Below are positions 1 through 64,000 of a stretch of DNA of 64,000 nucleotides, piece by piece. The DNA lies in assembly GCF_001278845.1 (NCBI RefSeq), contig NZ_CP012590.1:2728001-2792000 (forward strand). The letters are read 5' to 3'. A model generated the notes under the pieces. The model ran no database searches, was not told where the DNA came from, and saw nothing but the letters and a program-made list of their open reading frames with translations. Source of the DNA: Actinomyces sp. oral taxon 414. Its GTDB lineage: Bacteria > Actinomycetota > Actinomycetes > Actinomycetales > Actinomycetaceae. Both the position numbers and the translations under genes were made by a program. The number at the start of each line of letters is the position of its first letter. Positions within the stretch are counted from its first letter, which is position 1.

Positions 1-960
1 GGCCGGCGCCCCGGCCTCGAGGGCCACCTCCTTCAGGCGCACCGAGTTGGAGGAGTTCCCCGAGCCGACGACGATCATGACGTCGACCCGCGGCGCGATC
101 GCCTTGACCGCGCCCTGGCGGTTCTGGGTGGCGTAGCAGATGTCGTCGCCGGGCGGGTCGGCCAGGTGCGGGAAGCGCTCGCGCAGCAGCCGCACCGTCT
201 CCAGGGTCTCGTCCACGCTCAGCGTCGTCTGGCTGATCCACACGACCTTCTCCGGGTCGCGCACCTGGACCCGGTCCACCTCGTGGGGCCCGTTGACCAC
301 CTGGATGCGCTCGGGGGCCTCGCCCTGGGTCCCCTCGACCTCCTCGTGGCCGGTGTGACCGACCAGGATGATGTCGTAGTCGTCCTTGGCGAAGCGGATC
401 GCCTGCTTGTGGACCTTGGTCACCAGCGGGCAGGTCGCGTCGATCGTGGCGAGGTGACGGGCGGCCGCCTCCTGGTGCACCGCCGGGGACACGCCGTGGG
501 CGGAGAAGACCACGCGCGCGCCCTCGGGCACCTCGTCGGTCTCGGAGACGAAAATCGCCCCGCGCCGGGACAGCGCCTCCACGACGTACTTGTTGTGGAC
601 GATCTCCTTGCGCACGTAGATGGGGGCGCCGTAGTGCGCCAGGGCCTGCTCGACGGCGTCGACGGCGCGGTCCACCCCGGCGCAGTAGCCGCGGGGGGCC
701 GCCAGCAGGATCCGCTTGACGCCCGCGCGCGCCGCTCCGGCGTCGGGCGCCGCGCCGGCGTCGGACACCGAGTCGGTGCCGGGCGCCGTGCCGACATCGG
801 GCGCCGGCCCGCCGTTCTCGGACGCCGGTCCGCTGGCGGACGCAGACGCGCCGGCGGGCGCCGTGCCGACCTCGGACGGGGCGGCCGACTCGGCGCCGTC
901 GTCGCCGGGCGCCCGGACAGGGGCCGGCGGCGCCGTCGTCTGCATGCTCTGGATGCTCAC
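1..960 (-). CDS. ispH: 4-hydroxy-3-methylbut-2-enyl diphosphate reductase, 3' end outside window
   Basis: IspH catalyses the last step of the methylerythritol phosphate pathway, reducing HMBPP to IPP and DMAPP with a [4Fe-4S] cluster. The minus-strand translation contains [59 protein letters not shown] and [10 protein letters not shown], the usual IspH landmarks with the cluster cysteines. The protein runs off the left edge, so its C-terminus is missing. The core is preceded by about 70 residues of Ala/Pro/Gly/Asp-rich low-complexity sequence absent from most IspH proteins. I place the start at GTG 958-960, seven bases after a putative -10 (leaderless); ATG 943-945 is the alternative. It is divergent from xseA. 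Identification is firm, the start is inferred. Confidence 0.96.
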
Positions 961-1025
961 GCGGCCCACTGTGCCACAGCGGCGCTCCGCCTCCCAGGGG
1001 CCGGCATGGCACAGTGGTGCATGTG
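958..1025. promoter_or_regulatory. Mirror-image divergent promoters for ispH and xseA, probably leaderless
   Basis: The string TGGCACAGT occurs on the plus strand at 1007-1015 and on the minus strand at 976-968. In both directions the hexamer CACAGT is followed by exactly 7 bases and then a GTG codon in frame with the gene (958-960 for ispH, 1023-1025 for xseA). Actinobacterial -10 boxes conserve A at position 2 and T at position 6, which this hexamer satisfies. No Shine-Dalgarno sequence fits between box and GTG, so leaderless transcripts are the simplest reading. No clear -35 is visible. Confidence 0.5.
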
Positions 1026-2369
1026 ACAGCCCAGCCGCCCTCCCCCTCGGCCTTCCGGCGCGACGACGCCCAGCGCGCCAACCCCGCCACCATGCGCGAG
1101 CCCGCGCGCCTGGCCCGCGACACCACCCCGGACAACCCGTGGCCACTGTCCCTGCTGTCGACGAAGATCGAGGGGTACGTCTCGAAGATGACCGGCGTGT
1201 GGGTGGAGGCGCAGATCGTCCAGATCAACCGCCGCGCCGGCATGTCCTTCCTCACTCTGCGCGACGTGGACACCGAGATGTCCCTGCGCGCCGCCATCTA
1301 CCGCCGCGACCTGATGGCCGTGGAGCGGACCATGGGCGCCGAGCTCGCCGACGGGCTGCGGGTCGTGGCCCACGGGCGCCCCACCTTCTGGACGCGCGGC
1401 GGCAGCCTCCAGCTCCAGGTCGACGACGTCCGCCCCGTGGGCACGGGCGACCTGCTGGCCCGCATTGAGCAGCTGCGCCGCATTCTGGCCGCCGAGGGCC
1501 TGCTCGCCCCCGAGCGCAAGCGCCCCCTGCCCTTCACGCCGCGCGTCGTGGGGCTCGTGTGCGGGCGCGGCGCCAAGGCGAAGGACGACGTCATCGTCAA
1601 TGCCCGCCTGCGCTGGCCCGGGCTGCCCTTCGAGGTCCGCGAGGTCGCCGTCCAGGGCGTCCACGCCGTCGCCCAGGTCACCGCCGCCATCCGCGAGCTC
1701 GACGCCGACCCGCGCGTCGACGTCATTGTCGTGGCCCGCGGGGGCGGGTCGGTCGAGGACCTCCTGCCCTTCAGCGACGAGGGCCTCGTGCGCGCGGCCG
1801 CCGCCTGCCGCACCCCGCTCGTGTCCGCCATCGGCCACGAGACGGACCGGCCCCTGCTCGACGACGTCGCCGACTACCGGGCCTCCACGCCCACCGACGC
1901 CGCCCGCCGGATCGTCCCGGACCTGGCGCAGGAGACGGTGGGCCTGGACCAGGCGCGCGAGCGCATCCGCGCCGCCCTGGCCCGGCGCCTGGAGGAGGAG
2001 CAGACCCGCCTCGAGCGCGTCCGTTCGCGCCCCGTCATGGCCGACCCCACGGTCATTGTGCGGGACAAGGCCGTCGAGCTGGGCCAGGCCCGCGACCGGC
2101 TGCGCCTGGCCCTGGGCAATGCGCTCTCACTGGCCGACGCCGAGCTGCGCGCCGACCGCGCGCGCCTGACGGCCCTGTCCCCGCAGGGCGTCCTCGACCG
2201 CGGCTACGCCATCCTGCGCAAGCCCGACGGCAGCCTGGTCACGAGCGCCGAGGACGTCAAGAAGGGCGATCTGCTCGAGGGCCTCCTGGCCTCCGGCCGG
2301 CTCGTCGCCCAGGTGGTGGGCGCCACCAAACCGCCCGCCGCGTCCCCCGCCCCGCGCGACCAGCCGTAG
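1023..2369 (+). CDS. xseA: Exodeoxyribonuclease VII large subunit
   Basis: XseA is the catalytic subunit of exonuclease VII, which degrades single-stranded DNA from both ends in repair and recombination. The 448-residue product has an N-terminal OB-fold (from about residue 35, with [18 protein letters not shown]), then the nuclease core with [36 protein letters not shown] and [20 protein letters not shown], then a long charged coiled-coil region and a C-terminal segment with LDRGYAIL. Length is normal for the family. The start at GTG 1023 is chosen from the -10 spacing; GTG 1014, GTG 1017 and ATG 1092 are possible. Its partner xseB usually follows directly but here lies 799 bases downstream behind repeat elements. 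Confidence 0.96.
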
Positions 2370-2478
2370 CCGTTGACGCCGCCGGGGCGGCCGGGTCGCG
2401 GGCCCCTCCCCGCGCGACCGGCCGTGGCGCAGCGGCCTCACCGGCGGCCGCGCCCACCCGGTGTCCGCTTATCGGCCC

Positions 2479-2599
2479 GGTCCGCGAGAACGCCGGGTAA
2501 CCCGCGAGAACGTCACATAACCCGCGAGATCGCCGGGTAACCCGCGAGAACGTACCTCTAGCAGACGTTCTCGTGGGTTATGTGACGTTCTCGCGGACC
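2479..2599 (+). repeat. Family A nested hairpin repeat, copy A1
   Basis: Built from 20-bp units of the type GCGAGAACGTCACATAACCC and GCGAGATCGCCGGGTAACCC. It folds into nested stems: 2502-2523 pairs perfectly with 2575-2596 (22 bp), and inside this 2545-2553 pairs with 2565-2573 around the 11-nt loop ACCTCTAGCAG (2554-2564). The outermost 14 bases, 2479-2492, are the inverse of 2586-2599. Copies A2 (33746-33864, opposite orientation) and A3 (41215-41293) keep the same loop sequence. Confidence 0.85.
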
Positions 2600-2770
2600 G
2601 GGGCGCCTCCGCACGGGCCGGGCGGCGCTCCCGCGAGTGGTCGGACGCTTGAGAGTGGTCGTCCGAGAGTGGTCGGGCGCTCCCGCGGGCCCCGTCCGGT
2701 CGTCGGGGCGCCCGCCGCGGTCGTCTTCGACCCTACGACGCCCTTCCCCGAGGGGTCCGCGGCGGCGGAT

Positions 2771-2890
2771 TGTCCAAATCTGCCACAAAGGCCCCGATCG
2801 CGCCGGAGCGCCGGAAGAGAATCGTTGATATTCCGCGCTTCTTCTCGCCGCCGATCCCGGCTCGGAGCGCCTTTGTGGCAGATTTGGACA
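2771..2890 (+). repeat. Family B 120-bp hairpin element, copy B1
   Basis: The arms 2771-2792 and 2869-2890 are perfect 22-bp inverted repeats beginning TGTCCAAATCTGCCACAAAG. The 76-nt interior is closely similar to the reverse complement of the interior of B2 (33513-33632), with about ten differences by eye and including AGAGAATCGTTGATATTC. Both copies are exactly 120 bp. The A/T-rich arms stand out against the surrounding sequence. It could be a MITE-like element or the gene of a structured RNA; no target-site duplication is obvious. Confidence 0.8.
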
Positions 2891-3168
2891 CGCCCCGGCT
2901 CTGGACCGCCCCAGAAGCCCCACACGTCACACCGCGTTGGCGCCCCGCAGCGGCGAACCCGCACGAGAAGCGGCGACGGCGCCCCGACAGGCCATCGCCC
3001 CTCATTATCAGGGTTCATTGGTCCGGATACCGGTTCGGATCCGGATTCGAGGCGCGCGGCAGCCGGGGCGGCGTTCCGGGCGGCCTCGGTCGAGGCCGCG
3101 CAGTCGACGATGCGAACAGCTCCCCCATGTACCCACGCGCAGGACCCGGCTCATGACAGAATCGACCT

Positions 3169-3423
3169 ATGAGTCAGTCCTCCACCGCCGCCCCCTCCGC
3201 GGCCGACGACGTCGCCCGCCTGTCCTACGAGCAGGCGCGCGAGGAACTCGTGGCCGTGGTCCAGCGTCTCGAGGCCGGGCAGGTCCCGCTCGAAGAGGCC
3301 CTGGGCCTATGGGAGCGCGGCGAGGCCCTGGCCGCGCGCTGCCAGTCATGGCTGGACGAGGCGCGCAACCGCCTGGCCGCCGTCGCCCGTCAACAACCCG
3401 CGGACGCCGACGCCGAGCACTGA
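3169..3423 (+). CDS. xseB: Exodeoxyribonuclease VII small subunit
   Basis: An 84-residue protein matching the XseB family: [26 protein letters not shown] followed by [21 protein letters not shown] is the two-helix bundle that decorates the XseA coiled coil. Length is typical. ATG 3169 lacks a Shine-Dalgarno sequence but lies 6 bases after CAGAAT (3157-3162), so it may have its own promoter and a leaderless message. This fits its separation from xseA by the composite repeat block. A PfkB-type kinase gene starts 40 bases downstream and may be co-transcribed. Confidence 0.95.
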
Positions 3424-3463
3424 ACCACCATTCCGACACCGATATCCTCGAAGGAAGCCCACC

Positions 3464-4420
3464 ATGACCGCACCCGGCCGCAATGGAACCGCACTCGTCA
3501 TCGGCGAGGCCCTCGTCGACGTCATCATCAACCCCGGCGAGCCGCCCCGGGACGTCCCCGGCGGCTCCCCCGCCAATGTGGCGCTCGGCCTGGCGCGGCT
3601 GGGCCGCGACGCCGAGCTCGACTGCTGGATCGGGCGCGACGAGCGCGGCCTGGCCGTGCGCGAGCACCTGGAGGCCTCGGGCGTGCGCCTGATCCCCGGC
3701 TCCGACGACGCCGAGCGGACCTCGACGGCGCAGGCCACCATCGACGAGGAGGGCGGTGCCTCCTACTTCTTCGACCTCGACTGGAACCCGCCCTTCCCCA
3801 CCCTGCCCGAGGATGCGGCCCCAGTCCTGGTCCACACCGGCTCCATCGCCGCGATCCTCACCCCCGGCTCCGAGACGGTCCACCGCATCCTGGAGGCCTA
3901 CCGGGCCACCTCCACCATCTGCTACGACCCCAACGCCCGTCCGCAGCTCATGGGAGAGCCCGAGGACGCGCGCACCACCGTCGAGGCCCTCATCTCCCTG
4001 TCGGACCTGGTCAAGTGCTCCAACGAGGACATCGGCTGGTTCTACGGGGTGGACGACTCCGACGACGCCGCCGTGGAGGAGATCCTCCAGTCCTGGCTGG
4101 CGATGGGCGCCGCCATCGTCGTCGTCACCCGCGGCAAGAGGGGCGCGCTGGCCCTGACCGCCTCCGGCGTCCGCCTGGAGGTCCCGGCCAACCCCGACGT
4201 CGTCGTCGAGGACACGGTCGGCGCCGGCGACTCCTTCATGGGCGGCCTGGAGGACGGGCTGTGGAGCGAGGACCTCGTGGGGGCCGACCGCCGCGAGGCC
4301 CTGCGCGCCATCGACGCCGAGGCCCTGGAGCGGGTCGTGCGCCACGCCGCGGCCATCGCCGACATCACCGTCTCGCGGTCCGGCGCCAACCCGCCCACCC
4401 GCGCCGAGCTGGAGGACTGA
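3464..4420 (+). CDS. PfkB-family carbohydrate kinase (fructokinase-like)
   Basis: A 318-residue ribokinase-fold kinase. It shows the N-terminal PfkB region (GEALVDVIINP, DVPGGSPANVALGLARLGRDAEL, WIGRDERG) and the C-terminal signature DTVGAGDSFMGGL, where Asp is the catalytic base and GAGD forms the anion hole. The overall pattern resembles bacterial fructokinases (ScrK-type) more than ribokinase or adenosine kinase, but the sugar cannot be fixed from sequence alone. ATG 3464 follows a good ribosome site (GAAGGA). No transporter or glycosidase lies next to it; a hairpin at 4569-4602 separates it from the convergent phoH. Confidence 0.9.
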   Translation: MTAPGRNGTALVIGEALVDVIINPGEPPRDVPGGSPANVALGLARLGRDAELDCWIGRDERGLAVREHLEASGVRLIPGSDDAERTSTAQATIDEEGGASYFFDLDWNPPFPTLPEDAAPVLVHTGSIAAILTPGSETVHRILEAYRATSTICYDPNARPQLMGEPEDARTTVEALISLSDLVKCSNEDIGWFYGVDDSDDAAVEEILQSWLAMGAAIVVVTRGKRGALALTASGVRLEVPANPDVVVEDTVGAGDSFMGGLEDGLWSEDLVGADRREALRAIDAEALERVVRHAAAIADITVSRSGANPPTRAELED

Positions 4421-4568
4421 GCCCGCCCCATCCGCCGCCCCCGGAGTGCGACGCGCACCCCGCCCGGGGACCCGGGCCCGCCGCACCCCCGGGGGCGGCG
4501 GGCGGATTAGCACGGCGAATCGCGGCGCGGGTCCGCCCGACCCTGCGGGTCCGCGCTACGCTGAGTGA

Positions 4569-4602
4569 GTCGGCCGACCGCGACCGCCCGCGGTCGGCCG
4601 AC
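4569..4602. terminator. Strong hairpin between convergent pfkB-type kinase and phoH
   Basis: A perfect 14-bp stem (4569-4582 with 4589-4602, GTCGGCCGACCGCG) with a 6-base loop lies in the 277-base gap between two convergent genes. There is no T-run on either side, so it is a bidirectional terminator of the G/C-rich actinobacterial kind by position and stability only. Confidence 0.6.
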
Positions 4603-4697
4603 GTCTCAATTCGCTCCGGAGCGCCCGGCCGGCCCTCGGCGCGGGGCGCACTCGACGCGCTTGAGCGTGCCCGCCCAGGCCGCCCCGCGCCCCGCGC

Positions 4698-6011
4698 TCA
4701 GTACAGCGGCACCTCGTCGAGCATCGCGGTCACCAGTTCGGCGATGGCACTGCGCTCGGTGCACACCAGGTCGATGTGCGCGAACAGCGGATTGCCCTTG
4801 AGGGACTCCACCACGCTCGCCACCCCGTCCCAGCGCCCCACCCGCAGGTTGTCGCGCTGGGCGACGTCATGGGTGAGGACCACCTTGGAGTTGCGCCCCA
4901 CGCGCGAGAGCACCGTGAGCAGCACATTGCGCTCCAGGGACTGGGCCTCGTCGACGATGACGAAGGCGTCGTGGAAGGAGCGGCCGCGGATATGGGTCAG
5001 AGGCAGGACCTCGAGCTGACCCAGCTGGAGGATCCGGTCGATGCGCTCGCGGGGCACCACCGAGGTCAGCGTGTCGAAGACGGCCTCCGCCCAGGGCTGC
5101 ATCTTCTCCCCGGTGTCGCCGGGCAGGAAGCCCAGGGTCTGGCCGCCCACGGCGTACAGGGGCCGGAAGACCAGGACCCGCTCGTGCTCCTGACGGTCGA
5201 CGACGGCGTCGAGCCCGGCCGCCAGGGCCAGCGCCGACTTGCCGGTGCCAGCGCGCCCGCCCAACGACACAATGCCGATCTCCGGGTTGACCAGGTGGTC
5301 GATGCCGATGCGCTGCTCGGCCGAGCGGCCCCGCACCCCGAAGACCTCCCGGTCGCGGCGCACCAGGCGCAGCCCGCCCGAAACGACGGTGGCCAGCGCC
5401 GAGCCGCGCGGGGAGGTGACGACGACGCCGGTGTGCTCGGGCTGCTCGGCGAGCCGCGCCGCCGCCCCGGCGTCGGCCAGATCGGCCAGCTCCAGGCGCT
5501 CGTCGTCCCACAGCCCGTTCATCTCCTCGCCGCTCACGGACAGGTCCGTCATGCCGGTGTAGCCGGAGTCCACGGCCAGCTGGGCCCGGTACTCCTCGGC
5601 GGCCAGCCCCACGGAGGCCGCCTTGATGCGCATGGGCAGGTCCTTGGAGATGACGACGACGTCGTCGCCCTGCTCGGCCAGGGAGACGGCCGCGCTCAGG
5701 ATCCGGGTGTCGTTGTCCCCCAGGCGCATGCCGGCGGGCAGGACGGCGTCGTCGGCGCCGCCCAGCTCCACGCGCAGGGTGCCGCCCGCGTCGTTGAGCG
5801 GGACCGGGCGGTCCAGGCGCCCGTGCTTCCGGCGCAGGGCGTCGAGCAGGCGCAGGGCGGAGCGGGCGAAGTAGCCCAGCTCGGGGTGGTTGCGCTTGCC
5901 CTCCAGCTCGGTGATGACAATGACGGGCAGGACGACGGCGTGCTCGTCGAAGCGCAAGACGGCGCGGGGGTCGGATAGGAGGACGGAGGTGTCCAGGACG
6001 TAGGTGCGCAT
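4698..6011 (-). CDS. PhoH family protein with N-terminal PIN domain (PhoH2-type)
   Basis: A 437-residue protein. Residues 1 to about 130 form a PIN-type ribonuclease domain ([12 protein letters not shown] with the first acidic residue, then [11 protein letters not shown]). The C-terminal part is a PhoH ATPase with Walker [16 protein letters not shown] and Walker [13 protein letters not shown], and the family segment [18 protein letters not shown]-PhoH fusions act as ATP-dependent RNA-unwinding ribonucleases in mycobacteria; that role is inferred here. The start is ATG at 6009-6011, where the PIN domain begins. Upstream in-frame sequence is low-complexity and not counted. It shares its strand with uppS. 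Confidence 0.93.
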
Positions 6012-6105
6012 GCGCGGTTCTCCCGGTGCTCGGCGACGGGAGCCCCGGCGGCCGCCCGCCTCTTGCCACGACGCTACACCACGTGTGACCTGGCGCACGG
6101 GTTTT

Positions 6106-6227
6106 GCGGTCGGGAGCCGCGGGCGGGCTCCGCGGTCGGGAGCCGCGGGCGGGCTCCAGTCGGGTTCTACGGTCTGACGCCGGTCGGGGCGCGCGGCCGA
6201 GCGCCGCGGTCTGACGCCGGTCGGGGC
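6106..6227. repeat. Two short tandem/direct repeats upstream of phoH
   Basis: A 26-bp unit starting GCGGTCGGGAGCCGCG is present twice in tandem (6106-6131, 6132-6157). A 20-bp unit starting GGTCTGACGCCGGTCGG occurs at 6171-6190 and 6208-6227. They fill most of the 233-base gap between phoH and uppS. Replication slippage is the simplest origin. Confidence 0.7.
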
Positions 6228-6244
6228 CCGCTGCCGGCCCGCCC

Positions 6245-7078
6245 TCAGCGCCCGAGGCGGCGCTCGCGGCGGGAGTAGTCGCGCAGGGCCCGCAGGAAGT
6301 CCACGCGCCGGAAGGCGGGCCAGTAGACCTCGCAGAAGTAGTACTCGGAGTGGACCGACTGCCACAACAGGAAGCCGGACAGGCGCTGCTCGCCAGAGGT
6401 GCGGATGACCAGGTCGGGGTCGGGCTGGCCCTTGGTGTACAGGTGCGACGTAATGTCCTCCTCGGACAGGGACTCGGCCACGTCCTCCAGGCTCGCCCCG
6501 GCGGCGGCCCGCTCGCGCAGGACCGCGCGCACGGCGTCGGCGATCTCCTGCCTCCCGCCGTAGCCGACGGCGATATTGACCTGCATGCGGGGGTCGTCGC
6601 GGGAGTCGGCCTCGTCGTCATGAGCGGCGGTCTCATCGTCGCGGGCGGCGGCCGCGTCGTCGCGGGCGGGGCCGGTGGAGGCGACGGCGTCGCGCAACCG
6701 GGAGGCGACGGGGGCGGGCAGCAGGTCGACGGCGCCCACCAGGCGCAGCCGCCAGGTGCGGGTCGCGGCCAGCTCGTCGACGGCGTCGGCGATAATGTCC
6801 AGCAGCGGGGAGAGCTCGGCGGGGTCGCGGCTGAGGTTGTCGGTGCTCAGCAGCCACAGGGTGACGATGCGCACGCCCGCGGCCCGGGCCCAGCCGAGGA
6901 ACTCCTCGATCTTGTCCGCGCCGCGCCTGTGCCCCTGGGAGGCGCCGAAGCCCATCCGCTTGGCCCAGCGGCGGTTGCCGTCGAGGATGACGCCCACGTG
7001 CTCGGGGACCTTCTTCGCCTTGATCTGCGCCATGAGGCGGCGCTCGTAGAGCTCGTAGACGAAGCTCCCCCTTGCCAC
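6245..7078 (-). CDS. Isoprenyl diphosphate synthase, Z-type (UppS family)
   Basis: A cis-prenyltransferase of 277 residues. Motifs in order: [17 protein letters not shown] (catalytic Asp), [13 protein letters not shown], and [20 protein letters not shown] near the C-terminus. The N-terminus ([15 protein letters not shown]) resembles the short-chain mycobacterial enzyme that makes Z,E-farnesyl diphosphate for decaprenyl phosphate synthesis; as there, a hemolysin III gene is the divergent neighbour. The product chain length is inferred. Near the middle is an acidic repetitive insertion of about 27 residues (repeats of RDD/HDD with Ala/Glu) not normal for the family. The start is GTG at 7076-7078; longer reading frames are low-complexity. 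Confidence 0.93.
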
Positions 7079-7273
7079 GTGGGCACCTGCCTTCCACGTC
7101 GTCGGCCGGGCGGTCGGGCACCGGCGGGCCGCGGCGGCGCACCGGGCCCGGTGCAACCGTATCGCGCGGACCGCGAACACGTGCGGGGCGGACTGCCCGC
7201 ATTCGTCGTCGGGCAGTGCGCCCGGGGCCGCTCGCACGGGAGAGGCGGGCCACGGGGGCACCCCCTACCGCGC

Positions 7274-7309
7274 TAACCTACGGTCGCGTAACCTACGGAA
7301 CCGTAAGTT
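7274..7309. promoter_or_regulatory. Operator-like repeats in the uppS-hemolysin III divergent region
   Basis: TAACCTACGG occurs twice, 15 bases apart (7274-7283, 7289-7298). The second copy forms a near-perfect inverted repeat: AACCTACGG (7290-7298), two bases, then CCGTAAGTT (7301-7309), 8 of 9 pairs matching. This looks like a binding site for a dimeric (for example TetR-type) repressor acting on one or both divergent genes. The regulator is unknown; no candidate gene is adjacent. Confidence 0.5.
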
Positions 7310-7374
7310 GGAGGCGGTGCCCGCACCCGGCCGGCCACCGGACACGACCGCCGCACAATGAACAAGGGGGAGTC

Positions 7375-8145
7375 ATGACCGTTCGGATCGAGAAGCGCCC
7401 CGGCGCCGAGCGCGAGAGTCGCACGCCCGAGAAGATCCAGTCGCTGTCGTCGGGAGCCATCGGCACGGTCACCGGCGCCGTCAAGGACGCCGCCGGGGGC
7501 GCCATCCGCGCCGTCAAGCCGCGCCTGCGCGGATGGATCCACGCATTCACCGCCCCCCTGGCCCTGGCGGCCTGCATCGTCCTGACCGTCCTCGCCCCGG
7601 GACCGGCGCTGACCTGGGCCTGCGCGGCCTACCTGGCCTGCTCCCTGTTCCTGTTCGCCAACTCCGGCGTCTACCACATCTCCTACGGCCACTGGCCCCG
7701 GCGTGTGACCGCCGTCCTCCAGCGCGTCGACCACGCCAATATCTACCTGCTCATCGCCGGCACCTACACGCCCCTGTCCGTGGCCCTGCTCGACAGGGGC
7801 ACGACGCTGCTCGTCCTGGGGATCGTCTGGGGCGGGGCGCTGGCCGGGATCATCACGTCCCTGGCCTGGAGGAGCGCGCCGAGGTGGCTGACGACTCTCT
7901 TCTACATCCTCCTTGGATGGGTGGCGATCTGGTTCCTCCCCCAGTTCTGGATGAGCGGCGGGCCCGCGATCGTGTGGCTGATCATCGCGGGCGGCGTGGT
8001 CTACACCGTGGGCGGCGCCATCTACGCGCGCCGCTGGCCCGACCCGGATCCGCACTGGTTCGGCTTCCACGAGATCTTCCACACGTGCACCGTGGCCGCC
8101 TGGGCCTGCCAGTGCACCGCCTGCTACCTCGCCGTGCTGGGCTGA
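7375..8145 (+). CDS. Hemolysin III / PAQR-type membrane protein
   Basis: A 256-residue integral membrane protein with about seven hydrophobic segments after a 50-residue soluble N-terminus. It carries the conserved PAQR landmarks: FANSGVYHISYGHWP, VDHANIYLLIAGTYTPL and, at the end, HWFGFHEIFHTCTVAAW, whose Asp and His residues probably bind zinc as in adiponectin receptors and YqfA-type proteins. The hemolytic activity in the name is historical; a role in membrane lipid homeostasis is more likely. ATG 7375 follows AAGGGGGAG, a good ribosome site; longer frames upstream are not used. It is divergent from the isoprenyl synthase, with shared operator-like repeats. Confidence 0.9.
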   Translation: MTVRIEKRPGAERESRTPEKIQSLSSGAIGTVTGAVKDAAGGAIRAVKPRLRGWIHAFTAPLALAACIVLTVLAPGPALTWACAAYLACSLFLFANSGVYHISYGHWPRRVTAVLQRVDHANIYLLIAGTYTPLSVALLDRGTTLLVLGIVWGGALAGIITSLAWRSAPRWLTTLFYILLGWVAIWFLPQFWMSGGPAIVWLIIAGGVVYTVGGAIYARRWPDPDPHWFGFHEIFHTCTVAAWACQCTACYLAVLG

Positions 8146-8184
8146 GCGCGAAATCTTCTCATGGGAAGTCCCCGGGCGCGACGA

Positions 8185-8190
8185 TAGACT
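8185..8190 (+). promoter_or_regulatory. Candidate -10 box of greA
   Basis: TAGACT lies 50 bases before the greA start in a short gap after the hemolysin III gene. The same hexamer stands before the amidase gene (29977-29982). The sister form TAGTCT lies upstream of eno and of the CRISPR array. The -35 region is not convincing. Confidence 0.35.
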
Positions 8191-8239
8191 CGCCGTTCAT
8201 ACGTCTCTGTACGTCCGGCACCGACCCGAGGAGAAGGAC

Positions 8240-8728
8240 ATGTCTGAGAGCAGCACGTCGAGCACCTGGCTGACGCAGGAGGCCTTCGACCGCCTGACCG
8301 TGGAACTGGCCCGCCGCAAGGAGACCGACCGCAAGGAGATCGCTGCCCGCGTGGAGGCCGCCCGGCAGGAGGGAGACCTGCGGGAGAACGCCGGCTACCA
8401 CGCCGCCCGCGAGGAGGCCGGCCTCAACGAGGCCCGGATCGCCCAGCTCACCGAGCTGCTCGAGCACGCCCAGATCGGCGAGGCGGCCGACGACGGCTCG
8501 GTCTCCGCCGGAACGATCGTGACGGCCAGGGTCGCGGGCAAGGAGCAGACCTTCGCTCTGGGCGGCCAGGAGATCACCGCGGACGTGCCCGAGGGTGTCA
8601 AGGTATTCTCCCCCGACGCCCCGCTGGGTCGGGCCCTCATGGGCCACAAGGCCGGTGAGACAGTGACCTACGCGGCCCCCAACGGCAGGCAGATCGAGGC
8701 CGAGATCCTCGACGTCACAACCCTGTGA
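8240..8728 (+). CDS. greA: Transcription elongation factor GreA
   Basis: A 162-residue GreA. The N-terminal coiled coil, which inserts into the RNA polymerase secondary channel, carries the acidic tip segment ARQEGDLRENAGYHAAREEAG, where the Asp and Glu stimulate transcript cleavage by backtracked polymerase. The C-terminal FKBP-like domain includes GRALMGHKAGETVTYAAPNG. Length and start (ATG 8240 after GAGGAGAAGGAC) are typical. It stands alone; a family C repeat begins about 50 bases after its stop codon. Confidence 0.97.
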   Translation: MSESSTSSTWLTQEAFDRLTVELARRKETDRKEIAARVEAARQEGDLRENAGYHAAREEAGLNEARIAQLTELLEHAQIGEAADDGSVSAGTIVTARVAGKEQTFALGGQEITADVPEGVKVFSPDAPLGRALMGHKAGETVTYAAPNGRQIEAEILDVTTL

Positions 8729-8779
8729 GCACCCGCCGCCCGCCCCCGGCGCGAGCGCGGGCCGTCCCTCCGCAAAATC

Positions 8780-8856
8780 CGCGAAACCGGCGGAAACGAC
8801 ACGCGAAACCGGCGGATATGACACGCGAGACCGGCGGAAACGACATTCGATTCGAT
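8780..8856 (-). repeat. Family C repeat, copy C1 (three units)
   Basis: Three copies of the unit whose minus-strand sequence is GTTTCCGCCGGTTTCGCG, spaced by about 22 bp, ending in the family's border sequence (read on the minus strand as GAATCGAATGTCG). It lies just after greA in the 233-base gap before msrA. Six further copies are listed below. Confidence 0.85.
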
Positions 8857-8949
8857 GCATCCCGCCGAGTTCGGCCGTCATCCGGCGCGGGGCGGACGAG
8901 GGCGGGGTTCCCGGCGGGAGCGCGAGCCCGTCCCGGCGCCGCGGGACGG

Positions 8950-8961
8950 TAGCGTGTCCGC
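8950..8961 (+). promoter_or_regulatory. Candidate -10 for a leaderless msrA transcript
   Basis: TAGCGT (8950-8955) is followed by six bases and the msrA ATG at 8962, with no room for a Shine-Dalgarno site. The same hexamer lies upstream of the rpf-like gene. A leaderless mRNA is inferred. Confidence 0.4.
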
Positions 8962-9684
8962 ATGAGTTCTAGACCGACGACACGCCCCGCGCGCTCCACC
9001 GTCCTGCCCGGGCGGGAGGCCCCAATCCTGCCCGACCCGGGCGAGCACGTCGTCCTGCACGCGCCGCTGAACGGCCCCTGGCCGCGGGGCACCGAGGTGC
9101 TCTACCTGGCCGGCGGCTGCTTCTGGGGCGTGGAGCGCATTCTGTGGCGCCTGCCCGGCGTCGTGGTCACCGCCGTCGGCTATATGGGCGGCACGACACC
9201 CAACCCCACCTACCAGGAGGTGTGCACCGGGACCACCGGTCACGCCGAGACGGTGCGGGTGGCCTACGACCCCGCCGTCGTCGGCGCGGGCGGCGAGGCC
9301 CTGCTGCGCGCCTTCTGGGAGAACCACGACTCGACCCGCCTCAACCGGCACGGCAACGACATCGGCACCCAGTACCGCTCGGCGGTGTGGACGACGACGC
9401 CCGCGCAGGCGGCCGCCGCCCACCGGATCCGCGACCTGTTCCAGGGCGAGCTGACCCGCATGGGCCTGGGCACCTGCGTGACGACGATCGGGCCGGCCGA
9501 CGAGCTGTACGCCGGCTTCGGCGGGCCGTTCTACCTGGCGGAGGACTACCACCAGGGCTATCTGCACAAGAACCCGGGCGGCTACTGCAACCACGGCCCC
9601 AACGGGGTGACCTGCCCGGTGGGCGTGGCGGACCTGCCCGCCCAGACCGATGTCCTGCCCCCGGAGGCGGCTCCCGGGGCCTGA
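8962..9684 (+). CDS. msrA: Peptide-methionine (S)-S-oxide reductase MsrA
   Basis: MsrA reduces methionine-S-sulfoxide in oxidised proteins, using a reactive cysteine. The 240-residue product has the catalytic motif GGCFWGVE (Cys53), then GYMGGTTPNPTYQEVCTG, FWENHDSTRLNRHGNDIGTQYRS and AEDYHQGYL, all family hallmarks. The C-terminal region contains YCNHGPNGVTCPVG, likely with resolving cysteines. The N-terminal 45 residues are an extension common in actinobacterial forms. It appears monocistronic, with a leaderless start at ATG 8962. Confidence 0.97.
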   Translation: MSSRPTTRPARSTVLPGREAPILPDPGEHVVLHAPLNGPWPRGTEVLYLAGGCFWGVERILWRLPGVVVTAVGYMGGTTPNPTYQEVCTGTTGHAETVRVAYDPAVVGAGGEALLRAFWENHDSTRLNRHGNDIGTQYRSAVWTTTPAQAAAAHRIRDLFQGELTRMGLGTCVTTIGPADELYAGFGGPFYLAEDYHQGYLHKNPGGYCNHGPNGVTCPVGVADLPAQTDVLPPEAAPGA

Positions 9685-9775
9685 AGGGCCTGGGGGCGCC
9701 GCCGTCTGATCCCGACGTCCGCGAGGAGGCCCCGATGAAGCCCCGAGGAGCGGACCCGCGCCCGAGGAGACCGCA

Positions 9776-9868
9776 GTGCCCGAGTCCACACCCGGGCCCA
9801 TGCCCGAGTCCACACCCGGGCCCATGCCCGAGTCCACACCCGGGCCCATGCCCGAGTCCACACCCGAG
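9776..9868. repeat. 24-bp minisatellite at the start of a hypothetical gene
   Basis: The unit CCCGAGTCCACACCCGGGC plus CCATG (24 bp) is present almost four times; the last copy diverges into CCCGAGGAGACC. Because the unit is a multiple of three, copy-number change would lengthen or shorten the encoded MPESTPGP repeat without shifting frame. Just upstream, CGAGGAG ribosome-site-like strings recur at 9723, 9744 and 9763. Confidence 0.8.
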
Positions 9869-10594
9869 GAGACCCCGATGAGCGGACCCGACACGACCGC
9901 CCCGCAACCCGATGACGGGGAGAGCGCGCTGCACTGGCAGGCCGCCGACGAGCTCCTCACCGCACTGGCGGCGAGCCCGGCGGCGCACCGGAACCTGGTC
10001 GAGGTGCACCGCGCCATCGAGCGTGCCGAGGCGCTGGGCGTGTTCGCCTCCTTCTCCGAAACGTCCGACGACGAGGAGGGTGCCGGTGGCGAGGACGGGC
10101 CCGACGACGGGGACGCGCCGGGCTCGGCCTCGCCCGAGGCGTCCGCCGAAGGGCCGCGGGCGCCCGAGATGTCGCCCGAGGAGCGCGCCGAGGTCAACGA
10201 CGTTGTTGACGCCATGGCGGCCTCGGCCCTGCCGCTCGCCGCGGAGGTCCTCGAGCGCCTCGACGCGGAGAGGATCCGCCCGGAACTGGTGGGGCTGTCG
10301 CGCCCGGGGCTGGACTCGGCCCTGTCCATGCTCGGGGAGGCCCACCGGGAGGGTTCGTGGCGCGCGCTGCCGAACGAGGAGTTCTTCGGGCGCTTCTCGG
10401 AGCTGTTCTCAGCGGTGGATCCGCTGATCAGGACTCCCCCGCTCGCGCCCGAGCGGGGCGAGACGGGGCGTATCGTCGCCGTTCTGCGCCGCATGCCCAA
10501 GCAGACCGTCACCCGGGTCACCCGGGTATGGAACCCGCTCCTACTGCGGACCATGATCTCCGTCGGCCTGCGCGCGCTGCGCAGGGCGAATTGA
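9776..10594 (+). CDS. Hypothetical protein with repetitive N-terminus
   Basis: A 272-residue protein I do not recognise. From GTG 9776 the translation begins with MPESTPGP repeated three times plus a variant; an alternative start is ATG 9878 (MSGPDTTAPQ), which also has a GAGGAG site and would exclude the repeat. The rest is soluble and mostly helical: a segment from about 50 to 95 (ALHWQAADELLTALAASPAA), an acidic Asp/Glu/Gly/Ala linker, and a helical C-terminal half ending in a basic stretch (MPKQTVTRVTRVWNPLLLRT). No signal peptide or catalytic motif is visible. It follows msrA by 91 bases and may be co-transcribed. Codon use looks like that of its neighbours. Confidence 0.65.
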   Translation: MPESTPGPMPESTPGPMPESTPGPMPESTPEETPMSGPDTTAPQPDDGESALHWQAADELLTALAASPAAHRNLVEVHRAIERAEALGVFASFSETSDDEEGAGGEDGPDDGDAPGSASPEASAEGPRAPEMSPEERAEVNDVVDAMAASALPLAAEVLERLDAERIRPELVGLSRPGLDSALSMLGEAHREGSWRALPNEEFFGRFSELFSAVDPLIRTPPLAPERGETGRIVAVLRRMPKQTVTRVTRVWNPLLLRTMISVGLRALRRAN

Positions 10595-11179
10595 AAAAGG
10601 GTGGCGCTCACCGAGATTATTGAGTCCTTCTCCTTGGAAGTGGTGTCTCTCATCAGGAGTGGCACCTCACCGGCCCGGATTTTTCTGGCGGGAATACTTT
10701 CCGTTACGTCGCATTTCCATGCATGCGCGCGCACCGGAATTGACCGTCGTGAGAAGGGCGGTTCTCAGCCCGCGGAATATCCGACGATAATCTCATCCGA
10801 ACCCACCGAGGCGGTCGGGAAGCGGGGCCGTCCCGGTCGGGTGCGGAGCGTCCGTGTCGGGTCCGGCCGGGGTGCGGGGCGTTCTCGGCGGGGACGGCCC
10901 GGTTGGTGCTGGAGGTGCTGTTGTGACTGGTGGGGCGGTATAGTGAACAGGGTGTCATGTACATGTTTGCAAGATGGTGCTCCGACGCCGACTTTTCCGC
11001 ATGGCCTGGTTGAAAGTTGGCGCGCGGAGGGCTCTGAGGGCCGTCGGTGGCGCTTGGCGTGATTCCGCCACTATGTGCTAGTCTGAGCCCGGTGCTGACC
11101 GGTCCGCAGGGGTGCTCCCGGGGCCGGTGGCGCTCCGAGCCCTCGAAGTGGCGTCATACCGCCACTCCCGAGAGCAGGG
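10595..11179. other. Gene-free, A/T-enriched stretch before the CRISPR array
   Basis: No open frame here has convincing codon bias. The sequence is visibly less G/C-rich than its surroundings (for example 10611-10700 and 10935-10985). Near its end, TTGGCG (11054-11059) and TAGTCT (11079-11084) could form a weak promoter pointing into the array, which would make this the CRISPR leader side. No cas gene or recognisable remnant was found. Confidence 0.4.
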
Positions 11180-11432
11180 GTCAGGGAGCACCACGCACCT
11201 GTAGGTGCATTGAGACACAATGATAGCTGCAATGATGCCGACGAGGAGCACCGTCAGGGAGCACCACGCACCTGTAGGTGCATTGAGACAAGACAGCGTC
11301 CGACCCATCCGTTTTTGAGGTCTCGTCAGGGAGCACCACGCACCTGTAGGTGCATTGAGACGCATCGGTCTCTTCGGCCTCCTCTCCGCCCGGCAGTCAG
11401 GGAGCACCACACACCTGTAGGTGCATTAAGAC
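11180..11432 (+). CRISPR. Orphan CRISPR array, 4 repeats and 3 spacers
   Basis: Four 37-bp repeats at 11180-11216, 11253-11289, 11325-11361 and 11396-11432 enclose spacers of 36, 35 and 34 nt (11217-11252, 11290-11324, 11362-11395). Repeats 1-3 are identical; repeat 4 has two substitutions (ACACC for GCACC, TTAAGAC for TTGAGAC), marking the distal end. The repeat starts GTCAGGGAGCACC, holds the hairpin GCACC-TGTA-GGTGC and ends ATTGAGAC, like the 5' handle of type I and III crRNAs, so transcription is probably on the plus strand. No cas genes lie within the window, so any processing must come from elsewhere or the array is a relic. Confidence 0.92.
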
Positions 11433-11467
11433 GCGCGACCGACGGTGTATCCCCAGGGGTATGTGCT

Positions 11468-11493
11468 CGCGGGTTACCTGGCGATCTCGCGGG
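11468..11493. repeat. Single family A unit (remnant) next to the CRISPR array
   Basis: CGCGGGTTACCTGGCGATCT followed by CGCGGG matches one arm unit of family A (GGGTTACCCGGCGATCTCGCGG) with a single change. It lies 36 bases after the last CRISPR repeat. No partner arm is seen. Confidence 0.55.
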
Positions 11494-11612
11494 AACGGGA
11501 AGAAGAGGAAAACGCGGCCGACCGCCCTTCGTGCCCCCTCGGGCACTCTCGTGCCCTTCGCCCCTCGCCCTCGCCCCTCGCGCGCACCGCACTCCACTCC
11601 CCCGCGCGCCCC

Positions 11613-12269
11613 TCACGCCCCCAGGGCCAGGCGTGCGGCCACGCCCACCATGACGCAGCCGACGACCGCGTCCACCACCCGCCACGTCCTCGGGCTCGAC
11701 AGCGGCCCCGACAGCGCCCGCGCCCCGAGCCCGAGCCCCGTGAACCACACGACGGAAGTCGCGCACGCGCCCGCCGCCGCCCACCAGCGGGTCGGGCCGA
11801 AGTTGTTCGTCACCGTGCCGAGCATGAGCACGGTGTCGAGGTAGACGTGCGGGTTGAGCCAGGTCAGCGCCAGCGTCGTGACCGCCACCGAGGCGGCCGG
11901 GCGCGCCGTCGCCTCCCCCAGCGCCCCGGGCCGCAGCGCCGAGCGGAACGAGGACAGGGCGAAGGCGACCAGGTAGGCCGTCCCGCCCCAGCGCAGCGCC
12001 CTCAGCACCCAGGGGGCCGCGCCGGCCAGTACGCCGATCGAGCCGGTGCCGGTGGCGATGAGGATCAGGTCGCTCAGCGCGCAGATGGCGATGACGAGCC
12101 CGATGTGCTCGCGCCGCACCCCCTGGCGCAGCACCCAGGCGTTCTGGGGGCCGATGGCGACGATGAATCCGAACCCGGTACCGAAGCCGGTCAGGGCGGC
12201 GGCCGGGCCCGCCAGGGTGGTTGCGGCGGAGGCCGGACCCGCCAGGGTGGTTGCGAGCGCTGTTGTCAT
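11613..12269 (-). CDS. LysE/ArgO-type amino acid exporter
   Basis: A 218-residue membrane protein with about six hydrophobic segments. It carries the family signature FGFIVAIGPQNAWVLRQG at the first transmembrane segment and TWLNPHVYLDTVLMLG further on, as in LysE and ArgO exporters of lysine and arginine. The start is ATG at 12267-12269. It is divergent from a LysR-type regulator that resembles LysG/ArgP, the standard partner, so basic amino acid efflux induced by intracellular lysine or arginine is the likely role. The exact substrate is inferred. Confidence 0.92.
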   Translation of the reverse strand: MTTALATTLAGPASAATTLAGPAAALTGFGTGFGFIVAIGPQNAWVLRQGVRREHIGLVIAICALSDLILIATGTGSIGVLAGAAPWVLRALRWGGTAYLVAFALSSFRSALRPGALGEATARPAASVAVTTLALTWLNPHVYLDTVLMLGTVTNNFGPTRWWAAAGACATSVVWFTGLGLGARALSGPLSSPRTWRVVDAVVGCVMVGVAARLALGA

Positions 12270-12318
12270 CACGAATGCGAGCCTAGGGTCGCCCCAGGGT
12301 GAAGCCCAGCGCATTATT

Positions 12319-12333
12319 CTTCAATATATGAAG
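12319..12333. promoter_or_regulatory. Palindrome between lysE- and lysG-type genes
   Basis: CTTCAATATATGAAG has perfect 5-bp arms around ATATA and is markedly A/T-rich for this genome. It overlaps the start codon of the LysR-type gene (ATG 12328) and lies in the 58-base divergent gap, so it may be a site for autoregulation and activation of the exporter. Confidence 0.45.
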
Positions 12334-13272
12334 CAGCCCTTCATGCACCCCGACCAGCTCGCCACCCTGGAGGCCATCGCCGAGACCGGCACCTTCGAGG
12401 CCGCCGCCGCGCGCCTGGGCATCTCGCCCTCCGCGGCGAGCCAGCGCATCCGCGCCCTGGAGTCGGCGCTCGGACGGATCCTCGTGCAGCGCACGACGCC
12501 CTGCGCCATGACCGACGACGGCGCCGTCGTCCTGCGCTACGCCCGGGCGCAGGCGCTCCTGGCCCGGGAGATGGCCGCCGAGCTCGCCCCGGCATCCGAT
12601 TCCGGGGCGGCGTCCGCCACCGGCGCCGTCGGGACCAGCGCCATCGAGCTGACCGTGGCGGTCAACGTCGACTCCCTGGACACCTGGTTCACCGGGGTCC
12701 TGCGCCGGGCCGCCGGCTGGCCCTACCGGTTGCGCCTGTACGCGGTCGACGAGACCCGCACCGAGGAGCTGCTGCGCTCGGGCCGGGTCATGGCCGCGAT
12801 CTCCGCGGCCCCCACCCGGGTGGCCGGCTGCCGGGTGGAGCGGCTGGGCGCGATGACCTACGCGCCCGTCGTCGCCGCCTCGCTCCTCGCCGGCACGGGG
12901 GCGGGCTCGGTCGCCGAGCTGCCAATGCTGCGATTCGACGCCGACGACGACCTGCAGGACCTCGCCCTGCGCGCGGCGGGGCTGCCTGTCCCGCCGCCCC
13001 GGGCGCACGTGCCGACGACGTCGGGCTTCCTGGCGGCGATCGAAGCGGGCCTGGGCTGGGGCGTATTCCCTCAGGACCGCCTGGCGGACCACCCGGACCT
13101 GGTGCCCGTGCCCGGCCTGGCGACGGTGGAGCGCGAACTGTTCTGGCACCGCTGGTCCATCGCCTCGACGAGCCTGGACCGGCTCACCGAGGCGGTGCGC
13201 GAGAGCTTCGGGCCGGGCCGTCAGCCCTCCCGCGGCTCCCGCACGTCCCGCGCTTCCCGCGCCTCGACCTGA
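12328..13272 (+). CDS. LysR-family regulator, LysG/ArgP type
   Basis: A 314-residue regulator with an N-terminal winged helix-turn-helix (DQLATLEAIAETGTFEAAAA then LGISPSAASQRIRALE) and a periplasmic-binding-like effector domain (AIELTVAVNVDSLDTWF onwards). This pattern matches LysG/ArgP/IciA, which sense basic amino acids and activate the divergent exporter gene. The C-terminus ends in a short Ser/Arg repeat (SRGSRTSRASRAST) that overlaps the end of the convergent 93-residue gene. The start ATG 12328 is fixed by the domain boundary; no strong Shine-Dalgarno site is visible. Confidence 0.92.
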   Translation: MKQPFMHPDQLATLEAIAETGTFEAAAARLGISPSAASQRIRALESALGRILVQRTTPCAMTDDGAVVLRYARAQALLAREMAAELAPASDSGAASATGAVGTSAIELTVAVNVDSLDTWFTGVLRRAAGWPYRLRLYAVDETRTEELLRSGRVMAAISAAPTRVAGCRVERLGAMTYAPVVAASLLAGTGAGSVAELPMLRFDADDDLQDLALRAAGLPVPPPRAHVPTTSGFLAAIEAGLGWGVFPQDRLADHPDLVPVPGLATVERELFWHRWSIASTSLDRLTEAVRESFGPGRQPSRGSRTSRASRAST

Positions 13273-13502
13273 TCCACGATGTAGACGGCGGTGCTCAGGG
13301 TGAGGTCGGGGCGCGCCGCGCGGACAGCCCGGATCCTCTCCAGCTTGCCCAGGGACCGGTCGGCACGGGCGTCGACGACCTCGTGGAGCCAGCGCGTGGA
13401 CTGCTCCTCGTCGGCGAACCCGACCTGGCGCAGCGCCGCTCGGGGGTCGCGGCGGCCACGGCCGGCGCTGCGGGCGAGTCGGGCCCAGAAGGATGTCCTC
13501 AT
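13221..13502 (-). CDS. Small hypothetical protein, third gene of the PadR operon
   Basis: A 93-residue basic protein I do not recognise. A central segment (ADRSLGKLERIRAVRAARPD, then LTLSTAVYIVDQVEA) looks helical; the tail is charged. The start ATG at 13500-13502 lies 37 bases after the DUF2812 gene, on the same strand, so it is probably the last gene of the padR operon. Its 3' end overlaps the convergent LysR-type gene by about 50 bases, which is unusual but tolerable. Coding status is probable, function unknown. Confidence 0.55.
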   Translation of the reverse strand: MRTSFWARLARSAGRGRRDPRAALRQVGFADEEQSTRWLHEVVDARADRSLGKLERIRAVRAARPDLTLSTAVYIVDQVEAREARDVREPREG

Positions 13503-13539
13503 GATCTTCTCCGGTTCTCTCGGTGGGACGGGGCGGGGT

Positions 13540-14061
13540 TCAGCGGCGCGGGGCGCGCAGGACGTGCAGGCGCCAGCGCGTTCCCAGCCAAGGGATGACC
13601 GTGTACACGGCGGGGACGCCCGCGGCGATCACCGCGAGGGCGGTGAGCCACCGGGGCGGGTCGGTCAGGGCGCAGACCAGGGCGACGACGGCGAGGACCG
13701 CCAGGCACGCCGCCGCCCAGCGCCCGAGGCGCCCTGCCTGGGCCGCGAGCGCCTCGGCCTCGGCGCCCGGGTCGGTGTGGATCGGCCGGGTGCCGGGGGC
13801 GGCCTTGAAGATCTGCATGTTCGCCACGCCGAGGACCCGGTGCCAGCCGGCCGCCTCGAAGAGCGCGAGGTAGTCCTCGTCGGCCCGGTCGGTGTAGTCG
13901 ACGGCGAAGACCGCCTGCTCGGGCTCGGCGGGCTCGAAGAGCCACAGGCCCGGCGCGCTGATGCCGCTCAGGCGCTGGCCGCGGGCGGCCATGCTGGCGA
14001 AGAGCTCCAGGTCCTTCTCGGGGGACACGGCCATTCCGTGCCCCATGCGTCGGGTGGTCAT
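13540..14061 (-). CDS. DUF2812 domain-containing membrane protein
   Basis: A 173-residue protein. The first half is a soluble domain of the DUF2812 type (EKDLELFASMAARGQRLSG, LWLFEPAEPEQAVFAVDYTD, YLALFEAAGWHRV); the second half has two hydrophobic segments (about 110-150). Its start codon overlaps the padR stop (ATGA at 14061-14058), showing translational coupling. PadR plus DUF2812 is a frequent pair in Gram-positive bacteria, where the PadR protein controls the membrane protein. The biochemical function is unknown. Confidence 0.85.
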   Translation of the reverse strand: MTTRRMGHGMAVSPEKDLELFASMAARGQRLSGISAPGLWLFEPAEPEQAVFAVDYTDRADEDYLALFEAAGWHRVLGVANMQIFKAAPGTRPIHTDPGAEAEALAAQAGRLGRWAAACLAVLAVVALVCALTDPPRWLTALAVIAAGVPAVYTVIPWLGTRWRLHVLRAPRR

Positions 14062-14381
14062 GATTCCTCCAGGATTTCTTCGGACAGGGCTATGAGTCGG
14101 CGTCGGCGCTCGATATTGCGCCGCAGGGAGGCGGTTCCGGCCTCGGTGCGGCGGTAGGGGCGGCGGGGCCCGGCGTCGTCGACCTCCTCGATGAGGCCGA
14201 CGGCGAGGAGCTTCCTGAGGGTCGTGTACAAGGTGGCGGGCCCCATGGCGAGGTCGGGGCCGCCGCGCTCGTCGAGGAGGGCCATGACGGCGTAGCCGTG
14301 CCTGGGGCGGCTCAGGGCGGCGAGGACCTGGACGGCCGGGTCGGGCAGGTCCCCGGTGGCGTATCCGGAGGCGCGGCTCAT
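14058..14381 (-). CDS. PadR-family transcriptional regulator
   Basis: A 107-residue winged-helix repressor: VQVLAALSRPRHGYAVMALL, then GPATLYTTLRKLLAVGLIEE, then RRPYRRTEAGTASLRRNIER is the standard PadR layout with a short C-terminal dimerisation helix. It is first in a three-gene operon with the DUF2812 gene (overlapping ATGA) and the 93-residue gene. A perfect 8+8 palindrome at 14402-14420, 20 bases before its start, is the obvious operator for autoregulation and possibly for the divergent RG-rich ATPase gene. Confidence 0.93.
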   Translation of the reverse strand: MSRASGYATGDLPDPAVQVLAALSRPRHGYAVMALLDERGGPDLAMGPATLYTTLRKLLAVGLIEEVDDAGPRRPYRRTEAGTASLRRNIERRRRLIALSEEILEES

Positions 14382-14401
14382 GATAGGGCCTTCGCGTTCG
14401 C

Positions 14402-14420
14402 TATATCCATACTGGATATA
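14402..14420. promoter_or_regulatory. PadR operator candidate (palindrome)
   Basis: TATATCCA, three bases, TGGATATA is a perfect inverted repeat in an A/T-rich spot between padR and the divergent ATPase gene (104-base gap). Placement fits a PadR site that controls one or both directions. Confidence 0.6.
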
Positions 14421-14484
14421 TTAATTGATGATATGCGGTTCCGCAAGAGGGCGGTCCGCGGCGGCGATGTGCCAGGATCGACCC

Positions 14485-16632
14485 ATGAGCGACTACGGGC
14501 AGCGGTCGGACGACCGGCATCAGGGGTACGGACGCGGCGATCGCGCGGGCCGGGGCGGCGGGCCCCGCCGGTACGACGGCGCCGGCCGGGGGGACCGGGG
14601 CTACCGGGATGACCGGGAAGGCCGGGACGACCGGGGCTACCGCGACCGCGGCTACCGGGGCGGCGGGCCGCGCGGGTACGACGGCCGGGGCGACCGTGGC
14701 GATCACCGCGGCGGTCCCCGCCGGTACGACGACTACCGGGGCCGGTCCCACGACGGCCGCGGCCGCGACGACTACCGCGGGGAGCGCCGCCGCTACAACG
14801 ACGAACCGCGCGACGGCCTGCTGGCCGACCTCGTCGATCACCTCCGCGCCCTGGACGGCCGCTCCTACGCCGCCTACAAGGCGATCGTCGGCCGCTACGC
14901 CGCGCCCGAGGGCTGGGTCCTGCACGTCGACCGCGTCCAGCCCGACCCCTACGCCCCGCCCACTCGCATCCACGTGGACGTGCCCGCCGACCTGCCGGGC
15001 CTGGAGGTCCTGGCCGAGCGCGCCCTGCTGGAGACGGCGGACCGGCGCCTGGCCGTCGGCGACTTCCTCACCCGCGAGCTGCGCGCGGGCTTCGGGGGCA
15101 CGGCCCTGTCCATTGCCGCCCCGGGCCAGGAGATCCTCGAGCGCTCCTCGGTCCTGCTCGTCCCCGCGCCCGCCGTCGGCCCGGCTGGCGCCCGCGACGG
15201 CGACCCGGGCGGCACCCGCGACGTCGGCACGGACGAGGCCGGCGGCCCCGACGCCCCGGGGGCCGGCGGCGCCGTCGGCCCCCTGCCCGCATCGGCGTCG
15301 GAGTGGACCATTGAGATCCGCGCCCGCATGGCCCTGCCCGCCCGGGGCCGGTCCATCCAGGGGCACGAGGCCTCCCGCATCATCAGCCGGGACCTGACCC
15401 GCGCCCTGACCGCCGCCCTCGACCTGACCGGCGAGCGAGCCGAGCGCCTCGTGGCGCACGTGGCCGCGCTGGAGGACCACCGGGCGCTGAGCGAGGCCGT
15501 GCGCGAGCGGGGCTGGGTCTCCTTCCTGGCCGACGGATCCCTGCTCCCCCGCCGCTCGGGCGTCTCCGACGAGCCCATGGGCGCCGGCGCCGTGCCGCTG
15601 AGGGCCCCCGACTCCCTGGCCGCCGTCGTCGAGCTGCCGCATGCGGGGCGGGTGCGCGGCACCGCCGTGGGACCGGGCGTGACTCTCGTCGTGGGCGGCG
15701 GCTACCACGGCAAGTCGACGCTGCTCAACGCGATCGAGCGGGGCGTCTACCCGCACGTGCCCGGCGACGGGCGCGAGCTGGTCGCCACCGCCCCCGACGC
15801 CGTCAAGGTGCGCGCGGCCGACGGCCGGGCGGTGACCGGCGTCGAGCTGACCCCGTTCATCGCGCACCTGCCCGGGGGTCGGGACACGGCCGCCTTCGTC
15901 ACGCAGAACGCCTCGGGCTCGACCTCGCAGGCGGCCTCGCTCATGGAGTCGATCGAGGCGGGGGCGAGCGCGATCCTGCTCGACGAGGACACCTCGGCGA
16001 CCAATCTGCTCATCCGCGACGCCCGCATGCGGACCCTCGTGGCCGCCGAGCGCGAGCCGATCACGCCGCTGGTGGACCGGGTGGGCGCACTGGCCGCGGA
16101 CCTGGGCGTGTCCACGGTGCTGGTCATGGGCGGGTCGGGCGACTACCTCGACGTGGCCGACCGCGTCCTGCTCATGGACTCCTACGTCCTGCACGACGCC
16201 ACCGCCCAGGCCCGCGACGTGGCCGCCGCCCAGCCCCGCCAGGTCACGGCGCTGGCGGGCTTCGACCGGCCGGCGTCGCGCGTGCCGCTGCCCGCGCCGG
16301 CGCGCACCCGGCGCGGGCCGGTGCGCACGCGCGCGCACGGGACGACGGGGCTGACCCTGGACCGCGAGGACGTCGACGTCTCCGACGTGGCCGGGATCGT
16401 GGACCCCGGCCAGGCCGAGGCGATCGCCTGGGCACTGCGGGCGCTGCTGGAGCAGCGCTTCGACGGGACCTCGACGCTGCGCACCTGCCTGAGCGACCTG
16501 GAGGCGCTGCTCGACGACGAGGGGCTGGACGCGCTGCAGGACGTCGGCGCCCGCCCCGCCTTCCTGGTCCGGCCGCGGATGGTCGACGTCGCGGCGGCGG
16601 TCAACCGGTACCGGAGGCTGGAGCTGGCCTGA
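14485..16632 (+). CDS. ABC-class ATPase (MRB1590/PF09818 type) with RG-rich N-terminal tail
   Basis: A 715-residue protein. Residues about 12-110 are a disordered tail of RG, RGG, YDG and YRG repeats (for example RAGRGGGPRRYDG, YRGGGPRGYDG), like eukaryotic RGG RNA-binding tails. From about 112 follow the ABC_N-like region (LLADLVDHLRALDGRSYAAY, VDRVQPDPYAPPTRI), the ATPase with Walker A GGGYHGKST (404-412) and Walker B region LLDEDTSATN (Asp500), and a C-terminal domain. Trypanosome MRB1590 of this class binds RNA, so an RNA role is inferred. No transmembrane segment or transporter partner is present. A second paralog without the RG tail lies at 21145-22977. The start ATG 14485 is chosen over in-frame upstream codons that lack a ribosome site. 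Confidence 0.88.
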   Translation: MSDYGQRSDDRHQGYGRGDRAGRGGGPRRYDGAGRGDRGYRDDREGRDDRGYRDRGYRGGGPRGYDGRGDRGDHRGGPRRYDDYRGRSHDGRGRDDYRGERRRYNDEPRDGLLADLVDHLRALDGRSYAAYKAIVGRYAAPEGWVLHVDRVQPDPYAPPTRIHVDVPADLPGLEVLAERALLETADRRLAVGDFLTRELRAGFGGTALSIAAPGQEILERSSVLLVPAPAVGPAGARDGDPGGTRDVGTDEAGGPDAPGAGGAVGPLPASASEWTIEIRARMALPARGRSIQGHEASRIISRDLTRALTAALDLTGERAERLVAHVAALEDHRALSEAVRERGWVSFLADGSLLPRRSGVSDEPMGAGAVPLRAPDSLAAVVELPHAGRVRGTAVGPGVTLVVGGGYHGKSTLLNAIERGVYPHVPGDGRELVATAPDAVKVRAADGRAVTGVELTPFIAHLPGGRDTAAFVTQNASGSTSQAASLMESIEAGASAILLDEDTSATNLLIRDARMRTLVAAEREPITPLVDRVGALAADLGVSTVLVMGGSGDYLDVADRVLLMDSYVLHDATAQARDVAAAQPRQVTALAGFDRPASRVPLPAPARTRRGPVRTRAHGTTGLTLDREDVDVSDVAGIVDPGQAEAIAWALRALLEQRFDGTSTLRTCLSDLEALLDDEGLDALQDVGARPAFLVRPRMVDVAAAVNRYRRLELA

Positions 16633-16657
16633 CGCCGCGGGCCGGGTCCGCGGCGGC

Positions 16658-17212
16658 TCAGCGCAGGGCGGCCAAGGCCCCGTCCTGGGCGACGAGGGCC
16701 TTGACCAGAGCGGCGACCTCGCCGTCGTGGAAGGCGGCGGGGGCGAAGACACCGCCCGCGAAATCGGTGGCCAGGTGCAGGTTGACCTGGGGGCCGACGA
16801 CGCCGGTGGTGAAGTTGACGAGGATGGCGCGCAGGTGCTCGATCGGGCGGTGGCCGGCGGAGTAGGAGTAGCCGACGAGGCCGATGGCCCGGTTCGCCAG
16901 CACCGAGGGCGTAATGAAGTCGATGGCGTTCTTCAGGGCGCCGGGCACGGAGTGGTTGTACTCGGGGGTGACGAAGATGTAGGCGTCGAAGCCGGCGAGG
17001 GCCTTGTTCCAGGCGACGGCGGCCGGGTCCTTGGCGGGGGCCATCATCGGGGGGACCTCCTCGGCGAAGACCGGCAGGTCGAAGTCGGCCAGCTCGAGGA
17101 CCCGGGCGTCGACGCCGTCGACCTCGTTGACCTTCTCGGCGATCCACCGGGCGACGGCGGAACCGGCGCGGCCGGGACGGACGGAGCCGGTGATAACGGC
17201 GATGGTGGTCAT
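16658..17212 (-). CDS. NADPH-dependent FMN reductase
   Basis: A 184-residue flavodoxin-fold reductase. The FMN phosphate loop is ITGSVRPGRAGSAVARW near the N-terminus and the second flavin loop is FVTPEYNHSVPGALKNAIDF, both characteristic of the NADPH-dependent FMN reductase/azoreductase family. It probably reduces flavin, quinones or nitro/azo compounds in the cytoplasm. ATG at 17210-17212 follows GAGGAGCGCCC. It is convergent with the RG-rich ATPase gene, with only 25 bases between stop codons. It has no operon partner. Confidence 0.93.
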   Translation of the reverse strand: MTTIAVITGSVRPGRAGSAVARWIAEKVNEVDGVDARVLELADFDLPVFAEEVPPMMAPAKDPAAVAWNKALAGFDAYIFVTPEYNHSVPGALKNAIDFITPSVLANRAIGLVGYSYSAGHRPIEHLRAILVNFTTGVVGPQVNLHLATDFAGGVFAPAAFHDGEVAALVKALVAQDGALAALR

Positions 17213-17427
17213 GGGCGCTCCTCGCAAGAGATAACTCGATCGGCGAACCACCCTAGGCCTAAAGACCCACGCACACCAGTGATCGCGCCATGACTTGCGG
17301 CACCCACCCCGATTCCGCCGCCCTCCCGCCGCTCCCCGCCCGCCCGCCGCTCCCCGCCCGCCCTCGGCGTCGCGCACGTCCGGGAAGCCGCAACGACGGG
17401 CGGCGACGGCCTGCGGGACGCAGGAAA

Positions 17428-17549
17428 TGGCGCTCTGGGAGGATCGTTCCGCCCCGCACCCGGTGACCGCCTCGACGAAACCGCGGAATCATGCGGAAGT
17501 CACTGAGCGCATCCGCGGTGCCGCCCCGAACGATCCTCCCGGAGCGCCA
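17428..17549. repeat. 122-bp hairpin resembling family B in size and plan
   Basis: The arms 17428-17449 and 17528-17549 (TGGCGCTCTGGGAGGATCGT onward) pair at 21 of 22 positions. The 78-nt interior holds a nested stem, ACCGCGGA with TCCGCGGT plus ATGCG with CGCAT. The sequence is unrelated to family B, but arm length and total length almost coincide. It lies in the 516-base gene-free gap between the FMN reductase and ilvA, about 85 bases from repeat C2. Confidence 0.65.
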
Positions 17550-17633
17550 GAATTGGAGCCGAAGGGGCGCTGCGACCGGCTCGCAGCCCCGAACCGGAGC
17601 CCGGCGGAGCGGCCGGCGCGCGAGACCCAGCGG

Positions 17634-17715
17634 ATACATCGAATCGAATGCAGTTTCCGCCGGTTTCGCGTGTCGTTTCCGCCGGTTTCGCGTGTCGTTT
17701 CCGCCGGTTTCGGCG
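17634..17715 (+). repeat. Family C repeat, copy C2 (three units)
   Basis: Border ATACATCGAATCGAATG, then three GTTTCCGCCGGTTTCG units at 22-bp spacing, ending 14 bases before the ilvA stop codon (17729, minus strand). This is the tidiest copy of the family. Confidence 0.88.
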
Positions 17716-17728
17716 ATAAGGGGCGGCG

Positions 17729-19303
17729 TCAGTCGGCGAGGAAGAAGCGGGCCGAGGGGTCGTCGGTCTCCTCGCGGTAGGCGTAACCCAGGCGGTCCAT
17801 GTGCTCGGTCAGCGTCGCGTCGTCCGGGCCGCCGCCGACCTCGAATGCGGTGAGAATGCGCCCGTAGTCGGCGCCGTCGGTGCGGTAGTGGAAGAGCGTA
17901 ATGTTCCAGCGCGTCCCCAGGATCTCCAGGAACCGCATGAGGGCCCCGGGCGACTCGGGGAATTCGAAGGAGAACAGCCGCTCCGTCAGCCCCGCGGGCG
18001 CCCGCCCGCCGACCATGGAGCGCACGTGCACCTTGGCGAGCTCGTCGTCGGTCAGGTCGACGACGCCGTAGCCGGCCGCCTCCAGGTCGGCCACGATCTC
18101 GGCGCGCTCCTGGCGCCCGCGTGTGAGCCCGACGCCCACGAAGATGCGCGCCGGTGCGCCGGACGGCGCCGCGGCGGACAGCCGGTAGTTGAACTCAGTG
18201 ACCGACCGCCCGCCGAGCACCGAGGCGAAGCGCAGGAACTCGCCCTGGACCTCGGGGATCGTCACCCCCAGGATCGCCTCGCGCTGCTCGCCGAGCTCAC
18301 TGCGCTCGGAGATGTAGCGCAGCTGGTGGAAGTTGAGGTTGGCGCCGCTCAGCACGCAGGCGAGCCGCTCCCCGGCGATCCCGTGCTTGGCCGCATAGAC
18401 CTTGAGGCCCGCCAGCGCCAGCGCACCGGAGGGCTCGGGCACGGCGCGCACGTCCTCGAAGATGTCGCGCACGGCGGCGGAGACCTGGTCGGAGGAGACG
18501 GTGACGACGTCGTCGAGCAGTGTCGAGCACAGGCGGAAGGTCTCCTCCCCCACGCGCCGCACGGCCACGCCCTCGGCGAAGAGTCCCACGCGCTCCAGGG
18601 TGACGGGGACACCGGCGGCCAGCGCCGCACTCAGGCAGGCGGACTCCTCGTGCTCGACGCCGATGATCCGCATCTGGGGCATGAGGGTCTTGACGAGCAC
18701 CGCAATGCCCGCGGCGAGCCCCCCGCCGCCCACGGGGACGAAGATGCGGTCGAGCTCGGCGTCTTGCTGGATGATCTCCAGGCCGATGGTGCCCTGGCCG
18801 GCGATGACGCGCGGGTCGTCGAAGGGGGCGATGAAGGTGCGGCCCTCGGTCTCGGCGATGCGCTGGGCCTCGGCCTTGGCGGCGTCGAAATTGTTCCCGA
18901 GCAGCAGGACTCGCCCGCCCAGGTCGCGCACGGCGTCGACCTTGATGCGCGGGGTGACGGTGGGCATGACAATGGTGGCGTCGACGCCCAGCAGCGTGGC
19001 GGAGCGGGCGACGCCCTGGGCGTGGTTGCCGGCGGAGGCGGTGATGACGCCGCGGGCGCGCTCGGCCTCGCCCAGGGCGCGCATGGCGTTGTAGGCGCCG
19101 CGGATCTTGAAGGAGTGGACCGTCTGGAGGTCCTCGCGCTTGACGGCGACGGTGCAGCCCAGACGCGCCGACAGCGCCCGCATGGGCTGGAGCGGGGTGT
19201 GCTCGGCGGCCTCGTAGACGGGGGCGCGCAGGATCTCGCGCAGGTAGCGGGTCGAGTTCCAAGGGGTTTTGGCGGTGCGGTCGCGGTCGGTGCGGTCGTT
19301 CAC
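17729..19303 (-). CDS. ilvA: Threonine ammonia-lyase (biosynthetic threonine dehydratase)
   Basis: IlvA converts threonine to 2-oxobutanoate, the first committed step to isoleucine, with PLP. The 524-residue product has TVHSFKIRGAYNA (PLP lysine, Lys66), TASAGNHAQGVA, FVPVGGGGLAAGIAVL (phosphate-binding Gly loop) and a C-terminal regulatory part with two ACT-like repeats (VTIPEVQGEFLRFASVLG; FSFEFPESPGALMRFLEILG). Two ACT units mark the isoleucine-inhibited biosynthetic form. The start is GTG at 19301-19303; upstream in-frame sequence is a low-complexity tandem repeat. ilvD, of the same pathway, lies 7.4 kb away on the same strand but separately. Confidence 0.96.
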   Translation of the reverse strand: MNDRTDRDRTAKTPWNSTRYLREILRAPVYEAAEHTPLQPMRALSARLGCTVAVKREDLQTVHSFKIRGAYNAMRALGEAERARGVITASAGNHAQGVARSATLLGVDATIVMPTVTPRIKVDAVRDLGGRVLLLGNNFDAAKAEAQRIAETEGRTFIAPFDDPRVIAGQGTIGLEIIQQDAELDRIFVPVGGGGLAAGIAVLVKTLMPQMRIIGVEHEESACLSAALAAGVPVTLERVGLFAEGVAVRRVGEETFRLCSTLLDDVVTVSSDQVSAAVRDIFEDVRAVPEPSGALALAGLKVYAAKHGIAGERLACVLSGANLNFHQLRYISERSELGEQREAILGVTIPEVQGEFLRFASVLGGRSVTEFNYRLSAAAPSGAPARIFVGVGLTRGRQERAEIVADLEAAGYGVVDLTDDELAKVHVRSMVGGRAPAGLTERLFSFEFPESPGALMRFLEILGTRWNITLFHYRTDGADYGRILTAFEVGGGPDDATLTEHMDRLGYAYREETDDPSARFFLAD

Positions 19304-19403
19304 GGCGCTCAGGGTAACCGGACGCCGCGCGGCGCCGGGAGATAAAACGGGGCGGGTCTGACGGCGGGGGCGGGCGGCGCCGAGCGCAGCGGACACGCCG
19401 GGA

Positions 19404-19479
19404 CGGGCGGGCGCCGGGCAGCGGCCGCACCGGGGCGGGCGGGCGCCGGGCAGCGGCCGCACCGGGGCGGGCGGGCGCC
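19404..19479. repeat. 32-bp G/C-rich tandem repeat upstream of ilvA
   Basis: The unit containing GCGCCGGGCAGCGGCCGCAC occurs twice in tandem at a 32-bp period, followed by a partial third copy. It sits between the ilvA start and the end of the hydrolase lipoprotein gene. Confidence 0.7.
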
Positions 19480-19483
19480 GTCG

Positions 19484-20887
19484 TCAGCCGAGCCGCTCGA
19501 CCAGCCAGTCGGCCATGGCGGTGACGACCTGCGGGTCGACGTGGTTGGGGGTGTCGTAGTCGAGCGGGCCGCTGGTCCCGCTCACGGGCATGAACAGGTG
19601 GTTGAGCCCGTCGAAGAGCTGGTAGTCGGCCTGCTTGCCCTCCAGGACGGGGCGCCAGGCCGCGTAGTCCCTGTCCGGGGAGACCTGGGCGTCGGCGCCA
19701 CCCTGCAGCACCAGCACGGGCACGCCGATGGCCGCCACGTCGTCGGGCAGGCGCGCGTGCATCTGGTTGAGGCTCACGATGTAGCTGGCGGGCAGGCCCA
19801 GGATCGGCTCGCCGTTGGGGTCGGTCAGGGCCTTGGCGGCGGCGAGGGCGGCGCTCTGGGTCGCCCGGGCGGAGGCCTTCTCGTCGTCGCCCGCGTCGGA
19901 GGACTGGATCTGCGCCTCGGCCTGGTCGGTCATGATGTCGAACAGGTCGCGCGGGCTGCCCGCCAGGGCGATGCCCGCCGCCACCTCCGGGTGGCGCGCC
20001 AGGATCGTGGGCAGGAGCATGCCGCCCAGGCTGTGCCCGGCGACGACCACCGAGTACCCCGCGACCTCGCTGTCCGGCAGCATCCGCAGGGCCGCGTCGA
20101 GGTCGTCGAGCACCTCGGACTCCAGGGTCCAGGCCCCGGCGTCGGCGCCGGGGTCCTGGTTGTAGCGCTTGTTGTAGCGCAGCGAACTGATGCCGGCCTG
20201 CGCCAGCCCGTCGGCGATGTCGCGCAGGGGCTTGTTGGTGCCGACGGTCTCGTCCATGTCGTTGGGGCCGGATCCGGCCACGAGCACGACGACGATCCGC
20301 CGATCCTGCACGTCCGGCTTGGGTGTCACGAGGGTGCCGTTGAGCCGGTGCGCTCCGACGGCGACCGGGTGGTCGACGCTGTGCGGGCCGGTGGGCTCGG
20401 GCGACGTCGCGGCGGTGGGGGCGGCCGCGGCTCCGGGCGTCCCCGTGGCGGCGGCGATATCGTCGGCGCTGGCGTCGCGCAGGTAGAGGCCGCCGACCTT
20501 GCGGTCCGAGGAGAAGGTGAACTGCACGGCCACGCTGCCACCGGCGTGCTGGGCAACCACGGTGGTGACGCCGTAGCCCTGGGCGCTGTTGACCGAGGCG
20601 CCCGTGATCGATTCGAAGGCGCCCTTGGCGTCCACGGCCGTGTGCCAGGTCTCGGCGAGCTTCTCCTCGGACAGGGAGGAGCGCATGGTGTCGTCGAAGG
20701 TGCCGACCACCGCCGCGAAATCTCCCTGCTCCATGTCGTTGACCAGGGCGGTGCCCTGCTCCTTGAGCTCCTCGGTCGAGGCCGTCACCCAGTCCCCCGT
20801 GCCGCCGGCCCCGGGGGACGGGGCGCCGCACCCCGCCAGCAGCAGGCACAGCGCTCCCGCGCACGCCACGATCTTCCTGATCCCCAT
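19484..20887 (-). CDS. Lipoprotein with DUF3887-like domain and alpha/beta hydrolase domain
   Basis: A 467-residue secreted lipoprotein: signal peptide with lipobox LLLAGC (lipidated Cys20), then a DUF3887-like domain (about 40-140, NDMEQGDFAAVVGTFDDTM), a Thr/Pro/Ala linker, and an alpha/beta hydrolase. Catalytic residues are visible: nucleophile in VVAGHSLGGM, acid in VLQGGADAQV and His in FDGLNHLFMP. GSGPNDMDET is the oxyanion-region motif of the same subfamily. It is likely an esterase or peptidase acting outside the membrane; the substrate is unknown. The start is ATG at 20885-20887 with GGAGGGAG upstream. Confidence 0.9.
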   Translation of the reverse strand: MGIRKIVACAGALCLLLAGCGAPSPGAGGTGDWVTASTEELKEQGTALVNDMEQGDFAAVVGTFDDTMRSSLSEEKLAETWHTAVDAKGAFESITGASVNSAQGYGVTTVVAQHAGGSVAVQFTFSSDRKVGGLYLRDASADDIAAATGTPGAAAAPTAATSPEPTGPHSVDHPVAVGAHRLNGTLVTPKPDVQDRRIVVVLVAGSGPNDMDETVGTNKPLRDIADGLAQAGISSLRYNKRYNQDPGADAGAWTLESEVLDDLDAALRMLPDSEVAGYSVVVAGHSLGGMLLPTILARHPEVAAGIALAGSPRDLFDIMTDQAEAQIQSSDAGDDEKASARATQSAALAAAKALTDPNGEPILGLPASYIVSLNQMHARLPDDVAAIGVPVLVLQGGADAQVSPDRDYAAWRPVLEGKQADYQLFDGLNHLFMPVSGTSGPLDYDTPNHVDPQVVTAMADWLVERLG

Positions 20888-21057
20888 CGTTGGGCTCCCT
20901 CCGTGTCCCGGGGCGGCGTCGCGGCACGATCCGCTGACCGATCGCCGATCCTCCGCCGTCGTTCGTATCGCTGACAGCAGCATAATCATGCGGACGCGGC
21001 ACGGGGCGAGCCGGCCCCGCCGTTCTCCGCGAAATTCTCCGCGAAATTCTCCGCGAG

Positions 21058-21118
21058 CGCGTAGGTTTCCAGTCGAACGCGCGCCTCCCGCCTGCGCGTT
21101 CGACTGGAAACCTACGCG
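21058..21118. repeat. Family D long hairpin, copy D1
   Basis: The arms 21058-21082 and 21094-21118 (CGCGTAGGTTTCCAGTCGAA onward) are perfect 25-bp inverted repeats around the 11-nt loop GCCTCCCGCCT. Just before it, GAAATTCTCCGC is repeated in tandem (21025-21056). The element lies between the ends of the ATPase paralog and the lipoprotein gene's promoter side. A second copy, D2, lies at 25157-25225. Confidence 0.85.
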
Positions 21119-21144
21119 TTCGCGAAAATCGGGTGCCCGGAGGG

Positions 21145-22977
21145 CTACCCGGCGATCTCGCGGGCCGGGAGGACCCGCAGCCCGCGGCAGCGGTTGACCG
21201 CCGCGTGGAGCTCGTGACGACGGGGCCGGGCGAGGTGCCCGGGGTGGCCCCGATGGGGCGAGAGCCAATCGAGCCCGTCCCGGTCGATGCGGCGCAGCAA
21301 TTCGTCGATCGCATCGGACAGGCCCTCTCGCCCGCCGAGGACGCCGCTGAGGCGATCCAGCGCGTGGGCGACGGCCTGCGTCTGCGCGGCGTCGACCAGC
21401 TGCGCGACCGCGGCGAGATCAATGATGTCGCAACCGTAGTGAATACTCGTCCGGCCGCGCGCCCTGGCGGGCCTGGTCGTCCCGGACGGCCCCAGGACCG
21501 CGCGCCGGGCGCCCGGCGGGGACGCCCCGAGCGCCGCGAGCACCGCGAGCACCCCGGGCGCTCCGGGCGCTCCGGGCGCTCCCGCTCCGGACGCCGTCGT
21601 CGGCTCGCGGACCGGGGCGCCGGCGAGCTCGCGCGCCCGCTCCGTGACGTCGCTGGGGACGTAGCGGTTGATGGCGATGACCAGGTCAGCGACGTCGAAG
21701 AACGCCCCCGAGCCCCCGGCGACGAGGATCGTCGACACCCCGAGCTCGGTGAACAGGGGCCGGACGCGGTCGACGAACGGGGTGATGGGCTCCTGGTCGG
21801 CGGGGATCAGGGCGCGCATGCGCTCGTCGCGGATCATGAAGTTCGTGGCCGACGTGTCCTCGTCGATCAGGAGCGTCGACGCGCCGGCGCCGACGGCCTC
21901 GACGAGGTTGGCGGCCTGCGAGGTGGACCCGCTGGCGTTGGTCGTGCTGAACGACCGCGTGTCGGCGCCGGAGGGCAGGCCCGCGATGAACGGGGAGATG
22001 TCCACGCCGGTGACCGCGCGGCCGTCCTCCGCCCGCACGGTCACCGCGTCCGGGCGGGTGATCACCCACTCCCGCCCGTCGCCGGCGATATGGGGGTAGA
22101 CGCCGCGCTCGATCGCGCGCAGCAGGGTCGACTTGCCGTGGTACCCGCCGCCCACGATCACGCTCACACCCTCCGGGACGCCCATTCCCGTGACCCGCCG
22201 GCCACTGGGCAGGTCGAAGGCGACCCGCAGGCTTCGCGGGCTCACGAACGGCACGACGGCGCCCCCGGTGAGGGGAAGGTCGCAGTCGCCGGTGCGGCGG
22301 GGCAGGATCACCCCGTCCGCGATGAACGCGACCAGCCCGCGCTCGGGCAGAAGGGAGCGGAGGCGCTCCTGATCGCGCAGCAGGGTCACGTGCTCGCGCA
22401 GGGCGCCCCGGTTGAGGTTCGCGTGCAGCAGGGAGGCGTCGGCGATGCGCGGCAGGACATCCGTGAGGAGCTCGGCCGCCCGGTGCCCGCGGACCCTGCG
22501 GCCGGAGGCGGGCAGCCCGACGTCGATGCGCGCCTCGACCCGGTCCGCGGCGATGACGACGCCGGTGCGCTCGAGCACCTCCTGGCCGGGCCGGCCGATG
22601 CTCACGAGTCCGCTGCCGCCCGTGCCCACAGGTTCCGGGACGAGTCGGTGCGCGACGCGGGCGAAGCCGCGCGTCAGGAAATCGGCCGCGCCCGTCCTGC
22701 CCACCGCGTCGTCGATGAGATCGGCGGGGAGGCCCGCGGTGGCGGCATCGACGATCAGGCGCATCCGCGACGGCGGCGCGTAGGGGTCGACCTGGACGTG
22801 GTCGACGGCGAGTCGGAGCGCGCCGAGCCGCCACTGGCCCGCCAACTGCTTGTACGAGGCGTACCCCCGCCCGTCGATCCGGGCGAGGACTCGCCCGAGG
22901 GCCGCTCCGTCACGCATGGGCGCCGCGGCGGTCGGGCCGCGACCGGAACCGGCCGCGTCGGTCTTTCCGTCACGCAT
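21145..22977 (-). CDS. ABC-class ATPase (MRB1590/PF09818 type), paralog without RG tail
   Basis: A 610-residue paralog of the 14.5-kb ATPase. Shared blocks are GRGYASYKQLAGQWRLGALR, DHVQVDPYAPPSRMRL, Walker A VGGGYHGKSTLLRAIERG, LIDEDTSATNFMIRD and LVAGGSGAFFDVADLVIAIN. There is no RG tail; instead a Gly/Ala/Pro linker precedes the C-terminal domain. The start ATG (22975-22977) overlaps the MFS stop codon, so the two are translationally coupled. A second identical MRDG start context lies 60 bases further in. The stop codon and the last residues (REIAG) are encoded by a family A repeat unit (21142-21164). Function unknown; RNA-linked ATPase by family. Confidence 0.86.
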   Translation of the reverse strand: MRDGKTDAAGSGRGPTAAAPMRDGAALGRVLARIDGRGYASYKQLAGQWRLGALRLAVDHVQVDPYAPPSRMRLIVDAATAGLPADLIDDAVGRTGAADFLTRGFARVAHRLVPEPVGTGGSGLVSIGRPGQEVLERTGVVIAADRVEARIDVGLPASGRRVRGHRAAELLTDVLPRIADASLLHANLNRGALREHVTLLRDQERLRSLLPERGLVAFIADGVILPRRTGDCDLPLTGGAVVPFVSPRSLRVAFDLPSGRRVTGMGVPEGVSVIVGGGYHGKSTLLRAIERGVYPHIAGDGREWVITRPDAVTVRAEDGRAVTGVDISPFIAGLPSGADTRSFSTTNASGSTSQAANLVEAVGAGASTLLIDEDTSATNFMIRDERMRALIPADQEPITPFVDRVRPLFTELGVSTILVAGGSGAFFDVADLVIAINRYVPSDVTERARELAGAPVREPTTASGAGAPGAPGAPGVLAVLAALGASPPGARRAVLGPSGTTRPARARGRTSIHYGCDIIDLAAVAQLVDAAQTQAVAHALDRLSGVLGGREGLSDAIDELLRRIDRDGLDWLSPHRGHPGHLARPRRHELHAAVNRCRGLRVLPAREIAG

Positions 22978-24241
22978 GGGCGCCGTCCTTTCGCGCGGTC
23001 GCGTCCCGGTCCGCGGCCGGTCGGGCGGGCAGGCGGACGAGGGCGGCACCGCCGAGGACGGCGAGCACGATGGCGGCGATGGCCATCGCGGGGGCGAACC
23101 CGGCCCGCTGCACGCCGAATCCCGTCAGCAGCGGGCCGACGGCCAGCCCCGCGGCGTAGGCGAGGTTGTACAGCGCGAACGAGCCTCCCAGGGTGGGCGG
23201 GTCCGAGCGGAAGCCCTGCTCGCTGATCAAGGTGGTGGCCGGGGCGAGCAGCAGGGCCGAGGACAGGCCGAGCAGGCCCATGCCGATGCCGGCCCGCCAG
23301 ACTCCGGTCGAGCCGCCAAGCACCAGCAGCGCGGCGCCGGCCGCGACGACGCCGATGCCGATGAGCAGCCGGGGCGTCACCGACGCCACGAACCGCCCCA
23401 CGATCGGGTTGGCGACGATGCCCGCCAGCGCCGCGACGCCGAACAGGACGCCGATGGCGGTGCTGGAGGCCCGCGCGCCGAGGTGGGCGGGCAGAACCGG
23501 CTCCACCGCGGCGAGAACCGCCGCGCCGATGGCGATGGCGGTCACGATGGAGGCGGATCCGGGCACGCGCAGCACGGCGAGGGGACCGGCGGTGTCGTCG
23601 GTCCGCCGGGGCGAGCCCGGGATCAGGGCCAGCAGCGCGGCGAGGTCGACGAGCGCGACGGCGGTGGCGACCAGGAACGGGGAGGCCGGCCCAAGGGCGT
23701 CCACCAGGAAGCCAGCCAGGGGCGGGCCGACGAGCACGCCTAGGGTCACGGTCGACATGGCGATGCCCATCATCTGGCCCCGCTCGTCGAATCCGGTGGC
23801 CGCGGCGATCAGGGACAGGGCCGCGACCCACGCGATCCCGCCGGCCAGGCCCTGCACGAAGCGCGCCGCCAGCAGCAGCCAGTAGGGGCCGCCGGTTGCG
23901 AACAGGAGCGTGGCGATCGCCAGGACGATGACCCCGGTCACGAGCAGCCCCTTGGCCCCGCGCCGGTCAACCATGCGACCGGCGAAGAGCGTGGCGATCA
24001 CCATGGCCACGGCGTAGGAGGCGAAGAGGACGCCGGTCGCCGCTGCCCCCCGCTCCGCCACGGCGGGCAGCAGCGGGAGCACCGGGATCGCCAGGCCCTG
24101 GAGCAGCATATCGGTGAAGAGGATCGCCCCGGCGACGGCGGTCGCGCGGGCGGGAGTGGGTGCGGGGGTGGCGCGGGGAGGAGCGCCAGCAGGGGTCGCG
24201 CCTGCGGGGCGAGGGTCGTCGATGGTCGTATTGGTGGTCAA
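22970..24241 (-). CDS. Major facilitator superfamily transporter
   Basis: A 423-residue protein with about 12 hydrophobic segments and the MFS loop motif FAGRMVDRRGAKG between segments 2 and 3; RFVQGLAGGIAWVAALSLIA and VLVGPPLAGFLVD resemble drug efflux carriers of the DHA1 type. The N-terminal 35 residues are Pro/Ala/Thr-rich and disordered. The start is TTG at 24239-24241 with a good site (GAAGGAATCACA). The gene lies 10 bases after a TetR-type gene and overlaps the ATPase paralog by 8 bases, forming a three-gene operon. Export of a toxic compound under TetR control is inferred; the substrate is unknown. Confidence 0.92.
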   Translation of the reverse strand: MTTNTTIDDPRPAGATPAGAPPRATPAPTPARATAVAGAILFTDMLLQGLAIPVLPLLPAVAERGAAATGVLFASYAVAMVIATLFAGRMVDRRGAKGLLVTGVIVLAIATLLFATGGPYWLLLAARFVQGLAGGIAWVAALSLIAAATGFDERGQMMGIAMSTVTLGVLVGPPLAGFLVDALGPASPFLVATAVALVDLAALLALIPGSPRRTDDTAGPLAVLRVPGSASIVTAIAIGAAVLAAVEPVLPAHLGARASSTAIGVLFGVAALAGIVANPIVGRFVASVTPRLLIGIGVVAAGAALLVLGGSTGVWRAGIGMGLLGLSSALLLAPATTLISEQGFRSDPPTLGGSFALYNLAYAAGLAVGPLLTGFGVQRAGFAPAMAIAAIVLAVLGGAALVRLPARPAADRDATARKDGAHA

Positions 24242-24251
24242 TGTGATTCCT

Positions 24252-24899
24252 TCAGGTGTCGAGCAACCCCTTCACCAGCGCCGCCATCGCGGCGTCGAGC
24301 TCGTCGGGTTGCGGAAGATCATCGGGTCGGGTCACCGCGGCGACGGTGAATCCCTGGAGCAGTACGAGGACGAGGCCGGCGACATTCCGCGGCGCGAGGC
24401 GGGCCGCGCCTCCGCCGGAGGCGACGACGATCCCCTCGATGCGCTCGCGCCAGTCGTCGAGCGCGTCGTCCTTCTCGGAGCGATCGAAGGCCTGGGGGGC
24501 GACCAGCACCGTCGTCGAGGCCAGGGCCCTGAACGCCGGGTCGCGGGTGATCATTCGCACGAAGCGCGCCAGTAGCTCCTCGACGGTGAGATGCGGGCGC
24601 TCGCCGGCCGCGCCGGCGTCGGGGTCAGGGTCGGCGTCGGGACTGTCAGCATCGCCGGCGGCGCCGTCGGGGCTCTCGAAAAGGCGTCGACCGTAGTCGG
24701 ACCAGCCCCATTCGAGTGCCTCCGCCAGCAGGGCCCGCTTGTCGCGGAAGTGGTGGTGCAGTGCGCCCCGCGTCACGCCCGCGCGCTCGGCGATGTGCTC
24801 GAACGTTGCCCCCCTCCACCCCTTCTCCTCGAAGGACATCAGTGCCGCCTTCAGCAGCGCGACGCGGGTTCTCGCCGCATCCTCGGCCGTTCGTCTCAT
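24252..24899 (-). CDS. TetR-family regulator (TtgR/AcrR-like)
   Basis: A 215-residue repressor with the N-terminal TetR helix-turn-helix (RVALLKAALMSFEEKGWRG, FEHIAERAGVTRGALHHHF, RDKRALLAEALE) close to that of AcrR/TtgR efflux regulators. A low-complexity Asp/Ala/Gly/Pro linker (about residues 78-98) precedes the ligand domain. It leads the operon with the MFS transporter and ATPase paralog. An imperfect 16-bp palindrome just upstream (24903-24918) is a probable operator. Confidence 0.92.
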   Translation of the reverse strand: MRRTAEDAARTRVALLKAALMSFEEKGWRGATFEHIAERAGVTRGALHHHFRDKRALLAEALEWGWSDYGRRLFESPDGAAGDADSPDADPDPDAGAAGERPHLTVEELLARFVRMITRDPAFRALASTTVLVAPQAFDRSEKDDALDDWRERIEGIVVASGGGAARLAPRNVAGLVLVLLQGFTVAAVTRPDDLPQPDELDAAMAALVKGLLDT

Positions 24900-24902
24900 A
24901 CA

Positions 24903-24918
24903 TACATGTTAACACGTA
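24903..24918. promoter_or_regulatory. TetR operator candidate
   Basis: TACATGTTAACACGTA is an inverted repeat with 7 of 8 matching pairs, starting 4 bases before the TetR start codon and rich in A/T. AcrR-type repressors use comparable sites that contain TACAT. Autoregulation of the TetR-MFS-ATPase operon is inferred. Confidence 0.5.
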
Positions 24919-25156
24919 TCTAACTGTGCGTCCACTTCCCCCGATACGCCGCAGCGCGACGCGGACCGCGCAGATCGGCACGGCCCGCCGCCCGGGCGGC
25001 GATCCCGACGAGCTTCCCCGTGCGCTGTTCGCCAGCCCCTGCAATGCCCGCACGACCCACTACTCCGGTCCTCAACCTTCTACTGCGCACTTGCAAGGGT
25101 CGGAGTACGCGGGGCCAGGAAGGTTGCTCGGCGGACGACGTCGCGGGCCGATCTCG

Positions 25157-25225
25157 CGAACGCGTAGGTTTCCAGTCGAACGCGCAGATGGGAGGCGCGC
25201 GTTCGACTGGAAACCTACGCGTTCG
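25157..25225. repeat. Family D long hairpin, copy D2
   Basis: The arms 25157-25185 and 25197-25225 are perfect 29-bp inverted repeats around the 11-nt loop AGATGGGAGGC. The stem core is identical to D1, and the loop matches D1 in reverse orientation with two changes. It lies in the 526-base gene-free gap between the TetR operon and the IS element, with repeat C3 about 85 bases further on. Confidence 0.87.
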
Positions 25226-25307
25226 TGCAAGCCGGGCGTCCAGAGGCGGCCGAGGAACCCGCTCACTCCATGCACAGAGCCGGATCGGCCCAGGTCGCCC
25301 CGACCCG

Positions 25308-25366
25308 ATACATCGAATCGAATGTCGTTTCCGCCGGTCTCGCGTGCTTTTTCCGCCGGTCTTGTC
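25308..25366 (+). repeat. Family C repeat, copy C3 (left half, cut by the IS element)
   Basis: Border ATACATCGAATCGAATGTC and two GTTTCCGCCGGTCTCG-type units. The second is altered (CTTTTTCCGCCGGTC) and the array stops where the IS element begins. It continues as C4 on the other side, so the IS element lies within one array. Confidence 0.8.
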
Positions 25367-25367
25367 A

Positions 25368-26623
25368 TGTCTCATGACTTCTGGCAGTGCCAGATGTTGT
25401 GATACGTCTCGGGCGATCCTGGGGTATGGCGCGTGAGATCAGTCTTTCCAAGCGGTTGAAGATCGTGGAGTTCGTCCCCTCGGGCCCCGGGAGTACACGG
25501 GCGTTCTGCCGGCGCATGGGCGTCTCGCTGCGCAGTTTCTACCGCATCCGCTCCCGGTGGTCGGGATCGGGGACGTCCTGGCTCCACCCGGCCTCACGCG
25601 CGCCCCGGCGCCCCCGCCGCCGCTACGGGCCCGACGTGGAGGCGGCCGTGGCGGCCGGGCACGCCGAACTGACCGGCCGGGGCCTGGATGCGGGCGGCAT
25701 CACCATCCGCTTCCACCTCCAGCAGCAGGGGATGGACCCCCTGCCCAGCGTCGCCACCATCAACCGGATCCTGGCCCGCAACGGCCCCTCCCGCGTCCAA
25801 CGGGCCAAGCGTCCCCGCTCGTCCCACAACCCGCTTCGCCCGATCCCGGACCTGCGAACTGTGGCAGCCCGACGCCTTCGAAGTGGCCCTGACCGGCGGG
25901 GACAGGGCCACCGTCTACCAGATCATCGACGACGCCTCCCGGTTGTGCATCGCCCTGACCGCCCGGACGCGGGCGGCCAACCCCGCCGACGCCATTGACG
26001 TCCTGGCCCGGGCCATCGCCGCTCACGGGCGGCCCGTAGCGGTCTTGACCGACAACGGGGCGGCCCCCGACACCCACCGCCGGGGCCTGCCCTCCAGCAC
26101 CGAGCTCTACCTGGCGTCTTTGGGAGTGGCGCCCATCTCCGGATCTCCCCGGACACCCCCAGACCCAGGGCAAGACCGAACGCTCCCACCACCCCGCCCG
26201 CAAATGGCTCGCGGCGCACCCCGCCACCACCCTCACCGACCTTCAGATCGTCCTGAACGAGCTTTCGCGACGTCTACAACAATCACCGCCCCCACCAGGC
26301 GTTCAGCCCCGTATGCACCCCGGCCGCGGCCTGGGCGAGGATGAGCCGGGCGCCCGAACCCACCGCCCCCATCGACCCCGACGATCTGCTCGCCGCCCCC
26401 GAGCACACCACTCGCACGGTCCGCTCGCGCGGCGTACTGTCCTACCAGGGTCACACCCTCTACCTCGGCATCCAGTGGGCCGGCGAACCCATCCGACTGA
26501 CCCACGCCCCCGGCCGACTCACCCTGACCCACGCGACCACCAAACGCCACCTCACCACCATCACCTGGCCGCCCCCCACCCCCTACACCAACCTCACCGA
26601 CCACTGCCAGAAGTCATGAGACA
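25368..26623 (+). mobile_element. Decayed IS481-type insertion sequence
   Basis: The terminal inverted repeats 25368-25389 and 26602-26623 are perfect over 22 bp, starting TGTCTCATGACTTCTGGCAG; the TGT...ACA ends are usual for IS481. The element is about 1256 bp and contains a frameshifted transposase. A second partial right end (CTGCCAGAAGTCATGAGACA, 26629-26648) follows six bases later, which suggests a nested or repeated insertion or end duplication. Both flanks are family C repeat units. No clear target duplication is visible. Confidence 0.88.
25426..26619 (+). pseudogene. IS481-type transposase, broken by frameshifts
   Basis: From ATG 25426 the frame reads an N-terminal helix-turn-helix (MAREISLSKRLKIVEFV, RRMGVSLRSFYRIRSRW). 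Near 25855 it breaks; the catalytic core continues in another frame (LWQPDAFEVALTGGD, YQIIDDASRLCIAL, AVLTDNGA), then shifts again near 26140 to a frame encoding HPQTQGKTER with the DDE glutamate, and once more near 26260. The C-terminal domain (GVLSYQGHTLYLGIQWAGEP) is readable to 26619. The DDE residues can be traced across frames, but no single frame is intact, so the transposase is inactive unless several shifts were programmed, which is unlikely. Confidence 0.9.
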
Positions 26624-26652
26624 AACCTCTGCCAGAAGTCATGAGACAACAC

Positions 26653-26722
26653 AATATCCGCCGGTTTCGCGTGTCGTTTCCGCCGGTCTCGCGTGTCGTT
26701 TCCGCCGGTTTCGGCGAAGGGG
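26653..26722 (+). repeat. Family C repeat, copy C4 (right half, after the IS element)
   Basis: Three units (ATATCCGCCGGTTTCGCG, then GTTTCCGCCGGTCTCGCG, then GTTTCCGCCGGTTTCGG) end 12 bases before the ilvD stop codon (26734, minus strand). With C3 it makes a five-unit array split by the insertion sequence. Confidence 0.85.
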
Positions 26723-26733
26723 AGGGCGGGCGG

Positions 26734-28620
26734 TCAGTAGCGGGGAAGCCTGTCCAGGTCGCGCACGGCGCCCAGGTCGGCGCTGGTGGCGAGCATGGCG
26801 TAGGCGCGCAGCGCCGCGCTCACCTTGCGCGGGCGCTGAACGTGCGGGGACCAGGCGGCCTGCCCGCGCGCCTCCTCCTCGGCGCGGCGCCGGGCGATCT
26901 CGGCGTCGTCGACCATGAGCTCGATGCGCCGGGCGGGGATGTCGATCTCGATGCGGTCGCCGTCGCGCACCAGGCCGATGAGCCCGCCCGCCGCCGCCTC
27001 GGGCGAGACGTGCCCGATGCTCAGCCCCGAGGTGCCCCCCGAGAAGCGCCCGTCGGTCAGCAGCGCGCACTCCTTGCCCAGGTGCATGGACTTGATGTAC
27101 GTGGTCGGGTAGAGCATCTCCTGCATGCCCGGACCCCCGCGCGGGCCCTCGTGATTGATGACGACGACGTCGCCGGATTTCACCCGCTCGCCCAGGATCC
27201 CGGCCACGGCGTCCTCCTGGGACTCGAAGACGACCGCCGGTCCGGCGAAGGTCAGGATGGAGGCGTCCACCCCGGCGGTCTTGACGATGCAGCCCTTCTC
27301 CGCGATGTTGCCGAACAGGACCGCCAGGCCGCCGTCGGCGGAGTAGGCGTGGGCGACGTCGCGGATGCAGCCAGCCTCGCGGTCGGTGTCCAGGCAGTCC
27401 CAGCGCGACGCCTGGGAGAACATCTTGGTGGTGCGCGCCCCGGCGGGCGCGGCGAGGTAGCGGGTGCGCACCGCCTCGCCGACCCCGGAGCCGGGCGCGC
27501 CGTCGGGACCGGGGCGGGCGATGTCGTGGGCGGCCAGGACCTCGCCCAGGGTGGAGCGCAGGACGTTGCCCACGGAGGCGTCGATGAGGCCGGCGCGGTC
27601 GAGCTCGCCGAGGATGCCCATGATCCCGCCGGCCCGGTGGACGTCCTCCACGTGGTACACGGCGGTCGACGGCGCCACCTTGCACAGGTGCGGGACCCGG
27701 CGCGAGAGGCGGTCGATGTCCGCCATGTGGAAGTCGACCCCGCCCTCCTGGGCGGCGGCCAGCAGGTGCAGGACCGTGTTGGTGGACCCGCCCATGGCGA
27801 TGTCCAGGCTCATGGCGTTAGCGAAGGCCGCCTTGGTGGCGATGGAGCGCGGCAGGACGGAGGCGTCGCCGCCCTCGTAGTAGGCGCGCGTGATCTCCAC
27901 GATCTGGCGGCCCGCCTCCTTGAACAGCTCCCCGCGGTCGGCGTGGGTGGCCAGCAGGGTGCCGTTCATGGGCAGCGCCAGCCCGAGCGCCTCGGTGAGA
28001 CAGTTCATGGAGTTGGCGGTGAACATGCCCGAGCACGAGCCGCAGGTGGGGCAGGCCAGGCGCTCGATGGCACTAATGGTCTCGTCGGCCACCGTGGGGT
28101 CGGCGGCGTCCATCATGGCGTCGATGAGGTCGAGCTTGCGGGTGGCGCCGTCGGCCGTGATGAGCTTGCCCGACTCCATGGGCCCGCCGGAGATGAAGAT
28201 CGTGGGGATGTTCAGGCGCAGGGAGGCCATGAGCATGCCCGGGGTGATCTTGTCACAATTGGAGATGCACACCAGGGCGTCGGCGCAGTGGGCGGAGACC
28301 ATGTACTCCACGGAGTCGGCGATGAGGTCGCGGCTGGGCAGGGAGTAGAGCATGCCGTCGTGGCCCATGGCGATACCGTCGTCGACGGCGATGGTGTTGA
28401 ACTCCTTGGCGATGCCCCCGGCGGCCTCGATCTGCCCGGCCACCAGGCGTCCGACGTCGCGCAGGCCCACGTGTCCGGGCACGAACTGGGTGAAGGAATT
28501 GGCGATGGCGATGATCGGCTTGCCGAAGTCGGAGTCCTTGACGCCCGTGGCGCGCCACAGGGCCCGGGCACCGGCCATATTGCGGCCGGAGGTGGACGTG
28601 GCGCTGCGGTAGACGGGCAT
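26734..28620 (-). CDS. ilvD: Dihydroxy-acid dehydratase
   Basis: IlvD dehydrates 2,3-dihydroxy-acids to the 2-oxo acids of valine, isoleucine and leucine synthesis, using an Fe-S cluster and Mg. The 628-residue product is full length. Cluster cysteines are visible in [16 protein letters not shown] and [18 protein letters not shown]; other hallmarks are [34 protein letters not shown] and [13 protein letters not shown] near the C-terminus. The start is ATG at 28618-28620 with GGAGCCCCC upstream. It stands alone, followed by repeat C4 and the IS element. A 34-bp piece of its 5' coding region is duplicated at 29907-29940. Confidence 0.98.
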
Positions 28621-28700
28621 GGGGGCTCCTCGGAGGCGGGCGGTGTGGCCGGACCAGATTAGCGGTCACGGCGTCATCTCAGCGGGTGCGACCGGCCACT

Positions 28701-28734
28701 GGACCGGCGCTTTATCCCGGGATGGCGCCGGTCC
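28701..28734 (-). terminator. Hairpin after the S66 peptidase gene
   Basis: GGACCGGCGC (28701-28710) pairs perfectly with 28725-28734 around a 14-base loop, 41 bases after the peptidase stop codon on the minus strand and before ilvD. There is no T-run. Confidence 0.45.
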
Positions 28735-28774
28735 GACGGCCGGACCGTCAGAGGCCGCCCGCGCCCCGGGCCGC

Positions 28775-29815
28775 TCAGGCGTAGCTGGCGGTGATCCGGT
28801 GCGAGGCGCCGTCGACAGTCATGGTTCCGCCGTGCGGCACGATCCACTGGGGGCGGGTATGTCCGAAGGGGACCCCCACGCAGATGACCGCCTCGGGGTT
28901 GTAGCGCCCGACGGTCTCGACGACGGCGTCGCGCTGCTGTGCCCGGAAGCGGGCCCTGGCCGGGGCGTCCCGGCGGTCCTCCAACGAGGAGGCGGGTGGG
29001 CGGGCCACGAGGACCGCGTCGACGGCGGCCAGCAGTCCGCGCTCGCCCATGGCGCGCAGGATCCACCCCACCTCAGAGGCCGACGGGAGCATCTCGGAGG
29101 TCTCGATGAGCATGACGGCGCCGTCCAGGACGTGGGGGTCGGCCGGGAACCGGCCGGCGGTCAGCACCCACTGGAGCACCTCGAGGCAGCCGCCCCAGGT
29201 GGGACCGGTCACCGAGCGGGACGGCCCCGCCCAGGTCCAGGGCTCGGTGGCCTCGCGCTCGCCGAACTCGGTCAGGGCGCGCGGGTCGAGCCAGTCGTGA
29301 CCCATGTCCTCGGACTCCCCCGGCTCGGTGATCTCCAGCTCGGCCCCGGTCAGCAGCGCCGCCCGCAGCGAGTCGAGGTGAATCGGGTCGACGTGCGGGC
29401 CCGGGCCGAGGTGGACCTGGGTGGAGCCGCCGTAGAAGCTGGCGATGCCCAGCGACCACAGCCACTGGTGGAGGTTCGTGTTGTCGCTGTAGCCGAGGAA
29501 GGGCTTGGGGTCGGACAGCGCCGCGGCGCCGTCGAGGTGCGGTATGACCGCGATCTGGTCATCGCCGCCCACGGTCGCCAGGATCGCGCGGATGCTCGGG
29601 TCGGCGAAGGCGGCGTTGAGGTCGCGGGCGCGCTCCTCGGGCGAGGCGCCGAGCCGCCTCGTGGTCGGGTACTCCACGGGGACCAGGCCGGTGAGAGCGG
29701 CGAGCCTGGCCATGGCCTGCTCATGCACCGCCGGGGCGAAGCCGGGGGCCGCCAGGGACGGGGACAGGATCGCGACGCGATCACCGACACGGGCCTTGGG
29801 CGGAAGCAGCTTCAT
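28775..29815 (-). CDS. S66-family peptidase (LD-carboxypeptidase / MccF-like)
   Basis: A 346-residue serine peptidase of family S66. The nucleophile Ser110 lies in FLGYSDNTNLHQW, the Glu in MLIETSEM and the His in VPFGHTRPQW, giving the Ser-Glu-His triad of this family. Relatives either trim tetrapeptides of recycled peptidoglycan (LD-carboxypeptidase) or cleave microcin C-like toxins (MccF); length and the GYSDNTNL motif are close to MccF-type proteins. ATG at 29813-29815 is used because the longer frame upstream includes the ilvD fragment. It is not in an operon. Function between the two options cannot be settled here. Confidence 0.9.
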   Translation of the reverse strand: MKLLPPKARVGDRVAILSPSLAAPGFAPAVHEQAMARLAALTGLVPVEYPTTRRLGASPEERARDLNAAFADPSIRAILATVGGDDQIAVIPHLDGAAALSDPKPFLGYSDNTNLHQWLWSLGIASFYGGSTQVHLGPGPHVDPIHLDSLRAALLTGAELEITEPGESEDMGHDWLDPRALTEFGEREATEPWTWAGPSRSVTGPTWGGCLEVLQWVLTAGRFPADPHVLDGAVMLIETSEMLPSASEVGWILRAMGERGLLAAVDAVLVARPPASSLEDRRDAPARARFRAQQRDAVVETVGRYNPEAVICVGVPFGHTRPQWIVPHGGTMTVDGASHRITASYA

Positions 29816-29906
29816 TGCGCCATTGCAGCAGCCGCGTGAGGGCGCCGGCAAGCCTCCGGCGGTGAGAATGGCGGAATTCCCTGCGGCGAAGGGACAAGGT
29901 CCGAAC

Positions 29907-29940
29907 CCTTGACGCCCGTGGCGCGCCACAGGGCCCGGGC
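29907..29940 (-). repeat. 34-bp fragment of ilvD coding sequence, duplicated
   Basis: Positions 29907-29940 are identical to 28536-28569 inside ilvD, in the same orientation. They encode [16 protein letters not shown] sequence of the IlvD N-terminus. The copy sits between the S66 peptidase and amidase genes and is not part of a gene. It may mark a past duplication or recombination. Confidence 0.8.
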
Positions 29941-30024
29941 GCCGGACCCGGCCCCCGCCGCCCGGGCGCCGGCCGGTAGACTCGCCGGCGGCGACTCCCG
30001 GCGCCCACGACCAAGGAGGTCCCC

Positions 30025-31416
30025 GTGAACCGCTCCGCCCCCAGCGCCGTCGAGATCTCCCGCGCGGTCCGGCGGGGCCGGATGAGCGCCCGACGGTCCG
30101 TGGAGGACGCGCTGGCGCGCATCGCCGCCATCGACCCGGACGTCAACGCATTCACCGTCGTGCGCCGGCGGGCCGCACTGCGCGAGGCCGAGCAGATCGA
30201 CCGGGCGGGAGCGGCCCACGCCGGGCCACTGGCCGGCGTGCCCGTGGCCGTCAAGGAGGAGTACGACGTCGCCGGCGAGGTGACGACCCTGGGCGGCAGG
30301 GGCAACACCGCCCCGGCGGACGCCGACTGCGCCGTCGTGCAGCGGCTGCGCGCCGCCGGGGCCGTCATCGTCGGACGCACGAACATGTCCGAGTTCGGCC
30401 AGTTCCCCGCGACGCAGTCCGCCCTGCACGGCGCGTGCCTCAACCCCTGGGACCCCTCGCGCTCCCCGGGCGGCTCGTCCGGCGGCTCCGCCGTCGCCGT
30501 GGCCACGGGCATGGTCCCCGTCGCCATGGGGTCCGACGGCGGAGGATCCCTGCGCATCCCGGCCTCCGCCTGCGGCGTCGTCGGGCTCAAGCCCGCTCGC
30601 GGCCGGGTGAGCTCCGCACCGCTGGACGAGCACTGGCTGGGCCTGGCCGGATTCGGGGCGATCACCCGCGGCGCGCGGGATATGGCGCTGGTCATGGACG
30701 TCATCAGCGGGAACACGGCGGGCGACAGGTGGCGGACGGCCCCGCCGACGCGGCCCTTCGCCGAGTCGGCGGAGGGCGGGACGGGCGCCCTGCGCGTACT
30801 CGCGGCGAGCAATCCCGTCATGCCCGGCGCCGGGGTGGCCGCCCCGGTCGGCGCCGCGATGCGGGACTTCGCCCAGCGCCTGCGCGCCCTGGGCCACGAC
30901 GTGCGCGGGGCGCGGGTCGCCTGGCCGACGCCCACCGCCGCCTTCCTCGCCCTGTACTTCGCGGGCGTCCGCCGAGAGGCCGCGCAGGTCGCCCACCCGG
31001 AGCGGCTCGAACCGCGCACGCGCGTGTCCGTGCGCATCGGCGCCGCCCTGCCCACACCCGTCGTGCGCGCCGCCCGGCGGCGCGCGCAGCGGATCCGCGC
31101 AGGCGTCGAGGCGGCCTTCCGGAGCGCGGATCTGCTCCTGCTGCCGACCATGATCGGCGTGCCCGGCGGGGCCCATGACCTGCGCGGGAAGGGGTGGGCG
31201 GCGGCGATGCTCGCCTCGACGCCGGTCGTGTCCAACACGGCGATCTTCAACGTCTCCGGGCACCCGGCCATGTCCGTCCACGCCGGCTTCTCACCCGAGG
31301 GGCTGCCGATCGGCGCCCAGCTGGTGGCGCGCACGGGCCGCGAGGACCTGCTCCTGGCCGTGGCCGGCCAGCTCGAGGACGACGGCGGGCTGTGCCCGCC
31401 CTGGCCGGGGTGCTGA
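30025..31416 (+). CDS. Amidase (amidase-signature family)
   Basis: A 463-residue amidase of the Ser-cisSer-Lys type. The lysine is in PVAVKEEYDVAGEVTT (about Lys77), the Ser/Gly-rich core is SPGGSSGGSA (about 147-156) and the nucleophile region is GSDGGGSLRIPASACGVVG (about Ser175). It probably hydrolyses a small amide; no GatB/GatC partner lies nearby, so it is not the Glu-tRNA amidotransferase subunit. The start is GTG 30025, 6 bases after AAGGAGG. TAGACT (29977-29982) may be its -10. The last part lies within normal length for the family. Confidence 0.92.
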   Translation: MNRSAPSAVEISRAVRRGRMSARRSVEDALARIAAIDPDVNAFTVVRRRAALREAEQIDRAGAAHAGPLAGVPVAVKEEYDVAGEVTTLGGRGNTAPADADCAVVQRLRAAGAVIVGRTNMSEFGQFPATQSALHGACLNPWDPSRSPGGSSGGSAVAVATGMVPVAMGSDGGGSLRIPASACGVVGLKPARGRVSSAPLDEHWLGLAGFGAITRGARDMALVMDVISGNTAGDRWRTAPPTRPFAESAEGGTGALRVLAASNPVMPGAGVAAPVGAAMRDFAQRLRALGHDVRGARVAWPTPTAAFLALYFAGVRREAAQVAHPERLEPRTRVSVRIGAALPTPVVRAARRRAQRIRAGVEAAFRSADLLLLPTMIGVPGGAHDLRGKGWAAAMLASTPVVSNTAIFNVSGHPAMSVHAGFSPEGLPIGAQLVARTGREDLLLAVAGQLEDDGGLCPPWPGC

Positions 31417-31592
31417 GCGTGGGCGCCCTCGCGCTCGCGCGCATGCCGCGCCCGGCCCCGCCGACCCATCACCGCCCGCCGGCCGCCGTCGGCACCGCCC
31501 GCCAGCCGCCGCCACCCGCCGTCGGCACCGGCGCCGCACCGCCCGGTGACGTGAGTCATGCCATTCGGGCCGGCGTCGCCCGGACCCCCCAC

Positions 31593-31611
31593 ATTGGTTA
31601 GGCTGACCTTA
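31593..31611 (+). promoter_or_regulatory. DtxR/IdeR-type iron box upstream of a surface protein gene
   Basis: GGTTAGGCTGACCTTA (31596-31611) matches the core of the known DtxR/IdeR consensus (TTAGGTTAGSCTAACCTAA) at 14 of 16 positions, and about 15 of 19 over the full length. It lies 39-57 bases before the ATG of the LANTG protein, where a repressor would block transcription. Iron-dependent repression is inferred. Confidence 0.55.
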
Positions 31612-31649
31612 TTCTTCTCCCCTCTCGTATCCCGAAACGAGGCTCCCCC

Positions 31650-32726
31650 ATGAGTCACCGCCGCCCACTCGCCGCGCTCGCGGCCGCCGCCGCGCTCACC
31701 GCCGGGGGCGTCCTGCTGCCCCCCGCCGCGCTCGCCGCCGACCAGCCGCCCCTGGAGTGCGCCGGCCCGGGGTTCCAGTGCGGCGGTCCGGGCCGCTTCG
31801 GCACCCTCGTGGCCTCCTACACGCCCGACCAGCCCGCCCCCGAGGCGGTCTGGGGCGACCCGCAGGTCGACCTGCTGGACTCCCCGGCCGACGTCCTGGA
31901 CGTGGATCCGGGCAGCACGGTCACCAGGAACTACCGGCTTACGATCCCCTCGCAGACCTCCCCGACCTCGCCGCACCGGGTCTCACTGCTCATTGAGAAC
32001 ACCAATGGCATATTCGCCAGTCCCGCGGACATGCGCCTGCACATCACCGACGCGGCGGGGGCCGAGCTGCCCGACGGGACGTGCACCCCCGAGGAGCAGA
32101 GGCTGAACCCGGGCGAGGAGATGATCGTCACCTGCACGGTCCCCGAGGGCGGCGCGCTGCTCACGGCCTTCCGCCGGGGGAACTTCGGCGGGGAGAACCT
32201 GGCCGCCTGGAAGCTCGACTCCCAGACCCAGCCCGACCCGCAGGCCCCGGGGGCGCCCGACGTCGCGCCCGTGGTCACCGTTGACGGCCAGGCCGTGACC
32301 GGGACGGTGGACGAGGAGGGGGTCTGGACGGCCGACGTCGTCGTCACCCGCCAGGCCCCCGACTCCAACGGCGCGCAGGCCGTCTACACCCCGGACATCA
32401 CCGTGGACGGCGCGCCGGCGTCGGTGCCGTCCTTCCGCGTCACCACTAAGGCCGCCGCCGAGCCGACACCCACGTCCACCGCGTCCGCCGAACCGATTCC
32501 CACGGCGAGTGCGACGTCCGCCGCGCCCGCCGATCCGTCCGCGCCCGCGGCCTCGACCACGACGGCCGCATCCGCCGCGTCGGATCCCGGCCGGAAGGGG
32601 CCTGGTGCGGGCGGCTCGCACCTGGCCAACACCGGGGCGCAGACCGCCGGCGCGCTCGGGGCGGTCCTGGTACTCGCGGGCGCCGGAGCCGGCGCCCTCG
32701 CCCTCAGGCGCGCACGCCGGGCCTGA
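31650..32726 (+). CDS. Cell-wall-anchored surface protein with LANTG sorting signal
   Basis: A 358-residue secreted protein. It has a signal peptide (residues 1 to about 30, hydrophobic run ending PPAALAADQ), an extracellular domain of about 220 residues with two cysteine pairs (ECAGPGFQCGG; GTCTPEEQ with IVTCTVPE), a Thr/Ala/Ser/Pro-rich stalk (about 265-315) and a C-terminal sorting signal: LANTG, hydrophobic segment, then RRARRA. LAxTG signals are used by class E sortases in actinobacteria. I do not recognise the ectodomain; it has beta-sandwich character. The upstream DtxR-type box suggests expression when iron is scarce, so a role in iron or heme acquisition is possible but unproven. Confidence 0.85.
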   Translation: MSHRRPLAALAAAAALTAGGVLLPPAALAADQPPLECAGPGFQCGGPGRFGTLVASYTPDQPAPEAVWGDPQVDLLDSPADVLDVDPGSTVTRNYRLTIPSQTSPTSPHRVSLLIENTNGIFASPADMRLHITDAAGAELPDGTCTPEEQRLNPGEEMIVTCTVPEGGALLTAFRRGNFGGENLAAWKLDSQTQPDPQAPGAPDVAPVVTVDGQAVTGTVDEEGVWTADVVVTRQAPDSNGAQAVYTPDITVDGAPASVPSFRVTTKAAAEPTPTSTASAEPIPTASATSAAPADPSAPAASTTTAASAASDPGRKGPGAGGSHLANTGAQTAGALGAVLVLAGAGAGALALRRARRA

Positions 32727-32758
32727 CGCGCCCGGCCGCCACTGCGTGCTCATACGTC

Positions 32759-32790
32759 GAGCGGCCCCGCACGCGTGTGCGGGGCCGCTC
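32759..32790 (+). terminator. Hairpin terminator after the LANTG protein gene
   Basis: A perfect 14-bp stem (GAGCGGCCCCGCAC, 32759-32772, with 32777-32790) and a 4-base loop lie 32 bases after the stop codon. The convergent FKBP gene ends at 32902, so it may serve both directions. Confidence 0.7.
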
Positions 32791-32901
32791 GGGTATTCCA
32801 ACCGACTTGATGCGAGATCGCCGACGGCGGGGCGGCCGGCGGATCGCCGACGCCCGTGACGTCCCGGGCTCACATGACGCCGAGCTCACACGACGTCGGA
32901 C

Positions 32902-33309
32902 TCACATGACGCCGAGGATCTCCGTGACGAAGACGAGGGTGTCGCCGCCCCTGATGCCGGCCTGCGGCACGCCCCGCTCGCCGTAGCCGAGCTCGGAGGG
33001 GATGGACAGCAGGACGCGGCTGCCCACGCGCTGACCGACGAGCCCGTCGTCCCAGCCGCGGATGACCGCGCCCACGCCGATCTGGAAGTCCAGGGGCCGG
33101 CCCCGGTCGTAGGAGTTGTCGAAGACGCGTCCGTTCCAGGTCTGGCCGAGGTAGTGGCAGACGATATGGTCGCCGGCCTCGACGACCGGGCCGTCGCCGG
33201 CGTCGAGGACCTGGACCTGCAGTCCCTCGGGGGCCCCGTCCTCGGGGAAGACGAGCACTGGCTTGGCGCCCTTGGCGCCCTCGACGGTGGGCATATGCGT
33301 GTTGATCAT
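32902..33309 (-). CDS. FKBP-type peptidyl-prolyl cis-trans isomerase
   Basis: A 135-residue single-domain FKBP. Family hallmarks: VEAGDHIVCHYLGQTWNGRVFDNSY, RGRPLDFQIGVGAVIRGWDDGL, VGSRVLLSIPSELGYG and IRGGDTLVFVTEIL. The active-site aromatic and Asp positions (FDNSYDRG, VIRGWD) are present, so it should be catalytic. There is no signal peptide, so it is cytoplasmic. The start is ATG at 33307-33309; ATG at 33294 (MPTVEG) is possible. It stands alone beside a large repeat block. Confidence 0.95.
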   Translation of the reverse strand: MINTHMPTVEGAKGAKPVLVFPEDGAPEGLQVQVLDAGDGPVVEAGDHIVCHYLGQTWNGRVFDNSYDRGRPLDFQIGVGAVIRGWDDGLVGQRVGSRVLLSIPSELGYGERGVPQAGIRGGDTLVFVTEILGVM

Positions 33310-33512
33310 GGGGGCGAGCCTATCGTTCGCGCCCGGAGGCCGCCGAACCCGCGCGCCGGGCCGCGCCGCGCCGGGCCGGGGCGGGCCGGGGCGGCGTCAC
33401 CGCGACCGACCCCGGACGGGGACGGACATGTCATACTCATCACCTGGAAGGTTATTCTGGGATCGTCCGAGTGGTGCTGGTGGGACTCCTGGGACGACCC
33501 GGGGCGGGGGCG

Positions 33513-33632
33513 TGTCCAAATCTGCCACAAAGGCGCTCCGGGCCGGGATCGGCCGCGAAGAAAAGCGCCGAATATCAACGATTCTCTTCCGGCGTTCCGG
33601 CTCGATCCGGGCCTTTGTGGCAGATTTGGACA
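33513..33632 (-). repeat. Family B 120-bp hairpin element, copy B2
   Basis: The arms 33513-33534 and 33611-33632 are perfect 22-bp inverted repeats identical to those of B1. The interior is close to the reverse complement of the B1 interior, with about ten differences by eye. Confidence 0.82.
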
Positions 33633-33745
33633 ACCGGCGCCGCCGCGGGCCCTGTGGGGAGGGCGGTCGTGGACCAGGCGGGCGCCCCGTGCGACCGTGC
33701 TGGCCCCGCGGAGGTGCCGCCGCGGGCCCCGCCCAGGCGCCCCAA

Positions 33746-33864
33746 TCCGCGAGATCGCCACTTAACCCTCGAGAACGTCTGCTAGAGGTACGTTCTCGAG
33801 GGTTACCCGGCGATCTCGGCGGTTAAGTGACGTTCTCGAGGGTTACCCGGCGATCTCGCGGACC
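33746..33864 (-). repeat. Family A nested hairpin repeat, copy A2
   Basis: The inner stem 33764-33778 with 33790-33804 is 15 bp perfect (AACCCTCGAGAACGT) around the loop CTGCTAGAGGT, the reverse complement of the A1 loop. Units GGTTACCCGGCGATCTCG occur twice on the right side. Stem bases differ from A1 in a compensated way (CTCGAG for CGCGAG), so pairing is preserved. Confidence 0.85.
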
Positions 33865-33989
33865 GCCACGCCGATCCCCCACCGCCCCACACCACCGCCC
33901 ACTGAATAACCTTCCTGTTACTTCCAGTCGCCGTCCTGATCCCCGGCCCCGGGCAGAGGGCGGGGTCGGAGCGAATGAGAGGAGTCCCC

Positions 33990-34337
33990 ATGCCTACAAC
34001 CCGCACGATCACCATTGATCCCGCGGTCGGCGCCCGCTACATCTCGCTCTCCGACCGGCCTGTGGCGAGCACGGAGGAGTTCTCCGACAGCATCCTCGTG
34101 GATCTCGACGAGTTCGGGGTCGCCGTCGGGATCGAGGTCCTCGATCCCGACGCCGAACTGCCGCTGACCGACCTGTGCCGACAGCTGCACATCCACAAGG
34201 ATGACGAACCGCACCTCGCCAGACTCCTGCCGACGCTGCGGTACTCGCTGCGGTTCACACTGGTCTCGTCCCCCGACCCGACAATCCGGGCCCGCACGGC
34301 GACGGTGGACCGCTCGTCCTCGTCCCAGGCGGCCTGA
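33990..34337 (+). CDS. DUF2283 family protein
   Basis: A 115-residue protein. The N-terminal 55 residues fit DUF2283: ITIDPAVGARYISLSDRPVA, then SILVDLDEFGVAVGIEVLDP. This short beta-rich domain is often encoded beside toxin-antitoxin genes. The C-terminal part is not recognised. ATG 33990 follows GAGAGGAGTCCCC, which fits better than the upstream in-frame ATG 33975. It lies before the RHH/toxin pair on the same strand. Confidence 0.75.
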   Translation: MPTTRTITIDPAVGARYISLSDRPVASTEEFSDSILVDLDEFGVAVGIEVLDPDAELPLTDLCRQLHIHKDDEPHLARLLPTLRYSLRFTLVSSPDPTIRARTATVDRSSSSQAA

Positions 34338-34441
34338 GGGACGTTGAGCCGGTCCCCGGCTGCTCCGGCCCCGAGTCGGCTCGTGACCGACCGCCCCGTC
34401 CCGCAGACGGGGCGGATATCGATCAGTATTACACTCGTCAC

Positions 34442-34690
34442 ATGGAAACCATTGACGGCGTGCCCGTCACGGACGAGATGATCCAAGCTTGGGCCGATGA
34501 GGCGGAGCGCGGATACGACGTCGAGGTGCTGCGGGCGCATAGTCGCCGCCCCACGGGGGACGACGCGGCGAGGATCGTCCCGGTCCGCATGGATGAGGAC
34601 CTCGTCGCGGCGGTGGATCGGCGCGCCGTCAGGGACGGCACCAGTCGGTCGGAGATCATCCGCTCGGCCGTCCGCGCCTTCGTCGCGTGA
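34442..34690 (+). CDS. Ribbon-helix-helix (CopG-like) antitoxin
   Basis: An 82-residue protein whose C-terminal part is a ribbon-helix-helix DNA-binding fold: ARIVPVRMDEDLVAAVDRRA followed by DGTSRSEIIRSAVRAFV. It is placed directly before, and overlaps by GTGA with, a toxin-like frame (34687 onward), the standard order for such pairs, in which the antitoxin binds toxin and represses the operon. The overlap and the fold support the antitoxin call. Its toxin is broken. Confidence 0.82.
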   Translation: METIDGVPVTDEMIQAWADEAERGYDVEVLRAHSRRPTGDDAARIVPVRMDEDLVAAVDRRAVRDGTSRSEIIRSAVRAFVA

Positions 34691-34926
34691 AGGTCCACCG
34701 CTCGGCGCTCAAGCACGGCGTGAGCACCGAGGACGCCCTTCACGCCGTCGAGCACCGGATCTACGAGAGTCACCCAGACGACGACATGCCGGCCGAGCAA
34801 TTCCTCATGGGATTCGACCGCTGTGGGTGACTCCTGGAGGTCGTCGTCCTCACCTTCGACAGCGGCAACCGACTGGTCATCCACGCCATGAAGGCGCGCC
34901 GCCACCTCCTCGACCTGATCGACTGA
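34687..34926 (+). pseudogene. Toxin-like gene with in-frame stop codon
   Basis: From GTG 34687, which overlaps the antitoxin stop, the frame encodes VKVHRSALKHGVSTEDALHA and HRIYESHPDDD..., meets TGA at 34828-34830 (codon 48), then continues in frame with LLEVVVLTFDSGNRLVIHAM and KARRHLLDLID to 34926. The two halves fit one small protein found after RHH antitoxins in actinobacteria (SALKHGVS at the start, LVIHAM near the end). A single base change would restore it, so this is a recent inactivation or a sequencing error. The enzymatic type of the toxin is unknown. Confidence 0.75.
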
Positions 34927-35231
34927 CGTATCACTCGACGGCGAGGACGGCCCGCCGCCGATTGCGCGTTCTCGAGCGCGAACACGGTCGGGGAACGCGC
35001 AACGGGAGATGCGCGCCGGGCCATGGCGCCGACGTTCGAGCCGGGCTCCGGACGCTCCGGCCCCGCGCTGAGCGCAGCGCCCCGCCCCGTCCCGGGGGCG
35101 GCGGGGCGGGGCGGTGGCGGACCGGTTGACGGCGGTGACGCGGGCGACTCCGCGTTCGTCGCCGGCTCGGGCGCGCCGGCGCGTCCGGCGACGGCCGACG
35201 GCGCGTCGGCCGCGGCCCGGGCGGCGCGGGG
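34927..35231. other. Gene-free gap, nothing recognised
   Basis: The 305 bases between the toxin pseudogene and the convergent Bax-inhibitor-like gene are uniformly G/C-rich with no coding signal, clear hairpin or member of the repeat families. Confidence 0.5.
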
Positions 35232-36194
35232 TCAGTTGTCGCGCAGGATGGCCAGGATGCGCAGGAACTCGACGTAGAGCCACACGATGGTCACGACCAG
35301 GCCGAAGGCTCCCGCCCAGGCGTAGCGGGTGGGCAGGCCGCGCTCGACGCCGCGCTGGATGGCCTCGAAGTCCATGGCCAGGCTGAAGGAGGCCATGACC
35401 ACGGCCAGCACGCCGACGATCAGGCCCAGCGGGATGCCCATGACCTCCACGCCGCGCAGGCCCCACGGGTCGTCGACCACGCCGGTGACCATGAGCAGGA
35501 AGTTGACCACGCTGAACAGCAGGTAGCCGCCCATGGCCACCACGAGAATGCGCGCGGCCCTGCCCGTCACCCGGAAGCCGGCGAACTTGTAGGCGCACAG
35601 CATGACGGTGAAGGTGGCCAGGGTCGCCAGCACCGCCTGGACCACGATGCCCGGGTAGAGGATCTCCATGACACCGGACACGGATCCGAGCATGGCGCCC
35701 TCGAACAGGGCGTAGAGCATAATGAGCACGGGGCTGGGCTCCCGCTTGAAGGAGTTGACCAGGCCCAGGATCAGGGCGCCCACGGCGCCGCCGATCATGA
35801 GCGGGTAGCCCAGGGCCACCGTGTCCGGGTTGGACACGAGGTTCCAGGCCAGGGCCCCCACGGCGAGGATCACGGCGAAGATGCCGGCGGTGCGGATGAT
35901 GACGTCGTCGTAGGTCATCCGCCCGCGATCGACGTTGGTGGCACTGGGGGCGCCGTACTGGGCCTCGAGCTGGGACAGCTGCTGGGGCGAGACGCTCTGG
36001 GGGCCGGCCTGGCCGTAGCCCGCGGGGGCCTGGCCGTACCCGGCGGAGGCCTGCCCGTAAGCGGCCTGGGCCCGCCCGGCCCCGGGCTGGTAGCCGGGCA
36101 TGGTGGGGTAGCCGTTGGGCGTCACCGTCTGGGCCGGGGCGACGGGGCCGCGGCCGTTGAAGGCGGCGCTGCGGGAGAAGAACGGATTACTCAT
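35232..36194 (-). CDS. Bax inhibitor-1/YccA family membrane protein
   Basis: A 320-residue protein with seven hydrophobic segments in the last 220 residues and a soluble N-terminus of about 100 residues containing YGQA/AGYGQ repeats. The membrane part matches the actinobacterial branch of the Bax inhibitor-1/YccA family: MTYDDVIIRTAGIFAVILAV, FEGAMLGSVSGVMEILYPGI, LATLATFTVMLCAYKFAGF and SFSLAMDFEAIQRGVERG near the end. Relatives are pH-sensitive calcium leak channels or protease modulators; the role here is unknown. It is monocistronic; the start is ATG at 36192-36194. Confidence 0.92.
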   Translation of the reverse strand: MSNPFFSRSAAFNGRGPVAPAQTVTPNGYPTMPGYQPGAGRAQAAYGQASAGYGQAPAGYGQAGPQSVSPQQLSQLEAQYGAPSATNVDRGRMTYDDVIIRTAGIFAVILAVGALAWNLVSNPDTVALGYPLMIGGAVGALILGLVNSFKREPSPVLIMLYALFEGAMLGSVSGVMEILYPGIVVQAVLATLATFTVMLCAYKFAGFRVTGRAARILVVAMGGYLLFSVVNFLLMVTGVVDDPWGLRGVEVMGIPLGLIVGVLAVVMASFSLAMDFEAIQRGVERGLPTRYAWAGAFGLVVTIVWLYVEFLRILAILRDN

Positions 36195-36504
36195 CTGTGA
36201 ACATGTCCTCTCGATCTCGGGGACGGGTGCGCTCCGGCGCTGCCCGGGGCGCGCTGCGGTATCACCGCAAAGCCTGCCACATGCAACAGGCCGGCACTTC
36301 CCCGCATTCCCGCCGGCGCCCTCCGGCGCCGCATCTCCTCCCCGAGGAGGAAGCGCCTCCGCCTGGGGGTCCGCCGGGCCCGGCCGCAGGTTTCATCTTC
36401 GGGGCCGATGGGCTCCGCTGCCCGCTTCCCTAACCTGAATCCATCACACGGCGCCGGCCCTCATCGGCCGCAGTCGCCACCACCACCCAGGAATGAGCTG
36501 AACG
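36195..36504. other. Divergent gap between the Bax-inhibitor-like and ABC transporter genes
   Basis: 310 bases that should hold promoters in both directions. I see only a G/C-rich inverted repeat (GCCGGCGCC...GGCGCC near 36314-36332) and no recognisable operator, RNA or repeat-family member. Confidence 0.4.
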
Positions 36505-37449
36505 ATGATCGAAGCATCCGGTCTCACCAAGCGCTACGGCGCCAAGACCGCCGTCGACCACATCTCCTTCACCATCGAGCCGGGCACCGTCACCGGCTTC
36601 CTCGGCCCCAACGGCGCCGGCAAGTCCACCACCATGCGCCTGATCATGGGCCTGGACAAGCCCACCGAGGGCAACGTCAAAATCAACGGCCGCTCCTACC
36701 AGGACCTGACCGCCCCCCTGTGCGAGGTCGGCGCCCTTCTGGACGCCAAGGGCCTGCACGGCTCGCGCACCGCCCGGGCGCACCTGACCCAGCTCGCCGT
36801 CTCCAACGGCATCCCCACCCGCCGCGTCGACGAAGTCCTCGACATCACCGGCCTGACGCCCGTGGCCAAGAAGCGTGTCAAGGGATTCAGCCTGGGCATG
36901 GGCCAGCGCCTGGGCATCGCCGCCGCCCTGCTGGGCGACCCGAGGATCCTCATCTTCGACGAGCCCGTCAACGGCCTGGACCCCGAGGGCGTCAAGTGGG
37001 TCCGCGAGACCTGCCGGCGCCTGGCCGGCGAGGGCCGCACCGTTTTCATCTCCTCCCACCTCATGAGCGAGATGGCCCAGACCGCCGACCACCTCATTGT
37101 CATCGGCCGCGGCCGCATCCTCACCTCCGGCCCCGTCAACGAGGTCATCGCTTCCGTCACCTCCGACGTCGTGCGCGTCACCAGCCCCGGCGCCGCCTCC
37201 CTGGCCCGGGCCCTCCAGGGCGCCGGCATCGCCGTCGAGCTCAAGGACGCCACCACCCTGACGACGACGGAGGCCCCCGCCGCCCGCATCGGCGAGATCG
37301 CGGCCGCCAACGGCGTCGTCCTGCACGAGCTGACCACCATCCACGCCAGCCTCGAGGACGCCTACCTCGAACTGACCGGCAACGAGGTCGAGTACACCAC
37401 CGGGCCGGGCAGCCGCCCCGCCCCCGTCCCCGTCCGGCGGAGCGCCTGA
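36505..37449 (+). CDS. ABC transporter ATP-binding protein (ABC-2 exporter type)
   Basis: A 314-residue ATPase. Walker A FLGPNGAGKSTTMRLIMGL, signature FSLGMGQRLGIAAALLGDP (degenerate LGMGQ form, common in DrrA/CcmA-like exporters), Walker B ILIFDEPVNGLDPEG and the H-loop FISSHLMSEMAQTADHL. The extra 90 C-terminal residues resemble drug/lantibiotic exporter ATPases. It is followed by a permease gene and a NarL-type two-component system, so it probably exports or gives resistance to a membrane-active compound. The start ATG 36505 has GGAATGAG upstream (moderate). Confidence 0.95.
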   Translation: MIEASGLTKRYGAKTAVDHISFTIEPGTVTGFLGPNGAGKSTTMRLIMGLDKPTEGNVKINGRSYQDLTAPLCEVGALLDAKGLHGSRTARAHLTQLAVSNGIPTRRVDEVLDITGLTPVAKKRVKGFSLGMGQRLGIAAALLGDPRILIFDEPVNGLDPEGVKWVRETCRRLAGEGRTVFISSHLMSEMAQTADHLIVIGRGRILTSGPVNEVIASVTSDVVRVTSPGAASLARALQGAGIAVELKDATTLTTTEAPAARIGEIAAANGVVLHELTTIHASLEDAYLELTGNEVEYTTGPGSRPAPVPVRRSA

Positions 37450-37499
37450 GCCCCCGCCGCAACCGGTCGTCATAGAGATGTCATAGAGAAGAGCACGTC

Positions 37500-38390
37500 A
37501 TGAACGCCGCAACCGCCATCGCCGCCCCCGCCGTCCAGCACGCCCCGTCCACGGAGTCGTCCATGGGATCCTCCCGCGCCGCGGCCCGCGTCTCCGCCGC
37601 CTCTGCCCGCCAGACCCCCGTCCGCGCCATCCGCTCCGAGTGGATCAAGCTGCGCACCCTGCGCTCGACCTGGGTGACCGCCGTCATCACCCTGTTCCTG
37701 ACCACCGGAGTCGGCACCCTGGTGACCGTCATCACCTCCAACCCCAAGTACTTCGGCTCGGGCAGCTGGAAGATGGCGATCCTCGGCGCCTCCTTCGGAC
37801 AGATCGTCGTCGCGGTCCTCGGGGCGCTGGTCATCACCGGCGAGTACTCCTCCGGGCAGATCCGCTCCTCCCTGGCCGCCGTGCCCCGCCGCTCCCGCCT
37901 GTTCTGGGCCAAGGCGATGGTCATGACCGTGTGGTCCTTCGCCCTGGGGGCGCTCTCCATCCTGCTGATCTGGGCCCTGTCCACTCCTCTCATCGGCGAG
38001 CGCGCCACCTCCCTGACCAACCACAAGTTCCTCGGCTACGTGTGGGGCACCGGCCTGGCCTACGCCGGCATCGGCCTCATGGCCCTGGGCCTGGGCTTCC
38101 TCATGCGCTCGACCGCCGGTTCCATCACCGTCGTGTCCAGCCTCCTGTTCATCCTCAACCTCCCGCTGAGCATCGCCTCCAACTTCTGGAGCTGGGCGGG
38201 CGAGGCCCTCTACCTCACCCCGTCCGTGACCATCTCCGCCGTCACCGACCCCTTCAGCGTGCAGTCCAACTGGGCCGCCGGCTCCCCCGCCCCGTGGATC
38301 AGCCACTCCGCCGCCGTCGCCGTCTTCGCCGCCTGGGTCCTGGTCCCGCTGCTCGCCGGCTGGATCGCCTTCACCAGCCGCGACGCCTGA
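37500..38390 (+). CDS. ABC-2 type transporter permease
   Basis: A 296-residue integral membrane protein with six hydrophobic segments after a soluble N-terminus (about 40 residues, Ala/Ser-rich). The motif VRAIRSEWIKLRTLRSTWVT before the first membrane segment is typical of ABC-2 permeases that pair with single-domain ATPases; TGEYSSGQIRSSLAAVPRRS is the usual cytoplasmic loop (EYxxGTI-type). It follows its ATPase gene by 50 bases and belongs to the same operon. Substrate unknown. Confidence 0.93.
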   Translation: MNAATAIAAPAVQHAPSTESSMGSSRAAARVSAASARQTPVRAIRSEWIKLRTLRSTWVTAVITLFLTTGVGTLVTVITSNPKYFGSGSWKMAILGASFGQIVVAVLGALVITGEYSSGQIRSSLAAVPRRSRLFWAKAMVMTVWSFALGALSILLIWALSTPLIGERATSLTNHKFLGYVWGTGLAYAGIGLMALGLGFLMRSTAGSITVVSSLLFILNLPLSIASNFWSWAGEALYLTPSVTISAVTDPFSVQSNWAAGSPAPWISHSAAVAVFAAWVLVPLLAGWIAFTSRDA

Positions 38391-38664
38391 GCCCGCGGGT
38401 CGGCCGAAGCACAGGCAGGGACACGGCCGGCCCGCTGCCCGCCGACGGCGCCCCGGACACACCGCCCGGGGCGCCGTCGGCCCCTGCGATCCCGCCGCCC
38501 CGCCCTCCCCCGCCCGACCGACCTCACCCGTCCCCCTCCCGACCGACCTCCCCCGTCCGACCGATCTCCTCCCTCCTCCCCCGGCCCCGCCGCCCCGTCC
38601 GCGCGGCACAATGACCCCGACGGCCGAGGCGCCCCACTTCAACAACCCGATTAAGGAGCGGAAT

Positions 38665-40302
38665 ATGAGCATCCCGCCCACTGCGTCACGGCTTCTGCGC
38701 TGGCAGAACCGGCACACGGTGCTGACCGACAGCGCGGTGGCGCTCCTCCTGCTCGTCATCGTCTGCGTCACGGGCTTCTCGCAGACGTCGCCCTTCCCGC
38801 TGCGGTCCTGGGCCCCGGCCTCGCTGGCCGCCATGGGGCTGGCCACCGGGGGCCTGTGCCTGCGGCGCCGCTACCCGATGACCGCCTGGGCCGCCGTCGT
38901 CATCGCCCCGGCCCTGGAGATGCTCGGGGCCCGGCTCATCTCGGACATCAACGTCCCCGACCTCCCCCAGCTGCTCGACCTCTACATGATCCTCGGCACG
39001 CCGCTGTGCCTGGTCGCCGTGGCCATGCACCACCACGCCCGCCGGGCCTTCGCCACCGCATTCGTCTCCGCGGCGCCCATCGTCCTGGCCGAGCGCTGGG
39101 TCGGGTACTCCTCTTACGAGTACCTGGTGTTCGAGTACGTCGTGCTCACCCTCTTCAGCATTATCGGGGTCCTGATCGGGCTCCTGCTCAAGGTGCAGAA
39201 GGCCCAACTGCAGGAGTTCGAGATGCGCTCGGCCCGCCTCGCCCTGGCCCGCGAGCAGTCGGCCATGCTGGCGGCCGCCAACGAGCGCAGCCGGATCGCC
39301 CGTGAGATGCACGACGTCGTCGCCCACTCCCTGGCCGTCATGATCACCATGTCCGACGGCGCCGCCGCGGCCATCGATCGCAACCCGCAGATGGCCAAGG
39401 AGGCCCTAGAGGTCCTCGCGGAGACCGGGCGCACCGCCCTGGCCGACACGCGGCGCCTGGTCGGGGTGCTGCGCGACGACCCCGGCGCCAGCTCGGCCCC
39501 CTCGTCGCGGGCGGCCGCGCCGGACCGGGCGGAGAGCGGGGGCCCCGCCGTGGGGCCCGGCGGATTATCCGGGGGCCCGGGCGGGTTTTCCGCGGACCCC
39601 GGCCATCTCGGCCATCCGGGCGGTCCCGGCGGTCCGGGCGGTCCCGCCGCCCCGCCGACGGCGCCCGCGCGAGCGCCGCTGTCGCGCCGTCGTCGAGCCG
39701 GATCCGCGAGCTCGCCCGGCACGGGCGGGTCGATCCCGGTGGTGCGGGACCTGCCGGTGCCCGAATTCGCCCCCCCGGGCACGGTGGCCCCGGCCGAGCC
39801 CAGCGAGCAGATCGCCGACCTGCGCCGTCGCGCCACCGACGCCGCCGCGGACCGCAGCACCGGCCAGACCCCCACGGCGCCCGCCCCCGAGCAGGCCGAC
39901 CTGGCGGTGCTCGTCAGCCGGTTCCAGAGCGCGGGCGTGCCGGTGAAGTACTCCTGGATCGGCCGCGAGCTGCCCGACGACAAGGGGCTCCAGCTCACCC
40001 TGTTCCGTATCGCCCAGGAGGCGATGACCAATATCCTGCGCTACGCGCCCACGACGAAGAGGGTCGAGGTCACCGTCTCCCGGCACGCGGGCACCGCCGT
40101 GCTCACCGTGGACAACGACGCCGCGCCCGGCTCGCGGCCCATGCACGGTTCGGGCAAGGGGCTGATCGGCATGCGCGAGCGCGCCGCCGTCTATGGTGGG
40201 ACCGTGGACGCCGGACCGACGTCCACCGGATGGCGCGTGCGCGCCGTACTGCGCTGGGACGAGGACGACGAAGGGACATCCCCATGGCAGATGCCGCTGT
40301 GA
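38665..40302 (+). CDS. Sensor histidine kinase, NarL-type (HisKA_3)
   Basis: A 545-residue membrane kinase. Four or five hydrophobic segments occupy residues 20-170; the dimerisation helix has the phospho-acceptor His216 in SRIAREMHDVVAHSLAVMI; the ATPase domain has NILRYAP and GSGKGLIGMRERAAVYGG at the C-terminus. Between them lies an unusual 130-150 residue Gly/Pro/Ala linker (for example GGLSGGPGGF, GGPGGPGG). ATG 38665 follows AAGGAGCG; the longer frame from 38611 has no such site. Its end overlaps the response regulator gene. It probably senses envelope stress and controls the neighbouring ABC exporter. Confidence 0.94.
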   Translation: MSIPPTASRLLRWQNRHTVLTDSAVALLLLVIVCVTGFSQTSPFPLRSWAPASLAAMGLATGGLCLRRRYPMTAWAAVVIAPALEMLGARLISDINVPDLPQLLDLYMILGTPLCLVAVAMHHHARRAFATAFVSAAPIVLAERWVGYSSYEYLVFEYVVLTLFSIIGVLIGLLLKVQKAQLQEFEMRSARLALAREQSAMLAAANERSRIAREMHDVVAHSLAVMITMSDGAAAAIDRNPQMAKEALEVLAETGRTALADTRRLVGVLRDDPGASSAPSSRAAAPDRAESGGPAVGPGGLSGGPGGFSADPGHLGHPGGPGGPGGPAAPPTAPARAPLSRRRRAGSASSPGTGGSIPVVRDLPVPEFAPPGTVAPAEPSEQIADLRRRATDAAADRSTGQTPTAPAPEQADLAVLVSRFQSAGVPVKYSWIGRELPDDKGLQLTLFRIAQEAMTNILRYAPTTKRVEVTVSRHAGTAVLTVDNDAAPGSRPMHGSGKGLIGMRERAAVYGGTVDAGPTSTGWRVRAVLRWDEDDEGTSPWQMPL

Positions 40303-41003
40303 GCCGGGGCCGGACGACCACCGGGGGCGGGTCGGCGCCCGGCCCCGTGACGGTGGTCCTGGCCGATGACCAGGCCCTCATGCGCATGGGGTTCCGCATG
40401 GTGCTCGACGCCGAGGATGGCATTGAGGTGGTCGGAGAGGCGGCCGACGGCGCCTCGGCGCTGGCCCAGGCGCGGGCGCTGCAGCCCGACGTCATCCTCA
40501 TGGACGTGCGCATGCCCGGCGTGAACGGGATCGAGGCCACCGCCGCGATCACGGCGCAGTGCCCCGGCACCAAGATCCTCATCCTGACCACCTTCGACCT
40601 CGACGAGTACGCCTTCGCGGGCCTGCGCGCCGGGGCCAGCGGCTTCCTGCTCAAGGACACGCGTCCGGCGGAGCTGGCCGAGGCGATCCGCACGGTCGCC
40701 GGGGGCGAGGCGGTGGTCTCCCCGCGCATTACGCGGCGAATGCTGGAGATGTTCGCCTCGCACCTGCCCGAGGGCGGCACGGGGCAGGCGCAGGAGGACC
40801 CGCGGATTGCCTCGCTGACGCCGCGCGAGCACGAGATCCTCATCCTCATGGCCCAGGGCATGTCGAACGCGGAGATCGCCGCCGAGCTGGTCGTGTCCTC
40901 CACGACCGTCAAGACGCACGTGGGCAATGTGCTGACCAAGCTCAATGTGCGCGATCGCGTCCAGGCCGTTGTCGTCGCCTACGAGTCCGGGCTCATGTCC
41001 TGA
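40284..41003 (+). CDS. LuxR/NarL-family response regulator
   Basis: A 239-residue response regulator. The receiver has VLADDQALMRMGFRMVL (acidic pocket), the phospho-acceptor Asp74 in VILMDVRMPG and Lys in FLLKDTRPAE. The C-terminal LuxR-type HTH reads LTPREHEILILMAQGMSNAE followed by IAAELVVSSTTVKTHVGNVL. ATG 40284 overlaps the last 19 bases of the kinase gene, so the two are coupled. The likely target is the ABC exporter operon upstream or its own promoter. Confidence 0.96.
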   Translation: MADAAVSRGRTTTGGGSAPGPVTVVLADDQALMRMGFRMVLDAEDGIEVVGEAADGASALAQARALQPDVILMDVRMPGVNGIEATAAITAQCPGTKILILTTFDLDEYAFAGLRAGASGFLLKDTRPAELAEAIRTVAGGEAVVSPRITRRMLEMFASHLPEGGTGQAQEDPRIASLTPREHEILILMAQGMSNAEIAAELVVSSTTVKTHVGNVLTKLNVRDRVQAVVVAYESGLMS

Positions 41004-41087
41004 CCGCCCGCCACCGCGCCTCTCCCCCGCCGCGGCGGCGCGGCGCCTTTTCCTCCGCCACCGCGCTCTCCGCCGCGACAGCGCCCC

Positions 41088-41293
41088 GGAAGGTTATTCC
41101 GGGGGCGTCTGGGTGCGTCGAGTCCTTCTCATCGGGGAGGGGTCCCGGGACGGGGCCGGCGGGACCCGGGGATGCGCGAGATCCCCCGGACCGGTCCGGG
41201 CGGGAGCTCCCTGACGCGCGAGAACGTCACTTAACCCGCGAGAACGTACCTCTAGCAGACGTTCTCGCGGGTTGCCCGGCGCTCTCGCGGACC
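41088..41293 (+). repeat. Family A nested hairpin repeat, copy A3, with upstream border motif
   Basis: The repeat proper is 41215-41293. The inner stem AACCCGCGAGAACGT (41233-41247) pairs perfectly with 41259-41273 around the same loop as A1 (ACCTCTAGCAG, 41248-41258). No family B hairpin accompanies it. GGAAGGTTATTC (41088-41099), the 12-mer that bounds the 33.5-kb block, lies upstream. Together with C5, these fill the 465-base gap between the response regulator gene and pth. Confidence 0.8.
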
Positions 41294-41404
41294 GCGGCGG
41301 GCGCCCCGCCCCGGATCCCGCTCGACTCACGGCGAGAAAGGCGCGCCCCACGGGCCCACGGCCGATGAATCGACGAGCCGGCCGCGGCCCGCCAACCCAC
41401 TCCA

Positions 41405-41463
41405 ATACATCGAATCGTATGTCGTTTCCGCCGGTTTCGCGTGTCGTTTCCGCCGGTTTCGCG
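41405..41463 (+). repeat. Family C repeat, copy C5 (two units)
   Basis: Border ATACATCGAATCGTATGTC, then two GTTTCCGCCGGTTTCGCG units, ending six bases before the pth stop codon (41469, minus strand). The border is nearly palindromic here. Confidence 0.87.
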
Positions 41464-41468
41464 AAGAG

Positions 41469-42065
41469 TCAGGTGGAGTGGAGGCGCTGCTGGGCGGCCT
41501 CGAAACCGAGCCCGACCACTTCCTCGACGGCGTCGGCCGCCTGCTCCAAGGTCACCCCCAACTCCCCGCGCTCGCGCGCCGGGAAGTCGGACAGGACGAA
41601 ATCGGCCGGATCCTGCCGACCCGGCGGGCGCCCGATGCCCACGCGCAGCCGCGCGTAGTCCCTCGTGCCCAGGGCCCGGCCGATGGAGCGCAGACCGTTG
41701 TGCCCACCCTCGCCCCCGCCGCGCTTGAGGCGCAGCGCGTGCGCGGGCAGATCGAGGTCGTCGTGGATGACGAGCAGGCGCGCCGCCGGATCGACCCGGT
41801 AGAAGTCGACCAGGACCCTGACCGGCCCGCCGGACAGGTTCATGTAGGACTCGGGCTCGGCCAGGATGACGCGCGGGCCGGGCGCGCCCCCGGGCATGAC
41901 GCCCAGGCGGGCCTCGGCGAGGCGCGCGCGGGCCTTGTGCCCGGTCAGGCGGGCCCCGGCGCGCCCGACCAGGACGTCAATCACCATGCGGCCGACATTG
42001 TGCCGGTTGCGGGCGTAACGGGCTTCGGGGTTCCCCAGCCCGATAACGAGCCAGGGGTCGCTCAT
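41469..42065 (-). CDS. pth: Peptidyl-tRNA hydrolase
   Basis: Pth releases tRNA from stalled peptidyl-tRNA. The 198-residue product has IGLGNPEARYARNRHNVG (substrate Asn and catalytic His22), LAEPESYMNLSGGPV, VIHDDLDLPAHALRLKRGG and GGHNGLRSIGRALG, the complete family pattern. ATG at 42063-42065 follows CAGGAGTCCGCC; a GTG at 42104, overlapping the rplY stop, is an alternative. It follows rplY directly, the order also seen in mycobacteria. A family C repeat lies immediately after the stop. Confidence 0.97.
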   Translation of the reverse strand: MSDPWLVIGLGNPEARYARNRHNVGRMVIDVLVGRAGARLTGHKARARLAEARLGVMPGGAPGPRVILAEPESYMNLSGGPVRVLVDFYRVDPAARLLVIHDDLDLPAHALRLKRGGGEGGHNGLRSIGRALGTRDYARLRVGIGRPPGRQDPADFVLSDFPARERGELGVTLEQAADAVEEVVGLGFEAAQQRLHST

Positions 42066-42100
42066 GGCGGACTCCTGCGCGGACGCGGCGGCCCCGCGGC

Positions 42101-42709
42101 TCACTCCGCCTCGGCGGCGGGGGCCGGGGCCTCGGCGTCGGCGGCCTCAGGCGCCTCGGCCACGGCGGTCTCGGCGGCCACATTGACGACGTCGGTCTCG
42201 GCGTCGGTCACGGCCTCGATGCCGGAGGGCAGGGACAGGTCGGCCACGTGGATGGCGGTGCCGGCCCCGACGCCGGTGATGTCGACCTCGATGGTCTCGG
42301 GGATCGCCGTCACGGAGGCGGAGACGAGCAGGTGGGCGAGCTCGATCATGTGGATGGTGCCGGGCTCGGGCTCGCCGACGACGGTGACGGGGATCTCGAC
42401 CTCGACGCGCTCGTTGCGGTTGACCAGGAGGAAGTCGACGTGCTGGACGCCCGGGCGGATCGGGTGGCGCTGGACCTCCTTGGTCAGGACGAGCAGGGTC
42501 TCGCCGTCGATGTCGAGCTCGATGAGAGCGTTCTCGTTGGAGCGCAGGGCGAGGCGGGTGGCGTGCTCGTCCAGGACGAGGTGGCGGGGCTCCGAGCCGT
42601 GGCCGTAGACGACGGCGGGCACGAGCCCGTCGCGGCGCGCCTGACGGGAGGCCCCCTTGCCGAGACGGGTGCGGTTGGTGCCCTTGAGCGTGGTGGCCTT
42701 GTTCGCCAT
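42101..42709 (-). CDS. rplY: 50S ribosomal protein L25 / general stress protein Ctc
   Basis: A 202-residue two-domain L25 (Ctc/TL5 type) that binds 5S rRNA. The N-terminal domain reads TRLGKGASRQARRDGLVPAV, VYGHGSEPRHLVLD; the C-terminal beta domain has VHVDFLLV-like and VEVEIPVTVVGEPEPG, ending in an Ala/Glu/Pro-rich acidic tail (about 175-202). The start ATG at 42707-42709 has GAGGAGATCCTC upstream. It is upstream of pth, on the same strand. Confidence 0.97.
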   Translation of the reverse strand: MANKATTLKGTNRTRLGKGASRQARRDGLVPAVVYGHGSEPRHLVLDEHATRLALRSNENALIELDIDGETLLVLTKEVQRHPIRPGVQHVDFLLVNRNERVEVEIPVTVVGEPEPGTIHMIELAHLLVSASVTAIPETIEVDITGVGAGTAIHVADLSLPSGIEAVTDAETDVVNVAAETAVAEAPEAADAEAPAPAAEAE

Positions 42710-42931
42710 GAGGATCTCCTCGTCGTCGGCGGGGCGCGGACCCCGCGGGTGGTGGTCCGGCGCGCCGACGCGCGGCGCCCGCGGGCACCACCACGTCGAT
42801 CACGGATGCGCGCGCCGGGCGCGCGTCCCTCGCCGGGGCAACGCGGCCACTGTACGCGAGGCGCCCGGGTCCGACGAGGCCGGCTCCGGTGACACCGCCC
42901 ACCTCAGGCCGTTCGGAGCGGTCCCCGGCGA

Positions 42932-43819
42932 CTACGGCCGGTCTTGCGGGAGGGGCGGGAGAAGGTCGAGCACGGCGCGGACCCGGTCAATGGGCAGCTG
43001 GCCGGGCGCCGACGGCGCGCCACCCGCGGTGGCGAAGGTCAGGACCGACCCGAACACCGCCCCGCTCAACCGACTCACCGCGCCGAGCGGCCCCATGGAC
43101 ATGGTCGCCACCGCGACGTCCAGCTCCTCGCCCGCCCGCGCCGTCACGCCCAGCAGCCGCGCCACGTCCCGGGGGCCGCGCGGCATGACGGCGAGCTTGG
43201 CGACATCCGCCCCGGCGTCCGCCATGGCGCGCAGCCGCGCGAGCATGACCCCGTCGGCGGGCGTGGCGCGGAAGTCGTGGTGGGAGACGACGACGTCGAG
43301 GCCCGCCCCGTGGGCCCGGGCCACCAGCCCGGCCGTCCCCCCGCGCGCCTGCTCGACGTCGAGCGCGGCCGGCCGCCGGGCCGCCCCGAGCTCGGCCAGG
43401 CCCTCGATGAGGCGGTGGAGCAGGTCGGAGTAGGCGGCGTCGTCGAGCCCCGCGCCCCCGCCCTCGGCGACGGTGCGCACGGTCAGGAGCACCGGCGCGC
43501 CGCCCGCCTCGTTCACGACGTCGCCCGCGAGCCCCACCACGTCCCCGACCCGATCGGGGGCCCCGGGCCAGCTGGGGCCTTCGGGCCGGCTGGGGCCTTC
43601 GGGCCGGCTGGGGCCTTCGGGCCGGCTGGGGCCTTCGGATCGGGGGGCGGGGCTGGTTCTCGGGCCGGGGCCGGCGAGCAGCAGGTCGGCCCGCAACTCG
43701 ACGACGTCGGCCCCGGCAGCGGCGGCGGCGCGCGTCTGCGCCAGGCAGGCCTCGGCGTCGGCCCCGGTGGTGGCCACGGCCACGGCCACGCGCCCGTCGG
43801 CCGGCAGCAGCCGGCTCAC
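42932..43819 (-). CDS. aroD: 3-dehydroquinate dehydratase, type I
   Basis: AroD catalyses the third step of the shikimate pathway through a Schiff base. The 295-residue product shows GADVVELRADLLL, VLLTVRTVAEGG, LDVVVSHHDFRATP (catalytic His) and ADVAKLAVMPRG (Schiff-base Lys), then AVATMSMGPLGAVSRL. Near residue 65 a tandem repeat adds four PSRPEG/PSWPG units to a surface loop; this is not normal for the family. The start GTG at 43817-43819 lies 19 bases beyond the ppx stop; the site is weak (GGACGG). Type I enzymes are less common than type II in actinobacteria. Confidence 0.93.
   Translation of the reverse strand: MSRLLPADGRVAVAVATTGADAEACLAQTRAAAAAGADVVELRADLLLAGPGPRTSPAPRSEGPSRPEGPSRPEGPSRPEGPSWPGAPDRVGDVVGLAGDVVNEAGGAPVLLTVRTVAEGGGAGLDDAAYSDLLHRLIEGLAELGAARRPAALDVEQARGGTAGLVARAHGAGLDVVVSHHDFRATPADGVMLARLRAMADAGADVAKLAVMPRGPRDVARLLGVTARAGEELDVAVATMSMGPLGAVSRLSGAVFGSVLTFATAGGAPSAPGQLPIDRVRAVLDLLPPLPQDRP
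43573..43640. repeat. 18-bp in-frame minisatellite inside aroD
   Basis: The unit GGGGCCTTCGGGCCGGCT is repeated three to four times with minor changes, encoding PSRPEG repeats in AroD. Copy-number change would keep the frame. Confidence 0.85.
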
Positions 43820-43838
43820 CGCGACCCGTCCAGCCGGC

Positions 43839-44951
43839 TCACCGCGCGTCCACCACCGGGTCCCCGGCCGGGCGCACCAGGGACAGGGCGATGCCGTCGA
43901 GGATGTCATGCAGGCTCGTGACGGTGTGCGCGAGCCGGTGTCCGCGCGCCGCGGTGTCCTCCACCACCCGGGCAATGACCTCGGACCACACGAGGGCACC
44001 GGCGGCGATGACGTCGCGGCGCCCGGGCCGCAGATAGCCCCACGACTCCCGCTCGGCGGCCGTGGAGTGCACGATCGCCTCGCAGGAGGCCAGGGCCGTC
44101 CCGACGTCGAGGCGGGCGCCGTCGATCGCCTCCGGCTCGAAGGACTCCAGGCCCAGGGCGTGAGCGGTGACGGTGGTGATGGTGCCGGCCAGCCCCACCA
44201 GCTCGCGGGTCGCCCCCAGGTCGACGACGGCGCCGGCGCGGTCCAGCAGGGCGCGCACGTGATCGCGGGCGGCGGCCTCGGCGGCCGGGGTGACGCCGTC
44301 GGCCAGGTAGCGCTCGGTCACGCGCACGGACCCGGTGTTCATGGAGTAGGCGGCGTCGGGGGCGTCGACGCCCAGGACGAGCTCGGTGGACCCGCCCCCC
44401 AGATCCGTCACGAGCCGCCGCATCCCGACGGCGGCGTCGGGCCGGGCGCCGGCGTCGGGCCGGGCGCCGGCGGATCCGGCGGCGACGCCGGCGTCAGACC
44501 CGGTATCGGGCCCCGCAGCGACCCCGGGTCCGGCGTCGGCGGCGGGGAACGCCCCTTCGCCGTCGGCCCCGAGCAACGAACCGGCGAAGGACAGCCGCGC
44601 CTCCTCCTGGCCGGAGACGACCTCCGGCTCGACCCCGAGCAGCTCACGCACGCCCTCGACGAAGACGGCACGGTTGGAGGCGTCCCGGGTGGCCGAGGTG
44701 GCCACGAAGCGCACGGACTGCGCCCCGAGCTCGCGGCACCTGCCCGCGTAGTCCGCGACGACGGCCAGGGTGCGCTCCAACGCCGCCTCGTCGAGCCGGC
44801 CCGTGCGGTCCACGCCCTGCCCCAGGCGCACAATCTCATTGAGGCGCACCAGCGGGACCAGACGCACGGCGCCGCCGGGGGATACCCGGGCATCGGCGAC
44901 GAGCAGACGGATCGTATTGGTGCCGCAGTCGATGGCGGCCACGCGTGTCAT
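43839..44951 (-). CDS. ppx: Exopolyphosphatase / Ppx-GppA family protein
   Basis: A 370-residue member of the Ppx/GppA phosphatase family (polyphosphate or pppGpp hydrolysis; actin-like ATPase fold). The N-terminal phosphate loop is RVAAIDCGTNTIRLLVADA, then VRFVATSATRDASN, VVSGQEEARLSFAGSL and LVTDLGGGSTELVLG. Between the last two an insertion of about 45 low-complexity residues (Ala/Gly/Asp/Pro, with GARPDA repeated) is present. The length otherwise fits the short actinobacterial form. ATG at 44949-44951. The order ftsB-DUF501-ppx is conserved in actinobacteria. Confidence 0.95.
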   Translation of the reverse strand: MTRVAAIDCGTNTIRLLVADARVSPGGAVRLVPLVRLNEIVRLGQGVDRTGRLDEAALERTLAVVADYAGRCRELGAQSVRFVATSATRDASNRAVFVEGVRELLGVEPEVVSGQEEARLSFAGSLLGADGEGAFPAADAGPGVAAGPDTGSDAGVAAGSAGARPDAGARPDAAVGMRRLVTDLGGGSTELVLGVDAPDAAYSMNTGSVRVTERYLADGVTPAAEAAARDHVRALLDRAGAVVDLGATRELVGLAGTITTVTAHALGLESFEPEAIDGARLDVGTALASCEAIVHSTAAERESWGYLRPGRRDVIAAGALVWSEVIARVVEDTAARGHRLAHTVTSLHDILDGIALSLVRPAGDPVVDAR

Positions 44952-45003
44952 ACCGGAGATCCTCTCACACCGGGATCGCCCCCGGGCCGCGGACGCCCGC
45001 GGT

Positions 45004-45570
45004 TCAGCAGGAGCAGCGCCGCTCGTCCCACAGGCCGCGCTCCCTGAGCGCCGCCAGGGTGAGGTCGCCAATCGGATTGACGCCCGGACCGGCCGCGAGC
45101 GCGTGGCCGAGCAGGGCGTGCAGGCACTTGACGCGAGTGGGCATGCCGCCGGCGGAGACGCCGTCGATCTCGCCCGGCGAACCGAGCTCGGCGCGCCGGA
45201 CGAGGTAGTCCTCGTGGGCGCGCGCGTAGGCGGCGGCCAGGGCGGGGTCCGCGCGCAGCCGGGCGTTGAAGTCCTCCATGAGGTGCTCGGCCTCCAGGGT
45301 GGAGCAGCCCCGCACGGCGGCCGGGTGCGTGAGGTAGTAGGTCGTCGGGAAGGGCGAGCCGTCGGGCAGGCGGGGGGCGGTGCGCACCACCGTGGGCCGC
45401 CCGCACACGCAGCGGGCGGCGATGGCGACGACGCCGCGGGGAGGGCGGCCGAGCTGGGCGCGCAGGGTCTCCAGGTCCGCGGCGCGAACGTCGCCCGCGC
45501 CGCCGACCCCGGTGGCGGGGTCCGGATCCGGGTCCGGGTCTGGGGCGAGCACCGCCGTCGCCGCCGTCAC
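45004..45570 (-). CDS. DUF501 domain-containing protein
   Basis: A 188-residue DUF501 protein. Characteristic segments are LGRPPRGVVAIAARCVCGRP, FPTTYYLTHPAAVRGCSTLE, EDFNARLRADPALAAAYARA and MPTRVKCLHALLGHALAAGP followed by GVNPIGD; conserved Cys and His residues suggest metal or redox chemistry, but function is unknown. The start GTG (45568-45570) overlaps the ftsB stop by GTGA, so the two are translationally coupled. Its usual neighbours eno, ftsB and ppx are all here. The N-terminus has a DPDPDP repeat. Confidence 0.93.
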   Translation of the reverse strand: MTAATAVLAPDPDPDPDPATGVGGAGDVRAADLETLRAQLGRPPRGVVAIAARCVCGRPTVVRTAPRLPDGSPFPTTYYLTHPAAVRGCSTLEAEHLMEDFNARLRADPALAAAYARAHEDYLVRRAELGSPGEIDGVSAGGMPTRVKCLHALLGHALAAGPGVNPIGDLTLAALRERGLWDERRCSC

Positions 45571-46172
45571 GGCGTCCCCCCGGCCTCTTGCACCGACTCC
45601 CGGAGGGTCTCGTACCAGGGTCGGGCCCGGGCGCCGTCGGCCTTGGTGCGGGCGCGCTCGGCCTCGTCCTCGAACCGCTCCGCGCCGATGACGACGTAGG
45701 TGGTCTCCCCCGGCATGACGTAGGACAGGCGCTCGCGGGCCTGGGAGCGCACGTAGTCGTCGTCCTGCCACTGGGCGAGTTCGGCCTCCAGGGCGGTGGA
45801 GGTGGCGCGGGCCTGGTCCAGCTCCTTGACGATGGAGTCGTACTGGGCCTGTTGGGACAGGTAGCCGCGCAGGGAGGGGAAGGTGACGACGAACGCCCCC
45901 AGGAGGACGATGGCGAGGATGAGGACCCGGGCGGAGACCGCGACGCCCTCGGGGCCGCCCACCCGCAGTACGGTCTGCTGGTAGGCGGCGGCCGACTCCG
46001 GGGCGGAGGGGGGCGCGGGGCTCGTGGCGGGTGCGGCGGGTTCCTTCGTCGTGTTCGCGGTCGTCCGTTCGCCACTGCGCGGGCGGACGGCGGTGCGGGT
46101 TGCGGGCCGCCCGCCGGTGCGCGGCCCGGGGCGGCTGCCCGGTCGGGCTGGGGAGGGGCGGCGCGGCGTCAT
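45567..46172 (-). CDS. Septum formation initiator FtsB/DivIC
   Basis: A 201-residue bitopic membrane protein: basic, Pro/Arg/Thr-rich cytoplasmic N-terminus (about 85 residues), one transmembrane segment (ARVLILAIVLLGAFVVTF), then an extracytoplasmic coiled coil (YDSIVKELDQARATSTALEA) and the FtsB/DivIC motif WQDDDYVRSQARERLSYVMP with GETTYVVIG. It bridges FtsL and FtsQ in the divisome. ATG at 46170-46172. It lies between eno and DUF501, as in other actinobacteria, and overlaps DUF501. Confidence 0.94.
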   Translation of the reverse strand: MTPRRPSPARPGSRPGPRTGGRPATRTAVRPRSGERTTANTTKEPAAPATSPAPPSAPESAAAYQQTVLRVGGPEGVAVSARVLILAIVLLGAFVVTFPSLRGYLSQQAQYDSIVKELDQARATSTALEAELAQWQDDDYVRSQARERLSYVMPGETTYVVIGAERFEDEAERARTKADGARARPWYETLRESVQEAGGTP

Positions 46173-46247
46173 ATGAGCGATGATGGCCCAAGGACCTGGG
46201 AAGCGGCTCCATGCCTCGCTGCCGCGTTGCTCACCCGTCCCCGTCGC

Positions 46248-46302
46248 CGAAACCGGCGGAAACGACACGCGAAACCGGCGGAAACGACATTCGATTCGAT
46301 GT
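46248..46302 (-). repeat. Family C repeat, copy C6 (two units)
   Basis: On the minus strand: border ATCGAATCGAATGTC, then two GTTTCCGCCGGTTTCG units. It lies in the 369-base gap between eno and ftsB, 76 bases before the ftsB start. It is the one copy placed ahead of a gene rather than at a 3' end. Confidence 0.85.
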
Positions 46303-46388
46303 ACTGCACAGATGCCCGCCGGTCCGCGCGCAGGAAGGCGGTCACGACGTCGGCCCCGCCCTCGCGCCCCGTTCGCCGGCCCGCGCGA

Positions 46389-46426
46389 AAGCCGGTTCGC
46401 CACCATCACGGGTGGCGAACCGGCTT
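46389..46426 (-). terminator. Hairpin terminator of eno
   Basis: A perfect 16-bp stem (AAGCCGGTTCGCCACC, 46389-46404, with 46411-46426) and a 6-base loop lie 116 bases after the eno stop codon on the minus strand. There is no T-run. The rest of the gap holds only repeat C6. Confidence 0.7.
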
Positions 46427-46541
46427 CGCTGAGGGCTCAAGCGCCCTCGTCGGCGTTCACCGGCCGGCCCGGGTCGGTCGGGGCCGACGGCGAGCGGCCG
46501 GGCGGGGCGGGTCCGCCGTCGGGCGGGCCCGCCGGGCGGGC

Positions 46542-47864
<1,323 letters not shown>

Positions 47865-48042
47865 TCACAAGACTACCGGCCGACGGCGTCGGGCACGAGG
47901 ATATGAGTCCCGGGCATTCCGGTGTTCACGCCCGGCGTGACGCCGCCCCGCCGCTCCCGCCGCCGTCGACCTCCGGCGGCCGACGCGTCCGGCGTGCTGC
48001 GCTCCCGCCGCCGTCGCGGGCGCGACGGCGCATCCGCGGCGA

Positions 48043-48618
48043 TCAGCCCGCGCCGAGGGCGCCAGTGCGGTCCTGGATCACCCAGGGGCCCGGCTCGTTG
48101 TAGCGCGGGGAGCGGGTGAGGGTGAGGGTGGCGTCAATGGCGGCCAGGTCGGCGGCGAGACCGGCCCGCGCCTGCTCGTCGAGGACCTGGAACCCGCCCT
48201 GGATCCCGTAGCTGCGCGCGATCAGGATGGCGTCGTCGGAGTAGGTCTCGGCCTGCACGCCCGACCTGCGCAGGATCGTCTTGGCCTCCTCGTCGGAGAC
48301 GCTCACGCCGTACTTCTCCCCCAGCTCGGTGTACATGGGCGACAGGGCGAGCATCTGGAGGAAATCGGCCGGGTTCCCCCGAGTGACGGCGAGCTCCTCG
48401 GTCACGGCGGCGAACTCGGTCTCCGAGACCTCGAGCGTGTGGATGGTGCCGTCGAGGCCGGTGTACTGGCCGAACGCGACCCGTCCCGGGTGGGCCGAGC
48501 ACCCCGTCAGGGCCAGGCCCGCGGCGAGGAGAGCGCAGGCGACGAGGAGGCGCGCACGGCGCGAAGGGCGTGGGGTCACGACGGGCTCCTTGGGACGACT
48601 CGCGATTGCTGCGGTCAT
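48043..48618 (-). CDS. Lipoprotein related to SurA-type N-terminal domain
   Basis: A 191-residue lipoprotein: basic N-terminus, hydrophobic run and lipobox LALTGC (Cys40). The rest resembles the SurA N-terminal chaperone domain found in actinobacterial proteins between mfd and eno (VSETEFAAVTEEL, LGEKYGVSVSDEEAKTILRR). There is no parvulin isomerase domain. It may help fold exported proteins at the membrane surface. ATG at 48616-48618 is chosen because the signal peptide begins shortly after. Function inferred from position and weak similarity. Confidence 0.8.
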   Translation of the reverse strand: MTAAIASRPKEPVVTPRPSRRARLLVACALLAAGLALTGCSAHPGRVAFGQYTGLDGTIHTLEVSETEFAAVTEELAVTRGNPADFLQMLALSPMYTELGEKYGVSVSDEEAKTILRRSGVQAETYSDDAILIARSYGIQGGFQVLDEQARAGLAADLAAIDATLTLTRSPRYNEPGPWVIQDRTGALGAG

Positions 48619-48738
48619 GCTAGCCCTCCGCCCGCCCGGGCGCGGCCCAGTCGGGGTCGGGCCCGCCGCCGACACCGCCGCCCCGCCGCCACCCGCGCGC
48701 TCGCGGACCCGGACGGGCGCTCGCGGAACCAACCCGCA

Positions 48739-48802
48739 CTTTCCGCCGGTCTCGCGTGTCGTTTCCGCCGGTTTCGCGTGTCGTTTCCGCCGGTCTCGGT
48801 GA
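48739..48802 (+). repeat. Family C repeat, copy C7 (three units)
   Basis: Three units (TTTCCGCCGGTCTCGCG, GTTTCCGCCGGTTTCGCG, GTTTCCGCCGGTCTCGG) end 20 bases before the mfd stop codon (48822, minus strand). The left border sequence is missing. Confidence 0.85.
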
Positions 48803-48821
48803 AAAGGAGGAGGGGGGAGGG

Positions 48822-51800
48822 TCAGCGGCGACGCCGGTAGGCGGTGGCTTCCGTCTCATAGGCGGGATCGCCCTCGACGACGGCGCGCAGGAGCACCTCG
48901 GCCCAGCGCAGCAGCGCCTCGCCCTCCACCGGCCCGGCGCCCATACGGGCGGCCCCGGGCGCGGGCACCACGATCGTGCGGGTCGCCGGCTTGAGCGTGG
49001 TCCCCGGGTACAGGCGCGTCAGACGCAGCCGCCCCGACTCGGCCAGCTCCACCGGGGCCAGGCGCACCGACTTGCCCTGGGCGACGATCTCGCGCACCCC
49101 CAGGCGGGCCGCCAGCGCCCGCAGCCGCGCCAGGGCCGCCAAGCGCCGGACCGGCTCGGGCACGGCCCCGTAGCGGTCGGCGAGCTCGTCGAGCACGTCC
49201 TCGACATCGGCGTCGCTGCGCGCGGCGGCGAACTTGGTGTAGGCCTCCAGGCGCAGGCGCTCGTGGGGCACGTAATCCTCGGGGATGGTGGCGTCCACGG
49301 GCAGCTCGACGCGCAGGTCCTGGTCGATCTGCGCCTCGGTCCCGCCGTCACCGTCATCGCCCCCGGCCTTGAGGGCCTTTTTGTAGGCGGTCACGGCCTC
49401 GGCGACCATACGCACGTACAGGTCGAAGCCGACCCCGGCGATGTGCCCGGACTGCTCCCCGCCCAACAGATTGCCAGCACCGCGGATCTCCAGGTCTTTC
49501 ATGGCCACCTGCATGCCCGCCCCCAGGTCGGTATTGGCGGCAATGGTGCGCAGCCGCTCCAGGGCGGTCTCGGTCAGGGGCCTGTCGGCCGGGTGCAGGA
49601 AGTAGGCGTAGGCGCGCTCGCGCCCGCGGCCCACGCGCCCGCGCAACTGGTGGAGCTGGCTCAGCCCCATGCGGTCGGCCCGGTCGACAATGAGGGTGTT
49701 GGCGTCCGTCACGTCCAGGCCGGTCTCCACAATCGTGGTGCACACCAGCACATCGATCTTCTTGCGCCAGAAGTCGTCAATGATCCTCTCCAGGCGCGAC
49801 TCGCCCATCTGCCCGTGGGCGACGGCGACCCTCGCCTCGGGCACCGTCTCGGCCAGGCGGGAGGCGACGGCGTCAATGTCCTCCACCCGGTTGTGGACGT
49901 AGAAGACCTGACCCTCGCGCAGCAGCTCGCGGCGGACGGCGGCGCGGACCTGCCCCTCCTCGTAGGCGCCCACGTAAGTGAGGATGGGGTGGCGGTCCTC
50001 GGGCGGGGTGGCCAGGGTGGACATCTCCCGCAGGCCGGTCACCGCCATCTCCAGGGTGCGTGGAATGGGCGTGGCCGACATGGCCAGGACATCGACGTCG
50101 GTGCGCAGGGCCTTGAGAGTCTCCTTGTGCTCCACCCCGAAGCGCTGCTCCTCGTCGATAATGACCAGCCCCAGGTCCTTGAAGCGCACCCGCCCGGTGA
50201 TCAGGCGGTGCGTGCCGATGACGACGTCGACGCTCCCGTCGGCCAGGCCCGCCAGAACCTGGGCGGAGGCGGCGGCGTCCTGGAAGCGGGAGAGCTGGGC
50301 CACCCGCACGGGGAAACCGGCGTAGCGCTCGGTGAAGGTCTCGGTGTGCTGGCTCACGAGCAGGGTGGTGGGCGCCAGGACGGCGACCTGCTTGCCGTCG
50401 GCCACCGCCTTGAAGGCGGCGCGCACGGCGATCTCGGTCTTGCCGTAGCCCACGTCGCCGCAGATGAGCCGGTCCATGGGCCGGGACCGCTCCATGTCCG
50501 CCTTGACCTCGTCAATGGTCACCAGCTGGTCGGGGGTCTCGGTGTAGGGGAAGGACTCCTCCAGCTCGGACTGCCAGGGCGTGTCGGGGCCGAAGGCGTG
50601 GCCGGTGGCGGCGGCGCGGGCGGCGTAAAGGCGCACGAGCTCCCCGGCGATCTCCCGCACGGCCCGCCGGGCCCTGGACTTGGTCCGGGCCCAGTCCGCC
50701 CCGCCCATCCGGTTCAGGGCGGGGGCGTCGCCGCCGACGTACTTGGACACCTGGTCCAGGGCGTCGGTGGGCACCAGGAGCCGGTCACCGGGCTGGCCGC
50801 GCCGGGAGGGGGCGTACTCGATGACGACGTACTCGCGGGTGGCGGCGCTCCGCCCGCCGCCGACCCTCCGGCGCAGGAGCTCGACGAAACGCCCCACGCC
50901 GTGCTGGGCGTGGACGACGAGGTCGCCGGGGCGCAGCGAGAGCGGGTCGACGCTGCGGCGGGCGCGGCGGGCGGGCAGGGCCTTGCGCTCGCGGGGGGCG
51001 GCGCCGGCCCGCCCGGTCAGGTCGGACTCGGCGATGAGGGCCAGGCGCAGTCCCTCGGCGATGAAACCGTGGCCGGCGCCGGCCCGGGTGACACGCACGA
51101 CGCCGTCGCCGCTCAGGGTCCCGTCGGCGGCGACTTCGCCCAGGTCGGCGGGCTCGTCCAGGCGGGTGACTATGCGGGCGGGCACGCCGCCGTCGGACAG
51201 CAGGGAGGCCATGCGCCTGCCGGGGCCGGGCCCGTCGGTGGCGACGACGACGCTCCAGCCCGCGCGCGCCAGGGCCCCCAGGTCGGCGACGGCCTCGTCG
51301 AGCCGGCCGGCGTAGCCGCGCGGGTCCCGCAGGGGCAGTTCGAGCGCGTCCGGGCCGGCCTTGAGGGAGGTGAAGTCCCACCAGCCGCGGCCGGTGGACA
51401 GGGCCAGGTCGCGGGTCTGCCCGAGGGGGGCGAAGGCGGCGGCGGACAGGTCCACGGGGGCCCGGCCCCCGGAGGCGGCCGAGGTCCAGGCGGCGGCGAG
51501 GAATTCGGCGGTCGTGGCCACGAGGTCCTCGGCGCGCCGACGCAAGCGCTCGGGCTCCAGGGCCACGACGAGGCGATCGCCGACCAGGTCGAGCAGCGGC
51601 ACCATGCGCCCGGCCAGGACGGGGGCGAGGGACTCCATGCCCTCGCACCCGATCCCCTCGGCGATCCTGCCCAGCATGTCGGCGGCGCCGGGGATGGAGC
51701 CGGCCAGTTCCCGGGCCCGGGAGCGCACGGCGTCGGTGAGCAGCAGCTCGCGGCAGGCGGTGGCGGTGACGGCGCCGACCTCCTCGATGGTGCGCTGGTC

Positions 51801-52511
51801 GGCGACGGCGAAGGAGGAGACCGACTCGATCTCGTCGCCGAAGAAGTCCACGCGCACCGGGCGGGCCAGGGTGGGCGGGAAGACGTCGAGGATGCCGCCG
51901 CGCACGGCGAACTCGCCGCGATTCTCCACCATGTCCACCCTCGTGTAGGCGGCGTCGGCCAGGCGGGCGACGGTGGCCTCGAGCCCGACGTCCAGGCCGG
52001 CGGCGAGGCGGACGGGCTCGAGCTCGCCCAGGCCCTCGATGACGGGGGCCAGCAGGGCCCGCACGGGGGTGATGAGAATGCGGATGGGGCCGCGGGAGGG
52101 GTCGGCGGGGCGGCCGGGGCCGGGATCGGCGTCCTCGGGGTGGGCCAGGCGTCGCAGGACCGCCAGGCGGGCGGCCACCGTGTCGGCGCGCGGGGAGAGC
52201 CGCTCATGCGGGAGGGTCTCCCAGGCGGGGAAGACGGCGACGTCGGCCGCGGGCGCGTAGCAGGTCAGGGCGGCGGCCAGGGCCTCGGCCCCGCGGGTGG
52301 TGGCGGTCACCACGAGCAGCGGAGTGCCGCCGGTCGCCCCGGTGCCGGCGGCCCCCTCCTCTCCGTAGGCCATGGCCGCCAGGACGGCGGGCCGGGCTCC
52401 GGCGGCGACGACGACGGCGCGGTCGGTGCGCCGGCGGCGGCCGGCGTCGGCGACGAGGTCGGCAATGACGGGGTCGGTGAGCAGCGGGGGCAGGAGGGCG
52501 GTCAGACGCAC
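48822..52511 (-). CDS. mfd: Transcription-repair coupling factor
   Basis: Mfd displaces stalled RNA polymerase at DNA lesions and recruits UvrA. The 1229-residue product has the UvrB-like N-terminal part (PAWETLPHERLSPRADTVAA), the polymerase-interaction domain near 520 (LRPGDLVVHAQHGVGRFVEL), then helicase motifs: GDVGYGKTEIAVRAAFKAV (I), VVIGTHRLITG, LVIIDEEQRFGVEHKE (II), MSATPIPRTLEMA (III) and DRADRMGLSQLHQLRGRVGR (VI), and the C-terminal D7 region. Start GTG at 52509-52511. It is followed by repeat C7 and the lipoprotein gene; order with eno is conserved. Confidence 0.98.
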   Translation of the reverse strand: MRLTALLPPLLTDPVIADLVADAGRRRRTDRAVVVAAGARPAVLAAMAYGEEGAAGTGATGGTPLLVVTATTRGAEALAAALTCYAPAADVAVFPAWETLPHERLSPRADTVAARLAVLRRLAHPEDADPGPGRPADPSRGPIRILITPVRALLAPVIEGLGELEPVRLAAGLDVGLEATVARLADAAYTRVDMVENRGEFAVRGGILDVFPPTLARPVRVDFFGDEIESVSSFAVADQRTIEEVGAVTATACRELLLTDAVRSRARELAGSIPGAADMLGRIAEGIGCEGMESLAPVLAGRMVPLLDLVGDRLVVALEPERLRRRAEDLVATTAEFLAAAWTSAASGGRAPVDLSAAAFAPLGQTRDLALSTGRGWWDFTSLKAGPDALELPLRDPRGYAGRLDEAVADLGALARAGWSVVVATDGPGPGRRMASLLSDGGVPARIVTRLDEPADLGEVAADGTLSGDGVVRVTRAGAGHGFIAEGLRLALIAESDLTGRAGAAPRERKALPARRARRSVDPLSLRPGDLVVHAQHGVGRFVELLRRRVGGGRSAATREYVVIEYAPSRRGQPGDRLLVPTDALDQVSKYVGGDAPALNRMGGADWARTKSRARRAVREIAGELVRLYAARAAATGHAFGPDTPWQSELEESFPYTETPDQLVTIDEVKADMERSRPMDRLICGDVGYGKTEIAVRAAFKAVADGKQVAVLAPTTLLVSQHTETFTERYAGFPVRVAQLSRFQDAAASAQVLAGLADGSVDVVIGTHRLITGRVRFKDLGLVIIDEEQRFGVEHKETLKALRTDVDVLAMSATPIPRTLEMAVTGLREMSTLATPPEDRHPILTYVGAYEEGQVRAAVRRELLREGQVFYVHNRVEDIDAVASRLAETVPEARVAVAHGQMGESRLERIIDDFWRKKIDVLVCTTIVETGLDVTDANTLIVDRADRMGLSQLHQLRGRVGRGRERAYAYFLHPADRPLTETALERLRTIAANTDLGAGMQVAMKDLEIRGAGNLLGGEQSGHIAGVGFDLYVRMVAEAVTAYKKALKAGGDDGDGGTEAQIDQDLRVELPVDATIPEDYVPHERLRLEAYTKFAAARSDADVEDVLDELADRYGAVPEPVRRLAALARLRALAARLGVREIVAQGKSVRLAPVELAESGRLRLTRLYPGTTLKPATRTIVVPAPGAARMGAGPVEGEALLRWAEVLLRAVVEGDPAYETEATAYRRRR

Positions 52512-52584
52512 GCTGCGGAGTGTAGGGCCTGCGCCGCGCAGCCATCCGCCCGACGCGGTAGGCCTCGTGCGCCCGACAACGACC

Positions 52585-52630
52585 GGTCGCGCCGGTCGCA
52601 GCGGGTACTCCCACTGCGACCGGCGCGACC
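52585..52630 (-). terminator. Terminator of the pilin-like adhesin gene
   Basis: A perfect 17-bp stem (GGTCGCGCCGGTCGCAG, 52585-52601, with 52614-52630) capped by GGGTACTCCC lies 39 bases after the adhesin stop codon (minus strand) and 74 bases before the mfd start. Confidence 0.75.
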
Positions 52631-52668
52631 GCCGGCGATTCGCGTCGCCTTTTAAGAACCCTGTCCGC

Positions 52669-54597
52669 TCAGACCCGGGCCTTACGACGACGGTGCACCA
52701 CCATCATCGCACCGCCGCCCAGGGCGCCGCCGGCAACCAGCAGCGGCACCAGGACGTTCGCGCCCGTCGAGGCCAGCGAGTTGCCGGGCTTCGGGGTCGG
52801 GCTGGACGTCACCGGGGTCGGAGGCGGTGTCGTCGGGACGGGCACCGCCGGGTTGTTCGGGTTGGGGTTCGGATTCGGGTTCGGATTCGGGTTGGGGTTG
52901 GGGTTCGGATTCGGGTTGGGGTTGGGGTTCGGGTTGGGGTTCGGATTCGGGTTGGGGTTGGGGTTCGGGTTCGGGTTGGGGTTCGGGTTCGGGTTGGGGT
53001 TCGGGTTCGGGTTGGGGTTCGGGTTCGGGTTGGGGTTCGGCGGCGTCGGCGTGAGCGTCGCCGTGTTGGTCAGCGTGACCGCGGTGGCCTTCTGATCCTC
53101 GATGTTGAAGGAGTCGGTCACAGCACCGTTCTCCCCGCCAATGATGAAGACCGGGTCGCCCCAGGTGTATCCGTCGGGCACCGGAGAGGCGCTGGACGTG
53201 TCCTCGCTCAGCGTGATCTTGGTCCCCGCGGGGAAGGTCCCTGGGAAGGTGACCGCCTCGCCGAGCGTGACCTTCATGGTCGCAGAGCCGGTCTTGTTGT
53301 CCGGCTTCAGCGTCCCCGGCGCCTCCCATCCCTGGTAGGTGTTGGCGGGTTTGGGCAGGACGTAGTCGATCGTGACCTCGAAGGTGGCCCCGGCGGGGAT
53401 CTTGTTGGCCGCGTCGCCGCCGGCCTTCTTGAGGATGTTGAACCCGCCGTAGCCGGCGGCCATCTCGACGTCGACCGTGAAGGTCACGGTGTAGGCCTGG
53501 GTGTCGGAGGCCGACACCCCGTTGGGCAGGGAGACCGTGTTCTTGTACTCAACGCCCTTGACCGCCCTGCCGGTGTCGGAGGTGAACTCCGACCGGTAGA
53601 AGAGCCGGTAATTGGCGCCCGCCTGGAAGGGACCGGTGACCTTGATGGTGGCGACGTCGTCCTTGATCTCGACCGAGAGGTCGAAGTCGCCGTGCTCGAC
53701 GGTGAAGTCCTTGCCCGCGGCGTTGGTCAGGGTGACGCCGTCGTCGGGGTAGGGGTCCTTGTTCTGGCCCCAGTACTGCAGCTCCCACTGACTCGGGTCC
53801 TGGGAGAACTGCGAGCCCGCGCCGAGGGTGTCGGTGAAGGTGATGGTGCTGCGCGTGGTGCCGTCGGTCGCCACGGGCGCGTCGGTGCCCGCCATCTGCT
53901 GGGAGATGTAGTCCGCTCCGAAGTCGACCTCCCAGTAGATGTTCCTCGAGTTCTCACCAATGACCGAGCCGATCTTGTTCATCTGCCAGGCGACGGGGTC
54001 GTGGGGCTGGATACCGCCGGTGCCGGGCAGGTCCACCTGCACGGAGTTGCCGTTGACGGTCATATTCGTCGTCTCGTCGGTGGTCTGGCTCATGACCAGC
54101 AGCAGCGCGCTGGTGGTCCCCTTGAAGTTGGTGAACCCGGCGGCCTTGAGCTCATCGAGCTTGCTGTTGAAGGTGCACGTCACCATCGTCTTGTCCAAGG
54201 TGCACGTGCCCACCTCCGTGAGCTCGCCGTTGTAGGTGACCGACATCGACGCGGTCTGGGGCTGCACGAGGTTGTTGAAGTAGCCGCCCAGGTTGATGCT
54301 GAAGTCATCGCCCGACTTGGGGTTGGCGCCGGTGGCGTCCCAGGTGAAGCTCAGCTTGGCGATGTCCTTGACCTTGAGGGGGCCTTCGAGGTCCGCCCCG
54401 GATCTGTCGGACTTGGTCAGGGTGAGATCGGTGACCTTGATGCCCGTATTGACGTCGGCGCGCGCCGGGGCGCTCAGACCCGGCAGGACGAGGGCGAGTG
54501 AGGCGAGGGCGGTCAGGAGCGCAAGCACAACGACGTCCACCCGCCTTCGCGTCCTCGCTTCAAGGATCCGCCCGACGGGCGAGGTGGGTTCACGCAT
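52669..54597 (-). CDS. Cell-wall-anchored adhesin/pilin-like protein with DUF5979 domain and Asn-Pro stalk
   Basis: A 642-residue surface protein: signal peptide (to about residue 46, ending in SAPARA), an adhesin-like N-terminal region of about 300 residues ([54 protein letters not shown]), a DUF5979-like domain (about 360-490, [33 protein letters not shown]), a stalk of about 30 Asn-Pro dipeptides, then [17 protein letters not shown], the sorting signal SLASTG, a membrane segment and RRRKARV. It is likely a wall-anchored adhesin with isopeptide-type domains. ATG at 54595-54597 follows AGGAGTACTG; no sortase or other pilin gene is adjacent. Confidence 0.88.
52857..53040. repeat. 6-bp repeat tract encoding the Asn-Pro stalk
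   Basis: GGGTTC, GGGTTG and GGATTC hexamers (plus strand) are repeated about 30 times, encoding Asn-Pro dipeptides. Loss or gain of units changes stalk length without breaking the frame. Confidence 0.9.
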
Positions 54598-54814
54598 CAG
54601 TACTCCTAGGGAAGAGATATGAGCATCTGTCTCGGGAGACGGAGGCTTGGGACAATGCCCGCGCGCAGCCCACTCAAGGGCGCCGGGGCCCAACCAGGGT
54701 AGAGGCCCGCCGATAGAAAATTGTGACCGATAGACGATCGCTACCCAATCGTGATCTGACTGTGACAATTCGAGTGGCCGGGCCCACGTTTCCGGGGCGT
54801 GCGGCGCTTCGAGT

Positions 54815-55789
54815 TCACGCCTCGAACAGGCTCGCGACGCTGCCGTCGTCGAAGACCGCCTTGATCGCGCGCGCCAGGAGCGGGGCGATGGGCAGAACCG
54901 TCAGGCGATCGAAGCGCTTGGCCGCCGGGATGGGCAGGGTGTCGGTCACGACGACCTCCTTGGCCCCGCAGGTCGACAGGCGCTCGACCGCCGGGCCGGT
55001 GAGCACCCCGTGCGTGGCGGCCACAATGACCTCCTTGGCCCCGGCGGTCAGCACCACCCGGACGGCCTTGGCGATCGTTCCGCCCGTGTCGATCATGTCG
55101 TCGACCAGGACGCAGGAGCGCCCCCTGACGTCGCCGACGACGCGGTTGGCCACCGATTCGTTGGGGCGGGTGACGTCCCGGGTCTTGTGGACGAAGGCCA
55201 GCGGCGTGCCCCCCAGGGCGTTGGCCCAGCGCTCGGCCACGCGGATGCGGCCGGCGTCGGGGGAGACGACGGCGGCGTTGGAGGTGTCGATGCGCCCGCG
55301 GATGTAGTCCACCAGCACCGGCTGGGCCCACAGGTGGTCCCAGGGCCCGTCGAAGAAGCCCTGCTCCTGGCTGGAGTGCAGGTCCACGCTCATGAGCCGG
55401 TCCGCGCCGGCCGTCTTGTACAGGTCGGCCACCAGCCGGGCGCTGATCGGCTCGCGTCCCAGGTGCTTCTTGTCCTGACGGGCGTAGGGGAAGAAGGGGG
55501 CGACCACGCTAATCCGCTTGGCCGAGGCGCGCTTGAGGGCGTCGACCATAATGAGCTGCTCCATAATCCAGTCGTTGACCCGGTCCCCGTGGGACTGGAC
55601 GACAAAGACGTCGCAGCCGCGCACCGACTCGTTGAAACGGACGTAGGTCTCGCCGTTGGAGAAGTCGTAGGCCGTGGAGGACAGCACCTCGGTGCCGAGC
55701 TCGCGGGCCACGGCGGCGGCCAGCGCCGGGTGCGCGCGCCCGGAGACGATGACCAGCCGCTTCTCCCCACTGGTGATAATGCCCGTCAT
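54815..55789 (-). CDS. prs: Ribose-phosphate pyrophosphokinase
   Basis: Prs makes PRPP from ribose 5-phosphate and ATP for nucleotides, His, Trp and cell-wall arabinan precursors. The 324-residue protein has VQSHGDRVNDWIMEQLIMVD, ISVVAPFFPYARQDKKHLGR, MSVDLHSSQEQGFFDGP (metal-binding region) and the PRPP-binding loop CVLVDDMIDTGGTIAKA. It is a full-length class I enzyme. ATG at 55787-55789. It follows the short glmU-like gene by 64 bases on the same strand, the conserved glmU-prs pair. Confidence 0.98.
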   Translation of the reverse strand: MTGIITSGEKRLVIVSGRAHPALAAAVARELGTEVLSSTAYDFSNGETYVRFNESVRGCDVFVVQSHGDRVNDWIMEQLIMVDALKRASAKRISVVAPFFPYARQDKKHLGREPISARLVADLYKTAGADRLMSVDLHSSQEQGFFDGPWDHLWAQPVLVDYIRGRIDTSNAAVVSPDAGRIRVAERWANALGGTPLAFVHKTRDVTRPNESVANRVVGDVRGRSCVLVDDMIDTGGTIAKAVRVVLTAGAKEVIVAATHGVLTGPAVERLSTCGAKEVVVTDTLPIPAAKRFDRLTVLPIAPLLARAIKAVFDDGSVASLFEA

Positions 55790-55853
55790 GAACTCGTTCC
55801 CCTCTCAAGGGCCCAGGGCCCTGGTTGGTGCGCGCGGCCCGGACGGTCACGCC

Positions 55854-56915
55854 TCAGTGCTGGTGCTCCCGGGTCCCGCGGACCGGGGCGTCGCCGTCGA
55901 GCAGGCTGAAGGGCGGGACGATGGCGCCCGCCGGGATGTCGACGTCGGTCAGGATGGAGTAGGCGCCCACGCGCGCGCCCTCGCCCACCCGGGTGCGCCC
56001 GCGCAGCAGGGCCCCCGGTTCGAGCTCCACGTCGCGGGCCAGTTCGACGGTCACGTCGACCCGGGTGGAGGACGGATCGACCACGCCGACGCCCTCGACC
56101 ATCCACCGCCTCAGGACGCGGCGGTTGAGCTCGGCGCCCAGATCGGCGAGCTGGATCCGGTCGTTGCAGCCCTCGACGAGCCAGTGGTCGGAGACGACCA
56201 GCGCGGAGGTGGACAGGCCCCGGCTGTGGGCGCGGGCGACGACGTCGGTGAGATAGATCTCACCCTGGTCGTTGTCCGTGCCCAGGGTCGTCAGGGCGGC
56301 GCGCAGGTGCGCGGCGTCGAAGACGTAGACGCCGGCGTTGATCTCGCGCACCGCCCGCTGCTCGGGCGTGGCGTCCCGGTGCTCGACGACCTCGGCGACC
56401 GCGAGCGCGTCCGACCCGCCCGCACGGATGACGCGGCCGTAGCCGGCGGGGTCGTCCAGTTCGGCGGTGAGCAGGGTGACGGCGTCGCCCCGCTCGCGGT
56501 GCTGGGCGACGAGCGCCTCCAGGGTGGCGGTGTCGAGCAGGGGCACGTCCCCGCTGGTGACGACGACGGGGCCGGTCAGGTGCGCGGGCAGGGCGGCCAG
56601 GGCGCAGGCCACGGCGCGGCCGGTCCCGGGGATCTCGTCCTGGTCGGCGGGCATGGCGTCGGGGGCGATCTGGGCCAGGTGGGCGACGACGGCGGCGCGC
56701 TCGTGGCGGACCACGACGACCAGGTGCTCGGGGTGCAGGCCCCGGGCGGCCGTCACGGCGTGGTCCAGGAGGCTGCGCCCGCCGATGCGGTGAAGCACCT
56801 TCGGGGTGGTCGAACGCATCCGGGTTCCCTTGCCTGCGGCCATGACGATGACGGCGGCGGGGGCGGTGGAAGCCACAGGTCCTCTTCTCGCTTCTTCGTT
56901 CTCGCTGGTGCTCAT
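55854..56915 (-). CDS. glmU: GlmU-like N-acetylglucosamine-1-phosphate uridyltransferase, lacking the acetyltransferase domain
   Basis: A 353-residue protein. Residues about 20-255 are a complete uridyltransferase domain: IVMAAGKGTRMRSTTPKVLH, IPGTGRAVACALAALPAHLT, VVTSGDVPLLD, DDPAGYGRVIRA, EINAGVYVFD and NDQGEIYLTDVVARA. A linker and about 80 residues with the first left-handed helix repeats follow (GVGVVDPSSTRVDVTVEL, RTRVGEGARVGAYSILTDV), then the protein stops. Normal GlmU has some 460-490 residues with the C-terminal acetyltransferase; that part is absent, and the next gene starts 64 bases on, so there is no frameshifted remainder. Acetylation of GlcN-1-P must therefore come from another protein, or an additional full GlmU exists. 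Confidence 0.92.
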   Translation of the reverse strand: MSTSENEEARRGPVASTAPAAVIVMAAGKGTRMRSTTPKVLHRIGGRSLLDHAVTAARGLHPEHLVVVVRHERAAVVAHLAQIAPDAMPADQDEIPGTGRAVACALAALPAHLTGPVVVTSGDVPLLDTATLEALVAQHRERGDAVTLLTAELDDPAGYGRVIRAGGSDALAVAEVVEHRDATPEQRAVREINAGVYVFDAAHLRAALTTLGTDNDQGEIYLTDVVARAHSRGLSTSALVVSDHWLVEGCNDRIQLADLGAELNRRVLRRWMVEGVGVVDPSSTRVDVTVELARDVELEPGALLRGRTRVGEGARVGAYSILTDVDIPAGAIVPPFSLLDGDAPVRGTREHQH

Positions 56916-57079
56916 GGTGCGGACCCGGGGTCCGCGGCCTCATCCTATGTCCCCGGTGTGCGCCGAACGCGGTAGGCGGGGCGAGCGCCGTGTCACGGTC
57001 CGGTCGCGGCGCCCGCCGCGCGGCGGTATCCGCGGCGGCGCCCGGAGCGTCCAAGCCGGCGCCGTCGGCTCCGACCCCG

Positions 57080-57151
57080 CTCCGCCCCCAGGATTCGAAC
57101 CCGGGCCTCAAGGCTCCAAAGGCCTGCGTGCTGCCACTACACCAGGGCGGA
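57080..57151 (-). tRNA. tRNA-Gln (anticodon TTG)
   Basis: On the minus strand the sequence folds as a tRNA: acceptor stem TCCGCCC (57151-57145) with GGGCGGA (57087-57081), anticodon loop CTTTGGA giving TTG, T-arm with GGTTCGAATCC. No CCA is encoded. Four of five anticodon-stem pairs are standard. It lies between glmU and a TetR-type gene. Confidence 0.93.
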
Positions 57152-57254
57152 ACGCCGCGACCGGGCCTGTCGGCCCCGCGGCTGCGGGCCAGTGTCTCAC
57201 GGCCCTCCCGCCCGCGGGAACCCGGGCGGCGGGCGGGCGCGGCATGATGGGCCC

Positions 57255-57887
57255 ATGGCGAGCAAGGCGAGCAAGCGGACCCGGATGAGCGCGAGTGAAC
57301 GGCGGGAGCAGCTCATCGATGTCGCCCGGCGCCTGTTCGCCCAGAAGGGCTTCGAGGGCACCTCCATCGAGGAGATCGCCAGCCGGGCCAAGGTCTCCAA
57401 GCCGGTGGTCTACGAGCACTTCGGCGGCAAGGAGGGGCTCTACGCCGTTATTGTCGACCGCGAGCTCACGGCCATTTCCTCGACCATCACCGCCTCGCTG
57501 CGCTCCTCGGACTCCCCGTCGATCATCCTCGAGCGCGCCGCCCTGGCGCTGTTGACCTATATCGAGGACTCCCCCGACGGCTTCCGCCTGCTGTCCTCGT
57601 CCACCGACCGGGCCGCCCGAACCTACTCGACGCTCCTGGCGGACGTGGCCATTCAGGTCTCGGGCCTTCTCGCCTCCCAGTTCTCCGACCACGGGATCGA
57701 CCCGCGCACCGCCCCGCTGTACGCCCAGATGCTCGTGGGCATTGTCTCCTCGCCGGCGTGGTGGTGGTTGGAGAATCGGGCCATGAGCAAGGAGGAGGCC
57801 GCCGCCCACATGGTCAACCTCGCCTGGAACGGCCTGCGGGCCATGGAGCCCAGGCCCGAGCTGCGCGACAGCGGTTCGGAGCGGTAG
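57255..57887 (+). CDS. TetR-family regulator
   Basis: A 210-residue TetR-type repressor: SASERREQLIDVARRLFAQK, GFEGTSIEEIASRAKVSKPV and VYEHFGGKEGLYAVIVDREL form the DNA-binding domain. The C-terminal ligand domain has MLVGIVSSPAWWWLENRAMS. In mycobacteria a TetR gene occupies the same place between mfd and glmU, so this is a syntenic core gene. The target is unknown. ATG 57255 is the start; longer frames upstream overlap the tRNA promoter region. Confidence 0.93.
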   Translation: MASKASKRTRMSASERREQLIDVARRLFAQKGFEGTSIEEIASRAKVSKPVVYEHFGGKEGLYAVIVDRELTAISSTITASLRSSDSPSIILERAALALLTYIEDSPDGFRLLSSSTDRAARTYSTLLADVAIQVSGLLASQFSDHGIDPRTAPLYAQMLVGIVSSPAWWWLENRAMSKEEAAAHMVNLAWNGLRAMEPRPELRDSGSER

Positions 57888-57936
57888 CGGGGGCGTCGCG
57901 TCGGACCGGTAGCGGGGGCGGTCGCGGCCGGCGCCC

Positions 57937-57956
57937 GGTCCGCGAGATCGCCGGGG
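57937..57956. repeat. Single family A unit (remnant) after the TetR gene
   Basis: GGTCCGCGAGATCGCCGGGG matches the outer unit of family A exactly over 19 bases. It lies between two convergent stop codons (57887 and 57967). Confidence 0.55.
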
Positions 57957-57966
57957 CCGGGGCGCT

Positions 57967-59819
<1,853 letters not shown>

Positions 59820-59820
<1 letters not shown>

Positions 59821-60794
59821 TAGCCCACCTCCCTGGCCCCGGCGACGGGGGCGTCGGCGCGCACGGTCCCGGAGACCAGGCCGGAGGCCGTCAGGGCCCG
59901 GCACACGCGCATGGCGGTGGCGGCCTCCGGCACGAGCGCGGCCACGGTGGGTCCCGAGCCGGAGACAATGGCGCGCAGCGCCCCGGCCCGCTCCGCCAGG
60001 GCGATGACCTCGGCGATGGCGGGGCGCAGGTCGACGGCGGCGGCCTGCAGGTCGTTGTGCAGGGCGGGGGCCAGGGCGCCGGGGTCGCCCGTGCGCAGGG
60101 CGGCCGTGAGGGCTCCCGGGACCTCGCGGGTGACGGGCGCGCGTCCGGCGGCGGCCACCAGCTCGTCGAAGCGGGCGAAGACCACGGGGGTGGACAGGCC
60201 CTCGTGGGCCAGTGCGAAGACCCACTGGTAGGTGCCCCGCGTCATGAGGGGGCTGAGATCGTCGCCCCGGCCGTGCCCGACGGCGGTGGCGCCCAGCAGC
60301 GGGAAGGGCACGTCCGCCCCGAGCCTGGCGGCCAGCCCGGTCAGCTCGGCCGGGTTCAGGCCGGTCCCCCACAGCTGGTTGCAGGCGACCAGGGCGGCCG
60401 CGGCGTCGGCCGACCCGCCGGCCATGCCGCCGGCCACGGGCACGCGCTTGCGCAGGAGGAGGTCGACGCCCTCGCGCACGCCGGTGGTCCGCGCCAGCAG
60501 GAGGGCGGCCCGGACCGCCAGGTTGCGCTCGTCAACGGGCAGGCCCGGCGGGCCGCCCTCGATGGTGAGGGTGACCCGCCCGCGGGCGCCGACGGCCTGG
60601 CGGCGGGCGGTGACGGTCTCAATGAGGCGGACCGCCTGGAAGACGGTGGTCAGCGGGTGGTAGCCGTCCGCCCCCCGGGCCCCGCAGGACAGGAAGAGGT
60701 TGACCTTGCCGGGCGCCTCGACGCGCACCGAGGTGGCGGACCCGGAGCGCGAGGGCGGCGTCGGACCGCTGGGGACGGCGCGCAGGTGGCTCAC
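59820..60794 (-). CDS. ispE: 4-diphosphocytidyl-2-C-methyl-D-erythritol kinase
   Basis: IspE phosphorylates CDP-ME in the methylerythritol phosphate pathway, the same pathway as ispH at the other end of this window. The 324-residue GHMP kinase has [20 protein letters not shown] (substrate Lys), the ATP loop [18 protein letters not shown] and [23 protein letters not shown] at 60792-60794 overlaps the rsmA stop by GTGA, and its own stop overlaps the ABC-F start, so three genes are coupled. Length is normal apart from a short N-terminal extension. Confidence 0.97.
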
Positions 60795-61732
60795 GGGGTC
60801 TCCTCGGGCGTGCTCTCGGGGCGGGGGAACAGGTGCTCGGCGAGGCGGGCGAAGGCGGCGACGTCGAGCACCTCGCCGCGCAGGCCCGGGTCGATGCCGG
60901 CGGCGCGGATCGCGGCCTCGGCGGCCCCGGGGCCCGCCGCCAGGGGCGCCAGGGCCCGGCGCAGGGTCTTGCGCCGCTGGGCGAAGGCGGCGTCGACGAC
61001 GGCGAAGACCTCCTCGCGGGCGGCCGCGGTGGCGGGCGGGTCGCGCCGGATGAGCTCGACGAGGGCCGAGTCGACGTTGGGCGCGGGCCAGAAGACGGTC
61101 CGCCCGACGGTGATCGTGCGCCTGGCCGAGGCGTACCAGGCGGCCTTGACGCTGGGGACGCCGTAGTCCCCGGTCCCGGGGGCCGCGGCCAGGCGGTTGG
61201 CGACCTCGGCCTGCACCATGACGGTGGCCGAACGCAGGGAGGGCAGGGCGGCGAGCAGGGTGAGCAGGACCGGGACGGCCACGTTGTAGGGCAGGTTCGC
61301 CACGAGGCGGGTCGGGGCGGCGCCGGCGCCCAGGGCGTCCGGGCCGTCAATGGTCAGGGCGTCGGCGGTCACCACGCGCAGGCGGGGGGCGGCGTCGGGC
61401 AGGCGGGAGGCGGCGGTCACGGGTAGGGCGCGCGCGAGCCGCGGGTCGATCTCGACGGCGGTGACGCGGGCCCCGGCCTCCAGGAGCGCCAGGGTGAGCG
61501 AGCCCAGGCCCGGGCCGATTTCGAGGACGTCCTCGCCCGGGCGCACCCCGGCGCGGCGCACAATGCGGCGCACCGTGCCGGCGTCGTGGACGAAGTTCTG
61601 CCCCCGGGCCTTGGCGGGGCGTACGCCCAGGGCCCGGACGAGGCCGCGCACGTCCGTCGGGCCGAGCAGGCCGCGGGCAGGGGCGGGGGCGCCGCGCCGC
61701 CCGGCGCCGTGGACGACAGAGGTCTCAGGCAT
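60791..61732 (-). CDS. rsmA: 16S rRNA dimethyladenosine transferase
   Basis: RsmA (KsgA) dimethylates two adjacent adenosines near the 3' end of 16S rRNA. The 313-residue protein has the family start [23 protein letters not shown]-binding [40 protein letters not shown] (catalytic NLPY) and the C-terminal helical domain [23 protein letters not shown] at 61730-61732 is selected; the longer frame has no family support. It is the first gene of the overlapping rsmA-ispE-ABC-F set. Confidence 0.97.
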
Positions 61733-61873
61733 GACAACAGCGTAGCGGCCAGAGTGCACGCCGCGGGCCGCCCCGTCGGAGCGGGCCCGCGACAACGGAC
61801 GGGATCATGGCGGACGGGTCGCGGCGCGCGCCCTGCGGTCCGGACTGGCCGACCAGCCGGCCGCATCCGCCGA

Positions 61874-62875
61874 TCAGTACCAGCCGGTCGCTTCCGAGTG
61901 CGCCCAGGCGGAGCAGGGCGAGCCGTAGCGGCCGGAGATGTAGCCGAGCCCCCAGACGATCTGGGTGGTGGGGTTGGTGCGCCAGTCGGCGCCGACCGAA
62001 CCCATCTTCGACCCGGGCAGGGACTGCGGAATGCCGTAGGCGCCGGAGGAGGAGTTCTCGGCCTGATAGTCCCAGCTGGACTCGCGGTTCCACAGGCTGA
62101 CCAGGCAGGAGAACTGCTCATCCCCCCAGCCGTAGGAGCCCATCATGGACCTGGCGACCGCCTGGGCGGAGGCGGCGTCGGTTCCGGCGGCGGCGGTCTG
62201 GGCCGCGGGGGCCGACGACACCGCGGGGGCATCGGCCGGCGCCGCCGCCGCGGTGCCGGTGCCCACGAGCACGACCTCGTCGACCCTCTGGGTGACCACC
62301 ACGCTGGAGATGACCTCGCGGGAGACCTCCTGGCCGTCGCGCATGGTCACCTGATAGGTGACGCGCGAGACCCCGTCGACGCCGGCGGTCCCGACCTGGG
62401 TCTGCCCCTGGGGCAGTGAGTCGGTCTCCTGCTGGCTGGAGGAGTGCGCATCGGTCACATCCTCAGTGACCGTGGTCACCGAGGACTGATCGCCCTCGAC
62501 TGACAGCTCCGACGACTCTTCGGCCTCCGGGGCGGAGACGTCGACGTCGGGGGCGGAGGTATCGGCGATGTCCTGAAGACGCGCCTGGCTCTCGGTCATC
62601 GGCTGGGCGTCGTCGGGGCCCGTGACCTGGACCGCCGCGTAGGCGCCGCCGGAGACGGCCAGCGCCAGGGCGGCCGCGACACCGCCCGCGCGGTACATCG
62701 TCGGCGAGATAACGCTGCGCGGGGCCTTCTCCGCCCGCCGGCGCCCACGTGCAGGGCTGGCGGAGGAAGTCAAGCCCTTCTGAACGAGCGCCCCGAGCCC
62801 GACCGCCGTCGTGCGCAGGGAACTGCTTTGAGAGTGTCGACCCACTGATCCTGTCCTCACGGTAGTAGTGTTCAC
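61874..62875 (-). CDS. Rpf/RpfB-like secreted protein with G5 and lysozyme-like domains
   Basis: A 333-residue exported protein: basic N-terminus, one hydrophobic segment (about 62-82, GGVAAALALAVSGGAYAAVQ) acting as signal or anchor, a Ser/Asp/Glu-rich linker, a G5 domain (about 170-215, TYQVTMRDGQEVSREVISSV), an Ala/Pro linker and a C-terminal lysozyme-like domain (WGDEQFSCLVSLWNRESSWD with catalytic Glu; GAYGIPQSLPGSKM). It probably cleaves peptidoglycan during growth. The domain order and position between rsmA and tatD match mycobacterial rpfB, though the DUF348 repeats are missing. Start GTG at 62873-62875; TTGCAC and TAGCGT may be its promoter. Confidence 0.9.
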   Translation of the reverse strand: MNTTTVRTGSVGRHSQSSSLRTTAVGLGALVQKGLTSSASPARGRRRAEKAPRSVISPTMYRAGGVAAALALAVSGGAYAAVQVTGPDDAQPMTESQARLQDIADTSAPDVDVSAPEAEESSELSVEGDQSSVTTVTEDVTDAHSSSQQETDSLPQGQTQVGTAGVDGVSRVTYQVTMRDGQEVSREVISSVVVTQRVDEVVLVGTGTAAAAPADAPAVSSAPAAQTAAAGTDAASAQAVARSMMGSYGWGDEQFSCLVSLWNRESSWDYQAENSSSGAYGIPQSLPGSKMGSVGADWRTNPTTQIVWGLGYISGRYGSPCSAWAHSEATGWY

Positions 62876-62967
62876 TGACGCTAGCGGACCATCGGCGTCT
62901 GTGCAATACGTGCAGTCACAAGAAGGCGGGAGAACCGCCCCATACCGGCACGGCGCGCCCGGCGGCC

Positions 62968-63912
62968 CTACCAGATCCCATAAACTGTGTTGTTACTCAC
63001 AGTCAGGAGCGAGCACATCCGCTCCTCGTCAATGCCGCGCAACTGCGCCAGGAAACGCACGGTGATCCCCATGAGGTAGGAGGCGTTGGGCCGTCCCCGC
63101 CAGGGCTTGGGCGGGAGGTAGGGGGCGTCGGTCTCCACCAGCAGCAGTTCGGCGGGCAGGGACGCCACCGCCCGGCGCAGCTCCTCATTCGAGGGGTAGG
63201 TCACCGGCCCCGCCACCGAGGCGTACCAGCCGTGCTCGGCGCACGCGGCCGCCAGCCCGGCCCCGCCGGAGAAGCAGTGGAAGACGGTCCGCTCCGGGGC
63301 GCCGTCGGCCTCCAGGACGGCCACGCAGTCCTCGTGGGCGTCCCGGTCGTGGATCTGCAGCGCCAGTCCCAGTTCCTTGGCCAGCGCGATATGCGCCCGG
63401 AAGGCCTCCCTCTGGACGGCCCGGCCGCGCTCGCCGGCGCGGAAGTAGTCCAGGCCGGTCTCCCCGACGGCGACCACGAGCCCCCGATGGGCGCGCACCA
63501 GGCCCTCCAGACGGGACATGGCCTCGTCCAGCGGCTCGGCGTGGTGGGGCTCCGACAGCGGCTCCAGGCCGTCGGGGCCCACCTCGCGCACCCCGGCGTG
63601 CGCCACCGCCTCATTGGGGTGGATCGCCGCGGCGACCCGCACGCCCGGCAGGGCGCGGGCCAGCTCGAGGGAGCCCTCCCAGGCGGCGGTCTCGCAGGCC
63701 GAGGTGATCACGCGGGTGACGCCGACGGCGGCGGCGCGCCGCACCAGCTCGGCGGCGTCGGGGGCGGCGCCCGCCGGAGCGCCGTCCGGGGCCGGGGCGG
63801 CGTCGGAGGATCCACCCACCGGCAGGTGGGTGTGATTGTCGGTCACGGGCCCGGCCAGGGGGGCGACGGCGTCGGCCGGCGGCCAGGACCGGTCGCGGTG
63901 CTTGCGGCTCAT
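62968..63912 (-). CDS. tatD: TatD family metal-dependent hydrolase (DNase)
   Basis: A 314-residue TIM-barrel amidohydrolase of the TatD family. Metal-binding segments are visible: VTDNHTHLPVGG (HxH), AVGETGLDYFRAG (Glu), GLALQIHDRDAHED (His), VFHCFSGGAGL (His) and LLVETDAPYLPPKPWRG (Asp). TatD proteins act as 3'-5' exonucleases in DNA repair and RNA turnover. A Pro/Ala/Gly-rich insertion follows the first motif (about 32-50). ATG at 63910-63912. The gene precedes the rpf-like gene as in mycobacteria. Confidence 0.95.
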   Translation of the reverse strand: MSRKHRDRSWPPADAVAPLAGPVTDNHTHLPVGGSSDAAPAPDGAPAGAAPDAAELVRRAAAVGVTRVITSACETAAWEGSLELARALPGVRVAAAIHPNEAVAHAGVREVGPDGLEPLSEPHHAEPLDEAMSRLEGLVRAHRGLVVAVGETGLDYFRAGERGRAVQREAFRAHIALAKELGLALQIHDRDAHEDCVAVLEADGAPERTVFHCFSGGAGLAAACAEHGWYASVAGPVTYPSNEELRRAVASLPAELLLVETDAPYLPPKPWRGRPNASYLMGITVRFLAQLRGIDEERMCSLLTVSNNTVYGIW

Positions 63913-63963
63913 GGCGCTCCTCGAAGCTCATCCGCGCCGCCTCCAGGCGGCGCCGCGGCGGTG

Positions 63964-64000
63964 TCAGGCGCCGGTGACGTCGTCGGGGACGGCGGCGGCG
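63964..64000 (-). CDS. 3' end of an upstream gene (12 codons visible)
   Basis: On the minus strand a frame enters from beyond the window and ends at TGA (63966-63964) with the residues AAAVPDDVTGA. In related genomes metG or rsmI precedes tatD, so this could be the C-terminus of methionyl-tRNA synthetase; too little is visible to decide. Confidence 0.35.
   Translation of the reverse strand, partial: AAAVPDDVTGA

Follow-up and report, generated by a model that had tools for sequence, protein, structure and literature searches.

The repeats closest to those analysed here belong to several described groups. REPINs, according to the available portion of PMC3116915, consist of two inverted conserved ends with a spacer whose length matters, and they are extragenic and present in many copies. 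The ERIC/IRU (127 bases), YPAL, RPE and Correia/NEMIS repeats, as set out in the part of PMC2229807 at hand, mostly have TA termini and target duplications. Known IS5-type MITEs have ends in common with transposase-coding elements, a short target duplication, no coding capacity and many near-identical, mostly intergenic copies, and the block described below resembles them in each of these respects. The accessible part of PMC3672468 mentions MITEs for Porphyromonas only, and a literature search by title and abstract opening, which covered subscription papers only in small part, returned no description of module A, module B or this MITE in Actinomyces.

The window, i.e. the entire 64,000-nucleotide stretch analysed, spans positions 2728001-2792000 of the single-contig genome (3,836,419 bases) of Actinomyces sp. 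oral taxon 414, hereafter the window genome. A preliminary description had drawn attention to two mirror-image copies, at 2.5 kb and 33.5 kb, of a block combining two hairpin families, A and B, and had taken it for either a non-autonomous mobile element or a two-part structured RNA locus, without matching it to a known class. We consider it highly probable that the block is an IS5-type MITE carrying A and B, which gives it a class, and that B is most likely a DNA element that moves, or once moved, in its own right. Once its ends and target duplications are recognised, the block is ordinary. Module B is not: it is non-coding, keeps to 119-121 bases across the genus and at least one related genus, and has no recognised mobiliser.

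The two copies in the window and their ends

The features of the two copies, and of a third occurrence of A, are the following:

33447..33914, minus strand (oriented by B): complete composite element of 468 bases, read as an IS5-type MITE with A and B from its exact ends GAAGGTTATTC/GAATAACCTTC, the CTG duplication and alignment with other full-length copies
33447..33457, plus strand: terminal inverted repeat GAAGGTTATTC, B-side end; the same end is found on ~880-base IS5-type elements
33904..33914, minus strand: terminal inverted repeat, A-side end
33444..33446, no strand: 3-base target duplication CTG, first copy
33915..33917, no strand: 3-base target duplication CTG, second copy
33513..33632, minus strand: module B, a 120-base three-block palindromic element
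33746..33865, minus strand: module A, a hairpin of ~20-base units with a GTACCTCTAGCAGAC loop
2478..2602, plus strand: module A of degraded copy 1 (repeat scan, alignment, folding)
2603..2770, plus strand: spacer of copy 1, partly homologous to the copy 2 spacer (alignment)
2771..2890, plus strand: module B of copy 1 (arms 2771-2791 and 2870-2890, core near 2819-2842)
2891..2925, plus strand: right tail of copy 1, with homologues in other copies but no terminal repeat that can be recognised
41187..41299, plus strand: third A copy, without B (repeat scan, A loop pattern)
41089..41099, plus strand: lone terminal repeat GAAGGTTATTC on the left side of the third A copy; B absent

Alignment of 2370-3010 with the reverse complement of 33400-33930, together with a repeat scan of the window, bears out that A and B occur twice in opposite orientation, with inverted arms at 2765-2923/33480-33638 and 2478-2620/33723-33865 (88% each). 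In the same alignment the flanks of the two copies are homologous, as had been claimed, while the spacers are so only in part, copy 2 at 33.5 kb being without about 55 bases of the copy 1 spacer. The 12-base inverted repeat reported around the 33.5-kb copy is real (GGAAGGTTATTC at 33446-33457, complement at 33904-33915). The span originally given, 2479-2925, covers the core of the copy that has decayed; the complete one lies at 33447-33914. The best match to the terminal repeat within 2301-3050 has 4 mismatches in 11 positions, and the lack of a recognisable end marks the 2.5-kb copy as a relic. For the lone repeat at 41089-41099 no facing end is found nearby at up to 2 mismatches, and the stretch 41089-41299 is probably a truncated A-only MITE. 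The block had been said to encode no evident protein; none of the six ORFs in or across the two blocks matches a Pfam family, and among ORFs of at least 90 aa wholly within the 468-base element the longest has 104 aa (33471-33785). Modules A and B both fold far better than 200 dinucleotide shuffles (z -7.3 to -9.8 over six folded strands, 0/200 as good).

The proposal of a non-autonomous mobile element is borne out by ends shared with transposase-coding elements and by 3-base target duplications. The exact end pattern GAAGGTTATTCNG has 87+72 matches in the window genome (reversed control 0), and among the 100 matches listed there are three end pairs about 880 bases apart. Transposase sequence is present in the ~880-base elements of the window genome, with matches to Pfam HTH_Tnp_4 and DDE_Tnp_4 that are above cut-off in L204 and L205; none of the three elements examined combines the HTH region with a full DDE domain in one frame. 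Across the genus, GAAGGTTATTCNGNG is present in 16 of 49 genomes and abundant only in the window genome (G000, 75+64) and A. dentalis (G005, 33+26), and pairs 863-884 bases apart occur, among the matches listed, in G004, G018, G020, G022, G023, G030 and G031. Ten long elements of 863-884 bases were obtained from other genus genomes (L272-L281, two of them from G005). L272 has a single intact transposase frame of 278 aa, and identical 3-base flanks border six of the ten (L272, L274, L276, L277, L278 and L281), the other four (L273, L275, L279 and L280) having no matching flanks. The NCBIfam IS5 models are the best matches yet stay below their cut-offs (IS5_4 gives 70.6 bits for L272, cut-off 140), so that the filing under IS5 rests on the Pfam domains, the ends and the 3-base duplications. 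Since its ends are common to the ~880-base IS5-type insertion sequences of this genome and its relatives, we read the block as a non-autonomous IS5-type MITE.

Across 142 fetched stretches there are 39 elements of 250-700 bases between facing ends (at most 1 mismatch per end, each left end joined to its nearest partner). Identical 3-base flanks border 18 of them, whereas 5000 shuffles of the flanks averaged 4.0 and never exceeded 12; the other 21 have no matching flanks. The facing ends GAAGGTTATTC...GAATAACCTTC enclose several kinds of element, namely B without A, A with B, A only, and elements alike only in their ends. Eleven of the B-bearing, A-less elements measure 533-535 bases and align closely, while those with both modules measure about 390-580 bases. 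In a B-centred alignment the homology to the right of B continues for about 55 bases, reaching GAATAACCTTC in many copies. Thus, with unlike left halves and a common right half (B, the ~55-base tail and the end), the B-bearing elements form a mosaic family. Plasmid and phage collections contain no match to the composite. At the right ends of L077, L166 and L171 two end-bounded elements abut with just 3 bases between them, which suggests insertion beside an existing end.

We would picture a transposase encoded elsewhere moving the miniature element in trans by its GAAGGTTATTC ends and thereby generating the 3-base target duplication. The two copies in the window arose by separate insertion events, that at 33.5 kb being intact and that at 2.5 kb decayed; the mirror image comes down to their opposite orientation, and A and B are cargo carried by the MITE.

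Other repeats are also present in the window. A CRISPR-like array at 11180-11435 has four ~37-base repeats (GTCAGGGAGCACCACGCACCTGTAGGTGCATTGAGAC) with unlike spacers of ~35 bases. A third repeat family of tandem 22-base units (TTTCCGCCGGTTTCGCGTGTCG) occurs at 8777-8862, 17632-17717, 25307-25366, 26652-26758, 41403-41463, 46235-46306 and 48737-48843; in five places a head, TACATCGAATCGAATG, stands beside the units, giving an A-like build with a different unit. Finally, a long minisatellite of GGGTTCGGGTT-like units at 52819-53094 lies within a predicted gene (52668-54768).

Linkage and distribution of modules A and B

The A loop pattern (up to 3 mismatches) is matched 74 times in the window genome (reversed control 0). 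With up to 2 mismatches it has 38+35 matches there (G000) and 34+34 in A. dentalis (G005), and at most one in any of the remaining 47 genus genomes (reversed controls 0 to 8 per strand). Within the genus sample A is a module of two species, the window genome and A. dentalis. The B arm pattern (up to 3 mismatches) has 116+118 matches in the window genome, i.e. ~117 copies (reversed control 0). In a scan of a genome collection, exact matches to this arm came from A. dentalis, A. gerencseriae, oral taxon 448 and A. johnsonii; one Ignavibacteria contig with the exact arm is excluded from all later counts. A covariance model derived from 23 B sequences, with 17 candidates scored per genome under stricter filters, matches 49 of 213 Actinomycetaceae genomes, comprising 36 of the 49 in the genus and 13 of the 164 elsewhere in the family. 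The latter belong to the genera g8 (2 genomes), g27 (10) and g31 (1). In g27 and g31 these are model matches alone (E 1.7e-8 to 4.1e-4), while the one g8 locus fetched, L271, has a clear B in its sequence. One B pattern was also run against viral contigs and had no match there. The two modules can therefore be separated: B, the older, stands alone throughout the genus as well as in some related genera and is family-wide, whereas A is confined to two species.

Far from never being linked in other copies, A and B lie within 300 bases of each other in 25 of the 74 A copies of the window genome, against 1.35 expected, and within 600 bases in 30 (2.68 expected); the set used, 74 A and at least 118 B positions, is near-complete, with one B copy at 3637132 outside it. 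The A-B spacing clusters near 265-274 and 195-220 bases, and many of the pairs lie between facing ends. In A. dentalis (G005), 15 of the 68 A copies are within 500 bases of a listed B, where about 1.4 would be expected. As a general account, the idea that A and B are unrelated neighbours is refuted by this linkage; although the 44 of 74 A copies with no B within 600 bases would suit it, we give a chance juxtaposition of unrelated repeats virtually no credence. Among the 25 pairs within 300 bases, B points away from A in all 21 in which its strand is known.

Several copies have parts in reversed orientation. Relative to B, the asymmetric A loop is turned round in 10 of the 25 closely linked pairs (e.g. 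L091, L165 and L077). Of 115 B copies in the window genome, 4 (L076, L114, L167 and L180) have an interior that runs the opposite way with respect to the tail, with one further copy undecided. Both look like a possible inversion between hairpin arms.

Outside the window genome, IS5-type ends (up to 1 mismatch) are found within 700 bases of B at 2 of 49 loci, L224 and L228, both from A. dentalis. When non-orthologous loci are compared two by two, the homology mostly begins close to the start of B and extends some 35-65 bases past one side; at some loci it also covers ~35 bases on the other. Going by the common right half, an IS5-type MITE of the window species may have captured B, both then multiplying to about 117 B copies; such a capture would explain their number in this one species. 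A diverged B type is present at one site in both L176 (window genome) and L230 (A. dentalis), with the same right flank; the left flank of L230 is unlike that of L176 right up to the B arm.

Architecture and placement of module B

The length of B is nearly invariant. In the window genome it is 120 bases in 112 of 115 copies (111 with slightly different detection). Elsewhere it is 120 bases in 44 and 121 in 12 of 56 copies, a set that includes some orthologues and the same place twice (L240/L244). Further stretches of G001, G032 and G009 supply 13 copies of 120 (8) or 121 bases (5), which may repeat loci already counted, and two model matches in G009 span 119 bases, giving a range of 119-121. 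The plan consists of 21-base inverted arms and a central dyad, whose core AWCSKYGRWATYMYGCGGTT sits on the symmetry axis, separated by spacers that are constant in length but weakly conserved in sequence. The information content, computed from 49 ungapped sequences (44 from outside and 5 from the window genome), follows this plan: 1.51 bits at positions 1-21, 0.41 at 22-48, 1.23 at 49-72, 0.47 at 73-99 and 1.54 at 100-120.

The two arms change together. Across 42 ungapped sequences, none of them from the window genome, Watson-Crick pairing between the arms reaches 95%, and at positions 6, 7, 10, 11, 13, 14, 15 and 20 pairing is clearly commoner within than between sequences (e.g. 0.95 versus 0.39 at position 11, 0.88 versus 0.29 at 13 and 0.83 versus 0.33 at 14). 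Arms that are unlike between species have changed on both sides; for instance, between G031 and G014 the base pair at arm position 11 differs on both sides with few other changes. The arm triplets of the window genome are CCA/CCA in 91, TTG/TTG in 20 and other in 4 copies (n=115), counts that are not independent because many of these copies multiplied inside the MITE. In A. dentalis, L220 and L224 have hybrid arms.

Such covariation, along with the very stable folds of A and B, might be taken to indicate that the A-B locus, or B alone, is a structured RNA, e.g. a multi-copy small RNA. RNAalifold on the 23 sequences predicts two short interior helices in B (columns 35-38/63-66, paired in 85%, and columns 86-88/95-98, paired in 77%). 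Of the 7 pairs in these helices 6 change on both sides, which a pure DNA reading does not predict. The whole structure has 10 two-sided pairs against 7.2 in shuffles (14/500 as high), and a covariation score of 0.207, arms included, against 0.114 (0/500). In the 42-sequence set the interior column pairs 29-77, 29-94, 54-68 and 50-62 exceed expectation. However, the helices derive from the same alignment, each interior pair is broken in 3-7 of the 23 sequences, and column 29 scores with two different partners, as subfamily structure would give. At positions 21-45 mirror-register complementarity is 0.29 (rows not all re-oriented by the core), no better than in shifted registers, so that a constant-register fold-back of the interior is not seen. 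Nor is there a consistent excess of G-U pairs: arm mismatches in the window genome comprise 8 G-T against 36 A-C, the final arm position accounting for 23 of the 61 mismatches, while those in other genomes comprise 23 G-T against 17 A-C. Moreover, A is numerous in only 2 of the 49 genus genomes where B is found in 36, and neither has an Rfam match at the gathering cut-off, sub-threshold hits being to microRNA families only. Hence, the two-part RNA locus of the preliminary description finds little support, and we regard an RNA explanation as improbable.

The combination of fixed spacing, a largely free spacer, a dyad core on the same axis and paired arm changes points instead to DNA read by proteins at three sites. 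We infer that the arms and centre of B would be bound by proteins as DNA, at three fixed candidate sites. Our tentative proposal, possible though held with low confidence, is that B is a REPIN-like, dyad-symmetric DNA unit of 120 bases, moved or maintained by a putative non-Y1 enzyme that reads all three sites. If true, the switching of the recognition sequence between species, on both arms and over most of a genome's copies, is what enzyme-site co-evolution would be expected to yield. B would then be a testable case of repeat-enzyme co-evolution outside REPIN/RAYT, with its natural arm variants as ready-made specificity data.

The sites occupied by B bear on its mobility. At a pentapeptide-gene/FtsX-permease site, a joined-flank search found B in 11 related genomes, of 120 bases in the ten aligned and with unlike arms in several of the species; in G035 one flank only was matched. 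At the same site in G023 B is absent and flank runs into flank with no visible duplication, the flanks at this junction having diverged. From one site this could be either a precise loss or the pre-insertion state, and B may insert or be lost without target duplication. The retention of B at common sites across species indicates stability rather than current mobility.

B also lies mostly outside genes: 1 of 115 copies lies within a predicted gene, against 3984 of 5000 random window positions. The 56 classifiable sites comprise 25 convergent, 22 tandem and 9 divergent gaps, where 161 of 1016 random intergenic positions are convergent; gene context was called by a crude codon-usage script, which left 58 of the 115 sites unclassified with a neighbour beyond the stretch. 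With longer flanks, the 30 best window-genome copies are tandem in 9, convergent in 8, divergent in 3 and unclassified in 10 cases, while 47 loci outside the window genome (L220-L271 less L225, L234, L242, L243 and L244) are tandem in 14, convergent in 10, divergent in 4, within a predicted gene in 5 and unclassified in 14. Either selection against gene damage or a function at gene ends could account for this placement. Bias of B towards one replication strand is weak, with a Fisher p of 0.037-0.092 according to which terminus is assumed, and we make no claim of it.

Two neighbourhoods deserve mention in their own right. Window copy 1 and L253 both lie in an xseA-xseB-pfkB neighbourhood, with B in different gaps, and we dismissed the resemblance as coincidence; the xseB frames were named by the mutual likeness of the two loci, the window frame at 3168-3423 being without a Pfam hit. 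In L261 and L268, from two genomes, B lies 20 bases upstream of the start of the same gene, whose L261 product matches dapB; judged from its position, this site is a candidate for an effect of B on gene expression.

The fixed length despite diverged spacers, the two-sided arm changes over most copies in a genome, the persistence at one site in 11 genomes and the intergenic, often convergent placement could also be those of a host-selected protein-binding site (nucleoid, termination or regulatory) whose arms track a species-specific protein. Yet the number of copies falls from ~117 to no model match in 13 of the 49 genus genomes, under the stricter filters, so that B looks dispensable; no conserved neighbour gene emerged among 20 nearby proteins at 13 loci, and the intergenic bias is equally predicted by selection against gene damage. 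We find a binding site of this kind rather doubtful.

A further alternative is that B is a classical DDE-transposon MITE with an autonomous partner of its own bearing TGTCC...CAAANG ends. Its near-perfect inverted ends, which start with TG and end with CA, and its dispersed, intergenic copies would agree with that. Against it, duplications are lacking at the one filled/empty site pair and in flanks read by eye, and the half-sites in the fetched stretches of the window genome (up to 5 mismatches) are paired at a fixed distance in 115 cases and unpaired in 9, which makes no longer element evident there. A constant length with a strongly diverged interior is also unusual for a deletion derivative. 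A DDE-type origin thus appears unlikely.

Module B and the composite among known elements

Among described repeats, B resembles REPINs, which in the portion of PMC3116915 available are likewise symmetric, ~100 bases long and intergenic, with conserved inverted ends, a spacer of constrained length, compensatory changes and many copies. This common plan invites the reading that a RAYT (Y1) transposase moves B as a REPIN. However, PF01797 (Y1_Tnp) matches 0 of the 49 genus genomes, the control being positive in 5 of 14 named genomes, and the TGTCC...CAAANG arms, read from the sequences, have no internal palindrome and are not REPs. The want of a Y1 match at Pfam sensitivity and the non-palindromic arms speak against REPIN/RAYT membership, which we judge very improbable. 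B differs from REPINs, moreover, in its conserved central dyad at the symmetry axis and in lacking a constant-register interior hairpin. We accordingly file it as an unassigned, REPIN-like element, set apart from REPINs by transposase and by the nature of its arms.

With the ERIC/IRU, YPAL, RPE and Correia/NEMIS repeats, as the accessible part of PMC2229807 presents them, B has in common its size, its intergenic palindromes and a dispersed, MITE-like occurrence. It departs from ERIC-type repeats in its TG...CA termini, in having no duplication at the one tested site, in its GC-rich host and in arms that switch as a pair from one species to another. Among RNAs, Actinomyces-1 RNA (Rfam RF02928) is also a non-coding family of Actinomyces and of similar size (110 model positions), from which A and B are set apart by having no gathering-level match to it. 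A match to this RNA is present in L226 of A. gerencseriae, at 4925-5033, away from the B copy of that locus.

As for the composite, it differs from known IS5-type MITEs in carrying two strong hairpin modules, in the several combinations of its left half that make the family a mosaic, and in a transposase whose matches to the IS5 models stay under the NCBI cut-offs. It is also unlike them in that one of its cargoes, B, is an older, independent element.
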